This document shows positions 1 through 64,000 of a stretch of DNA of 64,000 nt, piece after piece. The translations under genes and the position numbers were made by a program. Origin of the DNA: Streptosporangiaceae bacterium (GTDB taxonomy: Bacteria; Actinomycetota; Actinomycetes; Streptosporangiales; Streptosporangiaceae); NCBI GenBank assembly GCA_019245115.1, contig JAFARZ010000237.1, positions 1 to 64,000 on the forward strand, read 5' to 3'. A model generated the notes under the pieces. That model was not told where the DNA came from. It did not search any database and saw only the letters and a program-made list of their open reading frames with translations. Within the stretch, counting starts at the first letter, position 1, and each line of letters begins with the position of its first letter.

Positions 1-117
1 CAGATCTGGATCCGCACCAGGGGCAAGGACGCCAAGGTCACATCAACATCCTGGCACTACGCTGGAAGGACAGCCAGAGCGACAGGCTGGGAAGACAGCC
101 GGGGCGGGAGGCGCGAG

Positions 118-273
118 GTGAAGCTGATCCGATGCGAATGCGGGTTCGTGGCCCGCGGCGATAGCGATGACCAGGTGGTCGGGATGATCCGGGGGCATCT
201 GGCCACCGATCATCCGGTCCTACTGGAAACGGTCAGCCAAGAGGACATGATCAGCTGGATCCAGGCAGAATAG
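118..273 (+). CDS. DUF1059-family small protein
   Basis: Encodes 51 residues beginning with GTG, preceded by a GGGAGG ribosome-binding site about 5 bases upstream. The protein opens KLIRCECGF and ends in a segment with a HLATDHP histidine motif. This Cys-x-Cys-Gly start plus a His-x4-His segment is the DUF1059 pattern, a small probably metal-binding family of unknown function. It lies outside the left att repeat, so it is host chromosome. The 117 bases before it show no start or coding signal I can support. The family call is from motif recognition only. Confidence 0.72.
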   Translation: MKLIRCECGFVARGDSDDQVVGMIRGHLATDHPVLLETVSQEDMISWIQAE

Positions 274-283
274 GTGCCGGACC

Positions 284-322
284 GGGCATCTGAGCGACGC
301 GAATCAGAAGCTCATTCACCGC
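284..322. repeat. Diverged copy of the tRNA-Arg upstream region (left)
   Basis: These 39 bases match 17181-17219 at 33 positions, including 13 identical bases in a row. Both lie 60-75 bases upstream of a copy of the tRNA-Arg 5' half. The element therefore seems to carry not only the att core but also a diverged version of the sequence upstream of the tRNA, plausibly including its promoter. Confidence 0.7.
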
Positions 323-392
323 ATGGCCTTCATCAGCCGCTCCTCCGATCGGGTGACACAGCGCTGCTTGGAGTGTCGTAGACTATCCAGGC

Positions 393-437
393 ACCTGCGC
401 TCGTAGCTCAACGGATAGAGCATCTGACTACGGATCA
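393..437 (+). repeat. attL: 45-bp core with truncated tRNA-Arg 5' half
   Basis: Identical to 17277-17321. It contains four bases upstream of the tRNA and tRNA positions 1-41, through the anticodon loop and into the 3' side of the anticodon stem. After position 437 the tRNA sequence is lost, so no functional tRNA can be made here. It is the host-side remnant of the original tRNA gene with its native upstream DNA. Confidence 0.88.
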
Positions 438-575
438 TTTCTCGACTTCCGCCGTGCTGACCAGGGAAGACGCAGAACACGACCGACCGGCGTGCAGCTA
501 ATCAGATGCTTAAAAGTTGATCTTTAGGGGCGCGTGTTTTGGGCTTGTCCTTCGGTTCACCGGAAGGACAGGATC

Positions 576-998
576 GTGGCCAGAAAGTACCGGCGTCCCG
601 AGTCTGACGTACCCGAGCGGCCCATCACGTTTCGCGCGGCCGAGAATCTAGGGGCGTTCGAGTTGGCCCAGTTGTGGGCCGACCGGACCGCGTGGCCCAT
701 AGACGAGCGGACTCCATACGATGAGCTGTCCGAGCTGGCGGTCATGTCCGCATTGCGGACGTGGCTCACGCGCTGGCAGCCGATCGCGATTCACTCAGCG
801 ATGCTCGCGGGCGCGAAGCCGGAAGCCATCATGGCGGCAATGGGAATCGGTCTCGACGTCGCGTTCCAACGCTGGCACGAGTGGGCGACACGGCAACGCG
901 ACTTCCTCATCAACGGCAAGCCAGGGATCACTCACGAGGAGTACGACATCGTAGCGCGGAGGTTCGCTGCGGTGGGAGTTCGGCTTCTCGCCTCGTAA
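576..998 (+). CDS. Hypothetical AICE protein
   Basis: Encodes about 140 residues from the GTG at 576, chosen because an AAGGACAGG site lies just upstream; an earlier in-frame GTG at 534 lacks one. The protein is rich in Trp, Arg and Ala and looks helical, with no signal peptide or membrane segment. A segment near residues 85-115 (AAMGIGLDVAFQRWHEWATR) could be a helix-turn-helix-like region, but I do not recognise a family. It is the first gene inside the left att site and faces away from the transfer operon. Its function is unknown. Confidence 0.55.
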   Translation: MARKYRRPESDVPERPITFRAAENLGAFELAQLWADRTAWPIDERTPYDELSELAVMSALRTWLTRWQPIAIHSAMLAGAKPEAIMAAMGIGLDVAFQRWHEWATRQRDFLINGKPGITHEEYDIVARRFAAVGVRLLAS

Positions 999-1028
999 TG
1001 GACTGGATGGATGGTCCGGATCGTCTAG

Positions 1029-1244
1029 CTACGGCTCGGGCCCACTTCCTTCACGATCACCGCGCTTGTTCGGCGAGACAATCTTGATTGAAAGTGAAAG
1101 AATTTTCCATATTCCGGCCGAGAACTCGAACGACTCAGCCTTGATCTTGTTTGCTGCATAGCAAACGACGACAAGGCCAGCGAGAAGAAGGACTCCTGCG
1201 ACGATAACAATTGCCAGCACAACGACACTCCCCACACGCACCAT
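1029..1244 (-). CDS. Small single-pass membrane protein
   Basis: Encodes 71 residues. After MVRVGS comes a strongly hydrophobic stretch of about 23 residues (VVVLAIVIVAGVLLLAGLVV), then a basic, polar tail containing WKILSLSIKI. The layout fits an inner-membrane protein with a short external N-terminus and a cytosolic C-terminal tail. An AGGA site lies 5 bases before the ATG. It sits beyond the terminator of the transfer operon, so it is probably a separate transcript. No catalytic motif is visible. Confidence 0.5.
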   Translation of the reverse strand: MVRVGSVVVLAIVIVAGVLLLAGLVVVCYAANKIKAESFEFSAGIWKILSLSIKIVSPNKRGDREGSGPEP

Positions 1245-1421
1245 GCGTCCTGTTAGGGAACGACCATTAGCCCCAGGCAGTAATCGGAGTGGTCGTTACC
1301 CATCCGGCTCGCTGAGGGAGGACCAAAGGAAGGGCTCTGGTCCTCCGTGGACGCAAGTTTCGTATGTGGTTCCTGTTGCTCGCTTATCGTTTGTGCTTCA
1401 GAGCCGGCATAACGCAAGGCT

Positions 1422-1449
1422 ATCCCCCCGAGCGAAGGCCCGGGGGGAT
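1422..1449 (-). terminator. Hairpin ending the transfer operon
   Basis: A perfect 9-bp stem, ATCCCCCCG (1422-1430) and CGGGGGGAT (1441-1449), encloses a 10-base loop. It lies 13 bases past the stop of the last minus-strand transfer gene. There is no long U tract on the minus strand; on the plus strand the stem is followed by TTTG. It may stop transcription in both directions. Confidence 0.6.
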
Positions 1450-1462
1450 TTGCGCGGCGAGC

Positions 1463-1699
1463 CTAGCCCGACTTGCGGGCTGCTACGGCCCTCTTGGCGA
1501 GGCGGAGCATGTAGGCGCGCTTCGCGTGCTCAGCGAGGCGGCGGCGTTCATCCGGCGGTAGTTTTCCATCGGGGTCAACCTCCTTCTCGAATCGCTGGAG
1601 GAACTTCTCAAGTGCTGGGCGAGTGCGTGCTGCTCGGTCGTGCGTACGGCTCCACGAGATTTCAGCGGCTATCCGCTTGTTGATGTCTTTGGCTGCCAA
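1463..1699 (-). CDS. Small basic AICE accessory protein
   Basis: Encodes 78 residues from a TTG start at 1699. The start is decided by an unusually strong ribosome-binding site, GGAGGTGATC, which pairs with nearly the whole 16S 3' end; the alternative GTG at 1720 lies upstream of it. The protein is charged and helical (RIAAEISWSRTHDRAARTRP, then a KRAYMLRLAKRA tail). Proteins of this shape, with an SWSRTxDRAARTxP-like motif, recur beside traB in actinomycete elements; their role is unknown. It is the last gene of the minus-strand transfer operon. Confidence 0.75.
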   Translation of the reverse strand: MAAKDINKRIAAEISWSRTHDRAARTRPALEKFLQRFEKEVDPDGKLPPDERRRLAEHAKRAYMLRLAKRAVAARKSG

Positions 1700-1821
1700 G
1701 GGATCACCTCCCCTCGGCACTACGCTGCGTGATTGTCTCAGTGTTTGTCTCAGCGGGCATGTTCGCGCGTTTACGTGCAGACGCGCGCGCGAGACATGAG
1801 ACGAGACTAACGGTGAGACGA

Positions 1822-3636
1822 TTACTCATCGTGAGCCTCGCCATTGGTGTCGGCACGCCAGCGGCCACGGCCGACCTGGACGGCACGGCCCGTCTTGGCG
1901 AGCTGACGGAGGTACCGGTACAGAGTTGGTCGGGTCAGGCCCGTGACGCGCATCAGTTCGCCGATATCGGCGCCTGCTTCGGGAGCGTTGCGGAGCGCGA
2001 GCCGTAGCGCATCTTCGGCGCTCACGGTTGTATTCCCGTTGGTGTCTGGGGACGTCTCGGCGGGATTTACGCGGGTGGCATCGCTCGTGATCTGGATCGC
2101 GCGGCGTGAGACCTCGTCCAGCTCGGGGCGGGTGCTGGCGTATCTGGCGGCGGTCTGGGTCACTGCCTCATCTGTGACCAGGTACGCGCGGGCTCGCTTG
2201 GGTGAGTCGTTCTCGGGTGAGGAGATCAGGAACTTGCCGGGCGCGTTGAACGTGTGGGCGTGCCAACCTGCATTGAGCATGCCTTGCCCAAGGATCAGGT
2301 CGACGTCCCTGCGTTCGCGCACGCGGAAGCAAATCCGGATATCCATTTGCGAGCGCACGGCGCCTTGTCCCATTACCTTCTGCGTTGGCCGCTGGGTTGC
2401 CGCTATCAGGGTGACCGCGATGGCGCGGCCAAGCCGGGCGATGGAGTCCGCGTAGCCGATCGCGTCGGGGGCTTGCTCGGATAGCTCGGCGTATTCATCG
2501 ATGATGACTATCACCGCGGGCATGTCTGGTGACGGTTCCCAGGTGCGTCGGCCGGTAGTGGTGAGGTATTCCGCGCGGGCGAGCAGCACGCCGACGGCGT
2601 CGGCCAGCAGTGCCGTAGCTTGCTCCGGGGTCGTGGCCAGACGGGCGATGCACGATGACCACGGGTCCAGCTCCATCCCCTTCTTGAGGTCAATGGCCCA
2701 GATGACCACGTCACGGCAGGCGGCGAGGTTGCCCATCAGCACGTTGAGCCATCCGCTCTTACCGGCACCTGTGGTGCCGCCTACCAGGACGCGGCGGCGA
2801 AGTAGCAGGACGCGGCAGGGTTCGGCGTCCTCGAACGGCCCGAAATCGATCGGCTGCGTGATTGACGTGACGGATGGACCAGGCCAGGGGATGGCGTCGG
2901 CGTGCGGGTCGATGTCCAGTACACGCAGCTCGCATCGGTTGGCCAGGTCGTCGGGCGTCGGATAGACGCGGACAGCGCCGCGAACGGTACCGAGTCCCGA
3001 CTCAAGAGCGGGTATCTTCGCGGTCACGTCGGCGATGGTCTGGCCGCGTGCGAGGCGGAACCGTGCCCGCCATCCCCAGACGTCCACCGCGGCGGACATG
3101 ACCTGTGAGCCGACGAGTCCCACGGCCCGGGCGATGTCCGGCCAGGCTTCTAGCGTCCGCTCAACGCGGACCTTGGCGCGCCTGCGCCTGCTCGCCCACC
3201 AGGGCACCGACAGAATTAGCGTGCCGATGGCTAGCGCCTGCGGAAGTGGTGACACGATCGGGCTGAGCGCGGTGGCGGCAGCGGTCCAGGCGCCAACCGC
3301 GAGCGTAACCGTGGCCGCATACAAGCGTTCGAGCACCGCGCGGAGCTTCATCTTTGCGCCGATAGTGGCCAGCAGCGATGCGGCGACGGCTGTGATAGTG
3401 AGGAGGAAACCCCACCAGTGCGGGTGAGTCGCGTGCATCCATGACGCCGCACCGAGTATGACCAAGCCCAGGCTCAGAGGGGCGAGTTCAGAACGGTACC
3501 GCCAGGCCGACCGAAGCAGCATGACGGCAACGGTCTCGGGGAAGTCGTCGGCGCTGTTGACAACCATCATGGGCTGCATGCCGCCACGCCGGATTTGACG
3601 GGCGTACCTGCGCATTCTGCGGTGGCTGTTTGTCAT
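1822..3636 (-). CDS. traB: FtsK/SpoIIIE-type conjugal DNA translocase TraB
   Basis: Encodes 604 residues. Actinomycete TraB proteins move double-stranded DNA between mycelia as hexameric, membrane-bound, FtsK-like pumps. Visible parts are hydrophobic segments around residues 50-145, a Walker A box GGTTGAGKS (about 286-294), a Walker B box VIVIIDEYAEL (D380, E381), a sensor-like ATQRP, and a C-terminal winged-helix domain (about 545-600) where TraB proteins recognise clt repeats. The ATG at 3636 has GGAGG upstream and overlaps the preceding stop as ATGA, so translation is probably coupled. The motor domain appears complete. It is the core gene of the element's transfer operon. Confidence 0.92.
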   Translation of the reverse strand: MTNSHRRMRRYARQIRRGGMQPMMVVNSADDFPETVAVMLLRSAWRYRSELAPLSLGLVILGAASWMHATHPHWWGFLLTITAVAASLLATIGAKMKLRAVLERLYAATVTLAVGAWTAAATALSPIVSPLPQALAIGTLILSVPWWASRRRRAKVRVERTLEAWPDIARAVGLVGSQVMSAAVDVWGWRARFRLARGQTIADVTAKIPALESGLGTVRGAVRVYPTPDDLANRCELRVLDIDPHADAIPWPGPSVTSITQPIDFGPFEDAEPCRVLLLRRRVLVGGTTGAGKSGWLNVLMGNLAACRDVVIWAIDLKKGMELDPWSSCIARLATTPEQATALLADAVGVLLARAEYLTTTGRRTWEPSPDMPAVIVIIDEYAELSEQAPDAIGYADSIARLGRAIAVTLIAATQRPTQKVMGQGAVRSQMDIRICFRVRERRDVDLILGQGMLNAGWHAHTFNAPGKFLISSPENDSPKRARAYLVTDEAVTQTAARYASTRPELDEVSRRAIQITSDATRVNPAETSPDTNGNTTVSAEDALRLALRNAPEAGADIGELMRVTGLTRPTLYRYLRQLAKTGRAVQVGRGRWRADTNGEAHDE

Positions 3637-3977
3637 GCGCGCCTCCGCGGCGTCGGCCCGAGCGCGCCTTGTGCGGCCAACTCGTCGCGGATGTACCACA
3701 GCGGTTCAGCCTCGCCGTCTGAGTGAGCGGCGAGCGTGGCACGTATGGCCGCGAGCAGATTGGCGAGGTCATGGCGAGTCTCCTTGAGTTCGTCGGAAAG
3801 CTTGGTGACCTCAGTCACCAAGACGAGGGTGTCGGCTAGGGCAGCCTGGAGGTGCCGCCAGACCTCCGAAAGGGTGGGCATGTCAGCCGAGAAACCTGCG
3901 ATGATCTGGCGAGCGGCGTCGTTGCGGGAGATGATCTCTCGGAGATTGGTGTTCGCGTTAGAAACCGAGTAGGGCAC
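3633..3977 (-). CDS. Coiled-coil AICE accessory protein
   Basis: Encodes 114 residues. The middle (about 40-85, VTKLSDELKETRHDLANLLA) is a predicted coiled coil, followed by a DGEAEPLWYIRDELAAQG motif. Similar short proteins with an NLLAAxRAT and DGExxPLxYxRDEL signature occur immediately before traB in many actinomycete elements. Its stop overlaps the traB start as ATGA. A structural or adaptor role in transfer is inferred from position only; there is no enzymatic motif. Confidence 0.8.
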   Translation of the reverse strand: MPYSVSNANTNLREIISRNDAARQIIAGFSADMPTLSEVWRHLQAALADTLVLVTEVTKLSDELKETRHDLANLLAAIRATLAAHSDGEAEPLWYIRDELAAQGALGPTPRRRA

Positions 3978-3993
3978 TAGGCATCACTCCTTT

Positions 3994-4182
3994 TCATGGC
4001 TTGGTAAGCCAGTGGACGAGTCCGCTGAGGAAGTGGTTGATTTCCGGTCCTGCTGAAGTCGCGGCGAGAAGGACACCGAAGGCAACGCAGGCGAGTAGCT
4101 GCCAGATTCGTAGACCCATGTAGCGCCACGCGATGTACACGACCACGCCGACTATGACCCACAAGGGAATTGATATGGTCAT
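3994..4182 (-). CDS. Small two-helix membrane protein of transfer operon
   Basis: Encodes 62 residues from the ATG at 4182, behind a GAAGTGATCGC site. Two hydrophobic stretches (ISIPLWVIVGVVVYIAW and WQLLACVAFGVLLAATSA) are joined by a short basic turn, so a helical hairpin in the membrane is likely. The C-terminus AGPEINHFLSGLVHWL is amphipathic. Proteins of this length and pattern are common in AICE transfer operons, in the place of the spread (Spd) proteins, which assist movement through the mycelium; this assignment is inferred from context. Confidence 0.7.
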   Translation of the reverse strand: MTISIPLWVIVGVVVYIAWRYMGLRIWQLLACVAFGVLLAATSAGPEINHFLSGLVHWLTKP

Positions 4183-4186
4183 GCGA

Positions 4187-4342
4187 TCACTTCTTTTCGG
4201 CGAATCCGTGTATAGCGTTTCGGTGACTTCGCCATGCCTTGCGCCGGTACCAGCGACCGCGGGCGCTGCATTTACGGCACCGTGGCCTTGAGCGAGGAAC
4301 CGGCGCACCGCATATGCAGGTGCTGGTTTGTAGCTTCTGCAT
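4187..4342 (-). CDS. Tiny zinc-ribbon-like AICE protein
   Basis: Encodes 51 residues, starting directly after the stop of the upstream gene (TAA then ATG) with a GAGGGGTGAG site. It contains Cys9 and Cys11 (TCICG) and Cys22 and Cys25 (RCRKC), then a very basic tail (GRWYRRKAWRSHR). The CxC...CxxC arrangement suggests a one-zinc ribbon, and the tail suggests nucleic-acid contact. Similar short, Arg-rich, four-Cys proteins occur in AICE transfer operons. It ends 5 bases before the next gene's start. Confidence 0.65.
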   Translation of the reverse strand: MQKLQTSTCICGAPVPRSRPRCRKCSARGRWYRRKAWRSHRNAIHGFAEKK

Positions 4343-4549
4343 TTAAAGCTCACCCCTCTCGTCCTCGCTGTGTTCGGCGGTACGGATACCTACGCCCAGA
4401 ACGCGCCGAGTAAGAGCCTCCACATGGGTGGACGGTTTGGCGACGAAGTCGATGGCACGGTCGCCTCTTCGAATCCCCATGACGACTAGTCCAAGGCCGC
4501 CGATTGCAGCACCGCCCAGAAACGTCGCGAAGGCAAGAATGAAGATCAT
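4343..4549 (-). CDS. Small membrane protein, first gene of transfer operon
   Basis: Encodes 68 residues: one N-terminal transmembrane helix (FILAFATFLGGAAIGGLGLV), then a soluble tail with RRGDRAIDF and EALTRRVLGVGIRT. This RRxDRA...EALTRRxLGVGVR pattern recurs in small proteins at the head of AICE transfer operons. A GGGAGTGATG site precedes the ATG. It appears to be the promoter-proximal gene of the operon running from 4549 to 1463. Function unknown; the tail may contact TraB at the membrane (inference). Confidence 0.72.
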   Translation of the reverse strand: MIFILAFATFLGGAAIGGLGLVVMGIRRGDRAIDFVAKPSTHVEALTRRVLGVGIRTAEHSEDERGEL

Positions 4550-4638
4550 TGGGCATCACTCCCTTTTTGTTGTCCCGTTTGCGGGAACTCCTGTGACCGA
4601 GAAAGTTAGGTCGCAGAAAGGGAGCAACCAATAACACC

Positions 4639-4650
4639 GTGATATATCAC
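4639..4650. promoter_or_regulatory. Palindromic operator candidate for transfer operon
   Basis: GTGATATATCAC is a perfect 12-bp palindrome, and the nine bases TCACCGTGA-like flank repeat on both sides. It lies about 90 bases upstream of the transfer operon start and about 150 bases upstream of the divergent APH-like gene. The GTG...CAC form resembles GntR-family operators, and a minimal GntR protein is encoded at 7548. In pSAM2-type elements a GntR regulator (KorSA) represses element genes. The link here is inferred. Confidence 0.45.
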
Positions 4651-4799
4651 CGTGAGATGAGTGTCGGTGACCTGGGCTGATGAGCTGACACAGCTGCATC
4701 GACCAGTCCCCGAAGTGTGTGGAAACCGCCGAGTGTGCTTGACTTGGGTCAACGACTGCCACTCAGAGGCGAGCAAACCAAGGGAACGGAAAGCACGCC

Positions 4800-5705
4800 A
4801 TGGCTGTAGGCCGTGAGCTGGGCGAGGCACGTGCGCGTGCGCTGCTCAAGGACGCATGCGCCGTAGCTGGCTACGACCGAGAGAACGCGCGTCTCTTGCG
4901 CGTCGGTTCCAACGCAGTGTTCCGCCTGGTCGCGCCGGTAGTAGTACGGATATCGCGACACGGTGCGGATATTGAAGAGGCGCGCCGGACTGTTGCTGTA
5001 GCGAACTGGCTGGAGAGCGTTGATTATCCCGCCGTAAGGCTCGCATCCGCTGAGATTGAGCAGCCAATCGTTGTTGATGGACATGCAATTACGTTCTGGC
5101 AAGCAGTGTCGACAGATGGCGACGAGTATGCGAGCGTCGCCGAAGTTGCCGAAGTCTTTGCGAAGCTACATAGACTCACCGCGCCGGACTCCTTGCAGTT
5201 GCCAGCGCTCGCTCCTTTTAAGAGCGCTTCACGCAGGATTAAAGATAACGGGTGGCTAAGCAACAAAGATCGAAGTTTCCTGACCGAAATGCTCGCGGAC
5301 ATGCGCAGCCGGTATGCTCACCTCAGCTTCGTCTTGCCTTCAGGAGTCATTCATGGCGATGCGAGCGTGGGCAACGTACTTCATGACTTCCGCGGTGAAC
5401 CTGTAGTGATCGATCTCGACGGATTCGCCATCGGCCCCAGAGAGTGGGATGTTGCTCTCACAGCAATCTATTACGACAGCTTCGGCTGGCACACACGCGA
5501 AGAATACAAAACATTCGTGCGAGCGTACGGCTTCGATATCATGCAATGGTCTGGATATCCCACTATGCGTGCTGTCCGCGAGTTCCTGATGGTGACATGG
5601 GTCATTCAGAAAGCTAATGAAAGTGAGCATGTGGCAGAGGAAGCCCGCAAGCGCATTGAAGCACTTCGTACGGGTGCGAGTCGGAAAGACTGGGCTCCGC
5701 TGTAG
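4800..5705 (+). CDS. Aminoglycoside phosphotransferase-family kinase
   Basis: Encodes 301 residues of the APH/choline-kinase fold. The catalytic loop HGDASVGNV (H185, D187, N192) and metal-binding IDLDGF (D205) are intact, and an N-lobe precedes residue 100. Such enzymes transfer phosphate from ATP to small hydroxylated substrates; the substrate cannot be read from sequence. It converges with the XRE-TPR gene with no spacer. APH-like kinases paired with TPR regulators are frequent in actinomycete elements, so it may be signalling or tolerance cargo rather than a proven resistance gene. The ribosome-binding site before the ATG is weak. Confidence 0.82.
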   Translation: MAVGRELGEARARALLKDACAVAGYDRENARLLRVGSNAVFRLVAPVVVRISRHGADIEEARRTVAVANWLESVDYPAVRLASAEIEQPIVVDGHAITFWQAVSTDGDEYASVAEVAEVFAKLHRLTAPDSLQLPALAPFKSASRRIKDNGWLSNKDRSFLTEMLADMRSRYAHLSFVLPSGVIHGDASVGNVLHDFRGEPVVIDLDGFAIGPREWDVALTAIYYDSFGWHTREEYKTFVRAYGFDIMQWSGYPTMRAVREFLMVTWVIQKANESEHVAEEARKRIEALRTGASRKDWAPL

Positions 5706-7175
5706 CTAGTTAGCTGTTGGGGATCGTGCTGCGATGCGCCACAGTCGTGAACTCGACGCAGCAGCGCTGAACTCGACTATAGAAGTGGTGTTGCCGATTC
5801 GGGCGAGGTGTTTGCTGAATTCGCGGAGATAGCCGACGCATCGTGCCGATCTGATCTGTTCGCCAGCGGCAAGAGTCTTGAGGGCGATAACACACGCCTG
5901 CTCCAGCTCACCCGACGCGAGATGTGAGTCAGCGAGCACGATCGCCACGAAGAAGTCGCTTCGAGCGAACATCGTGCCATCAGGCGCGAGGATGCCTTGG
6001 GTGGCGTACTGGACGGCGTCGCGGGTGCGGCCCAGGTCGCGGTAGCAGTGCCCGAATTCGGCGTTCAACTCAACATCGTTGAAGTACCGAATCCACTCCG
6101 GATCGTTGTCTGGGTTACGGCGATCGAACTCGCGAACAGCCTCAGCCAGTGCGCGGTCACAGCCTTTCGCGTCGCCGAGGCGCGCGAGGGCGCGGGCCTC
6201 CATCGTGTGGAAGTGCGCGTTAAGAGTAGGGGTCGCGACGTTGCCGGTACCGGTCCTCGCGGCGCGAGCCAGATTTGCGGCGTCGCTGAAGCGTCCTGTG
6301 TAGGTGGCCTGATGGCTCATCGCGTCGAGAATGCTCGCGCCAAGCAGCCTGTCGTCAGCGGCCTTGGCGAGCGAGAGCGCCTGGACGAAGTAGCGCTGGG
6401 CGAGTCCGCTCGATGGCGTGCTGTCGTACGTCATCCACGCGGCGAGAAGCGTCGCCTCGCCCACCGCGGAATACAGCTCGCGTCCGACAGCGTCGTCGAA
6501 CCTTCCGCGTAGAAGGCGTTCGGCGTCCATGCTCAGGTATTGGATGAGCGCCTGTCGGGCGTGACCTCCACCGAACCGATCATCAAGCTGTGAAAACATC
6601 TCAACTGTGGCACGGAAGCGCTGGACATCGGGCATGCCGACGCCTACACGGCCATGCGTTCCCGTAACCGGCTCGTTTGGCGGTCCAACTAGCCACTTGA
6701 GCGAGGCGTCGCCCCACGCGCGTGGATCGATCGTGCGCTGGTGCGGTTCAGTGGGGTCTTCGAGATCGGCTCGCCATAGCCGGCTCACCGTATCCAACGC
6801 CTCGACGGGAGAATCAGGGAAGGCCAGTCCGATATCTAGCTGTGGCGAACCAGACGACTGGAAAGTGACCGCGGTCGCTAGCGGCTCAGCCGTGAGCCCA
6901 AGAGCGCGGCGCGCTGCTGGCGGGAATCCAAGACCTGTAGCTACGTCATCGATGACGCTCGCGTGCCGGGGCGCGCGGATGCCCCTGACCCATTCGCTTA
7001 TCCGGCTCTGTGGTTTGCCCGTGAGAGCGGCGATCTTCCCCTGAGTGAGGCCGTTCTCCCACAGGGCTTTGATCACATAGCTGAGATCGCGGTTACGGCA
7101 GGCGTCAAGGACGTCTGGACGTGCGAACACTCGATCCACGATCGGCCGCACGTCGGCAACGCCGACAGCCACCAT
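5706..7175 (-). CDS. XRE-type HTH regulator with TPR-like repeats
   Basis: Encodes 489 residues. An N-terminal helix-turn-helix (about 30-80, LTQGKIAALTGKPQSRISEW) is followed by a long helical domain of TPR-like repeats (about 190-480). This layout is common in actinobacterial regulators that sense peptides or small molecules through the TPR part. A GGGAAG site precedes the ATG. It converges with the kinase gene and is divergent from the leader-peptide and hairpin region at 7295-7376, which it may control. The signal is unknown. Confidence 0.8.
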   Translation of the reverse strand: MVAVGVADVRPIVDRVFARPDVLDACRNRDLSYVIKALWENGLTQGKIAALTGKPQSRISEWVRGIRAPRHASVIDDVATGLGFPPAARRALGLTAEPLATAVTFQSSGSPQLDIGLAFPDSPVEALDTVSRLWRADLEDPTEPHQRTIDPRAWGDASLKWLVGPPNEPVTGTHGRVGVGMPDVQRFRATVEMFSQLDDRFGGGHARQALIQYLSMDAERLLRGRFDDAVGRELYSAVGEATLLAAWMTYDSTPSSGLAQRYFVQALSLAKAADDRLLGASILDAMSHQATYTGRFSDAANLARAARTGTGNVATPTLNAHFHTMEARALARLGDAKGCDRALAEAVREFDRRNPDNDPEWIRYFNDVELNAEFGHCYRDLGRTRDAVQYATQGILAPDGTMFARSDFFVAIVLADSHLASGELEQACVIALKTLAAGEQIRSARCVGYLREFSKHLARIGNTTSIVEFSAAASSSRLWRIAARSPTAN

Positions 7176-7294
7176 GGCGCGCTTCCCGATCCCTTGGTCG
7201 CGAGCCTGTCAGATACGCGAGACGGCACATAACCAGTTGTGTACGTCTTATCACCGGATACGGATGGCTTCGGGTGATGGTTCGAGGAGTGGAT

Positions 7295-7351
7295 ATGACG
7301 AAATGCGAACATGGCAAAACCCCGGCAGGGCCGGGGATCGTAGCGTCCTGA
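7295..7351 (+). CDS. Possible leader peptide
   Basis: An 18-codon frame, MTKCEHGKTPAGPGIVAS, begins 5 bases after a good GAGGAG site. Its second half overlaps the stem-forming DNA at 7320-7376, so ribosome progress would decide which RNA hairpin forms. That is the geometry of attenuation. There is no run of one amino acid to name a signal. It could instead be a free micropeptide (CEHG resembles a metal ligand pair) or chance. Conservation has not been tested. Confidence 0.35.
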   Translation: MTKCEHGKTPAGPGIVAS

Positions 7352-7376
7352 GCAGACGCGCGTCGGCCCTGCCGGG
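7320..7376 (+). promoter_or_regulatory. Two mutually exclusive hairpins
   Basis: Stem A is CCCCGGC (7320-7326) with GCCGGGG (7330-7336). Stem B is CCCGGCAGGGCC (7321-7332) with GGCCCTGCCGGG (7365-7376), a perfect 12-bp pairing over a 32-base loop. Both use the same 5' arm, so only one can exist at a time. Together with the overlapping 18-codon frame this looks like an attenuator or antiterminator in front of the plus-strand genes. No U tract follows stem B. Confidence 0.5.
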
Positions 7377-7470
7377 AGTCATCGCAGCTTCCCTATCTCG
7401 TCGGCATGACTAGGCGAGTATTCGAGTGCTGCGAACTGCTCTCCGCATGAGGAAGTGGCTTGTTGAGCCT

Positions 7471-7517
7471 ATCAGAGCAGATCAGATCAGAACAACAGAG
7501 ATATACGTCCTGATCAG
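7471..7517. repeat. Clustered ATCAG/AGATCAG repeats before gntR-like gene
   Basis: The stretch 7471-7490 reads ATCAGAGCAGATCAGATCAG and is followed by AACAAC; CTGATCAG occurs at 7510. A similar cluster, with AGATCAG followed by GCAAC, lies at 8994-9020 before another gene pair. The shared sequence suggests a common operator for element regulators. No matching regulator can be assigned from sequence alone. Confidence 0.4.
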
Positions 7518-7547
7518 CTCCGATCTGGTGTGCTCTAAGTTGATCCT

Positions 7548-7823
7548 GTGGGCGAAGATGGCATAGTTGATCCCGGTTTGCCCGTTCCTGCGTACCGTCA
7601 GCTAGAAACCATCCTGCATCGACGTATCGAAGCGGGCGAATGGCGGACAGGACCCCTGCCATCTGTGGCCTATCTGCAACAGCAGTACGGAGTGGGCAGG
7701 GACACCGTATTGCACGCGCTACGCCTGCTCAGGGAAGCCGGATTGATCTTCACCGTCCCAAAGCGTGGAAGCTACGTGACGCCCCCGGAACCCAAGCCTC
7801 GGAACGAGGACACTTCTAGGTGA
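7548..7823 (+). CDS. Minimal GntR-family DNA-binding protein
   Basis: Encodes 91 residues that are almost entirely the GntR winged helix: PAYRQLETILHRRIEAGEW, then PSVAYLQQQYGVGRDTVLHA and a wing ending GSYVTPP. The usual C-terminal ligand domain (UTRA or FCD) is absent, as in the short GntR proteins of actinomycete elements. The start GTG has only a weak ribosome-binding site and lies just after the AGATCAG repeats, so autoregulation is plausible. KorSA-like repression of the transfer operon is inferred from family and context. Confidence 0.8.
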   Translation: MGEDGIVDPGLPVPAYRQLETILHRRIEAGEWRTGPLPSVAYLQQQYGVGRDTVLHALRLLREAGLIFTVPKRGSYVTPPEPKPRNEDTSR

Positions 7824-7877
7824 GCACCCTCGACTTCCCCGCCATGGCCGATGGCGGGGTACCCAGGCCCGTGGCCG

Positions 7878-8069
7878 TTAGCCCGCGTTGTTCTTAAGAT
7901 CTCTGACGAATTCCCGCCAATTCTGCGGGGTGACCTCCAGCACTAGGCCGTGCGGGTTCTTGCTGTCGCGCACGAGGACAACTCCACGCGCGGCAAGCTC
8001 CACGCACTGCCCACCGTTGTTGCCGGAGTAGCTCGACTTGCGCCAGGTCAGGGCGCGCTCCCCTGCCAT
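7878..8069 (-). CDS. DUF397-domain protein
   Basis: Encodes 63 residues spanning a whole DUF397 domain: WRKSSYSGNNGGQCVELA near the start, VLVRDSKNPHG in the middle, and TPQNWREFV at the end. In actinobacteria DUF397 proteins are nearly always encoded next to an XRE-DUF5753 regulator and have been proposed to act with it as a toxin-antitoxin-like or signalling pair (Scr1/Scr2 type). Here the start overlaps the end of the XRE-DUF5753 gene by 22 bases, so the two are translated together. Confidence 0.88.
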   Translation of the reverse strand: MAGERALTWRKSSYSGNNGGQCVELAARGVVLVRDSKNPHGLVLEVTPQNWREFVRDLKNNAG

Positions 8070-8920
8070 CTTTCCTCAGCCACTCTCACAATCAGCTCTC
8101 GTGATGCCCCCTTCGGCAGGGCCTCACTCCGGAGGGAATTGAAGCGTAGCGTGACCTGTGAAACCGTAGCGGCGTCATCAGTGACTCGCCCGTCTGCAAT
8201 GTCCTCGAGGTTCACGATACTCGGGGAACCGTCCAGGTCGGCGATCGTGCATGCGCCGAGCAGCCCGGTATGTCCGCCAGCGGAATACGGGACGACCTGA
8301 ACCGTGATGTTGGGACGAACAGACGCCTCTGCAAGATGCCTGAGCTGGTCATGCATCACATCAGTCGGTGCGACGGGGCGGTACAGCACGCCCTCGTCTA
8401 TTAGCGCCCAAAGGATCGGGGCGGGCGGATCGTCGCGCCAGAGTACGGCATGGCGCGCGAGCCGTCCGGCTACCAGGTTGCCTATCTCGTCCTCCGCCGT
8501 ATTCGGTCGCGTGGCCAGGACCGCACGCGCGTACGCCTCCGTCTGGAGCAATCCGGGTATCAGCGAGTGCTCGAAGACGTGGAGTGCCACGGCCTCCGCC
8601 TCATAAGGCGCGAACGACCGGAATGAAGCGGGGAAGGGTAGGTTGCGGAGCTTAGCCGCGAGTCGGCCGAACGTCCCCGGACTACCCGGGGAGTCTGGTG
8701 TCTCTTCGGTGAACCCGGGGGTCATGAACACCTTGTCCAGCGCTTTCGCCAGGTCCTTGGACGGGGCGCGTCGGCAGGTCTCTACCTGCGCTATCAGGGA
8801 TTCGCTGTAGGTGATCTTCGCGGCGAGATCCGCCTGAGTCCAGCCGCGGGCATCACGGTGCGCCTTCAGTTCGTCAGCGAACAGCGAGAGCGCATCGCGG
8901 TCTCTACGCCCTGCGGCCAT
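8048..8920 (-). CDS. XRE regulator with DUF5753 domain (partner of DUF397)
   Basis: Encodes 290 residues: an N-terminal XRE helix-turn-helix (about 10-65, WTQADLAAKITYSESLIAQV) and a DUF5753 domain (about 100-285) with SLIPGLLQTEAYARAV and the C-terminal VPYSAGGHTGL region. It is classed as the Scr1-family antitoxin-like regulator type. It is coupled to the DUF397 gene downstream and divergent from a second gene set at 9057. The AGATCAG repeats at 8994-9013 lie in the shared upstream region and are candidate operators. Confidence 0.88.
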   Translation of the reverse strand: MAAGRRDRDALSLFADELKAHRDARGWTQADLAAKITYSESLIAQVETCRRAPSKDLAKALDKVFMTPGFTEETPDSPGSPGTFGRLAAKLRNLPFPASFRSFAPYEAEAVALHVFEHSLIPGLLQTEAYARAVLATRPNTAEDEIGNLVAGRLARHAVLWRDDPPAPILWALIDEGVLYRPVAPTDVMHDQLRHLAEASVRPNITVQVVPYSAGGHTGLLGACTIADLDGSPSIVNLEDIADGRVTDDAATVSQVTLRFNSLRSEALPKGASRELIVRVAEERWQGSAP

Positions 8921-8993
8921 TCCTTACACCACCTCACAGATCATGCCGTCGCTTTTACGGTCCGTCGTTACCTGTAGAGGATGGCATGGACGA

Positions 8994-9013
8994 TCAGATA
9001 AGACCAGATCAGT
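8994..9013. repeat. ATCAGAT...AGATCAG repeat in divergent promoter region
   Basis: ATCAGAT (8994-9000) and AGATCAG (9007-9013) are followed by TGCAACAAAG. This resembles the cluster at 7471-7500. It lies between the minus-strand XRE-DUF5753 gene and the plus-strand set beginning at 9057, where an operator for both would be expected. Confidence 0.4.
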
Positions 9014-9056
9014 GCAACAAAGATTAAGATCCGGCTGATAAGGGAGGAGGCGCGCT

Positions 9057-9368
9057 GTGCTTGTTTACCTGTGGACGGCGGTGGACGGCGCAAGGCCGAC
9101 GCAGCACGGCAACATCGGCATAAGCGATGATGACGGCAGAGCGCGTGGGGCGGCTGAGCACTGCCTTCGTAACGGTCAGGCGCGGATGGCGGTCGTGGAA
9201 GCGGCCCAGACCGTGATGGCTGCGCACTCCCTCAGCCTGTCCTACCTGCCGACCGGCGCGGGCTGGTGGGCGGCACTTGGTCCGGTCGGCGAGGTGCAGT
9301 GGGCCGAGTTCGCCGGTCCCCGGAACCATAGCCGGGCTTCGGGATTCCAGCCAGATCTTGTGCATTGA
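9057..9368 (+). CDS. Hypothetical protein upstream of XRE-DUF5753 set
   Basis: Encodes 103 residues from a GTG with a GGGAGGAGG site. It is a small, soluble alpha/beta-looking protein: a strand-rich start (LVYLWTAVDG), a helix containing AAEHCLRNGQARMAVVEAA, then a WWAALGPVGEVQWAEF end. Small proteins with this order of segments are common near XRE-DUF5753 genes in streptomycetes and relatives. No function is known. It is the first gene of a plus-strand operon through 10956. Confidence 0.6.
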   Translation: MLVYLWTAVDGARPTQHGNIGISDDDGRARGAAEHCLRNGQARMAVVEAAQTVMAAHSLSLSYLPTGAGWWAALGPVGEVQWAEFAGPRNHSRASGFQPDLVH

Positions 9369-9395
9369 AAGCGATCATCTTCGGAGGTATTTGGC

Positions 9396-9686
9396 ATGGC
9401 ATCGACGGTAACGGCCGGCGCAGTCGCGGCGGGGTGGCATGAGCCGGTTCGAGGACTTTTCCAGCCGGCGTGGGACGCGCTGGACCGGACACAAATCGCT
9501 CTTTACCACCGGTACGAGGACACGCACGACGAGCGCGTCGGGGACTTCAAGAGCCGGTTCGAGGAAGCCGCCGACGCGCTGATCTGCCTCGCGATCGATG
9601 AGCTGTACGCACCCTACGACAGAGATGTGCATGTCGCTGGGGACGAGCTCAGCGAGGATCGCGAGACTGGAGGGCCGGACCAGTGA
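9396..9686 (+). CDS. Hypothetical protein coupled to XRE-DUF5753 gene
   Basis: Encodes 96 residues, acidic and probably all-helical (RTQIALYHRYEDTHDERVGD, then FEEAADALICLAIDELYAPY). An AGGT-containing site lies before the ATG. Its end overlaps the next start as GTGA (9683-9686), so it is translated with the regulator at 9683. I do not recognise a family. A role as the small partner of that regulator, in the place DUF397 occupies for the other copy, is inferred from position. Confidence 0.6.
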   Translation: MASTVTAGAVAAGWHEPVRGLFQPAWDALDRTQIALYHRYEDTHDERVGDFKSRFEEAADALICLAIDELYAPYDRDVHVAGDELSEDRETGGPDQ

Positions 9687-10537
9687 ACGGAACACCTGCC
9701 GTCCGACATCGCTTGGTCGGCGCGGCGCTGCGCCGCTACCGCGAGCACAGAGGATTCCGTCTGGAAGACGCGGCCACCGTCTTGGAATGCGACCGAAGCA
9801 AGATAAGCAGGATCGAGACTGGCCAGCGCGGTGTTCGTAACCGCGATCTGCGGGACCTGCTCAACGAGTACGGCATAGGCGAGCATGAACAAGCGATCCT
9901 CGTCGTGCTGGCTAACCCGAAGCGCGTTCGTGGCTGGTGGGCGGACTACGAGGATGTCCTGACTGCGGACCAGCGGGATCTAGCGATCATGGAGTCCCTG
10001 GCCGCGCGGACCTTCGCCTACCACTCCCAGCAGATACCCGCACTGTTGCAGACGGAGGAATATGCCCGAGCCGTCACCAGCGCCAGCAGGCTACCGCTAG
10101 GGCAGCGGGCAGTGGAGGCCATGCTGGCCCGTCAGCAATCCATCCTCGGCAAGAATGAACTCGAACTCACCGTGATCATCGGCGAAAGCGCATTGCGCCA
10201 GCAGGTCGGCGGGGCCGATGTGATGCAGGTCCAGCTCACCCACCTAGCCGACGTGTGCGAGAACAATACTGGCGTGAATCTCCAGGTCCAGCCGTTCGCG
10301 TCCACTGCACCTGCCCTTGATCTGGGCGGGCTAACCATCCTCACCTTCGCGCCAGACCTCGGCATCGTGCACCTGTCGGGCATCTCCGGCGCTATCTACC
10401 TGGCAGACCCCTATGAGGTGGCGTGCTATAAAGCCGCGTTCACACAGATCCGCAACGCTTCCATTAGCGTCCCCGACTCGGCCGCGATGCTGCGGCGTCT
10501 GGCCGCGGGGGCGACGGGCTCGGATAGGGCGGCATAG
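9683..10537 (+). CDS. Second XRE regulator with DUF5753 domain
   Basis: Encodes 284 residues: an XRE helix-turn-helix (about 10-60, RLEDAATVLECDRSKISRIE) and a DUF5753 domain (about 100-280) with QQIPALLQTEEYARAV and a VQPFASTAPALDLGGL segment. It starts with GTG in a GTGA overlap with the 96-residue gene before it. The two XRE-DUF5753 proteins in this element are clearly related but diverged, and each is coupled to a different small partner. Both probably sense an unknown signal and bind element or host promoters. Confidence 0.86.
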   Translation: MNGTPAVRHRLVGAALRRYREHRGFRLEDAATVLECDRSKISRIETGQRGVRNRDLRDLLNEYGIGEHEQAILVVLANPKRVRGWWADYEDVLTADQRDLAIMESLAARTFAYHSQQIPALLQTEEYARAVTSASRLPLGQRAVEAMLARQQSILGKNELELTVIIGESALRQQVGGADVMQVQLTHLADVCENNTGVNLQVQPFASTAPALDLGGLTILTFAPDLGIVHLSGISGAIYLADPYEVACYKAAFTQIRNASISVPDSAAMLRRLAAGATGSDRAA

Positions 10538-10539
10538 GG

Positions 10540-10956
10540 ATGCGCCAGGAGGAGGGGCTGTGTCAAAGCCGGATGATGTGTTCGTGCAAAGACTGTAACG
10601 ACGTTGACCGTATCCCGCTTCGTGACATTGACGGCCTGCTCACCGGCAATCGGCTGTCCATCAAGCAGATGGAGAAGGTGTTCTGGCGCGTCTGGACCCT
10701 GCACCGAAACCATGACGTGCTTACCGATGCTGAGCTGGTTGCCCTGGAAGGGCTGTGTGACCGGCTCACCGGCATCTTGTGCCCGTCCACCGTCGAGGAA
10801 TGCGACGAGGAAGCGGCGGAGCGTGATGCGAGGTTCCCTGGCCTGAGGCATTTCTATAAGCGGTCCGGCCCGAGGGTGGTGTGGTGGGACAAGCTGGTCG
10901 ATTACCCGGCTGAGGGTGACGCCGCGCACTCTGACGCGAGGAATGAACCGGCATGA
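10540..10956 (+). CDS. Hypothetical protein with CSCKDC motif
   Basis: Encodes up to 138 residues. Near the N-terminus is MMCSCKDCNDVDR, then a helical region (LSIKQMEKVFWRVWTLHRNH) and an acidic C-terminal half. The start is uncertain: ATG 10540 has little upstream signal, whereas ATG 10573 follows a GGAGGAGG at an over-long 17-base distance. The three clustered Cys could bind metal, but no fourth ligand is evident. It closes the operon begun at 9057. Unrecognised. Confidence 0.5.
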   Translation: MRQEEGLCQSRMMCSCKDCNDVDRIPLRDIDGLLTGNRLSIKQMEKVFWRVWTLHRNHDVLTDAELVALEGLCDRLTGILCPSTVEECDEEAAERDARFPGLRHFYKRSGPRVVWWDKLVDYPAEGDAAHSDARNEPA

Positions 10957-11035
10957 GTACACGCGCGTCGTGGGCGTGCCGAGCCGCCCGTGATCAACCC
11001 CGGCACTTGACGCCTGACAGCCGTAGGAGGGCATC

Positions 11036-12109
11036 ATGACCGCACAGCCAGACACCACCGGTACCCGTCAAGGGAAGATCCGGGTCGGCTCTCCCGAGGG
11101 ATTGGTCGCTGTCGTTCCGCAGTTGCTCAGGTTCATGCCCGCATCCAGCATCGTCGTCATCGGCATCGCAGCATCGGGCAGCGTCAAAGTCACGCTCCGC
11201 TATGACCTCCCTGACCCGGAGTGTGCCGCGGGCACCGCCGCCGACGTCATCGCTATCCTCACCTCACAACGGCTGACCGCGGCAATAGCGGTTGGGTATG
11301 GCCCGGAGCCACTGGTCACGCCTATGGCCGACGCGCTGCGGCACGCTGCCGAGCATGCCGGCGTTGACCTGCGTGACGTCCTGCGTGTGGAGGACAACCG
11401 GTACTGGTCCTACACCTGCGCCAATCCGGCCTGCTGCCCGGCGGCGGGGACACGGTTCGACTACGCGGTCATCGCGGCACGAACGCGGATCAGCGAGTCC
11501 CGCCCGGTGCTGTCCAGCCGGGACGCGCTAGCCGCTACCGTGTCCCCGCTCGGTGACCGCCCCCGGCAATCCATGCGGCAGGCGACCCGCCGAGCCGAAC
11601 AGCACGTCGCGCGGGTCCTTGCTACGACTGAGGCGTCAGCCACGCCGGATGCCGCCCGGAAGGCCATCGCCGAGGAAGGTATAGCCGTGGTCGCGAACCT
11701 GATTGTCGTCTACCGCAGCAGCAGCCGCCGGCGCATCAATTACGACACGTTCGCCATGGCCACGGTGGCGCTGGCCGACAAGCGAGTCCGAGACGATACA
11801 TGGACCCGGATGGACCCTGAATACGCCGAGGTCCACCAGGGGATGTGGACGGACATGGTCCGCCGGGCCCAGCCCGGCTATGTGGCCGCGCCTGCCTGTC
11901 TGCTGGCCTTCGTGGCCTGGCAGACGGGCTACGGTCCGCTGGCCCACGTTGCGCTCGATCGGGCGCTGGCCGATGACCCGGACTGCCTCGTAGCGCGAAT
12001 GCTGCGCCAGATAATCAGCGCGGGCGCGCCGCCATCGCTGGCCAGGTTCCCCATGACCCCCGAACAGATAGCCGCCAGCTACGACGACCAGTGCACACGC
12101 TCGACATAG
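11036..12109 (+). CDS. DUF4192-domain protein
   Basis: Encodes 357 residues. The start IRVGSPEGLVAVVPQLLRFM, followed by SSIVVIGI, is the usual N-terminus of DUF4192, an actinobacterial family of unknown function. Two Cys pairs appear in CANPACCP (about 128-135). The C-terminal half resembles the tetratricopeptide-like end seen in this family (AWQTGYGPLAHVALDRALADDP). GTAGGAGGGC precedes the ATG. DUF4192 genes are frequent in actinomycete mobile elements, so this is probably a resident element gene. Confidence 0.85.
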   Translation: MTAQPDTTGTRQGKIRVGSPEGLVAVVPQLLRFMPASSIVVIGIAASGSVKVTLRYDLPDPECAAGTAADVIAILTSQRLTAAIAVGYGPEPLVTPMADALRHAAEHAGVDLRDVLRVEDNRYWSYTCANPACCPAAGTRFDYAVIAARTRISESRPVLSSRDALAATVSPLGDRPRQSMRQATRRAEQHVARVLATTEASATPDAARKAIAEEGIAVVANLIVVYRSSSRRRINYDTFAMATVALADKRVRDDTWTRMDPEYAEVHQGMWTDMVRRAQPGYVAAPACLLAFVAWQTGYGPLAHVALDRALADDPDCLVARMLRQIISAGAPPSLARFPMTPEQIAASYDDQCTRST

Positions 12110-12140
12110 TGTTAGCCGATTCCTGGCGAAACTAGTAAAA

Positions 12141-12206
12141 GCCCGAGCCATTCCAGTACCACGCCCACGCTGAGGCTCCGCGTGGTACCGCAGCGGGGTC
12201 TCGGGC
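12141..12206. terminator. Large two-level inverted repeat
   Basis: The outer stem is GCCCGAG (12141-12147) with CTCGGGC (12200-12206). The inner stem is GTACCACGC (12156-12164) with GCGTGGTAC (12180-12188). It lies 31 bases past the DUF4192 stop and would fold as a long interrupted hairpin on either strand. A bidirectional terminator is simplest. A structured end of the adjacent IS remnant is possible. Confidence 0.5.
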
Positions 12207-12239
12207 CCGTCCGCGTGTCGGTTACCGCCATGGCGGGAG

Positions 12240-12429
12240 CAGGCAGTAATCTGCGTTCTTCGAGACAGCGCAGCGAGCGCTGGATTGCGTTGCGAGTGCG
12301 GGTATTGATATCGGGTTCCCGGCCGTCGGCGGCCTGCCTGACCGGAATGAGGATGTCGATACCGGCGCCCTCATAGCCGGGATCGGCGAGGGCTGGCAGG
12401 TCGGCCGCGCGGTTCTCCCCCTTGTCATG
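12240..12429 (-). pseudogene. IS5-family DDE transposase fragment
   Basis: Read on the minus strand, this stretch encodes AADLPALADPGYEGAG, then LIPVRQAADG and INTRTRN followed by an AL-AL segment. This is the DDE superfamily transposase pattern (ALADKGYEGAG, VPVKQ, DTRTRN) of IS5/IS112-like elements. There is no start, the C-terminal part falls in another frame, and both ends are missing, so it is a dead remnant of about 60 codons. It occupies most of the gene-poor gap 12110-12699 between the DUF4192 gene and the TIR cargo, a likely site of earlier insertions. Confidence 0.7.
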
Positions 12430-12635
12430 GCACGAAATGTGGCACGTCGGCGGACGTCCTGACGGAGGTCAGCTCCCGGCTCCTCAGACCGTAGGTCTAC
12501 AGCCATGCCAGCGTGGAAGCTCGACAAACCATGGATCGGGGGTGTTCCTGGCGCTCAGACGACAGACGTCAGCTAAACTGCCCTGCATCCGTGTGGCCAC
12601 TGGAGCCCTGTGGGGTCGCCCAAGGCCATGAAGTA

Positions 12636-12654
12636 TCGCACGTACATCGTGCGA
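12636..12654. promoter_or_regulatory. Inverted repeat upstream of TIR gene
   Basis: TCGCACG (12636-12642), five bases, then CGTGCGA (12648-12654) form a perfect 7-bp inverted repeat 46 bases before the TIR gene start. Size and place fit a repressor operator near the transcription start. The binding protein is unknown. Confidence 0.4.
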
Positions 12655-12699
12655 AGTAGGGTTGCTGACCAGGCGGTCCCTTCATGAGCGGGGGAATCC

Positions 12700-13617
12700 G
12701 TGGACGCTGACAATCTCCGAGATTTTTTCATCAGCTACACCGGGGCTGATCGCGAATGGGCTGAATGGATAGCCTCTACGCTGGAAGAGGCGGGCTATAC
12801 AACTGTGCTCCAAGCGTGGGACTTCGGCGTCGGCGCTCATTTCGTCAACGAAATGCATATCACCACACAATATACTGATCGTACTATCGGAATCCTATCT
12901 CGCATTTATGTGGAGTCTGAATTTGGACAAGCTGAATGGCAGGAAGCTTGGAGACTCGACCCAACTGGGACAAAGCGCAAGCTTCTCATGTTTCGGGTCG
13001 AGGATTGTCCACGGCCCGGCCTCTTGGGACAGCTTGTCACGGAGGATCTCTTTGGGATTAGCGAAGTAAAGGCGCGGGCTCGTTTGCTAGCTGCTGTTCG
13101 TCGGGGGCGCCGAAAGCCTGAACTTCCTCCGGGTTTCCCTGGACGAGATGCGCCAGTTAATGTATCCCAATTTCCAGGTCGTCTGGTTCCAGGCGCTATT
13201 GATGACGCACTTCGTGCTGGCGGCCCAGTGACTCCGGATAACCCCTGGGCGGTGGCCTTTGCTTTTTGGTCGTGCGCTTTGAATGATGACTATAATCAAT
13301 TGAATTTCGTCATCACACCGGAATCAGAGGGTCAGTGGGACCTAGCCGATATACGCAGCCGGACCGAAGATAGCGGTATCACTACGGCCATAATTAAGCC
13401 ATGCTATGATGTAGCATATGTGAGGATTGCTTCCGACATGGGGGATCAAGAACACGTGACCACTGTAGTGGGAGGTCTCGTGCCTATGGAGGCCAGAGTT
13501 GTCACTCTCGTTCTGCGTCCGGAATTTGGAGGCTGGCGAGTACATAATTTCGGTTACCCTCAAGATCCAGCTCGCTTGCCGCGTACTTGGAGAATGAACA
13601 GTTCAGACTCGGCCTGA
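12700..13617 (+). CDS. TIR-domain protein with uncharacterised C-terminal domain
   Basis: Encodes 305 residues from a GTG behind a GGGGGAA site. The N-terminal TIR domain (about 5-130) shows DFFISYTGADREWAEW, WDFGVGAHF, and FGQAEWQEAW. Glu79 in QAEW sits where bacterial TIR NADases carry their catalytic glutamate. The C-terminal half (about 150-300) is strand-rich and I do not recognise it; it ends in LRPEFGGWRVHNFGY. TIR effectors in prokaryotic immunity deplete NAD or make cyclic ADP-ribose-type signals. Base use is clearly AT-richer than in neighbouring genes, which suggests recent acquisition. It converges with a predicted nuclease gene. The anti-phage role is inferred. Confidence 0.85.
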   Translation: MDADNLRDFFISYTGADREWAEWIASTLEEAGYTTVLQAWDFGVGAHFVNEMHITTQYTDRTIGILSRIYVESEFGQAEWQEAWRLDPTGTKRKLLMFRVEDCPRPGLLGQLVTEDLFGISEVKARARLLAAVRRGRRKPELPPGFPGRDAPVNVSQFPGRLVPGAIDDALRAGGPVTPDNPWAVAFAFWSCALNDDYNQLNFVITPESEGQWDLADIRSRTEDSGITTAIIKPCYDVAYVRIASDMGDQEHVTTVVGGLVPMEARVVTLVLRPEFGGWRVHNFGYPQDPARLPRTWRMNSSDSA

Positions 13618-13669
13618 TAAAGTCCGTTTCAGCCGTCCTTATGTAGAGACTCAGCTCACAGTTCCGGGG

Positions 13670-13778
13670 GCAGTTGGCCAACTGCATTGCTGCCTGCGCA
13701 GACCTTGCCCGCATGGACTGCTGGTTCACATCTGGTCCGCGGGCTTCCCGACCTCGGACTACCAGTTCGGCAACTGGT
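13670..13778. terminator. Two palindromes between convergent TIR and nuclease genes
   Basis: GCAGTTGGCCAACTGC (13670-13685) is a perfect 16-bp palindrome. ACCAGTT (13761-13767) with AACTGGT (13772-13778) is a 7-bp stem around four bases. Both share the CAGTT/AACTG core. They lie in the 308-base gap between the convergent stops at 13617 and 13926, in which I see no gene, so terminators are likely. Repeated protein sites are the alternative. Confidence 0.4.
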
Positions 13779-13925
13779 CTGTCATGTCTCGCCGACCGGT
13801 ATGTTGCAGGTCAGCCGTCATCTTCGTTGTCTGTGAGTGGTCGCCGAGTACCCGTTCTGATTTCCCTATCGGCACGCAACGGACACGCTGCCTTCTCTTT
13901 GTTATCCGGGGGTCGCTAGAGGTCG

Positions 13926-15218
13926 TCAGTCGGAACTGCGAGCTAGCAGACTCTGGACGAAATCATTATGGGCAGCTCTAATAGCTTTATCGGATTCGAT
14001 TAGCTGACGTATTTCATGTAGGCCGAGCAGTCGCCCTGCGGCAATACATACTTTGAGAAAATGCGAGTAGTCTACCGGCCCAGGAACTTGACGGCGCAGC
14101 CTCTCTAGAAGCACAACATCACAGTAGCGAACTGGGACTCTACATACAGCCTCAAGTGCTCCGATCTTATTCGCCACTGTCTTCGCCGACGTATTTCCGA
14201 CTACAATGACTAGACGCAGTGGGGGTAGAGTCTTTAGAGCTGAGCGAACGGATGAGACGTACTCCGCAATGGCACGTGAATCTTTGGTCGGGAGAGCATA
14301 ATTTGCAGCTGAAGTCTTCGCTTCCAGGAGAATGGTATAGGATTCTTCCGGCGAACCTGGAGCGATGCACACCAAGTCGACTCGACGTTGCGCCCTCTCG
14401 GTTCTGATGACAAGGAACCCGAACGATTGCATCAAGAGAGCCAGCTGAGCCTCGAAGCGAGTCTCTACTCCTGACTTGCCGTACCTCTGAATAATATAAT
14501 CACTTCGGCTCGCCAATTGCGATAGTTCTTCTACTGCCACAAGTGCGCCTAGGGCACCATTGCGTAGTTCGAAATCTCTTCGATCGCGTTCGCGCGCCGC
14601 CTGCTCGCATCGTGTGGCCAGGGCTCTACTCAAAAGACTTCCCAGTAGAAGGTGTTCCCGCTTCCCGCTTGCAAGACTCACTTCACTAATGGCCGCAAAT
14701 CCCATATATATGAATTCGTCCCAGCCTTGCGGGGAAAACCCAAGAGTCGGTGATCCCACCATAGTCATGAAGTAAGCATTCCAGATTCCCCCCAGAAACT
14801 CCGAGAGCAATCTGCGCTCAACGGTGGCGTCAAATCCGTACTCGGCCGTACAAAGATTTGCATAGCCGTGAATCCCGTGATACTGGAACGGCCACCATTT
14901 AGTAGGCGCGCCGCTCGGTGAACTGAGCAGAAGCTTCTCGGATCTCAAAAGCAGCGGCGCAAATCGGTATGCCATCGCAAGACTCAATTCACGCCAAGTC
15001 CTATCGACATCGTCTTTAGCATCAAGATTAGTCAGGCACTGAGGATCGCGACGGAGAATGTCAAGCCAGCGATAGAAAGTTTTCTCTGCCATTTGCAGGC
15101 ATTCTGTATCAGAATAATGTGAATCGTCAAAATGGTAAGGGGGTGGCGCTTTCGTGGGTTGAATACTCTCCGCTTCCTTCCGAAGTTCCTGGATTCGTTC
15201 TTTAAGAGGGTCTGACAA
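13926..15218 (-). CDS. Predicted PD-(D/E)XK nuclease
   Basis: Encodes 430 residues. Residues 250-315 contain a restriction-endonuclease-like core: RFEAQLALLMQSFGF (E256), QRRVDLVCIA (D281), ILLEAKTS (E299, K301). This E...D...ExK order is the Mrr/REase-like active-site pattern. The first 240 residues are helical with several Trp and match no family I know; the last 120 are also helical. Codon use is AT-rich like the TIR gene. No methyltransferase or helicase accompanies it, so it is not a classical restriction system. A defence effector or sensor linked with the TIR protein is inferred. The product is cytosolic, with no signal peptide. Confidence 0.7.
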   Translation of the reverse strand: MSDPLKERIQELRKEAESIQPTKAPPPYHFDDSHYSDTECLQMAEKTFYRWLDILRRDPQCLTNLDAKDDVDRTWRELSLAMAYRFAPLLLRSEKLLLSSPSGAPTKWWPFQYHGIHGYANLCTAEYGFDATVERRLLSEFLGGIWNAYFMTMVGSPTLGFSPQGWDEFIYMGFAAISEVSLASGKREHLLLGSLLSRALATRCEQAARERDRRDFELRNGALGALVAVEELSQLASRSDYIIQRYGKSGVETRFEAQLALLMQSFGFLVIRTERAQRRVDLVCIAPGSPEESYTILLEAKTSAANYALPTKDSRAIAEYVSSVRSALKTLPPLRLVIVVGNTSAKTVANKIGALEAVCRVPVRYCDVVLLERLRRQVPGPVDYSHFLKVCIAAGRLLGLHEIRQLIESDKAIRAAHNDFVQSLLARSSD

Positions 15219-15354
15219 TTTGTGCCTCGCAACGGGTGCACAGCCAATGACATGGATAACTCGTATGGCCGGTCTGCAAATTTACAGGAACAGTTGATTC
15301 GTCTACCAGGTTGTTAACCATATCGCCTTGCTGATCGGGACGGGAGTCTCCCTG

Positions 15355-15961
15355 CTATGGCTTCGGCATGGTAGCTAGCGACCGGCGGTCCAGCTCGCTC
15401 CGCAGATGACTGCCCACCAACTCGGTCAGCGTCGCATAAGCCTCTGCTAGCTGCGTGTTCTGCCTCCTTAGCTTTGCGAGGGCCTGATCTTTCTGGTCAT
15501 CCGGAACTTTGCCCTGCGGATACTCGGGTGGTGATATCCCTACCGAGGAGCAGAGGCCAACGAAGTCGCCAATAGCGGCGCGCAGTTAATCATCCAGTAT
15601 CCGAGACCGTAGCCGCTGGAATGAAACCGTGATCTGCATGGCTTGATCGCTGAGGTCTCCGGCTAGCAGGTACACCTGACCGAATTGCTTGATCGTCTCC
15701 TCATCCTGGAGCATGATCTGCGCGGTATTGCGGACCAAGCGTTGCAACTCGTCCTGTAGTTCGAGCAGCGTGTCGCGCTGGAAGTTGTGGCGGTCTTCCT
15801 CTAGTCGCTCAGCGAGCGCGGCACGCCGAGCGCCTTGTTCACGACTTGAGGCCCGCTGATCGCGAGTTTCCTCGTTGCGGCCTGCGAGCCAGTAAACCGC
15901 CGAGACCGCCGAGTAGTGTGGTGATCAGACCGATGATTGCCGACCAGGCCGCAGCATCCAT
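15355..15961 (-). pseudogene. Broken membrane-anchored coiled-coil protein
   Basis: From ATG 15961 the minus strand encodes MDAAAWSAIIGLITTLLGGL, a membrane helix, then loses the frame near 15880. One base out of phase it continues NEETRDQRASSREQ and FQRDTLLELQDELQRLVRNT, a coiled coil typical of a common actinobacterial hypothetical family. It then meets an in-frame TAA near 15587 and resumes LRAAIGDFVGL to a TAG at 15355. One frameshift and one stop in an otherwise continuous protein show recent inactivation. The family's function is unknown. It lies between the nuclease gene and the integrase. Confidence 0.72.
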
Positions 15962-16119
15962 GACCCCAGACGTTAGTCCAGATGGTTGACACATTCCGGC
16001 CGATTCGCTGGCGCGTCACGGGTGTGTCGCCGATGACAGCGGCGCAGCGCTGATGGCTACATGCGGTAAGGCATGTGGATAACCTGCCGCATCTTCTGGA
16101 CCGCGAGACCCGCTGCATT

Positions 16120-17115
16120 TCAAATGCGGTCGCCGGGGCTGAGGCGGGCGTGGGCGTCGTGGGCGCGAGCGATACCGCGGGCTTCGGTGTACTCGCGCAC
16201 CATGTCGTATGTCTTCCACCCGGTGATGTGCATCAGGTCATCGGTTGATCCGCCGGCCGCTAGCCACTTGTCCGCGAAGGATCGGCGGAAGCGGTGCGGG
16301 TGGACGTTCTGGATTCCCGCTTGCTCGCCGCGCCGCGCGACCATGTCGCGGATTCCCGAATCGGTCATATGCGCCGTGTTGTGACCTTGGACGCCGAGCC
16401 ACAGCCACGGCGACGACGACTCGCCATGCTTCGAGCGGGCCCGGATATAGCGGTCAAGAGCAGAGGCGGTCTTCTTCCCGATGGGTACCCATGTCTCGTC
16501 ACCGCCCTTGAGACGGATGCGTAGCCGACGCTTGGTCAGGAACACGTCGTTACGACTTTCGTCGTCCTGGTCGTAGCGAAGCCCCGCCAGACCAGACACG
16601 CGGAGACCGGTATCGATGAGCACGCGCAAGATTGCGGTATCACGGCGGTCGGCGAACGACATGCCGTTGCACGTCTTCAACAAGCGCGCCAGCTCGTCGT
16701 CGGTGAAGAACTCCTTGGCCTTCTTGGTGACCTTCGGTCCTTCAACCCGGCTCATCGGGTTGGGGTTGGTCCGTTCCCCCTCGCTGGCCAGCCAGCCGAA
16801 GAACACTCGAAGATTGCGGAAGTGGACGGCAGCCGACGCGGCGGACGTACGCCGCTCCTCGGCAAGCAGAAACGCGCGCAGGTGATCGGGCGCGACACCC
16901 TCCACGTCGGTTGGCATGCCTTGAGCGGTCAGGAAGCTAGACAGCGCCTTGACAGAGTCGAGATATGAGCGGACAGTCTTCGGACTCTTGGCGGCCGCCT
17001 CAAGCGCGAGTTGCCACGACGTGACGAGCGCAGTCAGAGGCGGGCTCGCGGACTCCGTGGCACTACGCCGGTTCCCCCGGTTGCGCCTTGCTTCTCCCAT
17101 ACTGGTGACGGACAT
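16120..17115 (-). CDS. int: Tyrosine recombinase (element integrase)
   Basis: Encodes 331 residues from ATG 17115, chosen for its GGGAAGG site; longer frames reach upstream to a TTG at 17253 without one. The N-terminal core-binding domain (about 25-115, SYLDSVKALSSFL) and catalytic domain (about 135-320) are complete. Catalytic residues are R172 (TGLRVSGLAGL), H274 and R277 (HPHRFRRSF), W300 (TGWKTYD) and the nucleophile Y309 (REYTEA). The enzyme would recombine attP with the tRNA-Arg gene. It lies 160 bases from the right att core and reads into the element, the standard AICE place for int. No excisionase gene is seen next to it. Confidence 0.93.
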   Translation of the reverse strand: MSVTSMGEARRNRGNRRSATESASPPLTALVTSWQLALEAAAKSPKTVRSYLDSVKALSSFLTAQGMPTDVEGVAPDHLRAFLLAEERRTSAASAAVHFRNLRVFFGWLASEGERTNPNPMSRVEGPKVTKKAKEFFTDDELARLLKTCNGMSFADRRDTAILRVLIDTGLRVSGLAGLRYDQDDESRNDVFLTKRRLRIRLKGGDETWVPIGKKTASALDRYIRARSKHGESSSPWLWLGVQGHNTAHMTDSGIRDMVARRGEQAGIQNVHPHRFRRSFADKWLAAGGSTDDLMHITGWKTYDMVREYTEARGIARAHDAHARLSPGDRI

Positions 17116-17242
17116 GCGATACCTTCCCGCCGACCTGTGCGAGCAGCGCTCATCGTGCCCTACCCTTGAGGGGTGTGATCGGGCACCTGAACGCCACGAA
17201 TCAGAAGCTCTATCACCGCCGTGCTTATGTGGTACTGTAGCA

Positions 17243-17266
17243 CCTACCTGCAAAACCGCAGGTAGG
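17243..17266. promoter_or_regulatory. Inverted repeat between int and attR
   Basis: CCTACCTGC (17243-17251) and GCAGGTAGG (17258-17266) form a perfect 9-bp inverted repeat around AAAACC. It lies 10 bases from the att core and upstream of int. It could be an arm-type integrase or excisionase site, an int operator, or a hairpin in the tRNA leader. The left att copy has no counterpart, so it came with the element. Confidence 0.5.
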
Positions 17267-17276
17267 ACAACTTAAG

Positions 17277-17321
17277 ACCTGCGCTCGTAGCTCAACGGAT
17301 AGAGCATCTGACTACGGATCA
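17277..17321 (+). repeat. attR: 45-bp core inside intact tRNA-Arg
   Basis: Identical to 393-437. It supplies the 5' half of the tRNA, while bases after 17321 are host tRNA 3' half. The identity block ends in the 3' strand of the anticodon stem, so strand exchange must fall at or before that point, as in integrases that cut at the anticodon loop. Confidence 0.9.
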
Positions 17322-17353
17322 GAAGGTTGGGGGTTCGAGTCCCTCCGAGCGCG
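17281..17353 (+). tRNA. tRNA-Arg (anticodon ACG)
   Basis: All arms fold. The acceptor stem GCGCTCG pairs with CGAGCGC, the D stem is GCTC/GAGC, the anticodon stem TCTGA/TCAGA encloses the loop CTACGGA, and the T arm contains GGTTCGAGTCC. The discriminator is G and CCA is not encoded. A34 would be changed to inosine to read CGU, CGC and CGA. The 5' half and upstream DNA come from the integrated element; the 3' half is host. The duplicate 5' half at 397 is not functional. Confidence 0.95.
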
Positions 17354-17480
17354 CTCCGCTCTTTGCAGGTCAGGGTCCACTTTCGTGCCCGCCCGATGAT
17401 CACGTGGCGTGCCCGCGTCCATCGAATCGCACATGAGGCGCTCACACGTTGTTCGATCACGCAGTACCGGCGTACCACGA

Positions 17481-18176
17481 TTAGAGGGTCTTGCCGTATG
17501 CGTCATGGTAGTTCCACCACGCGTACGGCGGGGTCTGCGGATAGCCCTCCGGCGAGTCCTCCCACTCCTCCTGACGGCCGAGCGCCGTGATATCCAGGTA
17601 GCTCCAGGTGCTTCCCATGGCCTCGGCGCCCCGGCTGTTGACGAAGTAGGTCCGGTAGATCCGTGCGCCGTCACGGATGAAGGCGTTGGTCCCGTGCCAT
17701 TCGTCCACGCCGAAGTCTTTGTCAAAGTCGTCGGTGATTGTGTACCACGGGATCAGCTCCCAGCCCATGCGCTCCTTAAGGCCCTGGATCTCGGCCTGGG
17801 GAGCGCGTGAAACGAACGCGAGCGTCGTATCCCGCGCGTTAAGGTGAGCGGGGTGCGCGACCTGGTCGGCCAGGAACGAGCAGCCCACGCAGGCACGTTC
17901 CGGGTAGGCGCCGCCCCCCTGTGGGTACGTGGTGACGTCTGGCGCGTAGAAGGCGCGGTAGACGATCAACTGTCGGCGACCCTCGAATAGGTCGAGAAGG
18001 CTCGCCAGGCCGGCCGGGCCGCCGAAGCGGTACTCCTTCTCCACCGCCATCCATGGCATCCGGCGGCGCTTGGCGGCCAGCGCATCGCGGGCGCGGGTCA
18101 GCTTCTTCTCCTCGACCAGCAGTTCCTCGCGGGCTGCATCCCACTCCTGCGGTGACACGATCGGCGGGGTCTTCAT
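17481..18176 (-). CDS. DUF899 thioredoxin-like protein
   Basis: Encodes 231 residues. DUF899 proteins have a thioredoxin-like fold and unknown reaction. Visible signatures are KKLTRARDALAAKRRRMPW near the start, then RQLIVYRAFYAPD, CVGCSFLADQ (about 96-105) and DVTT. The CxxC in RACVGCSF is where redox cysteines would lie. The C-terminal WSYLDITALGRQEEWEDSP is typical. The ATG follows GGGAGGACAGCC. Upstream is a damaged ArsR-type regulator gene; ArsR/DUF899 pairs are known, so its regulator may have been lost. Confidence 0.88.
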   Translation of the reverse strand: MKTPPIVSPQEWDAAREELLVEEKKLTRARDALAAKRRRMPWMAVEKEYRFGGPAGLASLLDLFEGRRQLIVYRAFYAPDVTTYPQGGGAYPERACVGCSFLADQVAHPAHLNARDTTLAFVSRAPQAEIQGLKERMGWELIPWYTITDDFDKDFGVDEWHGTNAFIRDGARIYRTYFVNSRGAEAMGSTWSYLDITALGRQEEWEDSPEGYPQTPPYAWWNYHDAYGKTL

Positions 18177-18183
18177 TGTGGCT

Positions 18184-18365
18184 GTCCTCCCTCAAGTACT
18201 CGTCGACGATGTCGAACCGGCGGCCCCACAGGCGCGCTTGCGTTCCATCCAGTCCGTCGCTTCGCTCAGCACACCGGGCTCGAGCGAGAGCAAGTGGAGT
18301 CGGCTCCGATCGTACGCCGCAGCACGCCGGTCTCCTCGAGCCGGGCGTAAGCGGCCAGCTGCGCC
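18184..18365 (-). pseudogene. ArsR-type regulator remnant
   Basis: The minus strand carries ArsR-like pieces in three frames: ARLEETGVLRRTIGADS, then LSLEPGVLSEATDWMERKRA, then LWGRRFDIVDEYLRED. In order they match the wing and C-terminal helix of ArsR regulators (LEPAPLxEAxxWLExxR...WxxRLDxLDxYLxE). Two frame changes and loss of the N-terminal helices make it a pseudogene. It lies directly upstream of the DUF899 gene, its probable former target. Confidence 0.6.
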
Positions 18366-18412
18366 GCTCGTGCGCCCGCCGTCTCGCCTAACGGCAGCGG
18401 CCCCGCCAGCGA

Positions 18413-19738
18413 TCAGGCGCTGTGACGGTTCCGCTGTCGCCGCTGGGTGATGAACAGCGCGCAGCCCGTCAGGGCGGCCACCCCGATCATGCCGACGGTG
18501 CCGACCGGGAGAGGGGTGCCTCCGGTTGAGAGCAACCAGGCGGTGGCGTAAATGGGACCGCTGGTCGTAGCCGCGTAGCCGACCACGATGTTGCCGCTGA
18601 CCGCAGCGGCGTAGCTGCTGGGCCCGCCGAGGGTGCCCAGATCGACGATGGCCGGGGAGGCCGCCCCCAGGTCGTAGGCGAACGCGCGGGTGGTGCCGCT
18701 GGTCGTGGCCACGTAGCCGACCACGACATTGCCGCTCACCGCGGTGGCCCGGCTCGTCCCGCCGCCAATGGTGCCCAGGTCGATCATGGCCGGGGAAGCT
18801 GCCCCCAGGTCGTAGGCGAACGCGTGGGTGGTGCCGCTGGCTGTGTCGGAATAGCCGGCCACGATGTTGCCGCTTATGGCAGTGGCCTGGCTGCTGGCCC
18901 CGCCGAGGGTGCCGAGGTCGATCATGGCGGGGGAGGCCGTCCCCAGCTTGTAGGCGAAGGCGTGGGTGGTGCCGCTGGCTGTATTGGAATAGCCAACGAC
19001 GATGTTGCCGCTCACCGCGGTAGCCCAGCTCGTGCTCCCGCCGAGGGTGCCTAGATCGGTCATGACGGGGGAAGCTGCCCCCAGGTCGTAGGCGAACGCG
19101 TGGGTGGTGCCGCTGGCTGTGTCCGACCAGCCGACGACGATGCTGCCGCTCACCGCCTCGGCCACGCCATAGGTGCCGCCGAGAGAGCCGAGATCGGTCA
19201 TGACGGGGGAAGCTTCCCCCAGGTCGTAGGCGAACGGAATGGGGTTTGAGCCTATGGAGCCGACGACGATGTCGCCGCTCACCGCGGTGGCAAAGCTCCT
19301 GCCGCCGAGGGCGCCCAGGTCGATCATGGTGGGGGAGGCCGCACCCAGGTTGTACGCGAACGCGTGGTCCAGGGGGAAGCCCTGAGGCGTGTCCGCACTG
19401 CCGGCGATGATGTTGCCGCTCACCGCGGTGGCCCCACTGCTGGGACCGCCGAGATTGCCCAGGTCGATCATGGTGGGGGAGGCCGCACCCAGGTCGTAGG
19501 CGAACGCATCGCCTGCCCCGGAGGCCAGATTGGTCTTCTGGGATGAGTGTCCGACCACAATGGTGCCGCTCACCGCGCTTGCCGAGCTGCCGATATCACC
19601 GCTTAGGGCACCCAGGTCGATGATCGTCGGGACTGCGGCGGCGGCGGCACCGGATGCGGTCAGCCCCACCGAGCCGCCTGCCAGCAGCAGCACCACCGCT
19701 CCAGCACCAATCTTCCGGACCGCGCAGACCGTGTTCAT
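18413..19738 (-). CDS. Secreted HAF-repeat surface protein
   Basis: Encodes 441 residues. The signal peptide is VVLLLAGGSVGLTASGAAAA. The body is about nine tandem repeats of some 38 residues built on SPxMIDLGTLGG, then ATAVSGNIVVGY and THAFAYDLGAA, the HAF-family extracellular repeat, which probably folds as a beta-propeller or beta-solenoid. The C-terminus is a hydrophobic helix and basic tail (MIGVAALTGCALFITQRRQR), so it is membrane- or wall-anchored after an LPVGT stretch that is not a true LPxTG. Function unknown. Repeats are nearly identical in DNA, so unit number may vary. Confidence 0.85.
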   Translation of the reverse strand: MNTVCAVRKIGAGAVVLLLAGGSVGLTASGAAAAAVPTIIDLGALSGDIGSSASAVSGTIVVGHSSQKTNLASGAGDAFAYDLGAASPTMIDLGNLGGPSSGATAVSGNIIAGSADTPQGFPLDHAFAYNLGAASPTMIDLGALGGRSFATAVSGDIVVGSIGSNPIPFAYDLGEASPVMTDLGSLGGTYGVAEAVSGSIVVGWSDTASGTTHAFAYDLGAASPVMTDLGTLGGSTSWATAVSGNIVVGYSNTASGTTHAFAYKLGTASPAMIDLGTLGGASSQATAISGNIVAGYSDTASGTTHAFAYDLGAASPAMIDLGTIGGGTSRATAVSGNVVVGYVATTSGTTRAFAYDLGAASPAIVDLGTLGGPSSYAAAVSGNIVVGYAATTSGPIYATAWLLSTGGTPLPVGTVGMIGVAALTGCALFITQRRQRNRHSA

Positions 19739-19874
19739 CCGGTATCCTCCCTATGGCCACCCGTACCTCTCAAGTGCTCGGCGGAGCCAAGGCTGATCCC
19801 GAAGGCCGGAAATAACCTGAGGCCCTCTTCTTCGGGGTGGCGATCGATAGGGCAATGCCAAGGAGCGGGCAGGC

Positions 19875-20651
19875 CTAGACCCGCCCGGATCGTCTCAGAG
19901 CATGCCGGTGCCAGACGCGAAGCAGGACCACGATAATGATCACGGCCAGGACGCCGAGCGTAGCCAGCTGAGCGGGACCTAGTACCGGCCCGGTGCCCGA
20001 ATGGCGGTACCCGCCCGATTCCAGGCCAGCCTGGCGCTCGAAGAAGTTGCGCGAGCCCGGGAAAAAGAAGTCGACGACAGCGTACGCGACGGGAAACGCG
20101 AAGGGACCTGCGATAGCGGTCGCGACCGCCCACTGCGTCCGGTGCCGCGCCTCGTGGGCAACGAGCGCCTGAAGCTGCTCTTTGCTGATGTTGAACCCCG
20201 GCGTCAGGACGATGTCACCCACAGTCATCGCCCTCGTTCCGGCGATGTTGTCGGCGTGCGGCGCGACGTAGTAATACGCCGAGGAGGACAAGCACACGTG
20301 CGCATCCCTGACCCGCGAGTACAACAGCCCTATCCCCGTCTCGGGCCACGTCGCCGCTTCCTGTGCCACCAGCGACGCATCGAGGTGGCCGCTGCGCGCG
20401 GCCAGGGCACCTCCTGGCGGTGAACATGCGGGCACGGACTGAAAGACGGTAACGAGCCGCCCGACGGAGCCGATCGCGATGATGACCAGGCCCGCGACCA
20501 CAAGGGCGGAACGAACTCGCCGCAAGCGCGTAGCTGGATGACATCCCGGCCGGTGACGCCACCACCACGCCAATCCCAGTATCCCGAAGAGCAGGACCAT
20601 GCCGAGGGCGCCGAGCATCAACTGAGCACGCCGCGGCAGCGTCATGATCAC
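19875..20651 (-). CDS. Membrane protein with HExxH motif
   Basis: Encodes 258 residues. Hydrophobic helices lie at about 10-30, 48-68, 175-198 and 222-245. Between them is an external-looking region with VAHEARHRTQWAV: H166, E167 and H170 fit the zinc-metallopeptidase HExxH pattern. It is followed by FFPGSRNFFERQAGLESGGY. The same HEARHxTQ and SRNxFERxAGLxxGGY signature occurs at 44120-44587. A third zinc ligand is not certain. I do not recognise a named family; a membrane peptidase or a degenerate relative is inferred. Confidence 0.72.
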   Translation of the reverse strand: MIMTLPRRAQLMLGALGMVLLFGILGLAWWWRHRPGCHPATRLRRVRSALVVAGLVIIAIGSVGRLVTVFQSVPACSPPGGALAARSGHLDASLVAQEAATWPETGIGLLYSRVRDAHVCLSSSAYYYVAPHADNIAGTRAMTVGDIVLTPGFNISKEQLQALVAHEARHRTQWAVATAIAGPFAFPVAYAVVDFFFPGSRNFFERQAGLESGGYRHSGTGPVLGPAQLATLGVLAVIIIVVLLRVWHRHALRRSGRV

Positions 20652-20769
20652 ACCGTAAATCAGAATGAGCCTAGGGAATTAGCCTGAGCTGGCCGTATAA
20701 CGCTCAGTGTCTACTTCCCAGCTGCCGGATCGTGCCTGCCGCGTGTCGGTACTGGCTAGCGCTGCGCGC

Positions 20770-21300
20770 CTACCGGTCGGCTGTCTGGGCTGTCTGAGGC
20801 CGTTCCAAGCACGATAGATCGAGCTGATACCAGTTGCCGTGCTTACCGCCGAGATCGGCCGGGCCGGCGGGTCCGGCCGGGACGAACCCGGCCTTGGTCA
20901 GCACCTTCTGGGAAGCAGCATTCTCGTGGGAGGTGGCCGCCCTGAGCGTACGCAGCCCGTATCGCGTCGCCGCCAGCCGGCACAGTTCCCGGACGGTCGC
21001 GGTCGCCACCCCGCGGCCTGCGATGTGCTGCGCGACCCGGTAACCGAGCTTCGCGGTGCCGTTTCCTGCGAAGATCAGATTGAACCGGCCCAGGACCGAG
21101 CCATCCTCGGCGACGAGCACATGGAAGGCGCCGTCGCCGGCCTCCTGCTCAGCCAGCAAGGCGTTGTGCCGGTCGGGAAACTGCTCGAAGAACTCATCGC
21201 CGCGGTCGGAGATGGAGGCGGCGAAGTAGGCGCGGTTCGCCAACTCGAAGGCCAGGACCGCCGGGGCATGGTCGGCTCGCAGCCGCTGTAGCTCGGGCAC
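20770..21300 (-). CDS. GNAT N-acetyltransferase
   Basis: Encodes 176 residues of the RimJ/RimL-like GNAT family. The sequence shows the opening ELQRLRADHAPAVLAFELAN, the core strand GNGTAKLGYRVAQ, and the acetyl-CoA site HIAGRGVATATVRELCRLA. The ending ATSHENAASQKVLTKAGF is the classic C-terminal GNAT segment. It would acetylate an amine, perhaps a protein N-terminus or small molecule. It lies 63 bases after the condensation-domain gene on the same strand, so it may belong to that transcript. Confidence 0.88.
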   Translation of the reverse strand: MPELQRLRADHAPAVLAFELANRAYFAASISDRGDEFFEQFPDRHNALLAEQEAGDGAFHVLVAEDGSVLGRFNLIFAGNGTAKLGYRVAQHIAGRGVATATVRELCRLAATRYGLRTLRAATSHENAASQKVLTKAGFVPAGPAGPADLGGKHGNWYQLDLSCLERPQTAQTADR

Positions 21301-21363
21301 CGCCCGACTCTACCCAGGTGGTTGCGCAGAGGACACCTGAATTTAGCTGGTCCGGGCTGACCG

Positions 21364-22731
21364 CTAGCGACTGGCGACCCTGCCCTCGGCGCCGTCGACG
21401 CGCACGTCATCGGCTAGCGCCGCGTCGACAATCACGGTCTCGATGCGCCTGAGCAGCCGCTCCATGTCCGGCGGACGCACGAAGTGAGTATCCGCCCACA
21501 CTTCGCAGGACAGTGTGCCCGGCACGTCGCAGATGTTCAGGGACACTTTTCCCTGAGAGAGGTGATTGCGATCGCCCCAGGTCAGCGTCGACCGGGTCAG
21601 CTCGTCTCGGAGCGATGACGCGCTGTCCGCCGCGGAGACAGTGTCAGCGAACTCGCGAGTGAGCACCCGGCGATCGTTGAATATCAGGCTCCAGTCCGGC
21701 TCCACGCCGCGCTCGGCTGCTAGCCGCTCGCACACCTCGCGCTTACCCGCCGGATCGTAATAGGCGTGCTTGTACGCGCCGAGCGCGGACTGCCAGGCTC
21801 GTCTGACCACGTCCTCGAACGGGCCGTCCGGCTCAATGACGCCAAGGCAGGTCTGCATCACCGGGCTGACCGAGCCGGCGAACCCGGGCCGGAACCGGTT
21901 GCTAACCACTAGATGCACCGCAACGCGTCGGCTGACGGAGAGAGAAGTGAGGGCGACGGCGAACGCGGCGAGCAGCACCGCGGACGTGCTGAGACCGAGC
22001 CGGGCCGCGAGCATCCCCGCTGCCCGGTAACCGGCCGGAGAGTTGAGGGTGACCTGCCAGAAACGCGGCTGCCGAGGGTCGGCCGACATCGTGAACTGGC
22101 GGTCGGGGACGCTCGCGGCCACCCGCTCGTAATAACGCATCGACGCCTCGTGCGCACGGCGCCCGCTCGGGCCGCGCTGCCGGCTGGCCTGCTCCATCGG
22201 CTGCATCGCCGTCACCGGCCCGGTCCGTTCATCGCGATGGTCGAAGTCGTCATACAGCGCGGCCAGGCCGAACGCATCCAGCGCGATATGGCAGATCACC
22301 TGCACGACATGCGTGGCGGTGCCATGGTGCGTGATCACGGCCATCCGCAGCGGCCATTCGTGCTCGTATTCGAATTGCCGGGCCTTGTACCGGGCGGCGA
22401 CGGCGGCCGCCACCTCGCCCGGGTCATTGTCACCTGCGTCCACGACCTCGAGCGTGATCTCGCCGGAGGCGTGCACCACCTGCTGGGTCTGCCCGCCGGG
22501 GCCAAAGCGCAACCTGGTGCGCAAAGCCTGGTGGCGGCTCATGATGAAGCTCAGCCCGGCCGCGACGTCCGCCACGGTATGGCCAGGCGGCAGTGCCCGG
22601 GCGCCTCCCATTGACAGGGAATCGCCTTTGTCCTGCATGACAGACCAGATCTCCTGCTGGCCCCAGCTGAGCTCGGCGATGCCTGAACCATCACCCGCGA
22701 AGTGAACAACGAGGAGCGAGCGTGACCTCAC
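21364..22731 (-). CDS. Stand-alone condensation-domain protein
   Basis: Encodes 455 residues from GTG 22731, in a GTGA overlap with the methyltransferase stop. It is a free NRPS-type condensation domain: LSWGQQEIWSVMQ near the start (C1-like), HQALRTRLRF, and VICHIALDAFGL, where the HHxxxDG motif has Cys for the first His but keeps the catalytic His and Asp. Later come RVAVHLVVSNR and a DWSLIFNDRR segment. Such enzymes join an acyl or aminoacyl carrier to an amine or alcohol. No adenylation or carrier domain is present in the window, so the partner is elsewhere or the substrate is a CoA ester. Confidence 0.85.
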   Translation of the reverse strand: MRSRSLLVVHFAGDGSGIAELSWGQQEIWSVMQDKGDSLSMGGARALPPGHTVADVAAGLSFIMSRHQALRTRLRFGPGGQTQQVVHASGEITLEVVDAGDNDPGEVAAAVAARYKARQFEYEHEWPLRMAVITHHGTATHVVQVICHIALDAFGLAALYDDFDHRDERTGPVTAMQPMEQASRQRGPSGRRAHEASMRYYERVAASVPDRQFTMSADPRQPRFWQVTLNSPAGYRAAGMLAARLGLSTSAVLLAAFAVALTSLSVSRRVAVHLVVSNRFRPGFAGSVSPVMQTCLGVIEPDGPFEDVVRRAWQSALGAYKHAYYDPAGKREVCERLAAERGVEPDWSLIFNDRRVLTREFADTVSAADSASSLRDELTRSTLTWGDRNHLSQGKVSLNICDVPGTLSCEVWADTHFVRPPDMERLLRRIETVIVDAALADDVRVDGAEGRVASR

Positions 22732-23528
22732 GCGATCACCGCCTCCACATAGATGGTCTCGTCGCTGCGGAACGTGGTGTCGAGGTCGGCTACATCCTGC
22801 CGGTGGCCGTCCCGGAACTTCCGCGCCGTGATGCGTCCAGGGTCGTAGCCCGCTTGCGTCAGCGCGTACCGGAGTTCGTCGTGGTCGTAGATCCACCGGT
22901 GGCCGTACAGGTAGAAGATCTGGTTGACCATGAACGCGCGGCGCTCAGGCATCGGCGGGCCGACTCGCATCACCGAGAGGCGGCGGCGGTGCCGGGCAAA
23001 GAATTTCTCGTCCTCGGCGAGGTATCCAGCGGCGTAGGCCCGCAGGTCGGGAGTGGTGATCCGAAGCAGGCCGCCCGGGGCGAGGATCCGGCGCACTTCG
23101 CCCAACCAGTTGATCGCGTCGAGCAGCGGGACGTGCTCGATCAGGTGCTCGGCGTAGACCCAGTCGACGCTGCCGTCCTCGAAGGGTAGCGGCTCGGTGA
23201 TGTCAAGCTGCGTGAACAGGCTTCGCCCATCCACCCGGTAGACCCGGCCGGGCTCAGTGACGATGCGGCGGCCATTCGCGTCTTCCGGGCCGCGCATGGC
23301 GACGAGGTCGGTGCCCAGGCCTTGCGGGTGCTCGGTCGTGAAGGCGGCGAACTCAATCCCGGTGACGTCGAGTTCGGCGAGCCCGGCCCGGGAACGCGGC
23401 AGCTCGGCCGCTACCTGCTCGAGCTTCTCGGCCGCACTCAGTCCGGCCGTGAACCTCTCCATCGTGGCCTCGAGCCGAGCTGGATCCTGCCAGTCCCAGT
23501 CGGGGAACGCATCGGGCGCGCCGGTCAT
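22728..23528 (-). CDS. SAM-dependent methyltransferase (class I)
   Basis: Encodes 266 residues. Much of motif I is atypical, but the post-I and motif II/III region is clear: LPFEDGSVDWVYAEHLIEHV, then VRRILAPGGLLRITTPDL, as in Methyltransf_11 enzymes. The N-terminal 60 residues are helical. Its end overlaps the condensation-domain gene (GTGA), so the two are translated together and probably modify one product. The ATG at 23528 starts the transcript. Substrate unknown. Loss of a clear glycine-rich SAM loop is worth noting. Confidence 0.8.
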   Translation of the reverse strand: MTGAPDAFPDWDWQDPARLEATMERFTAGLSAAEKLEQVAAELPRSRAGLAELDVTGIEFAAFTTEHPQGLGTDLVAMRGPEDANGRRIVTEPGRVYRVDGRSLFTQLDITEPLPFEDGSVDWVYAEHLIEHVPLLDAINWLGEVRRILAPGGLLRITTPDLRAYAAGYLAEDEKFFARHRRRLSVMRVGPPMPERRAFMVNQIFYLYGHRWIYDHDELRYALTQAGYDPGRITARKFRDGHRQDVADLDTTFRSDETIYVEAVIA

Positions 23529-23607
23529 GCCGCGGCTCCTTCACGAGGGTGTCCGTCTTACTGATACCAGTTCGCCGGCCGGAGCGCGAGACGGCTGCAT
23601 ATGGCTG

Positions 23608-24087
23608 TCAGCTTCCGCCGGCGCCGAGCACGGTGAACAGCACCAGAGCAAGGGTGGTGATGGCCATGATGCCGTGGGTGATGACGACGGGCAGCGGGAA
23701 GTTCCGCTCCGGAGGGACAGTGATTGTCCGGTTGAGCGACGGGCCAGGATCGGCGAAGGTGCGGTAGACGTGGACCCAGCGCGCCGCCATGATCAGGCCC
23801 AGGGCGGCGACCGTGCCCAGGTCGGCGAGCGTGATCCAGGCCAGTTGCTCCTCACCAACCAGGAGGTAGTCGATCCACAACACCAGGCCGCCCATGCCCA
23901 GTAGAGCGTGAGCGGAAATAACCGGCACCGGCAAACGGGTCGCGGCCGCGCTCTGGAACTCGCGGTCGTATTCAAGGAGCCAGATAACCAGCAAGAGAAG
24001 GCCAATGAGAATAGTGACAATCCAGGTAAACAGCGCGGCGACGCTCATCTGAATCTCATCTCTGACGTCCTGAAAACTCATCGTCAA
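23608..24087 (-). CDS. Four-helix integral membrane protein
   Basis: Encodes 159 residues with four hydrophobic helices at about 16-38, 50-72, 83-103 and 133-155. A His in helix 2 (VISAHALLGMGGL) and one in helix 4 (VVITHGIMAITT) lie at similar depth, as in some four-helix haem-b or DUF2269-like membrane proteins, but haem binding is only a possibility. The N-terminal 18 residues are cytosolic and acidic. No close family is recognised, and it is not obviously part of the neighbouring operons. Confidence 0.65.
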   Translation of the reverse strand: MTMSFQDVRDEIQMSVAALFTWIVTILIGLLLLVIWLLEYDREFQSAAATRLPVPVISAHALLGMGGLVLWIDYLLVGEEQLAWITLADLGTVAALGLIMAARWVHVYRTFADPGPSLNRTITVPPERNFPLPVVITHGIMAITTLALVLFTVLGAGGS

Positions 24088-24189
24088 AGCCGTACGTGGA
24101 GTACCGAGCCACTAGGCTCCCAACTCACACCACGGATGTATGCCCGGTTGGGTTCAAGGCTTCTTGCACGACTGCTGTCGGCTAATGGT

Positions 24190-26253
24190 TCACGCCCGTG
24201 CGACGCCGCAGTATCCCCACACCCGGCTCGCGTGGTGGCCCAGCTTGGGGGTGTCGGGGCGCCAGTGGGGGTTGAGAACGATCCCGGGATCGACCAGTTC
24301 CGCGCCGCTGAACATGTGCCGGATGGCTTCCTTGCTCCGGCCGACGAAGACGGTGCCCCGCTTCGCGTACTCCGCCGTGATCGCGTGCATCCTCTCGGGG
24401 GCGAGCTCGTCCGTGACGTGGGAGATGACCAGGAAACTTCCTGGCGCGAGCGCCGCAAGGTAGCGTGCGACGATGGCCGCCGGATCATCAGAATCCGGGA
24501 TGTTGTGCAGGCACGCGACGAACAACAGCCCCACCGGCTCGGCGAAATCCAGGGACTTCCTTGCCGCGGTAAGAACCTCTCCCACGTCTCGCAGGTCAGC
24601 CCTGACCACCGCGGTAGTCTTGTTGTCAGCCATCAGGGACTCGGCGTGCAGGAATACGACGGGATCGTTGTCGACGTAGACCACACGAGCGTCCGGATGC
24701 CCCGACTGGGCCACCTCGTGCGTGTTGGGACTGGTAGGCAGCCCGGTCCCGATGTCGAGGAATTGGCGGATTCCACTGTCGCGCAGGAACCGTACGGCAC
24801 GCACCAGGAACTCGCGGTTGGCGCGAGCGCTGTCCAGAATCTCTGGCGAGATCTTCAGGGACATTTCGGCCGCCTCTCTGTCGACGGCGAAGTTGTCCTT
24901 GCCGCCGAGGAGGTAGTCGTAGACCCTGGCCGGATGCGGGATATCCGTGCGGATGCCCAAGGCCGTCCAACGGTCCTGGCGGTCCCGCTCTTCCGGCTCG
25001 GTCATGGTGACCATTCTGCCTTCGCGGGCCCGGGCGCGGCGTACTGGCGTAGGAAGCAGGAGAATCGTTGCCGCTAGACTCGCGGCTCCGAACGCGAACA
25101 ACGCGGCGCGCGGCCCGGCAGTGGCGGCGAGAAGGCCGCCGACCGCGGCACCTATCGCCACAGTGCCCTGCGAACACAGCTTCACAGCGGCGGTCACCCG
25201 CCCCAGGCGGTCAGGCGGAGTCGCCTGCAGCCGCAAGGTGGCCGCGTGCACGTTGAATAGTGGCCCGGCCAGGCCAGCGAGCGCCATGCCTACCATCGCG
25301 ACAAGAAGCGAAAACACGGTGCTCGAGGTACTCGGGGGAGCGAAGGCTACGACGGTAATCCCGATGGCGCCCAGCACGGACGATGCCACCAGCAGTTTTC
25401 CGGCGCCAACTGCTCGGCCGACTGGCCTGGCGAGGATCGCTCCGCTGAGGAATCCCACGCCATAGGAGCCGACGGCGAGGCCAACCGCGTAGGTCGGCAG
25501 CGTCAGTATATGTACGAAGAACAGCAGGGCAGCGGTCAGTACGCCCTGGATCATGAAGTTGTTGACGCCGAGATAAGCCGTCAGATAGCGGAGCAGCGGG
25601 GTGCCCACCACGAACCGGGCGCCATCGAGGATATGCGGCCCATCACCCGATTCTTGCCTGGCGGGCGAATCTACGACGCCGCGCATCGTCAGGAAGGTCA
25701 GCCCGCTGTAGAGGTACGAACAGGCATCCGCGAGGACCGCGTTGACCACACCGAACGCGCTGACCAGAACGCCTCCGAGGCTCGGACCCAGTGACGCTGC
25801 ACCACCGCGCGCTGATTCAAGTGCGCTATTGGCATCGACCAGCTTGTCATCACCGACGAGCGCGGGGAGCAACGAGAACTGAGCGACGTCATAGGTCACG
25901 GTGAAGCAACCCACTCCGGCCATAACCGTGATCAGGACTGGCATAGAGAGGAGATGTGATCCATAAAGCACCGGGAGAGCGCCGATGAGTACGAAACGAG
26001 AAATGTCCGCCGTCGTGAGTAGCGGGCGTCGTGGTACCCGGTCGGCAATGACCCCCACAGGAATGCTCAACAGCAGGTAGGGCAGCATTTCGGCCATACG
26101 CAGCAGGCCAACGGAGCCATCGTTGGCATGCAGTTTCGACATCGCTAGCAAGGGGATCGCCACCAGCGAGACGCTCGTGCCCGCGCCCGACACGGTCGTT
26201 GCGAGCCAGTAGCGCGCAAACCTGGGATTACGGATAAGCGTTGAGTGCGGCAA
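24190..26253 (-). CDS. MFS transporter fused to DUF574-type SAM methyltransferase
   Basis: Encodes 687 residues without interruption. Residues 1-410 form a 12-helix major facilitator of the enterobactin/macrolide exporter type, with the loop IADRVPRRPLLT after helix 2. Residues 425-687 are a DUF574 methyltransferase: RTDIPHPARVYDYLLGGKDN, FLDIGTGLPTSPNTHEVAQ and VYVDNDPVV, then VWGYCGVARA at the end. DUF574 enzymes are numerous in actinomycetes and mostly uncharacterised. An internal ATG at the junction (MVTMTEPEERDRQ) could also give a free methyltransferase. The fusion suggests that methylation and export act on one compound; this is inferred. Confidence 0.85.
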   Translation of the reverse strand: MPHSTLIRNPRFARYWLATTVSGAGTSVSLVAIPLLAMSKLHANDGSVGLLRMAEMLPYLLLSIPVGVIADRVPRRPLLTTADISRFVLIGALPVLYGSHLLSMPVLITVMAGVGCFTVTYDVAQFSLLPALVGDDKLVDANSALESARGGAASLGPSLGGVLVSAFGVVNAVLADACSYLYSGLTFLTMRGVVDSPARQESGDGPHILDGARFVVGTPLLRYLTAYLGVNNFMIQGVLTAALLFFVHILTLPTYAVGLAVGSYGVGFLSGAILARPVGRAVGAGKLLVASSVLGAIGITVVAFAPPSTSSTVFSLLVAMVGMALAGLAGPLFNVHAATLRLQATPPDRLGRVTAAVKLCSQGTVAIGAAVGGLLAATAGPRAALFAFGAASLAATILLLPTPVRRARAREGRMVTMTEPEERDRQDRWTALGIRTDIPHPARVYDYLLGGKDNFAVDREAAEMSLKISPEILDSARANREFLVRAVRFLRDSGIRQFLDIGTGLPTSPNTHEVAQSGHPDARVVYVDNDPVVFLHAESLMADNKTTAVVRADLRDVGEVLTAARKSLDFAEPVGLLFVACLHNIPDSDDPAAIVARYLAALAPGSFLVISHVTDELAPERMHAITAEYAKRGTVFVGRSKEAIRHMFSGAELVDPGIVLNPHWRPDTPKLGHHASRVWGYCGVARA

Positions 26254-26273
26254 AGGCTCCCAATCCGCGGCTC

Positions 26274-26747
26274 TTAGTGACGAGACCTTGTATGCGACAG
26301 CTTGATGGGCTGCTCGGCGACCTTGCGCAGCGCCGTGGCGACCGTATCGAGTTCCATGTCGGTCAGCGCGGCGGCGAAGTGCTTCTCGATGCTGTCCAGA
26401 TAACGCGGTGCGGCGGCGCGGTAGCGGGCCAAGCCATCCGGGGTCATGACCGCGAACGCAGATCGGCCGTCGTCCGGGTTACCTTCCCGGCGCACCAGCC
26501 CGGCCGTCTCAAGTTCGCTGACAATCCGGCTTACCCGGGTCCGGCTGAGCACCGCCCGTTCGCCCAGCTCGCTCATCGTGAGCCGCTTGTCCTTCGCGGC
26601 GGCGAGCTCGAGCAGAATGTCGTACCAGCTGAGCGGCAGGCCGGTGGCTTGCTGCAAACTCCGGTCAAGCCGCGGGACCAGCGTCGCATGCGCCTCCAGC
26701 AGCGCCGCCCAGGCGCTCGCCGCCCGCCGTGACCTGTCATCGCTCAC
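26274..26747 (-). CDS. MarR-family transcriptional regulator
   Basis: Encodes 157 residues from GTG 26747; longer frames run through the divergent promoter and are unlikely. The MarR winged helix spans about 45-110: LSWYDILLELAAAKDKRLTM, ERAVLSRTRVSRIVSELETA and the wing RREGNPDDGRSAFAV. Flanking helices provide dimerisation. It is divergent from an FMN azoreductase gene, with paired palindromic sites between them, so it very probably represses that gene and itself. MarR proteins of this class are released by phenolic or quinone-like ligands, which are azoreductase substrates. Confidence 0.9.
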   Translation of the reverse strand: MSDDRSRRAASAWAALLEAHATLVPRLDRSLQQATGLPLSWYDILLELAAAKDKRLTMSELGERAVLSRTRVSRIVSELETAGLVRREGNPDDGRSAFAVMTPDGLARYRAAAPRYLDSIEKHFAAALTDMELDTVATALRKVAEQPIKLSHTRSRH

Positions 26748-26764
26748 ATCAACGAGACTACCAA

Positions 26765-26810
26765 TTTGCGTGCGGACGCACACACTTGATAATGTACGTG
26801 CGCACGCACA
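26765..26810 (+). promoter_or_regulatory. MarR operators and azoreductase promoter
   Basis: Two near-identical 16-base sites, TGCGTGCGGACGCACA (26767-26782) and TACGTGCGCACGCACA (26795-26810), contain GTGCG/CGCAC inverted halves. Between and over them lies a promoter for the plus strand: TTGCGT, 16 bases, then GATAAT. One site covers the -35 region and the other lies just after the -10. Occupation of both by the adjacent MarR protein would block transcription. Confidence 0.72.
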
Positions 26811-26829
26811 CATATTAGGAGCGCGAATC

Positions 26830-27456
26830 ATGCCTGCCCTGCTGCACATATCGGCTTCCCCTCGCGGAGCCGACTCGGAATCCATCGCCATCGCCACCAC
26901 GTTCCTGGACGCGCTACGCCTCGAGCGACCCGATGTAACCATCGGAACGTTCGACCTGTGGGATAGCAGCCTTCCCCAGTTCGGGGCCGCCGCGGCCGCG
27001 GCGAAGATGACAGTGTTCGCCGGCGGGGTACCGGCCGGTGAGCAGGCCGTCGCGTGGCGAGCGGTCGAGCGCACATTCCGCCGGGTTGCCGAAGCGGACC
27101 ACTATCTGTTCAGCGTTCCGATGTGGAACCACGGCATCCCATATGTCCTGAAGCAATTCATCGACGTCATCAGCCAGCCAGGTATGGCCTTCACATTTGA
27201 CCCGGACCATGGCTACACAGGGCTACTGACCGGAAAGCGGGCTACCGTGATCTACACCAGCGCCGTCTACGGCCCTGGGCGTTCCGCATCGTTCGGCGTC
27301 GACTTCCAGGCGCCGTACTTCAACGACTGGCTTGCGTGGGCCGGCATCAAGGACGTCACCGAAATCCACTTCCGCCCGGATCTCGCTACCCCGAACGCCG
27401 CTACGGAACGGCGGGCAGCGCATGCCGTCGCGCGCCAAGCCGCGACGAGGATCTGA
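26830..27456 (+). CDS. azoR: FMN-dependent NADH-azoreductase / quinone reductase
   Basis: Encodes 208 residues with the flavodoxin-like fold of AzoR. The FMN phosphate loop is LLHISASPRGADSES; FSVPMWNHGIPYVLKQFID contains the conserved PMxN motif; RATVIYTSAVYG and FQAPYFNDWLAWAGI follow. These cytosolic enzymes reduce quinones and azo compounds by two electrons using NADH and protect against thiol stress. An AGGAG site precedes the ATG. It is divergently paired with a MarR regulator. The annotation as azoreductase rather than a more general quinone reductase rests on overall similarity. Confidence 0.9.
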   Translation: MPALLHISASPRGADSESIAIATTFLDALRLERPDVTIGTFDLWDSSLPQFGAAAAAAKMTVFAGGVPAGEQAVAWRAVERTFRRVAEADHYLFSVPMWNHGIPYVLKQFIDVISQPGMAFTFDPDHGYTGLLTGKRATVIYTSAVYGPGRSASFGVDFQAPYFNDWLAWAGIKDVTEIHFRPDLATPNAATERRAAHAVARQAATRI

Positions 27457-27493
27457 ACAGCGGCACGTCTGGCTGTCACGAATAAGTGAGTAT

Positions 27494-27537
27494 GTCCCCC
27501 AAACAGGGGACTCAATGGGGACACGCGGTTGAACCGC
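27494..27537. promoter_or_regulatory. Tandem small inverted repeats before LuxR-type gene
   Basis: GTCCCC (27494-27499) pairs with GGGGAC (27506-27511), and GCGGTT (27525-27530) pairs with AACCGC (27532-27537). A further GGGGACA copy occurs at 27517. They lie between the azoreductase stop and the regulator start at 27616. Termination of the first gene or regulator binding are both possible. Confidence 0.35.
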
Positions 27538-27615
27538 AGGGCCCGTCAGATCCGTGTTACCGGGTGGGAGGGTCCGGTGACGGCCAAAGGCACCGGACCT
27601 CGGAGCGGAGGCGAC

Positions 27616-28248
27616 GTGATTGATTTCGCGGCGATCGAAGATAACCGCTTGCTGGTAGACGGGCTACGCGCGTGGGCTGGGACTCTCCCGGACATGCGGC
27701 TTGCCCGCGTAGCAGCCAGTGTTGATGAACTGCTAGAAAGCGGAGGTGGTAGCCCCGACGTAGTCTTGCTCAATCCGTTGCTACGGGCCGAACCGGACCC
27801 CGCGATCAACGTCCGGAGGTTGATCGATGCCGGTAACCGGGTCCTGGTGATTGACGGGTCGCCGGAGTCGAGCATGGTCGCACGGAGCCTGGCCGCTGGC
27901 GCGCACGGTTACCTGACTCGCGATCACGACACGGCGGCGCTGGCCGCCACTATGCGGTCCATCGTGGCTGGCGGGAACGCCTGGTCACCGGGCCCCACCA
28001 GAGCACCTGGACGGCGCGGTCCGGGGCGGCCGCCGTTGTCCGAGCGTGAGCACCGCGTCCTCATGGCCTACGTGTCGGGCCTTACCCTGGACTCGGCCGC
28101 ACGGAGCCTCGGCATCAGCCCGGAGACGGCGCGGACCTATCTCAAACGGGTCAAGGCGAAGTACCGGAGGGCTGGTCACGCCGTCTACACCAAGCTGGAC
28201 CTGGCTCAGCAGGTCCGCGCCGATTGCAGCAGAGGCACCTGTCCATAA
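27616..28248 (+). CDS. Atypical LuxR-type response regulator
   Basis: Encodes 210 residues from GTG 27616, chosen for its GGAGG at 5 bases. The N-terminal receiver-like domain (1-120) has DNRLLVDGL and VLVIDGSPESS, but the phosphorylation site is changed: DVVLLNP has Asn53 where Asp is expected. A Gly/Pro-rich linker leads to a helix-turn-helix (about 148-205, LSEREHRVLMAYVSGLTLDS and ISPETARTYLKRVKAKY). No histidine kinase is nearby. It is probably an orphan, phosphorylation-independent regulator, controlled by ligand or protein binding. Confidence 0.82.
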   Translation: MIDFAAIEDNRLLVDGLRAWAGTLPDMRLARVAASVDELLESGGGSPDVVLLNPLLRAEPDPAINVRRLIDAGNRVLVIDGSPESSMVARSLAAGAHGYLTRDHDTAALAATMRSIVAGGNAWSPGPTRAPGRRGPGRPPLSEREHRVLMAYVSGLTLDSAARSLGISPETARTYLKRVKAKYRRAGHAVYTKLDLAQQVRADCSRGTCP

Positions 28249-28339
28249 CCCGCGCCACGACCGTTCAGCTCCGCGGCTGCTGAACTCCGCTACGGCGGTT
28301 GAATTCCGCCACGGTCTGAGACCGGGACGGAGCATCCGT

Positions 28340-28831
28340 CTAGCGGGCTCCCGCTGGTACCCGTACCTTCCGCTGCTGCGCAGGCGGCGGGTCAGCGTGC
28401 AACGGACGGTCGGGCCAGCGGGGTGCGGGCACGAGTCCACCCTGCCGGGGAGAGACGATCGGGCTCGGAGCCGGCGCGCCGCGGTCGACCGAGCTGATCA
28501 ACCACAGCCGGGTGGGCCCACCGGCCCCAGCACGCCCGCGCACCCCAGCACGTCCGGGTACCCCAGCACGCCCGGGCGCGAAATCCGTCATGGCGTGCTG
28601 GCAGCGGAACTGGCAGCCCACGCATCCGCCCGCCAGCGCCCGCCGGCGGCGGATGGACCGGAACGAAGCGTAAGCCGCCGCGGCGGAAATCGCCGTCCCG
28701 GCCACCACTATCAGGATCGCGGTCAGCAGCGCCGTCACATCGAGATAGTGAGCTATTGCCCGGCCGAAGATCACTAGTACGGCGACGGCGGCGGCCATCA
28801 TTCCGATTGCCCCCCGGGCATAGCAGACCAT
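28340..28831 (-). CDS. Small membrane protein with Cys cluster and Gly-rich tail
   Basis: Encodes about 163 residues from ATG 28831, behind AGAGGGGC. Two hydrophobic helices (GMMAAAVAVLVIFGRAI and LTAILIVVAGTAISAAAAY) are followed by a basic segment and CVGCQFRCQH, a possible metal site. The rest is low-complexity (repeated GRAG units, then Pro/Arg-rich) and may be unfolded. The tail's DNA repeats GCACGCCCGGG-like units. It may be a real but unrecognised actinobacterial protein; the tail could be non-functional extension. Confidence 0.5.
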   Translation of the reverse strand: MVCYARGAIGMMAAAVAVLVIFGRAIAHYLDVTALLTAILIVVAGTAISAAAAYASFRSIRRRRALAGGCVGCQFRCQHAMTDFAPGRAGVPGRAGVRGRAGAGGPTRLWLISSVDRGAPAPSPIVSPRQGGLVPAPRWPDRPLHADPPPAQQRKVRVPAGAR

Positions 28832-28954
28832 GGTCAGCCCCTCTGGCGAAGAGTCGGCCACTCGCAACAGATCGAAACGAGCGGAAGTTGGCCGTGCGCC
28901 GTTGCACCCAACTACCTGAATGTCTCAAATGGGCCAGAAAGTCAAGGCCCGGCG

Positions 28955-30589
28955 TTAACCGGACGACTGGGACGTGAGCGCCCCTCGATCCGAGCGCCCC
29001 GGATCCGAGCCCCCCGGATCCGAGCGCAGGGTTACCAGTGAGAGCAGGCCGGCCAGCAGTGCGAGGCCCGCCGAGAGGTACAGCGCCGCGTGCAGGCCGT
29101 CGCCGAACGCCCCGTACGCCGCGTTGATCACCTCCTGGACGAGCTTGCCGTAGCTCGCGTACTGGGCGGCGGTGTTGCCGCTGATCTGGCCGGTCTCCAG
29201 CCCGTTGATGACCACGGTCTGGAACGCCCTGGGGATGCCGAGATGGTTCATCTGCGTGACCAGGCTCGACTGGAGCTGCGAGTACACAACCGATCCGAGG
29301 ACGGCCGTGCCGAGCGCCGCGCCAATGACCCGGCTGGTGTTGGCCGATGACGCCGCCATACCCGACCGCGAGGCGGGTACCGCGGACATCACCGCGGAGG
29401 TGGTCGGCACGACCGCGGTTCCGATGCCGATGCCGGCCAGCGCCAGCGCCACGACAAGGGGGCCGTAGTCCGGATCCGGCTTCAGGTACAGGTTGGCGAG
29501 CAGCAGCCCGGCCGCGAACAGCACGCAGCCGGCGGTGATGGACCAGCGCGGGCTGACGATTGTGGTCCACCGGCCGGCCAGCACCGACGCGACGATCATC
29601 AGGGCGGTCATCGGCAAGAACACCAGCGCCAGGCGGTATCCGGAGGCGTTGGCCACTTCCACCAGGTACAGCGCGGTGAAGAAGAAGATCGCGAACGTGG
29701 CAAAGTATGTGCAGAACGCCACGATGTTCCCGGTGGTGAACGCGGACACACGGAAGAACCGCAGATCCAGCAGCGGGTACGCGGGACGGCGTTCCCACCA
29801 GACGAACGCCGTCACCAGCACCGCGCTCACGCACAGCATCGTGATCACCACGGGTGCCGCGAACCCGGCGCCCTCCGCGTAGATGACCGCGTACACCAGC
29901 GTGGCGAGCGCGCCCGCGCCGAGCAGCGTGCCCGCGGTGTCCACCCGGGCCGCCGCGGGGTCCGCGCTCTCCGGCAGGATGATCGCCGCGATGATCAGTG
30001 CGGTCAGCCCGAACGCCAGGTTGAACCAGAAGATCCCGCGCCAGCTCCACGCCCCGATGATGATGCCGCCGATCAGCGGCCCTGCGGCCAGCGCGAAGCC
30101 GGACGTCGCGGCCCACCAGCCGATCGCCCGGGAGCGCACCCGCTCGTCCGGGTACAGGTGGCGGAGCATGGACAGCGTGCCGGGCTCGCTGGCCGCCGCG
30201 CCCAGGCCCATGACCGCCCGGCCGGCGATCAGCACCTGGACGTTGGGGGCGAGCGCGCACAGCACCGAACCCGCGCAGAACACCCCGGCGCCGGTCAGCA
30301 TGACCTTCTTCCGGCCGAGTTCGTCGCCGATCATCCCGCAGGCCAGCATGATGCTGGCGAATGTCAGGGTGTACGCGGCCACCACCCACTGCAGCTCACC
30401 GACGTTCGCGCGCAAGGTGGTCTGCACGTTCCCGAGCGCGACGCTGACGATCGTGCTGTCCAGGAACGTCAGGAACAGCAGCGTGCACAGCACGCCGAGC
30501 GCAAGGTTCGAGAACGCCACGCCCGAATCCGAGAGCGTGCTCGAACCGGACAGCGCCTCCGGGCGTCTGACCGCGCGCAACCTGAGCAT
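28955..30589 (-). CDS. DHA2-family MFS drug exporter
   Basis: Encodes 544 residues with 14 predicted helices. The first helix carries FLDSTIVSVALGNVQTTL, the DHA2 motif D1, and GDELGRKKVMLTGAG after helix 2 is MFS motif A. The EmrB/QacA type uses proton motive force to export drugs or metabolites. Its ATG follows directly after the TAG of the lipoprotein gene, so the two form an operon. The C-terminal 30 residues are polar and low-complexity (SDPGGSDPGRSDRGA). Confidence 0.9.
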   Translation of the reverse strand: MLRLRAVRRPEALSGSSTLSDSGVAFSNLALGVLCTLLFLTFLDSTIVSVALGNVQTTLRANVGELQWVVAAYTLTFASIMLACGMIGDELGRKKVMLTGAGVFCAGSVLCALAPNVQVLIAGRAVMGLGAAASEPGTLSMLRHLYPDERVRSRAIGWWAATSGFALAAGPLIGGIIIGAWSWRGIFWFNLAFGLTALIIAAIILPESADPAAARVDTAGTLLGAGALATLVYAVIYAEGAGFAAPVVITMLCVSAVLVTAFVWWERRPAYPLLDLRFFRVSAFTTGNIVAFCTYFATFAIFFFTALYLVEVANASGYRLALVFLPMTALMIVASVLAGRWTTIVSPRWSITAGCVLFAAGLLLANLYLKPDPDYGPLVVALALAGIGIGTAVVPTTSAVMSAVPASRSGMAASSANTSRVIGAALGTAVLGSVVYSQLQSSLVTQMNHLGIPRAFQTVVINGLETGQISGNTAAQYASYGKLVQEVINAAYGAFGDGLHAALYLSAGLALLAGLLSLVTLRSDPGGSDPGRSDRGALTSQSSG

Positions 30590-31171
30590 CTATCCGGCCG
30601 ACTTGCACAGTGCCGGCGCCTGGCCGCCGTTCTCCAGCGTGAGCAGCTGGCAGAAGGTCACGTCCGCGACCTTCCAGATGCTGTCCTCGTATACCGAGGT
30701 CCCGGTCTGGCCGTTCAGGGAGGCGCCGCTGATGCCGACGTTGTACTTGACCGTCGCCTTGGTCCCGGAAATGGTGACGCTGGTCACCGTCGCGCTGGCG
30801 GAATTCGACAGGCTCGAGCCGGCCTGGTTGCTGATGACGGTGGCGAACGTCTGCCCGTTCTGGAGCAGCGCGATCTTCTGGGCGGCTGACGTCTTGCCGC
30901 TGAAGAACGCCGCCCAGTTGGCCTTGATGGCCGCCTCCGCTCCGCTGCCCGAGGCGGGCTCGGCAGCCATCGAGGAAGCTGACGACGACGAAGGAGCCGA
31001 GGCCGGCGAAGAGGCCGAGGAAGATGACGGGGCTGCTGCTGATGAGGTGGAGCCTGAACCTGTCGTGCCGCTACTGGAGCTGCTGCAGGCGGCAACTCCC
31101 AAGGCGGCGGCGAGCGCCAGGCCGAGCGCCGGAGCGGCCAGGGTCCGGCGAGCCAGGAATCGGGATCGCAT
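30590..31171 (-). CDS. Secreted lipoprotein
   Basis: Encodes 193 residues. The signal sequence ends in the lipobox LGVAAC (Cys about 29), so the protein is lipid-anchored outside the membrane. A long Ser/Ala/Pro linker (about 30-75) leads to a globular domain (about 78-193) with AAIKANWAAFFSGKTSAAQK and YEDSIWKVADVTFCQLLTL. This resembles the low-molecular-weight antigen MTB12 fold of mycobacterial lipoproteins (inferred). It is transcribed just ahead of the DHA2 exporter and could be a periplasmic partner. Confidence 0.82.
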   Translation of the reverse strand: MRSRFLARRTLAAPALGLALAAALGVAACSSSSSGTTGSGSTSSAAAPSSSSASSPASAPSSSSASSMAAEPASGSGAEAAIKANWAAFFSGKTSAAQKIALLQNGQTFATVISNQAGSSLSNSASATVTSVTISGTKATVKYNVGISGASLNGQTGTSVYEDSIWKVADVTFCQLLTLENGGQAPALCKSAG

Positions 31172-31318
31172 GCTGCGCCCCCTTAGTCTGGGCTCCCCTA
31201 TCTGGAGCCAATCTTAAAATTAGCTGAGCTGATTCTGCCCCGGATGCTTCCCTAGCTGCCGGTTTCTACCCATTGCTGTCCGACACGCGTGTCAGGGTTG
31301 TGTACTGGCCAGTAGCTT

Positions 31319-31570
31319 CTACCAGCGGAAGTGCACGAACAGCCGGCCGAAGTTCTTCGAATCCTTTTCCACCCGGTGATACTTGGCCTTGATGTCTTTG
31401 CGCTCGAGGAAGCGCAGCACGTGTTTCTTCAGCTGACCGGACCCCTTTCCGGGGATGATCTCTACCAGCGGCGCCTTCTTCGCCACCGCCTCGTCAATGA
31501 TCGCCTGCAGCGCCCGGTCGATGTCCTGGCCGCGGTTATAGATGTCGTGCAGGTCCAGCTTCAGCTTCAC
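31319..31570 (-). CDS. Small Smr-domain protein
   Basis: Encodes 83 residues, a complete Smr domain alone. It starts MKLKLDLHDI (the LDLHG-like motif, with D for G), continues ALQAIIDEAVAKKAPLVEII, and has PGKGSGQLKKHVLRFL, the GxGxG-like loop, and a basic end. Smr domains bind or nick branched DNA and some act as ribosome-linked RNA nucleases. It overlaps the end of the gluconate kinase gene by 35 bases on the same strand. Confidence 0.88.
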   Translation of the reverse strand: MKLKLDLHDIYNRGQDIDRALQAIIDEAVAKKAPLVEIIPGKGSGQLKKHVLRFLERKDIKAKYHRVEKDSKNFGRLFVHFRW

Positions 31571-32057
31571 CGATCCAGCTTACGATCTGATCAACGACGG
31601 CCGCCGGACCGTCTGCGGGGGTCACAACGATGGCCCGCTCATCCGGACCCGGCGGCTCCGCCGTGGCGAGCTGGCTGTCGAGCAGTTCCTGCGGGAAGAA
31701 GTGACCATGTCGCGTGGCCAGCCGTTTCCGCAGCGTCTCGCGGTCGACGGACAGGAAGACCACCCACACGCTGGGCCGGCCCTGAACCAGCACGTCCCGG
31801 TAGGCCCGCTTCAGCGCCGAGCAGGTGACCACCGCCGGCTCACCGGCCGCGATACGCTCGTCGATCCAGGCCGCGATGGCCCGCAGCCAAGGCCAGCGAT
31901 CCTCGTCGGTGAGCGGGATCCCGGCGTGCATCTTCGCCACGTTCGCGGCCGGATGAAAGTCGTCGGCATCGGCGAAGGTCCAGTTCAGGCGGCCGGCCAG
32001 CATGGCGCCCACCGTCGTCTTACCGCTCCCCGACACCCCCGCGACGATCACGACCAT
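31536..32057 (-). CDS. gntK: Gluconate kinase
   Basis: Encodes 173 residues of the GntK family. The P-loop is VSGSGKTTVGAML, followed by FADADDFHPAANVAKM, GIPLTDEDRWPWL and TCSALKRAYRDVL, all diagnostic of gluconokinases. It phosphorylates D-gluconate to 6-phosphogluconate with ATP, feeding the pentose phosphate pathway. It overlaps the GH25 gene at its start (38 bases) and the Smr gene at its end. No gluconate permease is nearby. Confidence 0.92.
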   Translation of the reverse strand: MVVIVAGVSGSGKTTVGAMLAGRLNWTFADADDFHPAANVAKMHAGIPLTDEDRWPWLRAIAAWIDERIAAGEPAVVTCSALKRAYRDVLVQGRPSVWVVFLSVDRETLRKRLATRHGHFFPQELLDSQLATAEPPGPDERAIVVTPADGPAAVVDQIVSWIGEAEAGPARHL

Positions 32058-32973
32058 GACCCGGTAACGATACCTCGTAGCCGACTACGACCTCCCCGGC
32101 GTCTTGCCGCTTGACCGAGATGACGCCGGTGTCGGCCGGGTTAGGGAAGTGGATGACCGTCTGCCCCTTGCTGGAGTCCACGGTCACGTCGTTGGTTATG
32201 TGCCAGTTTGTGTCGAACACCGCGACCCGCAGCGCCGCCGGCGGCAGGCCCTGGATGCCGTTGTCGCAGCCGAACGCGATGTTCGTGCCGCTGCCGAACG
32301 GCACCGTTATCACCGTGACAGCGTTCGCCCCGTTGTTGAGCTGGCCTGATTGCACTTCAGCCTCCGGCTGGTAGGACGCGATCCAACTGTTCAATTGCGC
32401 GGCTGACCCGTTGAACACGTCGTTGTCGTAGCTGCTCGTGCTGCCGGACTGCCAGAACTTCCAGGCTGTCCACGGTGGCGGCGCCCCGGGCGTGGCCGTC
32501 TGGAAGATCGCCAGCCACAGCGGGTACCCGCCCAGCCCCGCGCAGTTTCCCGAGACGATGAAGTCCCAGTAGGAGTAGACACCGCACGGGTTGTGCGGCC
32601 GCAGCGCGGTCAGCGTGGACATGAAATCCCTGGCGCAGGCGGCCACCGACGCCGCCGACGCGCCCGCGGTCTCGTTGTCCAGCCACAGCATGTCGGTGTT
32701 CAGCAGTCCGGCCGCGCTGACCGTCTGGACGAAGTACCGGGCCTGCGCCGCGCCGTCCAGTCTCGGGTCGAGGAAGTGGTAAGCGCCGCGGGCCAGCCCC
32801 TTCGCCTTGATCCGTGGCCAGTTCCAGGACAGGAAGGGGTCCGGCGAGTTGGTGCCGGGCGCGCCGAGTCCCTGGCTGGCCCGGCAGATACCGAACGACA
32901 GCCCCGAGGTAGCGGCCCAGTCGAAGTCCCCGGCATAATTCGAGACATCGATTCCGCGCGCAAGATCTGCCAT
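32020..32973 (-). CDS. GH25-like muramidase domain protein
   Basis: Encodes 317 residues. Residues 1-210 match the GH25/lysozyme-like barrel: GIDVSNYAGDFDW (D9), FGICRASQGLG, AYHFLDP, MLWLDNETAG (E101 as acid) and a WKFWQSGS segment. GH25 enzymes cut peptidoglycan between MurNAc and GlcNAc. The C-terminal domain (about 215-300) is beta-rich and unrecognised. There is no signal peptide, so export or use as a cytosolic or phage-derived lysin is uncertain. It heads an overlapping set with gntK and the Smr gene. Confidence 0.78.
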   Translation of the reverse strand: MADLARGIDVSNYAGDFDWAATSGLSFGICRASQGLGAPGTNSPDPFLSWNWPRIKAKGLARGAYHFLDPRLDGAAQARYFVQTVSAAGLLNTDMLWLDNETAGASAASVAACARDFMSTLTALRPHNPCGVYSYWDFIVSGNCAGLGGYPLWLAIFQTATPGAPPPWTAWKFWQSGSTSSYDNDVFNGSAAQLNSWIASYQPEAEVQSGQLNNGANAVTVITVPFGSGTNIAFGCDNGIQGLPPAALRVAVFDTNWHITNDVTVDSSKGQTVIHFPNPADTGVISVKRQDAGEVVVGYEVSLPGHGRDRRGGVGER

Positions 32974-33022
32974 CCGCGTTCCCCTTCCGGGGAGTGATCG
33001 TAGCTAAGGAGGCGAAGCCGCG

Positions 33023-36000
33023 ATGGCAAAATGGCCGGTACTCCGGCAGTTGCCCGGTCCGGACCGGCGAGGTCTGGGCGCCGCCACCCGGACCGCGAAG
33101 AACCCCCGTGCGGCCCGGACCGTCACGGCCGACCGGGTGGTCAAGTCGGTGTGCCCCTATTGCGCGGTCGGCTGCGGCCAGAACGTCTACGTCTCTAACG
33201 AACGAGTCGTCCACATCGAAGGCGATCCTGACTCGCCGGTCAGCCGGGGGCGGCTGTGCCCGAAGGGTTCCGCCAGCATGCAATTGACCACCGGGGGCGC
33301 CCGCGAATACCGGGTGAAGTACCGGCGCCGTTTTTCGACGGAATTTGAAGATCTTGACCTTGATACGGCGATGGACATGATCGCGGACCGGGTCATCGCG
33401 GCACGCAGGAATGGCTGGCAGCCTGAGCATCGCAGGACGCTGGGGTTCGCCAGCCTCGGCGGCGCGACGCTCGACAACGAAGAGAATTACCTGATCAAAA
33501 AGCTGTTTACCGCGCTCGGCGCTATCCAGATCGAGAATCAGGCCCGTATTTGACACTCTTCGACAGTCCCCGGTCTGGGGATCAGCTTCGGCCGCGGCGG
33601 CGCGACCACATTCCAGCAGGACCTGGTAAATGCCGATTGTATAGTCATCCAGGGCTCGAATATGGCCGAATGCCATCCGGTCGGGTTCCAGTGGGTGGTG
33701 GAGGCCAAGAAGCGCGGTGCCAAGATAGTCCACGTCGACCCCAGGTTCACCCGGACCAGCGCCCTCGCTGACCTGCATGTGCCGCTGCGGGCCGGGTCGG
33801 ACATCGTATTTCTCGGCGCGATCATCAATTATGTGCTGGCCAACGAGAAATACTTCAAGGAGTACGTCGCCGCGTACACCAACGCCGCAACGATAGTGAC
33901 CGAGGAATTCGCCGACACCGAGGATCTCGATGGCGTTTTCGCTGGCCTGGACGCCGAAAACCACAAATATGACCTGTCCGCCTGGGCCTATGAAGATACC
34001 ACCGTGCGGGCCGCCGCCGGTTCCCGAGGTAGGCCCTTTGGACGAACGGACGGTGGCTCGACCCCCCAGGTAGCCGAATCCCTCGACCACCCGCGTTGCG
34101 TATTCCAGACTTTGAAGCGGCATTTCGCCAGGTACACCCCTGAGATGGTTCTCCAGGCCTGCGGCGTTCCGCCGGACGTGTTCGCGCGGGTGTGCGAACT
34201 GGTCACCGAGAATTCCGGCCGTGACCGGACCACGGCCTTCGTATACAGCGTGGGGTGGACGCAGCACACGGTCGGCGTGCAGTACATCAGGACCGCGGCG
34301 ATCCTGCAGGCCCTGCTCGGCAATATGGGACGGCCGGGCGGCGGGATCCTCGCGCTGCGGGGACACGCGTCTATTCAGGGATCGACCGATATCCCGACGC
34401 TGTTCGATCTGCTGCCCGGTTATCTGCCGATGCCCGTATCGGCAAAGCATGGCTCGCTTTCCGAATACGTCGACGATATCGCTATGCCGCGTGGTTTCTG
34501 GGCGAATACCGGGGCCTACATGACCAGCCTGCTGAAGGCATGGTGGGGCGACGTGGCAACCGCGGAGAACGACTTCTGTTACGGTTACCTGCCCAGGCTC
34601 ACCGGGGATCACTCCACGTACGCGACCGTGCTCGAACAGCTGGACGGGCGCTGCGAGGGGTACTTCCTGCTGGGGCAGAACCCGGCGGTGGGCTCGGCCA
34701 ACGCGCGGATGCAGCGGTTCGGCATGGCCAACCTGGACTGGCTGGTCGTCCGGGACATGACGATGATCGAGTCCGCGACGTGGTGGCGGGACGGGCCGGA
34801 GATCGAGACCGGGGAGATGCGCACCGAACAGATCCCGACCGAGGTGTTCTTCATCCCGGCCGCCGCCCACACCGAGAAGTCGGGTTCGTTTACCAACACC
34901 CAGCGGATGCTCCAATGGCATCACGAGGCGGTGCCGCCGGCCGGGGACGCGCGCAGCGATCTGTGGTTCATCTATGAGCTGGGTCGGCGCATCCGTGCCA
35001 AGCTGGCCCGGTCCGATGATCCCGCCGACCGGCCCGTGCTGGATCTGACCTGGGATTACCCGGTGTCGGGACCGTGGGGTGAGCCGTCCGCTGAGGCGGT
35101 GCTCGCGGAGATCAACGGCTGGGACGCCGATGGCGAGCCACTGGCCGGGTTTGCCGGCCTGCGGGACGACGGGTCGACCACCTGCGGGTGCTGGATCTAC
35201 GCCGGGGTCCATGCCGACGGCGTGAACCAGGCGGCCCGGCGGGTTCCCGGCTCGGAGCAGAGCTGGGTCGCGCCGCAGTGGGGCTGGGCGTGGCCGGCCA
35301 ACCGGCGGATCCTGTACAACCGGGCTTCGGCGGACCCGTCCGGTAAGCCGTGGAGTGAGCGCAAGGCGTATGTGTGGTGGGACGAGGAGGTGGGCCGCTG
35401 GACCGGTTACGACGTGCCGGACTTCCCGGTGACCCGGCCGCCCTCGTACCGGCCCTCGCCGGACGCCACCGGAGTCGACGCGATTTCCGGCGACGATCCG
35501 TTCATTATGCAGGCGGACGGGAAGGCGTGGCTGTTCGCGCCCGCCGGGCTGGCGGACGGTCCGCTGCCGGCGCACTACGAGCCGGCCGAGTCGCCGTTCG
35601 CCAACCCGCTCTATGCGCAGCAGGCCAATCCGATCCGGGAAACGATCCGGCACCCCCTCAACCCTATGGAGCCAACTGGCTCGGCGGCGTTCCCGTACGT
35701 CGCGACCACCTACCGGCTGACCGAGCACCACACGGCCGGTGGCATGTCACGCACGCTCCCGTATCTGTCGGAATTGCAACCGGAGTTCTTCTGCGAGGTC
35801 TCGCCCGCGCTGGCCGCCGAGCGAGGGCTGGAAAACGGAGGATGGGCGACGATCGTGACCGCGCGGACGGCGGTGGAGGCCCGGGTGCTGGTTACCGACC
35901 GGATCCGGCCGCTTGAGGTGGGCGGCCGGGTGCTGCACCAGGTGGGCCTGCCCTACCACTGGGGCCCGAACGGCCTGGTCACCGGCGACGCGGCCAACGA

Positions 36001-36145
36001 ACTCGCGCACCTGTCCCTCGACCCGAACGTCCACATCCAGGAGGTAAAGGCCCTGGCGTGCGACATCCGCCCCGGACGCCGCCCGCGTGGCCCGGCGCTG
36101 CTGGATCTGATCCGCTCCTACCAGGCCCGGGCCGAGCGGGAATGA
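33023..36145 (+). CDS. fdhA: Selenocysteine formate dehydrogenase alpha subunit
   Basis: Encodes 1040 residues if UGA at 33551 is read as selenocysteine (Sec177). The frame is continuous across it, and QARI-Sec-HSSTVPGLG matches the active-site loop of molybdopterin formate dehydrogenases. The [4Fe-4S] motif is CPYCAVGC...LCPKG (C44, C47, C51, C79). The molybdopterin domain with RFTRTSALADLHVPLRAGSD and a C-terminal MopB fold with GLPYHWGPNGLVTGDAAN follow. It oxidises formate to CO2. AAGGAGG lies before the ATG. No FdhB, cytochrome or selB-type gene follows, so partners are elsewhere. Read as two genes it would lack its catalytic residue. Confidence 0.92.
33566..33582 (+). promoter_or_regulatory. 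SECIS-like hairpin for Sec insertion
   Basis: GTCCCC (33566-33571) pairs with GGGGAT (33577-33582) around loop GGTCT, starting 12 bases after the UGA at 33551-33553. The loop has the GU-containing GGUCU seen in the E. coli fdhF element, and the distance fits bacterial SECIS elements. It would recruit SelB with selenocysteyl-tRNA. Confidence 0.75.
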
Positions 36146-36305
36146 AATTGCGTGCCGCGATGTTCACCGCTATAGTCGCCTCATAGCCGCTTAGTGCGTA
36201 CAGTTTGTTGCGGCCCCGGCGTGTGGCTCTCTAGCGGCCCCGCCCAAGACAGAGTGACGTTTCCGGTCTCAGGTTCCCGGTACTTATCGCGACTTACGCA
36301 TTTAA

Positions 36306-36327
36306 CGGCCCGTTCATATCCGGGCCG
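36306..36327 (+). promoter_or_regulatory. Leader hairpin upstream of rho paralogue
   Basis: CGGCCCG (36306-36312) and CGGGCCG (36321-36327) form a perfect 7-bp stem around eight bases, 64 bases before the rho-like ATG. rho genes of other bacteria control themselves through their leader, so a role in regulation is plausible. It could also be the fdhA terminator. The gap 36146-36390 shows nothing else. Confidence 0.4.
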
Positions 36328-36390
36328 CCAATACCTCTATTTAGCGCGCCCGAAAATAAGCATGCGCGCATTCCTGAAAGGAAGTCCATC

Positions 36391-38517
36391 ATGACTACCA
36401 CCATGGAGCAAACCCTTACACCGCCGCAGGTTCCGCCCGACGCCCAAGCCCAAGCCCAGGCCGATGCCGCGGCCGTTTCCGGCATCCTCGACGTGGGCGA
36501 CGGCTCCCCCCGCCCGGGGGGAGCCGTCCCCCCGGACCCCCGCGGCTTCGTGCGCACCGACGGATACCGTCGCGGCCCCGACGACATCTACGTGTCCGGC
36601 ACTCAGCTCCGCCAGTACGGCCTCCGCGCCGGTGACCTGATCGAAGGCGCCGCTCAGATGGGGGCGTCCAAACGCGGCGACGCCAAGAACCCGCGGCTGA
36701 TCCGCGTCGATTCCATCAACGGCATGCCGCCTGAGTCGGCACGCGAACGCCGGCGGTTCGACGATCTGACCCCTCTCTACCCGACCGAGCGCCTCCGCCT
36801 GGAAGACGGCCTTTCCTCGGCGACGGCTCGGATCATCGACCTGATGGCCCCGATCGGCAAGGGCCAGCGCGGGCTCATCGTGGCCGCGCCCAAGGCCGGC
36901 AAGACTATGGTGCTGCAAACCATCGCGGCGGCGATCGCCGCCAGCCACCCCGAAGTTCACCTCATGGTGATCCTGGTCGGCGAGCGACCGGAAGAGGTCA
37001 CCCACATGCGCCGGTCGGTGCGGGGCGAAGTCATCTCCTCCACCTTCGACCAGTCGCCGGAGGATCACGTCAAGGTCGCCGAGCTGGCCATCGAGCGGGC
37101 CAAGCGCCTGGTGGAACTGGGCGGAGACGTCGTGGTCCTCCTGGATTCGCTCACGCGCCTCGGCCGTGCCTACAACCTGGCGGCTCCGTCCAGTAGCAGG
37201 ACGCTGGCCGGCGGCGTCGCCGTCTCGGCGTTGCAGCCACCGCGGCAGTTCCTCGGCGCGGCCCGGAACACCGAGAACGGCGGGTCGCTCACCATACTTT
37301 CCACAACGCTGGTCGATACCGGCTCCCGTATGGACGACGTGCTGTTCGAAGAGTTCAAGGGCACGGGGAACATGGAGCTACGGCTGCGCCGCGAGCTGGC
37401 CGACAAGCGCCTGTTCCCGGCGATTGACCCGATGTCTTCAGGTACTCGTCACGACGAGCTGCTGATGGCTCCTGATGAATACCAGGCGGTCGCCAGGCTC
37501 CGTCGGGCGCTGGGTGCCCTGGACCCGCAACAAGCAGCGGAACTACTGATCGACAAGACCGGCCAGGCCACATCCAATGTCGAGTTCCTCCAGCAAATCC
37601 AGCGTTCTCCCCGCGCTGGTGATTTATGGCGGTACTTGACCATATTTGGGGTGAGGCGTAGGAAAAGGAGAGAGCGGGGAGTCCCCGGAGGCCTTGGCGC
37701 GGAGGAAACACCGCTGCGAATGCGGAGGGCGATAAATGAGAAGATTGATCCGAGGTTTGGCGGCCGGGCTGGTCGGGCTGACCGCGCTGTCCTTGGTAGC
37801 CGTGGCGCGTACCGCGCCGGCCGCCGAGGCCGAGAACAACGGGGTGGGAGCCACTCCCGCGATGGGCTGGAGCAGCTGGAGCTTCATCCGGCACAATCCC
37901 ACCGCCGCGATCATCGAGGCTCAGGCCAAGGCGATGAAGGACAGCGGCCTTGCCCGCGTGGGCTATCAGTACGTCAACGTCGACGACTTCTGGTACCAGT
38001 GCCCGGGCAGCCAGGGGCCCGCCGTCGACCAGTACGGCCGCTGGGTGATCGACCCGGCGAAGTTCCCATCCAGCGGATCCCTCAACGGCATCCAGGTGGT
38101 CGCCAACTACGTGCACAGCCTCGGCCTCAAGTTCGGGCTGTACGTGACGCCGGGTATCTCCAAGCAGGCGGTCGCGCAGAACACCGCCATCCAGGGCACT
38201 TCCGCCACCGCCGATCAGATCGCCGAGCCGTCGGTGTCCGAGAACAACTACAACTGCGGCGGCATGGTCGGCATCGACTACAGCAAGCCGGGTGCCCAGG
38301 CCTTCATCAACTCGTGGGCCGACGAATTCGCCTCGTGGGGAGTGGACTATCTCAAGCTCGACGGCGTGGGCTCCTTCGACATCCCCGACGTCCAGGCCTG
38401 GTCCAATGCCCTGCGGCAGACCGGCCGCCCCATTCACCTGGAGTTGTCCAACAGCCTGAACATCGCCGACGCGGCCACCTGGCAACAGTACTCAAACGGC
38501 TGGCGGACCGGCGGTGA
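36391..38517 (+). CDS. rho: Short Rho-type termination factor paralogue with runaway 3' frame
   Basis: The conserved Rho part is residues 1 to about 412 (to about 37620). An RNA-binding OB fold (about 45-125, DDIYVSGTQLRQYGLRAGD) and the RecA-like motor follow: P-loop APKAGKTMVLQ, VILVGERPEEVTHMRR, Walker B VVLLDSLTRLGRAYN, Q-loop RTLAGGVAVSAL and R-loop GSLTILSTTLVDTGSRMDD. The long basic N-terminal insert and Rho_N helices usual in actinobacterial Rho are missing, so it is probably an accessory Rho. After FLQQIQRS no stop occurs and the frame runs about 300 codons, 782 bases of it inside the GH27 gene. A lost stop, indel or sequence error is likely; the extension is not expected to be a real domain. 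Confidence 0.82.
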   Translation: MTTTMEQTLTPPQVPPDAQAQAQADAAAVSGILDVGDGSPRPGGAVPPDPRGFVRTDGYRRGPDDIYVSGTQLRQYGLRAGDLIEGAAQMGASKRGDAKNPRLIRVDSINGMPPESARERRRFDDLTPLYPTERLRLEDGLSSATARIIDLMAPIGKGQRGLIVAAPKAGKTMVLQTIAAAIAASHPEVHLMVILVGERPEEVTHMRRSVRGEVISSTFDQSPEDHVKVAELAIERAKRLVELGGDVVVLLDSLTRLGRAYNLAAPSSSRTLAGGVAVSALQPPRQFLGAARNTENGGSLTILSTTLVDTGSRMDDVLFEEFKGTGNMELRLRRELADKRLFPAIDPMSSGTRHDELLMAPDEYQAVARLRRALGALDPQQAAELLIDKTGQATSNVEFLQQIQRSPRAGDLWRYLTIFGVRRRKRRERGVPGGLGAEETPLRMRRAINEKIDPRFGGRAGRADRAVLGSRGAYRAGRRGREQRGGSHSRDGLEQLELHPAQSHRRDHRGSGQGDEGQRPCPRGLSVRQRRRLLVPVPGQPGARRRPVRPLGDRPGEVPIQRIPQRHPGGRQLRAQPRPQVRAVRDAGYLQAGGRAEHRHPGHFRHRRSDRRAVGVREQLQLRRHGRHRLQQAGCPGLHQLVGRRIRLVGSGLSQARRRGLLRHPRRPGLVQCPAADRPPHSPGVVQQPEHRRRGHLATVLKRLADRR

Positions 38518-40435
38518 CATCGAGTGTTACGGCTGTGAGACCGGCGGCAGCAGTTATCCGCTCACCGACTGGACGAGCGTGAAATCCCGGTTCAACCAGG
38601 TCGCGCAGTGGCAGCCATACGGCGGACCGGGGGCGTTCAACGACTACGACTCGACCGAGGTGGGCAACGGCGCCAACGACGGCCTGACCTATGACGAGCG
38701 CCAGACCCAGTTGAGCCTGTGGGCACTGGCGGCTTCTCCGCTCATCCTCGGTACCGACCTGACCCATCTTGACCAGGCCGACCTGGGATTGCTGCTCAAC
38801 TCCGACGTCATCGCGGTGGACCAGGACAGCATCGATGCCTCGCGCGTGGTCAACACCGCTACCACGCAGGTGTTCGCCAAGACCGAGAAGAACGGCGACG
38901 TCGTGGTCGGGCTGTTCAACGTGAGCGGCGCGTCGGAGGTGGTCTCGACATCGGCCGCCGCGCTCGGGCTCCAGCCGAGCACCAGCTATCTGCTGGACAA
39001 CCTGTGGACACACCATTCGACTGAGACCGCGGGCACGATCAGCGCCGACGTCCCGTCACACGGCGTCGCGCTGCTGCGGGTCAGCCCGCTGCGCAACCCG
39101 GCGGCCGCTCCGCCGGCCGCCACTGTGGATCTGACTGGCCTGTCCGCTCTGTCCGGCGGCCAGCCCGGCACGGCCACCGAATCGTTCACCAATGACGGCG
39201 CGCTGCCTGCCCTTGCCGTCCGGCTGGGCCTCACCGCGCCGCCTGGATGGACCGTGGCCGCGACCTCGCCTGCACAGTTCGCGTCGGTGGGCAGCGGGCA
39301 AACGGTCCAGGCCACCTTCAACGTCACCGCGCCCACGCCATCAGCCCTGTTCACGACCAGCACGGTCACCGCGTCGGCGGCATACCGCGGCCCGCTTCCC
39401 GTACTCCAGACCGCCTCGGAGCAGCAACAGGTGATAACGAGCCCGCCGGTCAGGGCGCCCTACCTGACGTTCTCCTCCGCGACCGACGCGCCAGCCGTGT
39501 TCGGCCAGTCGGGCCAGGAACTCGGCATTTCCGGGGCCGGCGCGGACCTGTACTCCGGCACCGACGCCTACAGCGCGATCTACCTGAAGGGTGCCATCGG
39601 CGCCACGGCCACCATCCAGACCGAGGTGACCTCGCAGCAGGCCATGGCCGGTTTCGCGAAGGCCGGGATCATGGTGCGCAACGACATGACCGGATCCGGC
39701 AAGAGCCCGGAAGGGGTGATCCTGTTCGAGTCGCCCTCCGGCGGCATCCAGCTGGAGTGGGACAGCAACGGCGGGCCGTTCGTAGACTCCGTCACCCCAG
39801 CCAACGGGACCAATCCCGAACTGCTGCCGGTCTGGCTGGAACTGGTGCGCAACGGTGCCAGCTACACCGGTTACTACTCGTTCGACGGCACCGACTGGCT
39901 TACCGTGGGCACCGCGACCGTGCCGGGACAGGCCGCCACCCAGGATGCTGGCATGTTCCTCACCTCGCACGCCGCGGGCTCGCCCGGACAGGCGGTGTTC
40001 AACGGGTTCAGCGTCACGGCCGCCGCGGCGGCGCCCCCGCCCGGCGCCGCCTACCTGGCCGCGTCCTCGGCCAGCACGCTGGCCGGCGGCGCGGTCGTGC
40101 AGACCTGCATTACCTGCTACGGCGGTGCCAAGGTCGGCTTCGTCGGCGAGGGCGGCACGCTGACCTTCAACAACGTCACCGCCCCGGCGGCGGGCAGCTA
40201 CCGGGTCACCATCGTCTACTGCGACGGTTCGGCGACCGGCCGGCAGGCCACGGTCAGCGTCAACGGCGGCGCACCGCAGACGCTTTCCTTCACGCCCACG
40301 GGCAGCTTCAGCACGGTCGGCGCGATGACCGTCACCGTCGCGTTGTCCGCCGGCGCCAACACGGTCGAGTTCGCCAACCCGTCCGCGTTCGCCCCCGACT
40401 TCGACGAGCTCGTCGTGGCCCACGCGCCGAGCTGA
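37736..40435 (+). CDS. Secreted GH27 alpha-galactosidase with carbohydrate-binding modules
   Basis: Encodes 899 residues behind a GGAGGG site. Signal peptide about 1-29. The GH27 barrel (about 38-330) starts TPAMGWSSWSFI and has VDYLKLDGVG (nucleophile Asp) and GAFNDYDSTEVG (acid/base Asp). An all-beta C domain follows to about 450, then a NEW3-type module (about 470-560), a LamG/DUF1349-like sandwich (about 590-750) and a CBM35/CBM6-like end. It would release terminal alpha-galactose from plant or fungal polysaccharides outside the cell. The first 260 codons overlap the runaway frame of the Rho gene. Confidence 0.92.
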   Translation: MRRLIRGLAAGLVGLTALSLVAVARTAPAAEAENNGVGATPAMGWSSWSFIRHNPTAAIIEAQAKAMKDSGLARVGYQYVNVDDFWYQCPGSQGPAVDQYGRWVIDPAKFPSSGSLNGIQVVANYVHSLGLKFGLYVTPGISKQAVAQNTAIQGTSATADQIAEPSVSENNYNCGGMVGIDYSKPGAQAFINSWADEFASWGVDYLKLDGVGSFDIPDVQAWSNALRQTGRPIHLELSNSLNIADAATWQQYSNGWRTGGDIECYGCETGGSSYPLTDWTSVKSRFNQVAQWQPYGGPGAFNDYDSTEVGNGANDGLTYDERQTQLSLWALAASPLILGTDLTHLDQADLGLLLNSDVIAVDQDSIDASRVVNTATTQVFAKTEKNGDVVVGLFNVSGASEVVSTSAAALGLQPSTSYLLDNLWTHHSTETAGTISADVPSHGVALLRVSPLRNPAAAPPAATVDLTGLSALSGGQPGTATESFTNDGALPALAVRLGLTAPPGWTVAATSPAQFASVGSGQTVQATFNVTAPTPSALFTTSTVTASAAYRGPLPVLQTASEQQQVITSPPVRAPYLTFSSATDAPAVFGQSGQELGISGAGADLYSGTDAYSAIYLKGAIGATATIQTEVTSQQAMAGFAKAGIMVRNDMTGSGKSPEGVILFESPSGGIQLEWDSNGGPFVDSVTPANGTNPELLPVWLELVRNGASYTGYYSFDGTDWLTVGTATVPGQAATQDAGMFLTSHAAGSPGQAVFNGFSVTAAAAAPPPGAAYLAASSASTLAGGAVVQTCITCYGGAKVGFVGEGGTLTFNNVTAPAAGSYRVTIVYCDGSATGRQATVSVNGGAPQTLSFTPTGSFSTVGAMTVTVALSAGANTVEFANPSAFAPDFDELVVAHAPS

Positions 40436-40457
40436 TCACGTTCCAGGGCCGACCACG

Positions 40458-40512
40458 CCATGATCATGGGTCAAAGGCGGGAATAGTTACCGCTAATGAC
40501 CCATGATCATGG
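40458..40512. repeat. Perfect 16-bp inverted repeat of nested palindromes
   Basis: CCATGATCATGGGTCA (40458-40473) and TGACCCATGATCATGG (40497-40512) are exact reverse complements with 23 bases between. Each arm itself contains the perfect palindrome CCATGATCATGG. The right arm includes the stop codon of the minus-strand hydrolase. The location between convergent genes suggests a bidirectional terminator, but no U tract is present and the nested palindromes look more like a protein or repeat-element site. Confidence 0.6.
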
Positions 40513-41301
40513 GGAGAGGGTTGCCTCGCGGATTATGGCGGCCAGGACGTGAGGCTGCTTGGCCAGCGCGGACCAGTGGGTTGCCGCCAGCACGAAGCGC
40601 CGCAGGTCTGGCGCCCACTGGTCGAGGTCGGCTGACACCAGCGCCTGGCTCAGATAGCGATCGCGGGTCAGGACCACGAGCTGCACCGGTATGTGAGCCA
40701 CCCGGTGCCGCGGACGCAGCAGGCGAGGCAGCATGTTGGCCCGGTACAGGCCGATGCCGCGGACCGCGTCCACGGAGAGCAGGCGCATCAGTAGCGGCGC
40801 GATCACCGGCACGTGGAACATGGCGATGTACCACGAGCGCAGCGACTGGCCGAGGGCCTCCGCCAGATGACGGAAAGTCGGGCGGGCCAGCCGTCGGCGG
40901 TACCAGTGGCCGACATGATCCAGGCACGGCCCGGAGATGGTGGTGAACGACGCGATCCTGCCTTCCGCACGCGGGTCGGTGACCGCGTGCCAGGCCTGGA
41001 TCGAGCCCCAGTCATGGCCGACCACGTGTACCGGCCGATCCGGGCTCACCGACTCGGCCACGGCGAACAAGTCGTCGGCCAGCCGGTCCAGCCGGTACTC
41101 GCGCAGCTTCGAAGGACATCCGGACCGCCCGGCGCCGCGTACGTCGTAGCGCACAACGTGGTGGTCGGCGTCGAGGTCGGCGGCGACCGCGTCCCACACC
41201 GTGTGGGTGTCGGGGTATCCATGCACGAGCAGCACGACCGGCGCGGCCGGATCGCCACTGGAGAAGATCGCGAGCGGAACGTCGCCACTCAAAGCCCTCA
41301 T
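40507..41301 (-). CDS. Alpha/beta hydrolase
   Basis: Encodes 264 residues from ATG 41301, in an ATGA overlap with the reductase stop. The alpha/beta-hydrolase fold shows the oxyanion region VVLLVHGYPDTHTVWD, the nucleophile elbow VGHDWGSIQAWH, where Asp is the nucleophile as in epoxide hydrolases and dehalogenases, and a late His in AATHWSALAKQP. Epoxide hydrolase is the closest guess. It is the third gene of a coupled operon with a ferredoxin reductase and a diiron protein, which suggests turnover of a hydrophobic substrate. Confidence 0.85.
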   Translation of the reverse strand: MRALSGDVPLAIFSSGDPAAPVVLLVHGYPDTHTVWDAVAADLDADHHVVRYDVRGAGRSGCPSKLREYRLDRLADDLFAVAESVSPDRPVHVVGHDWGSIQAWHAVTDPRAEGRIASFTTISGPCLDHVGHWYRRRLARPTFRHLAEALGQSLRSWYIAMFHVPVIAPLLMRLLSVDAVRGIGLYRANMLPRLLRPRHRVAHIPVQLVVLTRDRYLSQALVSADLDQWAPDLRRFVLAATHWSALAKQPHVLAAIIREATLSP

Positions 41302-42419
41302 AGGTCGAGGACCACCCTGGATCCTTCGGCGCCGCGGGAGACGCAGACCAGCATGGCGCCGTCCGCCCGTTCGGTGTCGGTGAGGCGGAGGTCGCGGTGA
41401 TCCACCTCGCCGCGCAGCACACGCTGCAGGCACAGACCGCAGAAGCCCTGGCGGCAGGAGTAAGGCACGAGGGGGTCGTGCTCGCGCAGCACATCCAGCG
41501 CCGACCGGTCCGGCGGGACGGCGAGCACCGTGCCGGACCGGCCAAGCTCCACCTCGAAAGCGCGGCCATCGACGATCGGCGGTGCGGTGAACCGCTCGAA
41601 GTGGAACGCCCGCACCGTCCCGGCCGCCGCCGCCGCCTTCCTGACCCCGTCCAGCATCGCGGGTGGCCCGCAGCAGTAGATCGCCGCGCCATCCGGCGCA
41701 CGCCCGACCAGGTCCGCACCCGAAGGCACGCCGGTCTCGTCGTCGGCGAGGATCTCTCCGCCGAGCGCGCTGACCTCCTCGAGCATCGGCATGCAGGAGC
41801 GGCTGCGGCCGGCGTACACCAGCCGCCAGGTCAGGCCGAGCGCGGCAGCTTCGCGCGCCATCGGCAGCAGCGGCGTGATCCCGATACCGCCCGCGATGAA
41901 CAGCACGACCGGGTCCGCGGCGAACGGGAACCCGTTGCGCGGCCCGACGGCCCGCACCGCCGTCCCCGGCATAACCGAATCATGGATCTCCGCGGAGCCG
42001 CCCCCGCCGCCGTCGATCCGCCGCACGGCGACCGTGTAACTCGTCGTATCGCGCGGATCGCCGCACAGCGAGTAGTGCCGGGCCCGGCCGGACGGCAACT
42101 CAATGCGCAGGTGCGCGCCGGGCAGCCACCGCGGCAGCCGGCTGCCATCGGGCGTGGCGAGCCGCAGCGAGACCACCTCGTCGCACAGCGCGGTCCGCGA
42201 CGCCACGACGAGCTCCCGCGACGCGGGCACGGCTGGCGGCACCGGCACGCGCGAGGCCGGACGCCGCGGCCGGAGGCCCAGGCCAATCCGACGCCGCCCG
42301 GCCGCACGAAGCCTCGCCCGCTGGCTGGTGTCGATGAAAGCGGTCAGGCCCCGGATGAACCGGTCCGGACGCGGCCTGCCATACAGGTCGGCCGGCAGTC
42401 CGGCGGCCCGCGGCGACAT
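41298..42419 (-). CDS. Ferredoxin reductase with 2Fe-2S domain
   Basis: Encodes 373 residues from ATG 42419 (TGATG overlap with the diiron gene). An Arg-rich N-terminus of about 60 residues leads to an FAD-binding domain (RHYSLCGDP), an NAD-binding domain (LFIAGGIGITPLLPM, then AIYCCGPPAML) and a C-terminal plant-type 2Fe-2S domain with CRQGFCGLC and a further Cys in LVCVSR. It passes electrons from NADH to an oxygenase, most likely the diiron protein encoded just upstream. The layout matches phthalate-dioxygenase-reductase-like enzymes. Confidence 0.9.
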   Translation of the reverse strand: MSPRAAGLPADLYGRPRPDRFIRGLTAFIDTSQRARLRAAGRRRIGLGLRPRRPASRVPVPPAVPASRELVVASRTALCDEVVSLRLATPDGSRLPRWLPGAHLRIELPSGRARHYSLCGDPRDTTSYTVAVRRIDGGGGGSAEIHDSVMPGTAVRAVGPRNGFPFAADPVVLFIAGGIGITPLLPMAREAAALGLTWRLVYAGRSRSCMPMLEEVSALGGEILADDETGVPSGADLVGRAPDGAAIYCCGPPAMLDGVRKAAAAAGTVRAFHFERFTAPPIVDGRAFEVELGRSGTVLAVPPDRSALDVLREHDPLVPYSCRQGFCGLCLQRVLRGEVDHRDLRLTDTERADGAMLVCVSRGAEGSRVVLDL

Positions 42420-43306
42420 CACCGCGCCGCCGCACGCGCCGCGGGCGACGTACCCAGGTACGCGACGGCATCGGTAGTGGAGAACTGTTGCGAGGGATGA
42501 TAGCCCCGGCGTAGGTAGAGTGCCGCGGACCGGAGCGTGGCCGGGACGGAGGGCAGCAGGCCGCGCCGCGCGGCGGCCGCGCATCCGCGCCAGGTCGCCT
42601 TCACGGCGGAGTCCAGCCCCGGATCGGCCGCCACCAGGAACCGGGCGCCGCGTGCCCACAGGTAGAACAGGATGGGCCCGGCCATGATCATGGCCCGGAT
42701 CCGCCGCGCGTAGCCCGGATCAAGGTGCACCAGCAGGTCGAACGCGACGTTTCGGTGCTCGACTTCCTCCGCGCCATGCCACCTCAGGAGATCGAGCATC
42801 ACCGGATGGGCGCCAGCCCGGTCGAGTGCGGGGGCGTGCAGCACCCAGTCGCCGAGGAACGCGGTGAAGTGCTCGATCGCGGCGACCTGGGCGACGTGCT
42901 CGGCGATCTGCTCGCGCCGCTGCGCCGCCGGCAGGCCCTCCCGCTCTCCCAGAACGCGGCGGAACAGCCACTCCATCTGCCGCACGTACCGTCCCGGATC
43001 GAGGCCGCGGGACGCGAAGTAGTCCAGCACACCCTGGTGCGCCTGCGCGTGGATGGTCTCCTGCCCGATGAACCCGAGCACGTCCTCGCGCAACGCCTCA
43101 TCACTGATCAGGGGCAGCGCGCGCTTGAAGACGGTCACGAACCACCGTTCGCCTTCGGGCAGGAGCAGGTGCAGGACGTTTATCACATGGCTGGTCACCG
43201 GGTCGCCCGGAATCCAGGCCAGCGGCAACCCGGTCCAGTCGAAGTGCACGTCGCGCGGTTGCAGCACGAGCTGGCCGGGGTCGACCCGGTCATGTGGCGG
43301 GGTCAC
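42419..43306 (-). CDS. Metal-dependent hydrolase / diiron protein (PF10118 type)
   Basis: Encodes 295 residues from GTG 43306, placed by GGGAGGTG. The protein is helical and ferritin-like, with ligands in GFIGQETIHAQAHQ and WHGAEEVEHRNVAFDL (ExxH pairs), typical of the PF10118 family called predicted metal-dependent hydrolase. The ligand pattern also fits a diiron oxygenase. Coupling to a ferredoxin reductase and an epoxide-hydrolase-like enzyme supports an oxidative role on a lipid or steroid-like substrate. A TetR-type operator lies 32 bases upstream. Confidence 0.82.
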   Translation of the reverse strand: MTPPHDRVDPGQLVLQPRDVHFDWTGLPLAWIPGDPVTSHVINVLHLLLPEGERWFVTVFKRALPLISDEALREDVLGFIGQETIHAQAHQGVLDYFASRGLDPGRYVRQMEWLFRRVLGEREGLPAAQRREQIAEHVAQVAAIEHFTAFLGDWVLHAPALDRAGAHPVMLDLLRWHGAEEVEHRNVAFDLLVHLDPGYARRIRAMIMAGPILFYLWARGARFLVAADPGLDSAVKATWRGCAAAARRGLLPSVPATLRSAALYLRRGYHPSQQFSTTDAVAYLGTSPAARAAAR

Positions 43307-43337
43307 CAGGGCACCTCCCTTTGCCCGTGGGCCGATG

Positions 43338-43353
43338 GTTACTCGACGGTAAC
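43338..43353. promoter_or_regulatory. TetR-type operator candidate
   Basis: GTTAC (43338-43342), TCGACG, GTAAC (43349-43353) is an inverted repeat of the TTAC-n-GTAA kind used by many TetR repressors. It lies between the diiron operon (start 43306, minus) and the glutamine cyclotransferase gene (plus). No TetR gene is in the window, so the regulator would act from elsewhere. Confidence 0.5.
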
Positions 43354-43436
43354 TCTTCAGGACCCATAATCGCAATTTCTCAGAACGGCTGTGGTAGCTG
43401 CTCTGATAAAGTCTCCGCGACCAGGGAGGTGACCGG

Positions 43437-44207
43437 CTGAGGGCCTGGCGGGCCGAGGTTGTCGCGCGTTATCCGCATCCCGGTCGCGGATTCGCCCAGG
43501 GGCTGATCGTGGGCACCGGATCGGCGCCGGAGATGGCGGTGTGGGAATCCATCGGGGGCTATGGGCAGTCGGCGCTGTGCCGGTACCGGCTGGGGGACCT
43601 CACGCCGCAGCGCCGGGCGGCGCTGCCGCCCGGCCTGTTCGGCGAAGGTATCTGCCGCGTCGGCGCGCACATCTGGCAGCTGACCTGGCGGGAGCGGGTG
43701 GCTCTGCGCTGGGACGCACGGACCCTGGAACCGCTCGAGCAGGTGCCGTTCAACCGGGAGGGATGGGGCATCTGCGCCGCCGGCGGTGTGGTGGTCACCA
43801 GCGACGGCAGCGGCGAGCTTGTGGTCCGGGATCCTGACACGCTCGGCCCCCGGGAGGTCATCCACGTCCGCTGCGAGGGCATCCGGATACTGGGTTTGAA
43901 CGATCTCGCCTGGTCCGCGCGCACGATCTGGGCCAATCTGGCCGGCACGCACCTGCTGGCCGGTATCGATCCGGACAGCGGAGAGGTCACCGACGTGGTG
44001 GACGCCCGTGCGGCCTGGGAGCGGCACCTGCGCGACCCGCAGGCGATCATGAACGGCCTCGCCGCGATCCCGGCGAACGGCCAGTTCCTGCTGACCGGGA
44101 AGACCTACCGCTACCTACGTCACGTCCGGCTGGTACCGGTATCGGCGCGCTCCGGTGTCCGGACGATCAGGCGCCTGATCGCCGGGCGGGGTGGTTTGTC
44201 CGTGTAG
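43437..44207 (+). CDS. Glutamine cyclotransferase-like protein
   Basis: Encodes 256 residues if it starts at CTG 43437; the first GTG is at 43509. The CTG is favoured because GGAGG lies 7 bases before it and because the 24 extra residues (VVARYPHPGRGFAQGLIV) match the N-terminus of the family. The beta-propeller signatures follow: VWESIGGYGQSALCRY, LFGEGICRVGAHIWQLTW, FNREGWGICAAG and GIDPDSGEVTDVVD. Plant-type glutaminyl cyclases make pyroglutamyl N-termini. No signal peptide is seen, so a cytosolic form is implied. The 3' end overlaps the convergent HExxH gene by 88 bases. Confidence 0.82.
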   Translation: MRAWRAEVVARYPHPGRGFAQGLIVGTGSAPEMAVWESIGGYGQSALCRYRLGDLTPQRRAALPPGLFGEGICRVGAHIWQLTWRERVALRWDARTLEPLEQVPFNREGWGICAAGGVVVTSDGSGELVVRDPDTLGPREVIHVRCEGIRILGLNDLAWSARTIWANLAGTHLLAGIDPDSGEVTDVVDARAAWERHLRDPQAIMNGLAAIPANGQFLLTGKTYRYLRHVRLVPVSARSGVRTIRRLIAGRGGLSV

Positions 44208-44587
44208 CCGCCGTCCGCCAGCCCGGCCCGTCGCTCGAACACGTTCCGTGAGCCGAAGTCCCCCGTGACCGCCCACGACCAGCCGGCCGCCGCCAGGTAC
44301 AGCGGGATCATCACGACCCCGCCGCACCACGCGAACTGGGTGGCGTGCCGGGCCTCGTGCCGTAGCAGCGCCGAGCCGGCCGGGATGTCCGCCAGCCGGG
44401 TCACGATCACGTTGCCTACGCAGAACGCTGGCGCGGGCGGCACCGGCAGCCGGTAGCCGGTGGCCAGCCACAGGCCATCGGGCGCGCGTGCCAGCCGCGC
44501 CCGTCCCAGCAGCGCCACCCCGGCCCCGGTCAGCGTCGACCCGTTGACCGCGTTGACCGCGAGACGAAGCCGGTACCGCGTCCGCAT
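44120..44587 (-). CDS. HExxH protein related to the one at 19875
   Basis: Encodes 155 residues. Signatures are VIVTRLADIPAGSALLRHEA, then RHATQFAW (H77, E78, H81 as HExxH), one hydrophobic helix (VVMIPLYLAAAGWSWAV) and SRNVFERRAGLADGGY. These match the larger membrane protein at 19875-20651 in order and spacing. It starts 7 bases after the FtsH-like gene stop, so both are one transcript. A small metallopeptidase or a zinc-binding helper of the protease is inferred; no family name is known to me. Confidence 0.7.
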   Translation of the reverse strand: MRTRYRLRLAVNAVNGSTLTGAGVALLGRARLARAPDGLWLATGYRLPVPPAPAFCVGNVIVTRLADIPAGSALLRHEARHATQFAWCGGVVMIPLYLAAAGWSWAVTGDFGSRNVFERRAGLADGGYTDKPPRPAIRRLIVRTPERADTGTSRT

Positions 44588-44593
44588 CCCGGA

Positions 44594-46972
44594 TCAGGCC
44601 GCGCCCTGCGGCAAAGCCTCCACTTCCTCCGGCTCCGGCAGGCTCAGGCCCTCCATGCTGTGCTCCCGGTGCGCCCTGGCCGCCGCGGTGTGGTAAGCGT
44701 CCAGTTCCGCCAGGAACTCCTGGCTGGCGTACGGCGTGCCGTCGACCAGCGGTCCGCGGGTGTGCAGGAACACCGCGGCCACATCCTCGCCGCTCAGCGT
44801 CTTGTGCGACTCGAGCGCGTGCGCCAGGGCCAGCACATGCTGCCGGTTCTCGCGCAGGATCTCCTCGGTGCGGCTCAGCAGCACGCTCAGGTTGTCCTCG
44901 ATCCGGTCCGCCAGCGCGTGCCGCAGTTCCGCCTCCACGTCCTTGCCCTTCAGCCGCTTGCCGCCGGGCGAGCCGACCTCCAGGCGCTTGGCGGTGGAGT
45001 AGGACGACACGGTGGTGCCCATACCCCAGTAGCCCTCCATGTACGACGCCACCGCCGTCGCCTGCTCGAGGTCGCCCGACACTCCCGAGGAGCTGTCGCT
45101 CTGGAAGAACATCCGCTCTCCGGCCAGCGACGCGAGCGACACCAGGATGTCCGTCTCGTACTCGCTGCGCCACCGGGTGAACTGGTCCTCCGGCGGGATG
45201 CTGGCCACCATGCCGAGGTAGTTCCCGCCCTTCTCGATGGTGGCCAGGTCGATCTCCATGTGCTGGCGGGTCCGGTACGCGACCACGGCGTGGCAGGCCT
45301 CGTGCACCGCGACGGCGTGCCGTTCCCGCTCGATGTACTCCACGTCCTCGGGCGGCCCGAGCTCTTTGAGCTGCTTGGCCTTGATCACGTCCGGCCAGGT
45401 GATGACGTCGCGTCCGTTCCTGATCGCGTTGATCAGGGACTCGTTGACCAGGTCCTTGATCGTGGCGCCGGTGGCGTAGGGCGTGATCGTGGCGAGCTTG
45501 TCGAGGTGTTCGGCGGTCAGCTCGTGCCGCACCTTGGCGAAGTACCCTTCGTAGGTGCGGATCCGCCCGGCCTTGGACGGGTAGCCGACCTTGTAGATCC
45601 GGTCGATGCGGCCAGGCCGCAGCAGCGCCTCGTCCAGCGCCTCGGGCATGTTGGTGGCCATCATGACCAGGATCCGGTATTTGGGCGGGGGCTTGGGCCG
45701 CATGCCGAAGACCCGCCGCAGGTACCGGTTCACGAAACCGCGCGGCTTCTTCAGCCCGGACAGCTCGGTGAGCAGCGCCTGCAGCGTGCCCATGCCGCCG
45801 CCGTTGCCGCCGTTCATCATGCCGCCGAGGACCTGCTTGCTGCGCCGCACGACCGGCTCCTCGTCCGGGGACGCGGCGGCGCGGTCCTTGGCCAGCTGCC
45901 ACTGCGTCGCCGCGGACAGGTAGGAGAACCCGTGGCAGCCGGAGGCGGCGAACGGAGCCGTCGACCGCTGACCGCCGGGTCCGCCCTGGGTGATCATCCC
46001 GCGGTTGCCCAGTGAGTCTGCCTCGTCGAAGAACACGATCACGCCGCCGTAGCGCAGGGCGAGCCGCCGCAGCTTACGGAACAGGCCCTTGACCTTGAGG
46101 ATACCGACGCCCATGAACATGTTGATGAAGGCGCCCGGATCGACGAACACATACGGCTTGCCGGTCTCGCCGGCCACCGCCTCGGCCATCAGCGTCTTGC
46201 CGGTCCCGGGGGGACCCCACAGCAGCACGCCGCCCGGTACGTAACCGCCGCGCTCCTCCACGAGCTCGGGGTTCTCCAGGAAGATGATGTTCTCCTTCAC
46301 CCGCTCCACGACGTGGTCCTGGCCCCAGACGTCAGCGAACCTGGTCTGGATGTCGGCCGGGTAGTACACGTCGACGCCACCGCGGGACATGAACCAGAAC
46401 AACCCGACGAACTGGAGGATGATGATGAAGAAGTAGACGACGATCTGAAGCACGAACGGGAGGTTGTGCCAGATCAGCTCGGGTCCGCGCGCCAGCGCTT
46501 CGATCGGTGAGGTGTGGATGATCTTACCGGTGACGATGGCGATCACCGCGAGCCAGAACACGATGTAGATCAGCCGGGTGAGCCGGAACCTGGTCCACGC
46601 GGACATCTTGCGATGGGTGACGTGCTCGAAGCGGCCGAAAACCCGCGCCGTCCAGAACTGGTGGTAGCTGGGCGAGTGCTCGCTTATCAGGTAATGCGCC
46701 TGGCGGAGGACCTCGATGCCCAGCAGGGCGAACACCCACCACGCGGCGCGGACCTGGGTCTTGGCCGCGTCGATGAACCCGACCAGCGGGTTGTTCGCCA
46801 TCATCGACCAGACCAGGATCAGCCACAGCAGCGCCAGGAGGATGGTGAACTTCAGCCGGTCCCACAGCTCCAGCGGCTTGCGGGTCTTCTTCAGCAGGTC
46901 CATGGGTCCGGCCGCGGTCGGCGACAGCCCATCGGGGTCTTCGGCGGCGGGGGCTTTCGCCTTGCGCATCAT
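44594..46972 (-). CDS. Atypical FtsH-like AAA+ metalloprotease
   Basis: Encodes 792 residues. Four hydrophobic helices (about 42-60, 76-92, 133-150, 172-195) replace the two of FtsH. The AAA module has Walker A GPPGTGKT (253-260), Walker B VIVFFDEADS (311-320) and NMPEALDEALLRPGRIDR. An insert of some 90 residues (about 325-430, Gly-rich) separates Walker B from the sensor. The M41 peptidase site is VHEACHAVVAY (H557, E558, H561), with the third ligand in SGDLEQAT. It probably degrades membrane proteins using ATP. It overlaps the lipoprotein gene before it and precedes a small HExxH gene. The housekeeping FtsH is presumably elsewhere. Confidence 0.9.
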   Translation of the reverse strand: MMRKAKAPAAEDPDGLSPTAAGPMDLLKKTRKPLELWDRLKFTILLALLWLILVWSMMANNPLVGFIDAAKTQVRAAWWVFALLGIEVLRQAHYLISEHSPSYHQFWTARVFGRFEHVTHRKMSAWTRFRLTRLIYIVFWLAVIAIVTGKIIHTSPIEALARGPELIWHNLPFVLQIVVYFFIIILQFVGLFWFMSRGGVDVYYPADIQTRFADVWGQDHVVERVKENIIFLENPELVEERGGYVPGGVLLWGPPGTGKTLMAEAVAGETGKPYVFVDPGAFINMFMGVGILKVKGLFRKLRRLALRYGGVIVFFDEADSLGNRGMITQGGPGGQRSTAPFAASGCHGFSYLSAATQWQLAKDRAAASPDEEPVVRRSKQVLGGMMNGGNGGGMGTLQALLTELSGLKKPRGFVNRYLRRVFGMRPKPPPKYRILVMMATNMPEALDEALLRPGRIDRIYKVGYPSKAGRIRTYEGYFAKVRHELTAEHLDKLATITPYATGATIKDLVNESLINAIRNGRDVITWPDVIKAKQLKELGPPEDVEYIERERHAVAVHEACHAVVAYRTRQHMEIDLATIEKGGNYLGMVASIPPEDQFTRWRSEYETDILVSLASLAGERMFFQSDSSSGVSGDLEQATAVASYMEGYWGMGTTVSSYSTAKRLEVGSPGGKRLKGKDVEAELRHALADRIEDNLSVLLSRTEEILRENRQHVLALAHALESHKTLSGEDVAAVFLHTRGPLVDGTPYASQEFLAELDAYHTAAARAHREHSMEGLSLPEPEEVEALPQGAA

Positions 46973-47640
46973 GGGCTCCTGACGATGAACGACGACATCA
47001 CGGCGTCGATGGCGAGCTTGTCCTGGCTGTAACAGCGTTCTGTGCAGTGCAGGACCATGAAGTAGACGAGCGTTCCGGCGGAGTTGGCCATGGCCACCTC
47101 ATCGAAGGTGTCATTGCCCTGGCCGGGGAAGCTGTAGTCGAAGGTCTCGCGAACGCCATGGACGCCGCCGCCGGGCTTGAGAGTGGCGTCGCGGATCTGC
47201 TTGAAACCAGTGAGCTGGGTTCCCGAGGCCGCGTACTGCGCCCGGGCCGCCGCGGTTACCGGCAGGAAGAAGTCCCGCAGCGTCTCGTCGGTCAGCGGTG
47301 TTCCCGTCTGCGAGGAGTATGGTGTGACCTCGGCAAAGACGAATGGCCGGGTCACGACCGCGGACAGGAAGTCGCGCGCGATGGGTTTGGTCTGCCCTCC
47401 CTCGTAGGCGATCGTCCAGGTCGTGGGGCAGCTGGTGGCTCCGCTGATCAGCTTCAGCTCCGTGCACAGATCCGACGGAGCGACCTGCTGCCAGCCGTAG
47501 GGCACCTTGAAGTATGTGTTGTTGCCGGAATCGGCGACATAAGTGAAGCTGGGGGACACACACGATGTGACTGTGAACGCGGCCAGGAGAACGCCCCCCA
47601 AGGCGAGGCCCGTCCTGACACGATGGGCCTTGAACGCCAA
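46969..47640 (-). CDS. Secreted lipoprotein, first gene of protease operon
   Basis: Encodes 223 residues from TTG 47640, selected by GGGGAGG. The signal sequence ends in a lipobox (FTVTSC, Cys about 27). The mature part has SGNNTYFKVPYGWQQVAPSD, FVFAEVTPYSSQTGTPLTDE and a late FMVLHCTERCYSQDKLAIDAV with a likely Cys pair. It resembles the LpqN/PsbP-like lipoproteins of actinobacteria only in outline. It is anchored outside, and its stop overlaps the FtsH-like start, so it may be a partner or substrate adaptor. Confidence 0.8.
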   Translation of the reverse strand: MAFKAHRVRTGLALGGVLLAAFTVTSCVSPSFTYVADSGNNTYFKVPYGWQQVAPSDLCTELKLISGATSCPTTWTIAYEGGQTKPIARDFLSAVVTRPFVFAEVTPYSSQTGTPLTDETLRDFFLPVTAAARAQYAASGTQLTGFKQIRDATLKPGGGVHGVRETFDYSFPGQGNDTFDEVAMANSAGTLVYFMVLHCTERCYSQDKLAIDAVMSSFIVRSP

Positions 47641-47828
47641 GCTCGGACCTCCCCTACCGCTCCCTTGCTTCGAGTATGCATGTTCTGCCGCAATTGGTAC
47701 AGATCTGAGACCGATATGAGCTGGACGAAGCTGGTTTCGGGCACCCCGAGAGGGGGACTCGAAACGCTGAAACGGCTGGGTAGGAAGCTCAGCCACGACC
47801 GAGCAGGAGGCGATAGTATCCAGTCCTC

Positions 47829-49172
47829 ATGGCTAGCACTGTCCTGACCGGATGGGGGCGGATCGCGCCGTCCGTGGCCGAGGTTGGTTCGCCGTCCGAC
47901 GCGGCCGCCGTGGCGTCGGATCTGCGCGCGCCCGGGGCGAAGATCGCGCGCGGACTCGGGCGCAGCTACAACAACGCCGCGCAGTGCGCGGACGGCCTGG
48001 TGCTCCGCACCGACCGCCTCAACCGGATCATCGAGCTGGACGCCGCAACCGGGCTGGTGACCTGCGAGGCCGGGGTGAGCCTCGAGCAGCTCATGGTGGC
48101 CGGGCTGCCATCGGGCTGGTTCGTGCCGGTGTCACCGGGAACCCGCCAGGTCACCATCGGCGGCGCCATAGCCGCCGACGTGCACGGCAAGAACCACCAT
48201 GCGGCGGGCAGCTTCGCCCGGCACGTACGATCGGTGGACATGCTGCTCCCGGACGGCTCCGGCCACCGGGTCACGCCGGAATCCGATCCGGAACTGTTCT
48301 GGGCCACGGCGGGCGGCATGGGCCTGACCGGCTTCATCGTCCGGGCCACCGTGCAGCTCAAGCGGGTGGAAACGTCGCGGGTGCTGGTGGACACCGTGCG
48401 GACCGCCGACATCGACGAGACGATGGCGGTGCTGTCGGAACACGATCACCGGTTCGGGTACACCGTCGCGTGGTCAGACAGCCTGGCCAGGGGAAGCAGT
48501 CTAGGCCGTTCGGTCGTTACCAGCGGTGATTTCGCGGCGCTTGATCACCTACCCGAGCCAGCGCGGACCGATCCCTTTGCCTTCAACCCCAGGGCGCGGC
48601 TGGGGGCGCCGCCGTGGTTCCCGCCCGGGCTGATGAACAAGTACAGCATCGCGCTGGCCAACGAGGCGATCTACCGGAAGGCGCCGGCGTCGCGTACCGG
48701 GGAAGTGCAGACGATCGGAAAGTTCTTCCACCCGCTGGACGGCATACGTAACTGGAACCGGGTCTACGGACCGGGCGGTTTCCGGCAGTACCAGTACGTG
48801 GTGCCGTTCGGCGCCGAGGCCGCGGTGCGGCGGTCGTACGAGATGATCAGCGCCGCGCGAGCGCCGTCATTCATAACCGTGCTCAAGCGGTTCGGCGAGG
48901 GCGATCCCGGGCTCCTTTCGTTCCCGATGCCGGGGTGGACGCTCGCGCTGGACTTCCCGGCGCGCACGCCCGGGCTCGATGACCTGCTGAACCGGCTCGA
49001 TGAGCTGGTGGCCGGCGTGGGCGGCCGGGTGTATCTGGCCAAGGACTCCCGGGTCGCGCCCGGAATGCTGGCCAGCATGTACCCGCGGCTGGAAGAGTTC
49101 CGCAAGCTGCGGGCGGAACTGGACCCGCGGGGGACCCTCGCCTCCGACCTGTCCAGGAGACTGGGCCTTTGA
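47829..49172 (+). CDS. DprE1-like FAD oxidase
   Basis: Encodes 447 residues of the VAO/PCMH flavoprotein fold. It has FARGLGRSYNNAAQ-like IARGLGRSYNNAAQ (FAD site), VSPGTRQVTIGGAIAADVHG, KNHHAAGSF, and the C-terminal VYLAKDSR, whose Lys matches the DprE1 catalytic Lys. DprE1 oxidises decaprenyl-phosphoribose on the way to arabinan precursors. At the position of the Mtb Cys387 (in GWNVCVDF) this protein has Ala373 (GWTLALDF). A DprE2-like reductase is not in the window, so its product may differ. It is coupled (TTGA) to the decarboxylase-like gene. Confidence 0.88.
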   Translation: MASTVLTGWGRIAPSVAEVGSPSDAAAVASDLRAPGAKIARGLGRSYNNAAQCADGLVLRTDRLNRIIELDAATGLVTCEAGVSLEQLMVAGLPSGWFVPVSPGTRQVTIGGAIAADVHGKNHHAAGSFARHVRSVDMLLPDGSGHRVTPESDPELFWATAGGMGLTGFIVRATVQLKRVETSRVLVDTVRTADIDETMAVLSEHDHRFGYTVAWSDSLARGSSLGRSVVTSGDFAALDHLPEPARTDPFAFNPRARLGAPPWFPPGLMNKYSIALANEAIYRKAPASRTGEVQTIGKFFHPLDGIRNWNRVYGPGGFRQYQYVVPFGAEAAVRRSYEMISAARAPSFITVLKRFGEGDPGLLSFPMPGWTLALDFPARTPGLDDLLNRLDELVAGVGGRVYLAKDSRVAPGMLASMYPRLEEFRKLRAELDPRGTLASDLSRRLGL

Positions 49173-50647
49173 GCGAGGGGCCTTTGACGGCGGACCCGCT
49201 CGGCCTGGCCGGCGACGCGCCGTTGCTGGCCGGATGGCTGGACTGGACGCGGCGCGTCCACGCGGGCCGGGTAGCGCCGATGACCACGCCGGGGCACAAG
49301 CAGCGGCAGGACCTGGTCGGCGCGGTCGTGGCGGGCGACGCCCCGTTGTACGGCGCGCTGGATTCGATCAAGCACGCCGACCTGCTGCGCGCCGACGCCG
49401 AAGCCCGCGCCGCCGCGCTGTGGGACGCCGGCTGGTGCCGGTTCTCCGTGGCCGGCTCGACCCACGGGAACCAGGCCTTGTGTCTGGCCATCGGGCGGCC
49501 GGGACAGGAAGTTGTGGTCACGCGGACGCTGCACCGCTCGTTGTTGCTGGGCCTGGTGCTGGCCGGGCTGCGCCCGGTGTGGGTGCGGCCGGACATCGAC
49601 CGGGACACCGGCCTGCCGGCCACGGTTCCGGTGCGGGCGGTGCGGGACGCGCTGGCCGCGCATCCGGACGCCTGCGGCGTCTTCCTGGGCGACCCGTCCT
49701 ATGTGGGCACGGTCGGCGATGTTCCTGGATACGCGGCCGCGGCGCATGACGCCGGGGTGCCGCTGCTGGTGGACGCGGCCTGGGCGGCGCACTTCGGCTT
49801 CCACCCGGACCTGCCGCCGCACGCGCTCGCCGCGGGAGCCGACGCGATGGTGACCAGCGCGCACAAGACGCTGCCGGCCTGCACGCAGGGTGCTCTCGTG
49901 CTGGCCAGGACTTCGCTGCCGGACGGGAATCGCCTGGACCGGGACCGCCTGGACCGGGACCGACTGGAGCGGGCGTTCGACGCCACGCATACCACGAGCC
50001 CGGCCGGGGCCATCCTAGCCAGCATCGACGCGGCACGGGCGCTGCTGGCCCGGGACGGCGAGCGGCTGTGCGGCCGGCTGCTGCGCGGTGTCGCCGCCGC
50101 ACGCAAGCGGCTGCGTGAGGTGCCGGGTCTCGACGTGCTGGACGGGCCGGGCGTGGAGCCCAGCAAGCTGGTCGTCCTGCTGGCCGGGACCGGCGCGCAC
50201 GGCGCCTCCGTGGAAGCCGACCTGATCGCGGCGGGCATGGCGCCCGAGCTGGCCGACCGTGACACGGTGGTGCCCATCGTCACCATCGCCGATGCCGAAG
50301 AGCAGGTGGCCGCGTTCACCGAGGCGCTGATCGAGTCGGTGGAACGGCATCGCGGCGCGCCGCGGCGGCCCTTGGCGTCGGCCTCGTGGACGGTCGAGCC
50401 CGAGACGGTGCTGGCGCCGCGGGAGGCGTTCTTCGCGCCGCACGAGACGCTGCCGGCTTCGGCTGCGGCCGGGCGGATCAGCGCGGAGCTGGTCGCGCCG
50501 TATCCGCCCGGCATCCCGGTGCTCGCACCGGGCGAGCTCATCACCGCCCAGGCCATCGCCGCGCTCCGCGAAGCCGCCGCCGACGGCGGCCGCATCGCCT
50601 ACGCCGCCGACCCCACCCTGGCCACCTTCCAGGTGGTAACCAGATAA
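49169..50647 (+). CDS. Orn/Lys/Arg decarboxylase-like PLP enzyme
   Basis: Encodes 492 residues of fold type I. MTTPGHKQ opens the domain, STHGNQALCLAIGR is the cofactor loop, LLVDAAWAAHFGFHPDLPPH holds the PLP Asp, and SAHKTLPACTQGA holds the Schiff-base Lys. The C-terminal domain carries APYPPGIPVLAPGE, typical of this decarboxylase group. It would decarboxylate a basic amino acid to a diamine. A TTG start overlaps the stop of the oxidase gene. A short in-frame repeat, RLDRDRLDRDRLER (about 252-265), is encoded by 15-bp DNA units. Confidence 0.9.
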   Translation: MSEGPLTADPLGLAGDAPLLAGWLDWTRRVHAGRVAPMTTPGHKQRQDLVGAVVAGDAPLYGALDSIKHADLLRADAEARAAALWDAGWCRFSVAGSTHGNQALCLAIGRPGQEVVVTRTLHRSLLLGLVLAGLRPVWVRPDIDRDTGLPATVPVRAVRDALAAHPDACGVFLGDPSYVGTVGDVPGYAAAAHDAGVPLLVDAAWAAHFGFHPDLPPHALAAGADAMVTSAHKTLPACTQGALVLARTSLPDGNRLDRDRLDRDRLERAFDATHTTSPAGAILASIDAARALLARDGERLCGRLLRGVAAARKRLREVPGLDVLDGPGVEPSKLVVLLAGTGAHGASVEADLIAAGMAPELADRDTVVPIVTIADAEEQVAAFTEALIESVERHRGAPRRPLASASWTVEPETVLAPREAFFAPHETLPASAAAGRISAELVAPYPPGIPVLAPGELITAQAIAALREAAADGGRIAYAADPTLATFQVVTR

Positions 50648-51407
50648 CCGCCAGACCTGCCTCGCGCCCCCGCCAAGTCGCTAACCCCGCCGAACAAGTC
50701 GGATAAATCCGCATTTATCCGTCGGCAGCAAGAGCGCAGCGGCCCGATTGAAAGTCCCGCGGACGGTTATCCCCCGAATCGGGAGCATTGCTGAATAACG
50801 CACGATTGCGGCAACTCGGCCATGCCGCGTTCGCTGAAACGCCCGCGCCAGCCTGAAACGTCCGCGCCAGCCTGGGGAATTGGCGCGAGCCTGAAACGTC
50901 CGCGCCAGCCTGAAACGTCCGCGCCAGCCTGAAGAATCGGCGCGTATCGGCGCATATCGGGCAGTGGGCCAACGACATTGCGGAAGTTTGGAGCCTTCTG
51001 GAAGAAAAGGTGCCGCAAACCGGCGCCCTTTCTTCCGCAGGGCCCTTCCTCTCCACATTATCCAGCGCGACCGGCGGGTTGAAGGGGCCTCGTCAGCATC
51101 GATGGCGCCATTGATTTCGCTGCATCCGGACATTACGGGCGTCACCAACATGGATGGCGCCATTCATGTCGCTGAGGGACCGGGACCGGTGTCCGATTCG
51201 CGAGGAATGTCCGGTAGGCGGTTTCGTGATCCGTTCATCGTCGTCGAGCCAATCCGTTCTAGCCCTCTCGGGAATGTGACGCACCTCACAGGAGTGAACG
51301 CCGGCTGGGCCCGCTCTTTGCATACGAGAACCGATCGATCCAGGAGCCCACCATGACATCGACAACCTGGCCCGCTGTCAGGAGCAGCTTTCGGAAGGCG
51401 TGGAGCC
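50648..51407. other. Gene-free stretch with repeats
   Basis: I see no convincing gene in these 760 bases. Frames across it are short or built from the tandem repeat at 50832-50945. It also holds two copies of GATGGCGCCATT (51101-51112 and 51153-51164) around the palindrome ATGGCGCCAT, 52 bases apart. Confidence 0.5.
50832..50945. repeat. Two-level tandem repeat (19 bp within 57 bp)
   Basis: Six contiguous 19-base units occur in the order A-A-B-A-A-B. A is GCCTGAAACGTCCGCGCCA or a one- to three-base variant; B is GCCTGGGGAATTGGCGCGA or GCCTGAAGAATCGGCGCGT. Units start at 50832, 50851, 50870, 50889, 50908 and 50927. The higher-order unit is therefore 57 bases, present twice. It lies in a gene-free region, has no spacers and is not a CRISPR array. 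Confidence 0.85.
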
Positions 51408-51887
51408 ATGACTGAAGACTGGCCGGTTGCCGACCTCGACCCGGTGCGCCGACTGCGCGTGCTCGCCGCTTCGGTGCGCTTCCCCGTCTATTTCGGTGAG
51501 GTCGTGCTGCCGGCGCCGGTGGAGCAGGTGTGGGAGGTGGTGTCTGATCTGGAGCGAGAATTGCCGCGGTGCCTCGCCACGGTGCGATCCGCTCGTATCA
51601 CCCAGGCCGAGGGCGAACGGCTCGAGCTGTCCGCGGTCGGCACACTTGGCCAGCGGGCCCGGTTCGATGTGGTACTGCGCCCGGGCTGGTGCTTGATGCG
51701 AAGCAGGTTCGTGCTCGGCGCGATGGCCGCCGTACCGGAAGCGGAGGGCACCCGGTTCGCGGCCCTGGGCGGCTTCCGGCTGCCGGGCGCGAGGCTGGCG
51801 AGCCCGTTGCTCACGATGGCGGGTGGCCGGGCGATGCGCGCGTTCACCAGCCATCCCGCCCTGCGATCGTCAGCCATCCCAGATTGA
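51408..51887 (+). CDS. SRPBCC-fold protein
   Basis: Encodes 159 residues of the START/polyketide-cyclase-like fold: VRFPVYFGEVVLPAPVEQVW at the first strand and helix, VSDLERELPRCLATVRSARI, a central sheet ending WCLMRSRFVLGAMAAVPEA, and the long C-terminal helix LLTMAGGRAMRAFTSHPALR. These proteins bind hydrophobic small molecules in a deep pocket. It converges on the CMD gene with an 18-base overlap. Ligand unknown. Confidence 0.75.
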   Translation: MTEDWPVADLDPVRRLRVLAASVRFPVYFGEVVLPAPVEQVWEVVSDLERELPRCLATVRSARITQAEGERLELSAVGTLGQRARFDVVLRPGWCLMRSRFVLGAMAAVPEAEGTRFAALGGFRLPGARLASPLLTMAGGRAMRAFTSHPALRSSAIPD

Positions 51888-52457
51888 GTTGTCCCACATC
51901 GGGGCCGCATCCGGCGGCAGCGGCACCGCGAACGCGTTCAGCAGGAACGAAATCGTGGTGTAGTACCCGCACAGCGCCACCAGTTCCACCATGCCGGCGT
52001 CCCCCAGAACGTCGTGCGCGGCGTCGTACGTATCGCGGTCGAGGCGCCCCGTCCGGCTGAGCTGATAGGCCACTTCGTACACGGCCCGTTCGTCGTAGGC
52101 GGCGAACGGCGGATCCTCGGCACGACCGATGGCATCGACCACCGCGTCCGCCACGCCGTTTTCCCGCGCCATCCGCGCGTGCGCCCACCACTCGAACTCG
52201 GCCTGCCAGCGCGCACCGATGGTGATGATGGCGATCTCCGACAGCCGCCGCTCGATCGATGTGCCGAACCTCAGCACCGCGCCGAGCGAGGACAGCCGCC
52301 GTCCGGCCGCCGGCGCGGTGACGAACGCGTTGAACGGCCCGGCCAGACTGCCGTCCGGGTTCACCACCTGGCCTCCGCGCCCGCTCACGATGCTGTCCCA
52401 CAACTGCTGGCCGTCGGGCTGCAGATCCGCACGCCGCACATAGGGAATCCGGCTCAT
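51870..52457 (-). CDS. Carboxymuconolactone decarboxylase-family protein
   Basis: Encodes 195 residues. The CMD domain (about 40-150) has SIERRLSEIAIITIGARWQA with EFEWWAHARMARENGV, where the usual Cys-x2-Cys of AhpD-like members is absent and EWWAH remains. It then shows LGDAGMVELVALCGYYTTIS. This is the subclass without redox cysteines. Its biological reaction is unknown; members occur in aromatic and steroid catabolic clusters. It is divergent from the flavoprotein gene at 52499, with 41 bases between, so a shared promoter region is likely. Confidence 0.85.
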   Translation of the reverse strand: MSRIPYVRRADLQPDGQQLWDSIVSGRGGQVVNPDGSLAGPFNAFVTAPAAGRRLSSLGAVLRFGTSIERRLSEIAIITIGARWQAEFEWWAHARMARENGVADAVVDAIGRAEDPPFAAYDERAVYEVAYQLSRTGRLDRDTYDAAHDVLGDAGMVELVALCGYYTTISFLLNAFAVPLPPDAAPMWDNSIWDG

Positions 52458-52498
52458 GGTCGTACTATGCCGGAGAACACTGGACAGGAAGGGGAACA

Positions 52499-54163
52499 GT
52501 GACCGATAGTGCGGACGTCATCGTGGTGGGGGCGGGCCTGGCGGGCCTGGTCGCGACCTATGAGCTGAGCCGGGCCGGGCGGCGCGTCCTGGTCATCGAC
52601 CAGGAGAATGCGGCCAATATGGGCGGTCAGGCGTTCTGGTCGCTCGGCGGCCTGTTCCTGGTCGGCACGCCCGAGCAGCGGCGTCTTGGCATCAAGGACT
52701 CCTATGATCTCGCGCTGGCCGACTGGCTCGGCTCGGCGGGATTCGACCGGGACCGTGCGGATCACTGGCCGCGGCAGTGGGCCGGGGCCTATGTGGACTT
52801 CGCCGCGGGCGAGAAGCGGCGCTACCTGCAAGACCTGGGCCTGCGCGTGATGCCGATGGTGGGCTGGGCGGAGCGCGGCGCGGGAACCGCTGGCGGGCAC
52901 GGCAACTCGGTTCCGCGCTTTCACCTGACCTGGGGGACCGGCCCGGAAGTGGTGCGGGTGTTCCGTGAACCGGTGCTGGCCGCCGCCGAACGCGGACTGG
53001 TTTCGTTCCGCCACCGGCACCAGGCCGACGAACTGATCGTGGAGAACGGCGCGGCGGTGGGCGTTCGCGGCACGGTGCTCGAGCCTTCGACCGAGCCGCG
53101 CGGAGTGGCCTCGTCCCGCGTGGCGGCCGGGGAGTTCGAGCTGCGGGCCCAGGCGGTCATCGTGACGTCCGGCGGTATCGGCGGCAACCTCGACCTGGTT
53201 CGCAAGAACTGGCCGTCCGATCGGCTCGGGCCGGCCCCGGCGTCGATGGTGGTCGGCGTGCCCGCTCACGTCGACGGCCGGATGCTGGAGATCACCGAGC
53301 GGGCTGGCGGCTCGGTCGTGAACCGGGACCGCATGTGGCACTACACCGAGGGCATTATCAACTGGGATCCGATCTGGCCGGGTCATGGGATCCGGATTCT
53401 GCCCGGCCCGTCGTCGCTGTGGCTGGACGCGCGCGGACGTCGGCTGCCCGCACCGTTCTTCCCCGGCCATGACACTCTGGGCACGCTGCGCCACATCGTC
53501 AGCACCGGCTACGACCACACCTGGTTCATCCTCACCCAGGCGATCGCCGAGAAGGAGTTCGCGCTTTCCGGGTCGGAGCAGAATCCGGATATCACCGGAA
53601 AGGATCTCAAGCTCGCGCTCAGGTCGCGGGCGGGTAAGGGCGCACCCGGCCCGGTGCAGGCGTTTCTGGACCACGGCTCGGACTTCGTGGTGCGGCATTC
53701 GCTGCGCGAACTGGTGGACGGCATGAACGCGCTCGCGCCCGACGTGCCGCTCTCCTATCCGGACGTGGAGCGGGAGGTGGCTGCCCACGACCGGGAGGTC
53801 GGCAACGGCTACTCCAAGGACCTCCAGCTGATGTCGGTGAAGAACGCGCGGGCCTACTGGCCGGACCGGTTCACCCGCGTGGCCCGCCCGCACCGGTTCC
53901 TCGATCCGGCCGCCGCGCCGCTGATCGCGGTCCGGCTGCACCTGCTCAGCCGCAAGACGCTCGGCGGACTGGAGACCGACCTCGATTCCCAGGTGATGCG
54001 GCCGGATGGCTCGGTGTTCGACGGCCTGTACGCGGCGGGAGAGGTAGCGGGGTTCGGCGGCGGCGGCGTACACGGGTACAACGCGCTGGAGGGGACGTTC
54101 CTCGGCGGGTGCATCTTCTCCGGCCGCACCGCCGGGTGCGCCCTGGCCAGGAAGATCGCGTGA
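52499..54163 (+). CDS. FAD-dependent 3-ketosteroid dehydrogenase-like enzyme
   Basis: Encodes 554 residues. The Rossmann FAD site VIVVGAGLAGLVATYELSRA opens the protein; the fumarate-reductase/KstD fold continues with VIVTSGGIGGNLDLVRKNWP and a C-terminal GLYAAGEVAGFGGGGVHGYN with GTFLGGCIFSGR, the second FAD motif. The family holds 3-ketosteroid-delta-1-dehydrogenases and related FAD-binding dehydrogenases that introduce a double bond next to a carbonyl. The exact substrate is not clear. Its stop overlaps the HAD gene (TGATG). Confidence 0.85.
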   Translation: MTDSADVIVVGAGLAGLVATYELSRAGRRVLVIDQENAANMGGQAFWSLGGLFLVGTPEQRRLGIKDSYDLALADWLGSAGFDRDRADHWPRQWAGAYVDFAAGEKRRYLQDLGLRVMPMVGWAERGAGTAGGHGNSVPRFHLTWGTGPEVVRVFREPVLAAAERGLVSFRHRHQADELIVENGAAVGVRGTVLEPSTEPRGVASSRVAAGEFELRAQAVIVTSGGIGGNLDLVRKNWPSDRLGPAPASMVVGVPAHVDGRMLEITERAGGSVVNRDRMWHYTEGIINWDPIWPGHGIRILPGPSSLWLDARGRRLPAPFFPGHDTLGTLRHIVSTGYDHTWFILTQAIAEKEFALSGSEQNPDITGKDLKLALRSRAGKGAPGPVQAFLDHGSDFVVRHSLRELVDGMNALAPDVPLSYPDVEREVAAHDREVGNGYSKDLQLMSVKNARAYWPDRFTRVARPHRFLDPAAAPLIAVRLHLLSRKTLGGLETDLDSQVMRPDGSVFDGLYAAGEVAGFGGGGVHGYNALEGTFLGGCIFSGRTAGCALARKIA

Positions 54164-54799
54164 TGATCGAGGGCGTGGTGTTCGATCTCGATGGCGTGAT
54201 CGTCGACTCCGAACCGGAGTGGGAGGTCATACGGCGGCAGGTCGTCGCGAAGTACGGCGGCACGTGGGCGCCGGACACCCAGAAGCGGCTGATGGGGATG
54301 AGTACCGGTGAATGGGCCAGGTACCTCAGTGCTGAACTGGGGGTCGGCCTGCCGCCGGAGCAGGTGGCCGAGACCGTCGTCGCGCGCATGCGAGACCGTT
54401 ACGCCGAGCACGTGCCGCTCCTGCCCGGGGCGGTGGACGCCGTCCGGCGGCTGGCCGCCCGGTGGCCACTGGGCCTGGCCAGCTCGTCGCCGCCGGCGCT
54501 GATCGACGTCGTGCTGGACCGGGCCGGGCTACGGGAGTACTTCGCCGTCGCGATGTCGACCGAGCAGGTGCCGCACGGCAAGCCGGCCCCGGACATCTAC
54601 CTCGCGGTGACCGGCAGGCTTGGCCACCCCTCGGACCGTTGCGCGGCTGTAGAGGACTCTTCCAACGGGCTCCGCTCGGCCGCGGCCGCCGGCCTGCGGG
54701 TGATCGCCATCCCGCGACCGGAATACCCGCCTGCCCCAGCGGCCCTGGAAGCAGCCTCGGTGGTCCTCACCAGCCTGACCGAGCTGGACACCGAGACGA

Positions 54800-56968
<2,169 letters not shown>

Positions 56969-57150
56969 ACCAGGTCCCCCGTGCCCAGCGACGGCTGAGG
57001 CGGCCGTCGGACTCATCGCACGGGTGAATACCCAGCTCACGAGGCTGCTACACCTCGGGAATATCTGGCGCGTCCCAGCGCTGAAGAGTGAGTTGCTGAT
57101 TGTCGCGGGGGGCGCGGGGACAGCTTGCATTGCTCTAAGGAGAATTGGAA

Positions 57151-57258
57151 ATGCGAGAGGGTTACTGTTTCAGATGCGGTGCGTTCGCCAGGCTTGACGA
57201 ACTCACCAAGCTTTGCGATCACTGTTACCGTGGCTGGCGCGACCGGAGACGCGGCTGA
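57151..57258 (+). CDS. Tiny zinc-ribbon protein (35 residues)
   Basis: An AAGGAG site 9 bases upstream precedes ATG 57151. The product begins MREGYCFRCGAFARL, continues with LCDHC and ends YRGWRDRRRG. Cys6, Cys9, Cys22 and Cys25 form two CxxC pairs 12 residues apart, a classic zinc ribbon, and a basic tail follows. The quality of the ribosome-binding site and the complete Cys4 motif support a real gene. It is divergent from glgX. Function unknown; RNA or DNA contact is plausible. Confidence 0.65.
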   Translation: MREGYCFRCGAFARLDELTKLCDHCYRGWRDRRRG

Positions 57259-57320
57259 CCGCCAGATGAGCCGGCCATACCGGCAGGATTGAGGATTCCG
57301 GTCGTTTCACCGCGGACGCC

Positions 57321-57665
57321 GTGGGTAGCCAGCGGCCGATGGACCGGCTCTGGAATGAGGGCCGCGAGCGCCAGGAGTGGGAGGTAACGGCGTATGCGGC
57401 CGAGAGTTCTGGTGCGGCGGATGCCACGGCCAGCGCTCAGTCCGTTCATGCGGAACTGTCCACGTACGCGGTGTCCAGCCGGCTTCACCGGGAGCAGTGC
57501 CCGCGATTCCGCGACGACGACGCGGTGATGGTCTTCGCCGCGGCGTACCTGCTGGACGAGGCCCATGTCCCCCACTTCGCCGCGGCGGTGACGGTCCTGG
57601 GGGCCCGCCACCCAGCGTTGCGACTGGTACTCAGTGGGCCCTGGCCGGCTCCAGCAGCACCTTGA
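57321..57665 (+). CDS. GvpF/GvpL C-terminal-like fragment
   Basis: Encodes up to 114 residues from a weak GTG start. The last 75 residues resemble the C-terminal end of gas-vesicle proteins GvpF/GvpL: SVHAELSTYAVSSRLH, then MVFAAAYLLDEAHVPHFAAA and the final LRLVLSGPWPAPAAP, where GvpF/L ends LTGPWPPYSF. Full proteins have about 250 residues, so the N-terminal half is missing. No other gvp gene is near. It is either a remnant or a small stand-alone derivative. Confidence 0.5.
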   Translation: MGSQRPMDRLWNEGRERQEWEVTAYAAESSGAADATASAQSVHAELSTYAVSSRLHREQCPRFRDDDAVMVFAAAYLLDEAHVPHFAAAVTVLGARHPALRLVLSGPWPAPAAP

Positions 57666-57704
57666 ATGTGACATGGGTGCGGCTCCTCCAGAGTGAGCAG
57701 CATG

Positions 57705-57774
57705 CCGATGGTGCCATCGGTGTTGCTCAAACCGATCAGCATCGCTATTAGAGCGTGCCCGATGGTGCCATCGG
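57705..57774. repeat. Two copies of a 16-bp palindrome
   Basis: CCGATGGTGCCATCGG occurs at 57705-57720 and again at 57759-57774, each followed by TG. The 7-bp arms CCGATGG and CCATCGG enclose TG. The copies are 54 bases apart, about five helical turns, between the GvpF/L-like fragment and the ligA stop. Similar GATGGCGCCAT sequences occur near 51101 and 51153. Confidence 0.6.
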
Positions 57775-57813
57775 TGCCGCTGGCCAGGAAGCAGCACCTT
57801 GACCGCGGGGCGT

Positions 57814-58173
57814 TCATGTGGCGATGTCGGGGTAGGGCAGGCTGATGTGGTCCATGGCGCGGGCGTACGCCTTCTGGTACTCAAGCGGGCCGTGGTCGCG
57901 CTCGAACATGGCAATGAAGAGCGTGAGGGTCAGGAAGGGATGCGCGCCCATCTCGAACAGCGCCACGTGATCGTGCTCGCGCAGCGCACGCCGCTCCTGG
58001 TCGGTGAACTTTAGCCAGGTCGAGTTTTCGCCCGCGTGACAGTTGAGCAGGGCGTTCGCCCTTTCCCGCTCCCACCAGCTCACCGTGCCGACCGGATCCT
58101 CGCGGTACCGCTCGACCAGATCGGGATCGCGGTCCACCGTGTACAGGAACTTGTTCAGTAGATATCTGGTCAT
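57814..58173 (-). CDS. LigA-type extradiol dioxygenase small subunit
   Basis: Encodes 119 residues, a LigA domain: YLLNKFLYTVDRDPDLVERY, then FTDQERRALREHDHVALFEM and GAHPFLTLTLF. LigA is the alpha subunit that closes the active site of protocatechuate 4,5-dioxygenase (LigAB). It is the last gene of the catabolic operon, 123 bases after the LigB-type gene; the gap holds only a separate ribosome-binding site and no gene I can support. Confidence 0.9.
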   Translation of the reverse strand: MTRYLLNKFLYTVDRDPDLVERYREDPVGTVSWWERERANALLNCHAGENSTWLKFTDQERRALREHDHVALFEMGAHPFLTLTLFIAMFERDHGPLEYQKAYARAMDHISLPYPDIAT

Positions 58174-58296
58174 TTATCCCTCCGCGCTGTGTTTTCCTCC
58201 GCGCCAAGGCCACGCTGGCGCGCGGCCGGCTTGGGGCCACGGCGGGAATTGCCGCCCCGTTGGGACGGCAACCGCCGCGGCGCTCGCTTTGCTCGC

Positions 58297-59160
58297 TCAC
58301 GACAGGGCTCCCTCGGGGTACCAGGTGAAGTACGCCTCCATGGTGTGGAACAGATCCAGGCTGTCGGCGTAGTCGGCCTTGACGCCGTCGCCGGCCGCCC
58401 CCATCATCAGCATGAAATCCATGAACCCGTGGGTCGCGTTGCCCGGGGCGTGCAGGCTGTCCAGGGTCACCTCGGCCAGGCAACCGTCGATGTCGCCGTT
58501 GGCGATCCATTCCACCGCCTTGCGGTCGAACTCGGGATCCGGGCCGTGCGGGCCGAACTGACGGGGGCCGCCCAGTTCCAGGGACAGGTGACCGGTGCCG
58601 ATGATCGCTACCCGCTTGTCTGAGGGCCAGGATTCCACCATCTGCCGCAGCGCCCGGCCGAGCTGCACGAACCGTTCGGGCCGCGGCATCGGCGGCGCGA
58701 AGATATTGGTGTACACCGGGACGATGGGCAGGTCCGCCTGCGGCCGCAGGGTGATGATCGGGCACGTCACGCTGTGGTCGATCCGCAGTTCGTTGCTGAA
58801 CGCCAGGTCGAAGCCCGCGTCCAGGCCCTGGCGCAGGATGTGTCCGGCCAGTTCCTCATCACCGGAGAAGAACATCCGCGGCAGGCCGAACTCCCGCTCC
58901 TCGTTGTAGAAGTTGCCGTCGAAGAACGGCGCCTTGCCGACCAGGAACTGCGGCATGTTGTCCAGCCAGAACTGGTGGAAGTGGTCGCTACCCACCATCA
59001 GCAGGACGTCGGGTTCGGCCCGGGTGAGGGTCTGCCGGAACGCCTCGATCTTGGCCACCCACTCGTCGGCGAACGGCGGCCGGTCCGCGCCGGACGACGT
59101 GCTGGCGCGGTAGTAGAACGGGTGATGCGTCGAGGCGATCACCGCGGCGACAGTCGCCAT
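58297..59160 (-). CDS. LigB-type extradiol ring-cleavage dioxygenase
   Basis: Encodes 287 residues from ATG 59160 (TGATG overlap with the preceding gene). The class III extradiol fold shows ASTHHPFYYR (metal His), MVGSDHFHQFW, RIDHSVTCPI (second-sphere His) and IIGTGHLSLELGGPRQFG (catalytic His region), with a metal Glu expected in the C-terminal half. With LigA it would open a dihydroxylated aromatic ring with Fe(II) and O2. The exact substrate (protocatechuate, gallate or an analogue) cannot be fixed from sequence. Confidence 0.9.
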   Translation of the reverse strand: MATVAAVIASTHHPFYYRASTSSGADRPPFADEWVAKIEAFRQTLTRAEPDVLLMVGSDHFHQFWLDNMPQFLVGKAPFFDGNFYNEEREFGLPRMFFSGDEELAGHILRQGLDAGFDLAFSNELRIDHSVTCPIITLRPQADLPIVPVYTNIFAPPMPRPERFVQLGRALRQMVESWPSDKRVAIIGTGHLSLELGGPRQFGPHGPDPEFDRKAVEWIANGDIDGCLAEVTLDSLHAPGNATHGFMDFMLMMGAAGDGVKADYADSLDLFHTMEAYFTWYPEGALS

Positions 59161-59957
59161 CAAGCCTCCTCGGGTTCGATATAAACCGCATTGCGGTCGA
59201 CGGTCAGGTAGGCGTCCATCCCGATGGGGCGACGGCGCTCTTCAGCGATCTGCCCGAGCAGTCCGGCCGCCCTGGCCAGCAGGGCGAATCCGCGCAGCAT
59301 CTCGACCGGAAGCCCCAGGTCGGCCAGCGCCGCACCACATACTCCGGCGCCGTTGAGCGGGAGGCGGCGGCCCAGCACCTGTTCGTGGACCCGGCCGATC
59401 GCCTCGAACAGCCGCAGATGCGGTCCACGTAGCCCTTCGGCTTCCGCGATGTCGATCAGCACCGCGGTCCGCGGATCGCGGACTTTGTGCACCGGGTGCC
59501 CGAGGCCCGGCACGAACTCCCTGCGCTCCCGCGTCCGCGTGACCGCCGCCAGGGCGAGCGCGTTCCAGCCCGCGTCATCGGACGGCAGGTCGGGCCCGTC
59601 GCGTTCCAGCACGTCGTGCAGGTAGCGCCCGCAGTCCTCGGTGACACCGAGGAAACGGGACCCCCCGCCGAGCAGGCCGGCGGCCAGCGCTCCCTGGAGC
59701 GAATCCGGCGCGGACAGGTAGGTCAGGCGGGCGGCGATAGCGGTCGGGGTGAACCCGTGGTCGGCCAGTGCCACCAGCACGGCCTCGAACACCCTCGTCT
59801 CCGGCGGGGTAGGCCTGCGCAGCGCGACCAGCCAGAACGCGAGTTCGCCGAAGCTGACCTTGCCCATCAGATCCGCGGTGAGGTCCTGCCCGAGCAGCCG
59901 GATCTGGTCGGGCGTCGAGGTGCCCAGAGACGTCGGGAAGGAGAGCCCTTCGCTCAC
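59160..59957 (-). CDS. Citryl-CoA lyase-like protein
   Basis: Encodes 265 residues of the citrate synthase fold, shorter than true citrate synthases (about 370-430), as in citryl-CoA lyases. FVPGLGHPVHKVRDPRT carries the catalytic His region, and NGAGVCGAALADLGLPVEML and an RPIGMDAYLTVDR end are typical. It would cleave a 2-hydroxy-tricarboxylyl-CoA to an acyl-CoA and a 2-oxo acid. ATGA coupling to the class III CoA transferase gene upstream strongly suggests that the two act in sequence. Confidence 0.82.
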   Translation of the reverse strand: MSEGLSFPTSLGTSTPDQIRLLGQDLTADLMGKVSFGELAFWLVALRRPTPPETRVFEAVLVALADHGFTPTAIAARLTYLSAPDSLQGALAAGLLGGGSRFLGVTEDCGRYLHDVLERDGPDLPSDDAGWNALALAAVTRTRERREFVPGLGHPVHKVRDPRTAVLIDIAEAEGLRGPHLRLFEAIGRVHEQVLGRRLPLNGAGVCGAALADLGLPVEMLRGFALLARAAGLLGQIAEERRRPIGMDAYLTVDRNAVYIEPEEA

Positions 59958-61138
59958 TCGGACTCCTTCGAAAGCCAGCGGCGGATCTCCTCGCCGTGCT
60001 CATCCAGGCTCGGCGGCGGCAGCCGGTAGGAGGGCGGGGTCTCGGAAAACCTGATCGGGTTGCGCACCGAAGGAACCGCCGCGGCGCCCTCGCCGGCGAC
60101 CACCACCGGATCGAGCCCCACCTCGGTGGCGAACGCCACACCCTGGTCCACGGTGTTGATCGGCCCGCACGGCACGCCGACGGCCATGAGCTCATCGAAC
60201 CACGCGGTCCTCGTCCGGGTGCGTAGCCGCTCCGCCAGCAGCGGCCGGAGCTGCTCCCGGTTGGCGGTCCGGTCCTCGTTACGGCTGAACCGCGGATCGT
60301 CGGCCAGTTCCGGGACGCCGAGCACCTCGGTGAGCTTGCGGAACTGGCCGTTGTTGCCGGCCACGATGATCATCTCGCCGTCAGCGCAGGGCAGCGGTTC
60401 GTAGGGGAACAGGCTGGGATGGCTGTTACCCATCCGGAATGGGACGACTCCGCCGGCGACGTATGCGGACGACTGGTTCACCAGGCCCGAGAGCGCCGAG
60501 GCCATCAGGCTGATCTCGACGTGCTGCCCGCGACCGGTCTGGTGCCGGACGTTCAGCGCGGAGAGGATCCCGATTGTGGCGTGCAGCCCGGCTATCACGT
60601 CAAACACCGAGATCCCGGCGCGGAACGGCTCGCCCGCCGGGTCTCCGGTCAGGCTCATCAGGCCCGACATGGCCTGGACGATGAGGTCGTATCCGGGCAG
60701 CGCCGCACCTTTGGGGCCGCTGCCGAAGCCGCTTATCGACGCGTATACGAGGCCCGGGTTGGCGGGCGACACGGTTTCATAGTCCAGGCCGAAGCGGGCC
60801 AGGCCACCGGGCCGGAAGTTCTCGATGAAAACGTCGGCGCGCCGGGCAAGCTCACGCGCCAGAGCCAGGTCGCCGGGGTCGCGCAGGTCCAGCGCCACCG
60901 ACCGTTTGTTGCGGTTGACGCCAAGGTAGTAGGTGGAGACGCCATCTCGCACCGGTGGCTGCCAGGTGCGGGTATCGTCACCGCCCGGGCTCTCCACCTT
61001 CACGACCTCGGCGCCGAGGTCGCCGAGCAGCATCGTCGCGTAGGGTCCGGCCAGGATGCGGGAGAAGTCCGCCACGAGCAGCCCGGCGAGCGGCCCTGTG
61101 CCAGGGCTGGCTCCTGGTACCTGCTGATTTACCGCCAT
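59954..61138 (-). CDS. Class III CoA transferase (CaiB/BaiF family)
   Basis: Encodes 394 residues. LLVADFSRILAGPYATMLLG with LGAEVVKVESPGGDDTR contains the catalytic Asp region; NRNKRSVALDLRDP, GYDLIVQAMSGLMSLTGDP and FDVIAGLHATIGILSAL are the standard CaiB motifs. It moves CoA from a donor such as succinyl-CoA to an acid made in this pathway. It overlaps the citryl-CoA lyase-like gene (ATGA) and lies 16 bases after the amidohydrolase stop, so all are one operon. Confidence 0.92.
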   Translation of the reverse strand: MAVNQQVPGASPGTGPLAGLLVADFSRILAGPYATMLLGDLGAEVVKVESPGGDDTRTWQPPVRDGVSTYYLGVNRNKRSVALDLRDPGDLALARELARRADVFIENFRPGGLARFGLDYETVSPANPGLVYASISGFGSGPKGAALPGYDLIVQAMSGLMSLTGDPAGEPFRAGISVFDVIAGLHATIGILSALNVRHQTGRGQHVEISLMASALSGLVNQSSAYVAGGVVPFRMGNSHPSLFPYEPLPCADGEMIIVAGNNGQFRKLTEVLGVPELADDPRFSRNEDRTANREQLRPLLAERLRTRTRTAWFDELMAVGVPCGPINTVDQGVAFATEVGLDPVVVAGEGAAAVPSVRNPIRFSETPPSYRLPPPSLDEHGEEIRRWLSKESE

Positions 61139-61154
61139 TTGCCAAAGCGTATAG

Positions 61155-62612
61155 CTAGGACTGCTCGGACTCCTTCCACGCCTCGGCGCCGGTGTAGGTG
61201 TACGGGTTGTTCAGCACCTCGTGTTCGGGTATCTCCGGATTCATGCCGCTCTCCCACTCCTGCGGACCGAGCTCGCCCTTGAGGTAGGTGATGGTCTCGT
61301 CGATCGCGCGCCGGGCATTGCCCAGGTCCACGCCGACGAGCCTGTGGTCATACTTCACGACCTTGCCGTTGACCAGCACCGTGTGAACGTCCCCGCGCTG
61401 GGCCTGGAACACCACGTGACCGTAGGGGTGTACCACCGGGAAGCTGACCGGCGAGTTGTCGTTCTTGATCAGCACCAGGTCGGCCTTCTTACCGGGCTCG
61501 ACGCTGCCGATCACCGAGTCGAGGCCCAGCGCCTTCGCGCCGCCGCGGGTGGCGTACTCGACGACCTGTTCGGCCCGCAGGTAGTGGTTCGTCACGGTCT
61601 TCCCCTCGGCGTGGGCCTCGAAGTGTTCCATGACGCGGTCCGCGTTCAGCGTGGCCCGCATCGCGGCGAACATGTCGCCGCTCCACCAGACGCTGGTGTC
61701 CTGGGACAGCGAGATCGGGATGTCATATTTGCGGAGCTTCCAGGTGGGCGGGTAGCCCTGGCCGGCGTTGCACTCACTTTCCGTCGAGACCGATACGAAC
61801 CCGCCGGTGGCCGCGATCTTGTGGTAGGAGTCGGGGGACAGCGACGAGGCATGCACGTACATCGTGCCCGGTGTGCAGCATCCGTTGTCGTACATCCGGT
61901 TGAGGCCGGCATCGGTGGTGATGGACCACACGCCCGCGTGGGTGGTCACCGGCACGCCGAGTTCCCTGGCCACCTCGAACGTCGCCTTCTCCGGGAAAGC
62001 CGGGTCTTCACCGGGAATGTCGAAGGCGATCTGGAACCCCAGCATGTCGCCCTTGCCGTCGAACCTGCGCACATAGAAGTCGCGGAACTCCGGCGTGGTG
62101 CTCCACTCCCACGAGCCCTGCTGGATGTTTCCGTAGGCGAGGACGAAACGGCCGGGGACCTCCTCCAGCGCGTCGGTGGCGGCCTCCGCGTGATCGGTGG
62201 TCTGCAGGCCATGCGACCAGTCCACCGTGGTGGTCACTCCGGCGTCCACCGACTCGATCGCCGACAGGAGGTTGCCCGCGTACACATCTTGCGGACGGAA
62301 CTTCTTGCCCCAGTTCAGGTAGTACCAGACGAAATACTGAGTGAGGGTCCAGTCGGCACCGTAGGCGCGCATGGCGGTCTGCCACATGTGCCGGTGCGTG
62401 TCGATCATGCCGGGCATGACGATTCCGCCGGTGGCGTCGATCTCGGCGGTGCCGTCCGGAACCTGAAGGCCGGGGCCGACCGCCGCGATCCGCTCATCGG
62501 TGATCAGCACGTCCGTGCCGGTCAGCACCTGGTGCGCATCGTCCATCGTCAGCACGGTCGCGTTGCGGAAGACGACCGGTCGTCCCGGGACCAGGTCTGC
62601 TGCCGACGTCAT
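61155..62612 (-). CDS. Metal-dependent amidohydrolase
   Basis: Encodes 485 residues from ATG 62612, chosen for GGAGGTAGCC; a longer frame to 62684 lacks a site. It has the amidohydrolase barrel: IVMPGMIDTHRHMWQTAMRA (HxH), VTTHAGVW (His), YVHASSLSPD (His), SLSQDTSVWWSGDMFAAMRA (Asp) and a C-terminal GSVEPGKKADLVLIKND. It belongs to the TrzA/AtzA or cytosine-deaminase-like group, acting on ring C-N or C-Cl bonds. As first gene of the operon it may deaminate or dechlorinate an aromatic substrate before ring opening. Confidence 0.88.
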   Translation of the reverse strand: MTSAADLVPGRPVVFRNATVLTMDDAHQVLTGTDVLITDERIAAVGPGLQVPDGTAEIDATGGIVMPGMIDTHRHMWQTAMRAYGADWTLTQYFVWYYLNWGKKFRPQDVYAGNLLSAIESVDAGVTTTVDWSHGLQTTDHAEAATDALEEVPGRFVLAYGNIQQGSWEWSTTPEFRDFYVRRFDGKGDMLGFQIAFDIPGEDPAFPEKATFEVARELGVPVTTHAGVWSITTDAGLNRMYDNGCCTPGTMYVHASSLSPDSYHKIAATGGFVSVSTESECNAGQGYPPTWKLRKYDIPISLSQDTSVWWSGDMFAAMRATLNADRVMEHFEAHAEGKTVTNHYLRAEQVVEYATRGGAKALGLDSVIGSVEPGKKADLVLIKNDNSPVSFPVVHPYGHVVFQAQRGDVHTVLVNGKVVKYDHRLVGVDLGNARRAIDETITYLKGELGPQEWESGMNPEIPEHEVLNNPYTYTGAEAWKESEQS

Positions 62613-62797
62613 GGCTACCTCCACATTGATCTCGTCTGTACCAAGCCGAAGCGTGGCCTTCCCCGTGAGCTGTGTCAATAGCATGCCAAACCAACATCGC
62701 GGCTGCTCGGCAGGGGTGACGGCACTATCTAGTCACGTTACGGATTCGTTTAACCACTGTCCGTTCGTGATAAGAAATACTTTTGTAATTTTCAGAA

Positions 62798-62811
62798 CAG
62801 AACACGTTCTA
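62798..62811. promoter_or_regulatory. KstR-like operator upstream of catabolic operon
   Basis: CAGAACACGTTCTA (62798-62811) matches the KstR operator TAGAACACGTTCTA at 13 of 14 bases. KstR is a TetR repressor of steroid catabolism in actinobacteria. The site lies 186 bases upstream of the amidohydrolase start and 81 bases upstream of the GH94 gene. TAGAAC/GTTCTA sites are also used by other TetR proteins, so the regulator's identity is inferred. Confidence 0.55.
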
Positions 62812-62891
62812 TCACGCCGATAACCGTGCTCAGCACGGCGAGTGATCTACAGCCCTAGCGGGATGGCCGAAACGCGTGCGAGCCTGACCGC

Positions 62892-64000
62892 GTGCGATAC
62901 GGATATTTTGATGACGGTCAGCTCGAATATGTGATCACACGCCCCGACACGCCGGTGCCGTGGATCAATTATCTGGGGACTGACGCGTACTTCGGCATCA
63001 TCTCGAATACGGCGGGCGGATACTCGGCTTATCGCGACGCCAGATTGCGCCGGATCAACCGGTATCGCTATAACAACGTCCCCAGCGATACCGGCGGACG
63101 TTACCTCTACCTGCGTGACAATGCCGAGGGCGAGTACTGGTCACCCTCCTGGCAGCCCACCCAGAGCGCGCTGGACAGCTACGAATGCCGCCATGGGCTT
63201 TCCTACACGCGGATCACCTCCTCTCGCCTCGGAATCCGGGCCGACACTCTGTATTTCGTGCCGCCGGGCGAGACGCTCGAGGTCTGGCGGCTGCGCGTTC
63301 AGAACGAACGTGACACGCCAGCCGACGTGTCGGTGTTCTCATCGGTCGAATTCTGCCTGTGGGATGCACAGGACGACCAGACGAACTTCCAGCGCAACTA
63401 TTCAACCGGTGAGGTTGAAGTCGTCGAGGGGGTTATTTATCACAAGACCGAGTACCGGGAAAGGCGTAATCACTTCGCCTTCTTCGCGTGCTCGGAGCCG
63501 CTGGCCGGTTTCGACACCCAGCGCGAGGCGTTCCTCGGTTCCTACCGCGGCTGGGACCGGCCGCTGGCCGTGGAGCGCGGCGAGTCGTCCGATTCGATCG
63601 CGCACGGCTGGGCGCCGCACGGCAGCCATCACGTCCGGCTCTCGCTGGCTCCCGGCGAGGTCCGCGAGGTGATCTTCCTGCTCGGCTACGCGGAGAACCC
63701 GAGCGAAAAGAAGTTTGACCCGCCGGATTCGCAGACCCTGAACAAGAGTCTGGTCCGGCCGGTCATCGACCACTGGCTGCAGCCCGCCACGGTCGATGCG
63801 GGGTTCGCCCGGTTGCGCGAGTCGTGGGAGTCGCTGCTGTCGGTTCTGCGGGTCGACTCGCCCGACGAGGACACCAACCGCATGGTCAACACCTGGAACC
63901 AGTACCAGTGCATGGTCACGTTCAACGTGAGCCGGTCGGTATCGCAGTTCGAATCGGGCATCTCCCGCGGCGTGGGATTCCGTGATTCCTGCCAGGACCT
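62892..64000 (+). CDS. GH94 cellobiose/chitobiose phosphorylase-like, partial
   Basis: The window ends inside this gene; 369 codons are visible from GTG 62892, whose ribosome-binding site is weak. It starts VRYGYFDDGQLEYVI and has RPDTPVPWINYLGTDAYFGI, ISNTAGGYSAYRDAR and YLYLRDN, the N-terminal beta-sandwich of GH94, followed by the linker helices and the start of the barrel (NTWNQYQCMVTFNVSR, then GVGFRDSCQD). GH94 enzymes split beta-glucosides such as cellobiose with phosphate. The catalytic Asp usually lies in the GFRDxxQD region or beyond. There is no signal peptide, so it is cytosolic. Confidence 0.9.
   Translation, partial: MRYGYFDDGQLEYVITRPDTPVPWINYLGTDAYFGIISNTAGGYSAYRDARLRRINRYRYNNVPSDTGGRYLYLRDNAEGEYWSPSWQPTQSALDSYECRHGLSYTRITSSRLGIRADTLYFVPPGETLEVWRLRVQNERDTPADVSVFSSVEFCLWDAQDDQTNFQRNYSTGEVEVVEGVIYHKTEYRERRNHFAFFACSEPLAGFDTQREAFLGSYRGWDRPLAVERGESSDSIAHGWAPHGSHHVRLSLAPGEVREVIFLLGYAENPSEKKFDPPDSQTLNKSLVRPVIDHWLQPATVDAGFARLRESWESLLSVLRVDSPDEDTNRMVNTWNQYQCMVTFNVSRSVSQFESGISRGVGFRDSCQD

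Follow-up and report, generated by a model that had tools for sequence, protein, structure and literature searches.

A formate dehydrogenase gene interrupted by an in-frame UGA

The window (the whole 64,000-nucleotide stretch of DNA that we analyzed, from a Streptosporangiaceae bacterium) carries a predicted selenocysteine-containing formate dehydrogenase gene on its plus strand. The features at the locus are:

32020-32973, minus strand: divergent neighbor, glycoside hydrolase family 25 (PF01183), not a formate dehydrogenase subunit
33005-33011, plus strand: AAGGAGG, Shine-Dalgarno-like, just 5' of the ATG (placed by eye, +/- a few bases; from the sequence)
33023-36145, plus strand: predicted formate dehydrogenase alpha subunit, 1040 residues (NF041513 and TIGR01553; PDB relatives 1h0h and 1kqf)
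33551-33553, plus strand: UGA, predicted selenocysteine at residue 177, the Mo/W ligand position (from alignment with 1h0h and 1kqf)
33566-33582, plus strand: predicted bacterial SECIS hairpin, 6-bp stem GUCCCC/GGGGAU and 5-nt loop GGUCU (from pairing, comparative analysis and a bSECIS model)
36391-38517, plus strand: downstream neighbor, a second Rho-like gene (TIGR00767, 510.8 bits), not a formate dehydrogenase subunit

The start codon is the ATG at 33023, with the AAGGAGG as its ribosome-binding site. The open reading frame from this start (33023-33553) stops at the TGA at 33551-33553, and the frame is unbroken beyond it until the TGA at 36143-36145: codons 177 and 1041 are the only stops. 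A mechanical list of open reading frames cut the gene into pieces of 176 and 827 amino acids, which is the split that a preliminary description of this DNA had expected from simple gene calling. That description had also claimed that the UGA lies in frame between two parts of one protein and at the catalytic position, and both claims hold. First, the two halves match adjoining stretches of the NF041513 model (profile positions 4-185 and 187-1066). The read-through protein matches this model over its full length, with a score of 1896.9 bits (1400 is the cut-off), and it also matches TIGR01553 (919.1 bits; cut-off 814.2). Second, when the protein is aligned with 1h0h and with 1kqf (E. coli FdnG), the UGA residue lines up with their selenocysteine (printed as X). 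For the N-terminal cysteines of the [4Fe-4S] cluster (CPYCAVGC...C, residues 44-79), the aligned counterparts in 1h0h and 1kqf are CCYCSVGC and CTYCSVGC.

Taking these alignments together with the hairpin and the genome's selenocysteine genes, described below, we put the probability at about 96% that 33023-36145 encodes the alpha subunit of a selenocysteine-containing formate dehydrogenase, translated as one protein through a single in-frame UGA. Judged by its sequence, it is an ordinary member of NF041513 (actinobacterial formate dehydrogenases), and its predicted fold is settled by the solved relatives. A reading frame of 1,124 codons also lies antisense to the gene (32357-35731, minus strand); it is probably a by-product of high GC content, and it could mislead a gene caller.

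A SECIS hairpin conserved with the UGA

The preliminary description had placed a hairpin with a GGUCU loop 12 bases after the UGA, and this is where we find it. GUCCCC (33566-33571) pairs with GGGGAU (33577-33582) around the loop (33572-33576); the hairpin starts 12 nt 3' of the UGA, and the distance from the UGA to the loop is 18 nt. A published model of bacterial SECIS elements specifies a loop of 3-9 nt with a G in its first two positions, a stem of 4-16 bp, 16-37 nt from the UGA to the loop, and a minimum free energy of -7.5 kcal/mol or lower (PMC13188914). The window hairpin, at -9.7 kcal/mol when folded on its own, satisfies every one of these constraints. Two other analyses did not pick it out: when the 50 nt after the UGA were folded as a single sequence, the hairpin was not selected (z = +1.5), and searching the window with Rfam yielded one tRNA as the sole match. 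We accept the hairpin despite these results because the comparative test is decisive.

For this test we used 111 non-duplicate sequences, including the window: 86 have TGA at the selenocysteine codon and 25 have TGC or TGT. The hairpin is kept, with compensatory changes, in all 86 UGA sequences and is missing from all 25 cysteine relatives. If only distinct sequences are counted, pairing at the six positions is complete in 29 of 29 with UGA versus 0 of 24 with cysteine codons. Among the UGA sequences, the third stem pair exchanges between C-G, U-A and U-G, while the first two vary as G-C/G-U and U-A/U-G. If the partner strand is slid by 1-2 bases, pairing falls from 100% to 41-70%. The loop is GGTCT in 52 of these sequences, AGTCT in 28 and AGTTT in 6. 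The codon at Sec+6, which lies in the 5' arm, encodes proline in every UGA protein (VPGLG or VPSLG) but alanine, valine, threonine or serine in the cysteine proteins. This suggests that the RNA stem, not the protein, constrains that codon. In the 9.5-Mb genome, the combined pattern of UGA and hairpin (with up to 2 mismatches) occurs twice, both times in formate dehydrogenase genes, and it does not occur in the reversed control.

Selenocysteine machinery in the genome

The genome (G000) is a draft of 9.5 Mb in 444 contigs, 90.6% complete and 6.2% contaminated. The assignment of the contigs to one genome relies on the draft bin and on similar composition: the tetranucleotide correlation of window positions 28-36 kb with the contigs that carry sel genes is 0.86-0.89, and it is lower (0.67) for the stretch of contig C230 that is discussed below.

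No sel gene was found in the 64-kb window. Searches of the genome identified adjacent genes for SelB and SelA on contig C317, tRNA-Sec (anticodon UCA) on that contig too, and SelD on contig C271; all four score above the curated cut-offs. FdhD is on contig C175. The selenocysteine-decoding trait is complete, with selA, selB, selC and selD all in the genome. The search for these genes had been proposed in the preliminary description, which predicted SelA, SelB, SelD and tRNA-Sec; all four were located, and its one named ground for withdrawing the claim, a genome without selenocysteine genes, does not hold.

Formate dehydrogenases that use selenocysteine are well known from soil actinobacteria. 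In Streptomyces incarnatus, a selenocysteine-containing formate dehydrogenase-O has its UGA followed directly by a SECIS element, and selABCD are in the genome (PMC4498112). The window gene resembles it in its in-frame UGA, its SECIS and the presence of selA, selB, selC and selD. However, the sel genes of S. incarnatus form a cluster close to the alpha gene, whereas here they are on two other contigs. More broadly, few bacterial selenoproteins are as widespread as the alpha subunit of formate dehydrogenase, with 822 organisms (PMC5029168).

An alpha subunit gene with no partner genes beside it

Two observations go beyond the preliminary description: the window copy has no adjacent beta and gamma subunits, and the genome contains a second selenocysteine formate dehydrogenase. 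No match to FdhB or NrfD was found anywhere in the 64-kb window, so the gene is not part of an adjacent alpha-beta-NrfD operon there.

The genome does contain an intact FdhB gene followed by NrfD on contig C230, with no alpha gene found beside the pair. This second FdhB has 359 amino acids (L146:6176-7255, as a reading frame). It carries an in-frame insertion of about 75 residues, encoded in part by 60-bp repeats, which separates two portions of the iron-sulfur region. We considered whether it might be a broken copy, but the frame is intact over 359 amino acids, and the internal stops that had been listed lie past its end.

The same split is found in eight genomes of the Actinomadura clade (loci L117, L042, L044, L050, L052, L060, L072 and L085). 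These have an orphan selenocysteine alpha gene and, elsewhere, one close FdhB followed by NrfD, with no alpha in the examined flank. At most Streptomyces and Amycolatopsis loci, the selenocysteine alpha gene is together with fdhB-nrfD.

Because the window alpha subunit has no beta or NrfD beside it and no alpha was found next to the C230 pair, we lean, by elimination, towards the alpha subunit assembling with the distant beta and NrfD pair of C280/C230. Or it may share the subunits of a complete operon on contig C192, and a gap in the assembly may conceal a third alpha gene.

An unlikely alternative is that the window alpha subunit is soluble and acts alone or with another electron acceptor, outside any alpha-beta-NrfD complex. 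This would fit with the lack of a beta or gamma gene alongside. However, the same genome has a lone beta and NrfD pair, the Actinomadura-clade genomes with orphan alpha genes also keep such a pair elsewhere, and the window protein retains the invariant columns of its family.

Less probable still is a misassembly of the window contig between the formate dehydrogenase gene and Rho that masks a normal fdhA-fdhB-nrfD operon. The draft is fragmented, and the C230 FdhB gene is located at a contig junction. However, the ends of C230 and C280 overlap by 147 identical base pairs, and the frame upstream of this FdhB, read by eye, is SRPBCC-like and not an alpha subunit. Also, the split recurs in Actinomadura, where two of the eight genomes are single-contig or chromosome assemblies.

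The action of the window alpha subunit can be sketched from established knowledge. SelB-GTP-Sec-tRNA would bind the hairpin, and selenocysteine would be inserted at the UGA. The product is, with high probability, the catalytic subunit of a formate dehydrogenase of the bis-MGD type with molybdenum (or tungsten), in which selenocysteine would coordinate the metal and formate would be oxidized to CO2. With the C230 beta and NrfD subunits, or with those of C192 if they are shared, it would form a membrane-bound formate:quinone enzyme. E. coli FdnG (1kqf) and 1h0h belong to the same enzyme family and have selenocysteine at the aligned position, but the window protein differs at its N terminus, where inspection by eye revealed no twin-arginine signal; the enzyme therefore probably faces the cytoplasm.

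Other features of the window

The main Rho of this genome is on contig C168, and the Rho homolog in the window is a second, N-terminally short one. Its reading frame (36391-38517) extends about 290 codons beyond the Rho domain and enters, in a different frame, the start of an alpha-galactosidase-like gene (37736-40435). Its third-position GC drops after about codon 400, so the gene may have suffered a shift or damage at its 3' end. Positions 1-28000 of the window have a GC content of 0.631, as compared to 0.67-0.68 for positions 28000-64000, and the third-position GC of the genes is also lower. There is a tRNA-Arg at 17281-17354. It is possible that positions 1-28000 are an acquired region.

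A second selenocysteine formate dehydrogenase

The other selenocysteine formate dehydrogenase, on contig C192, has its own UGA and hairpin. Its genes are in the order alpha, FdhB, a 559-residue open reading frame, and NrfD. The 559-residue frame (L026:10630-12309) has no match in Pfam or NCBIfam; since fdhB and nrfD are about 100-200 bp apart in several relatives, it is probably an insertion.

The window and C192 alpha subunits are 71% identical. In a phylogenetic tree, all of the selenocysteine proteins are on one side and all of the cysteine proteins are on the other, and the window protein lies inside the selenocysteine clade (support 100). It groups with a protein from a Nocardiopsaceae metagenome-assembled genome (L030; support 98), and its end branch is 0.40. 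The C192 protein groups with L064 and L137 (support 99). These separate groupings rule out recent duplication as the origin of the two alpha genes. The window protein also keeps 312 of the 315 columns that are invariant in the other 108 proteins; thus, despite its long branch, it looks selected rather than decaying. Tentatively, the genome may keep two separately descended selenocysteine formate dehydrogenases, a complete operon and a split copy, the latter perhaps regulated on its own or passing electrons to another partner.

It is very improbable that the UGA truly ends translation or reflects a sequencing error (in a pseudogene or at a misread TGC or TGT cysteine codon): the long end branch and the orphan position, without partner genes alongside, would fit, but the protein retains nearly all of the invariant columns and falls within the selenocysteine clade, the hairpin that every cysteine relative lacks is present, and the C192 copy shares both the UGA and the hairpin.

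Compared to the selenocysteine branch of NF041513, the window gene has the whole-length match, the catalytic UGA and the SECIS hairpin, and its product is 67-74% identical to selenocysteine members from Streptomyces, Actinomadura, Amycolatopsis and others. It differs in that it is not beside fdhB and nrfD and in its long branch.

Overall, this type of formate dehydrogenase is already known, and the splitting of its genes adds a modest, mildly unusual point; the picture of selenocysteine decoding is unchanged by the window gene. Reading through the UGA mends a gene that simple annotation splits in two. For actinobacteria, the 86 UGA genes with the hairpin and the 25 cysteine genes without it form a clean natural contrast that shows selection acting on the SECIS element. 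With the alpha gene apart from the beta and NrfD genes, the assembly of the complex becomes a small question that can be tested.
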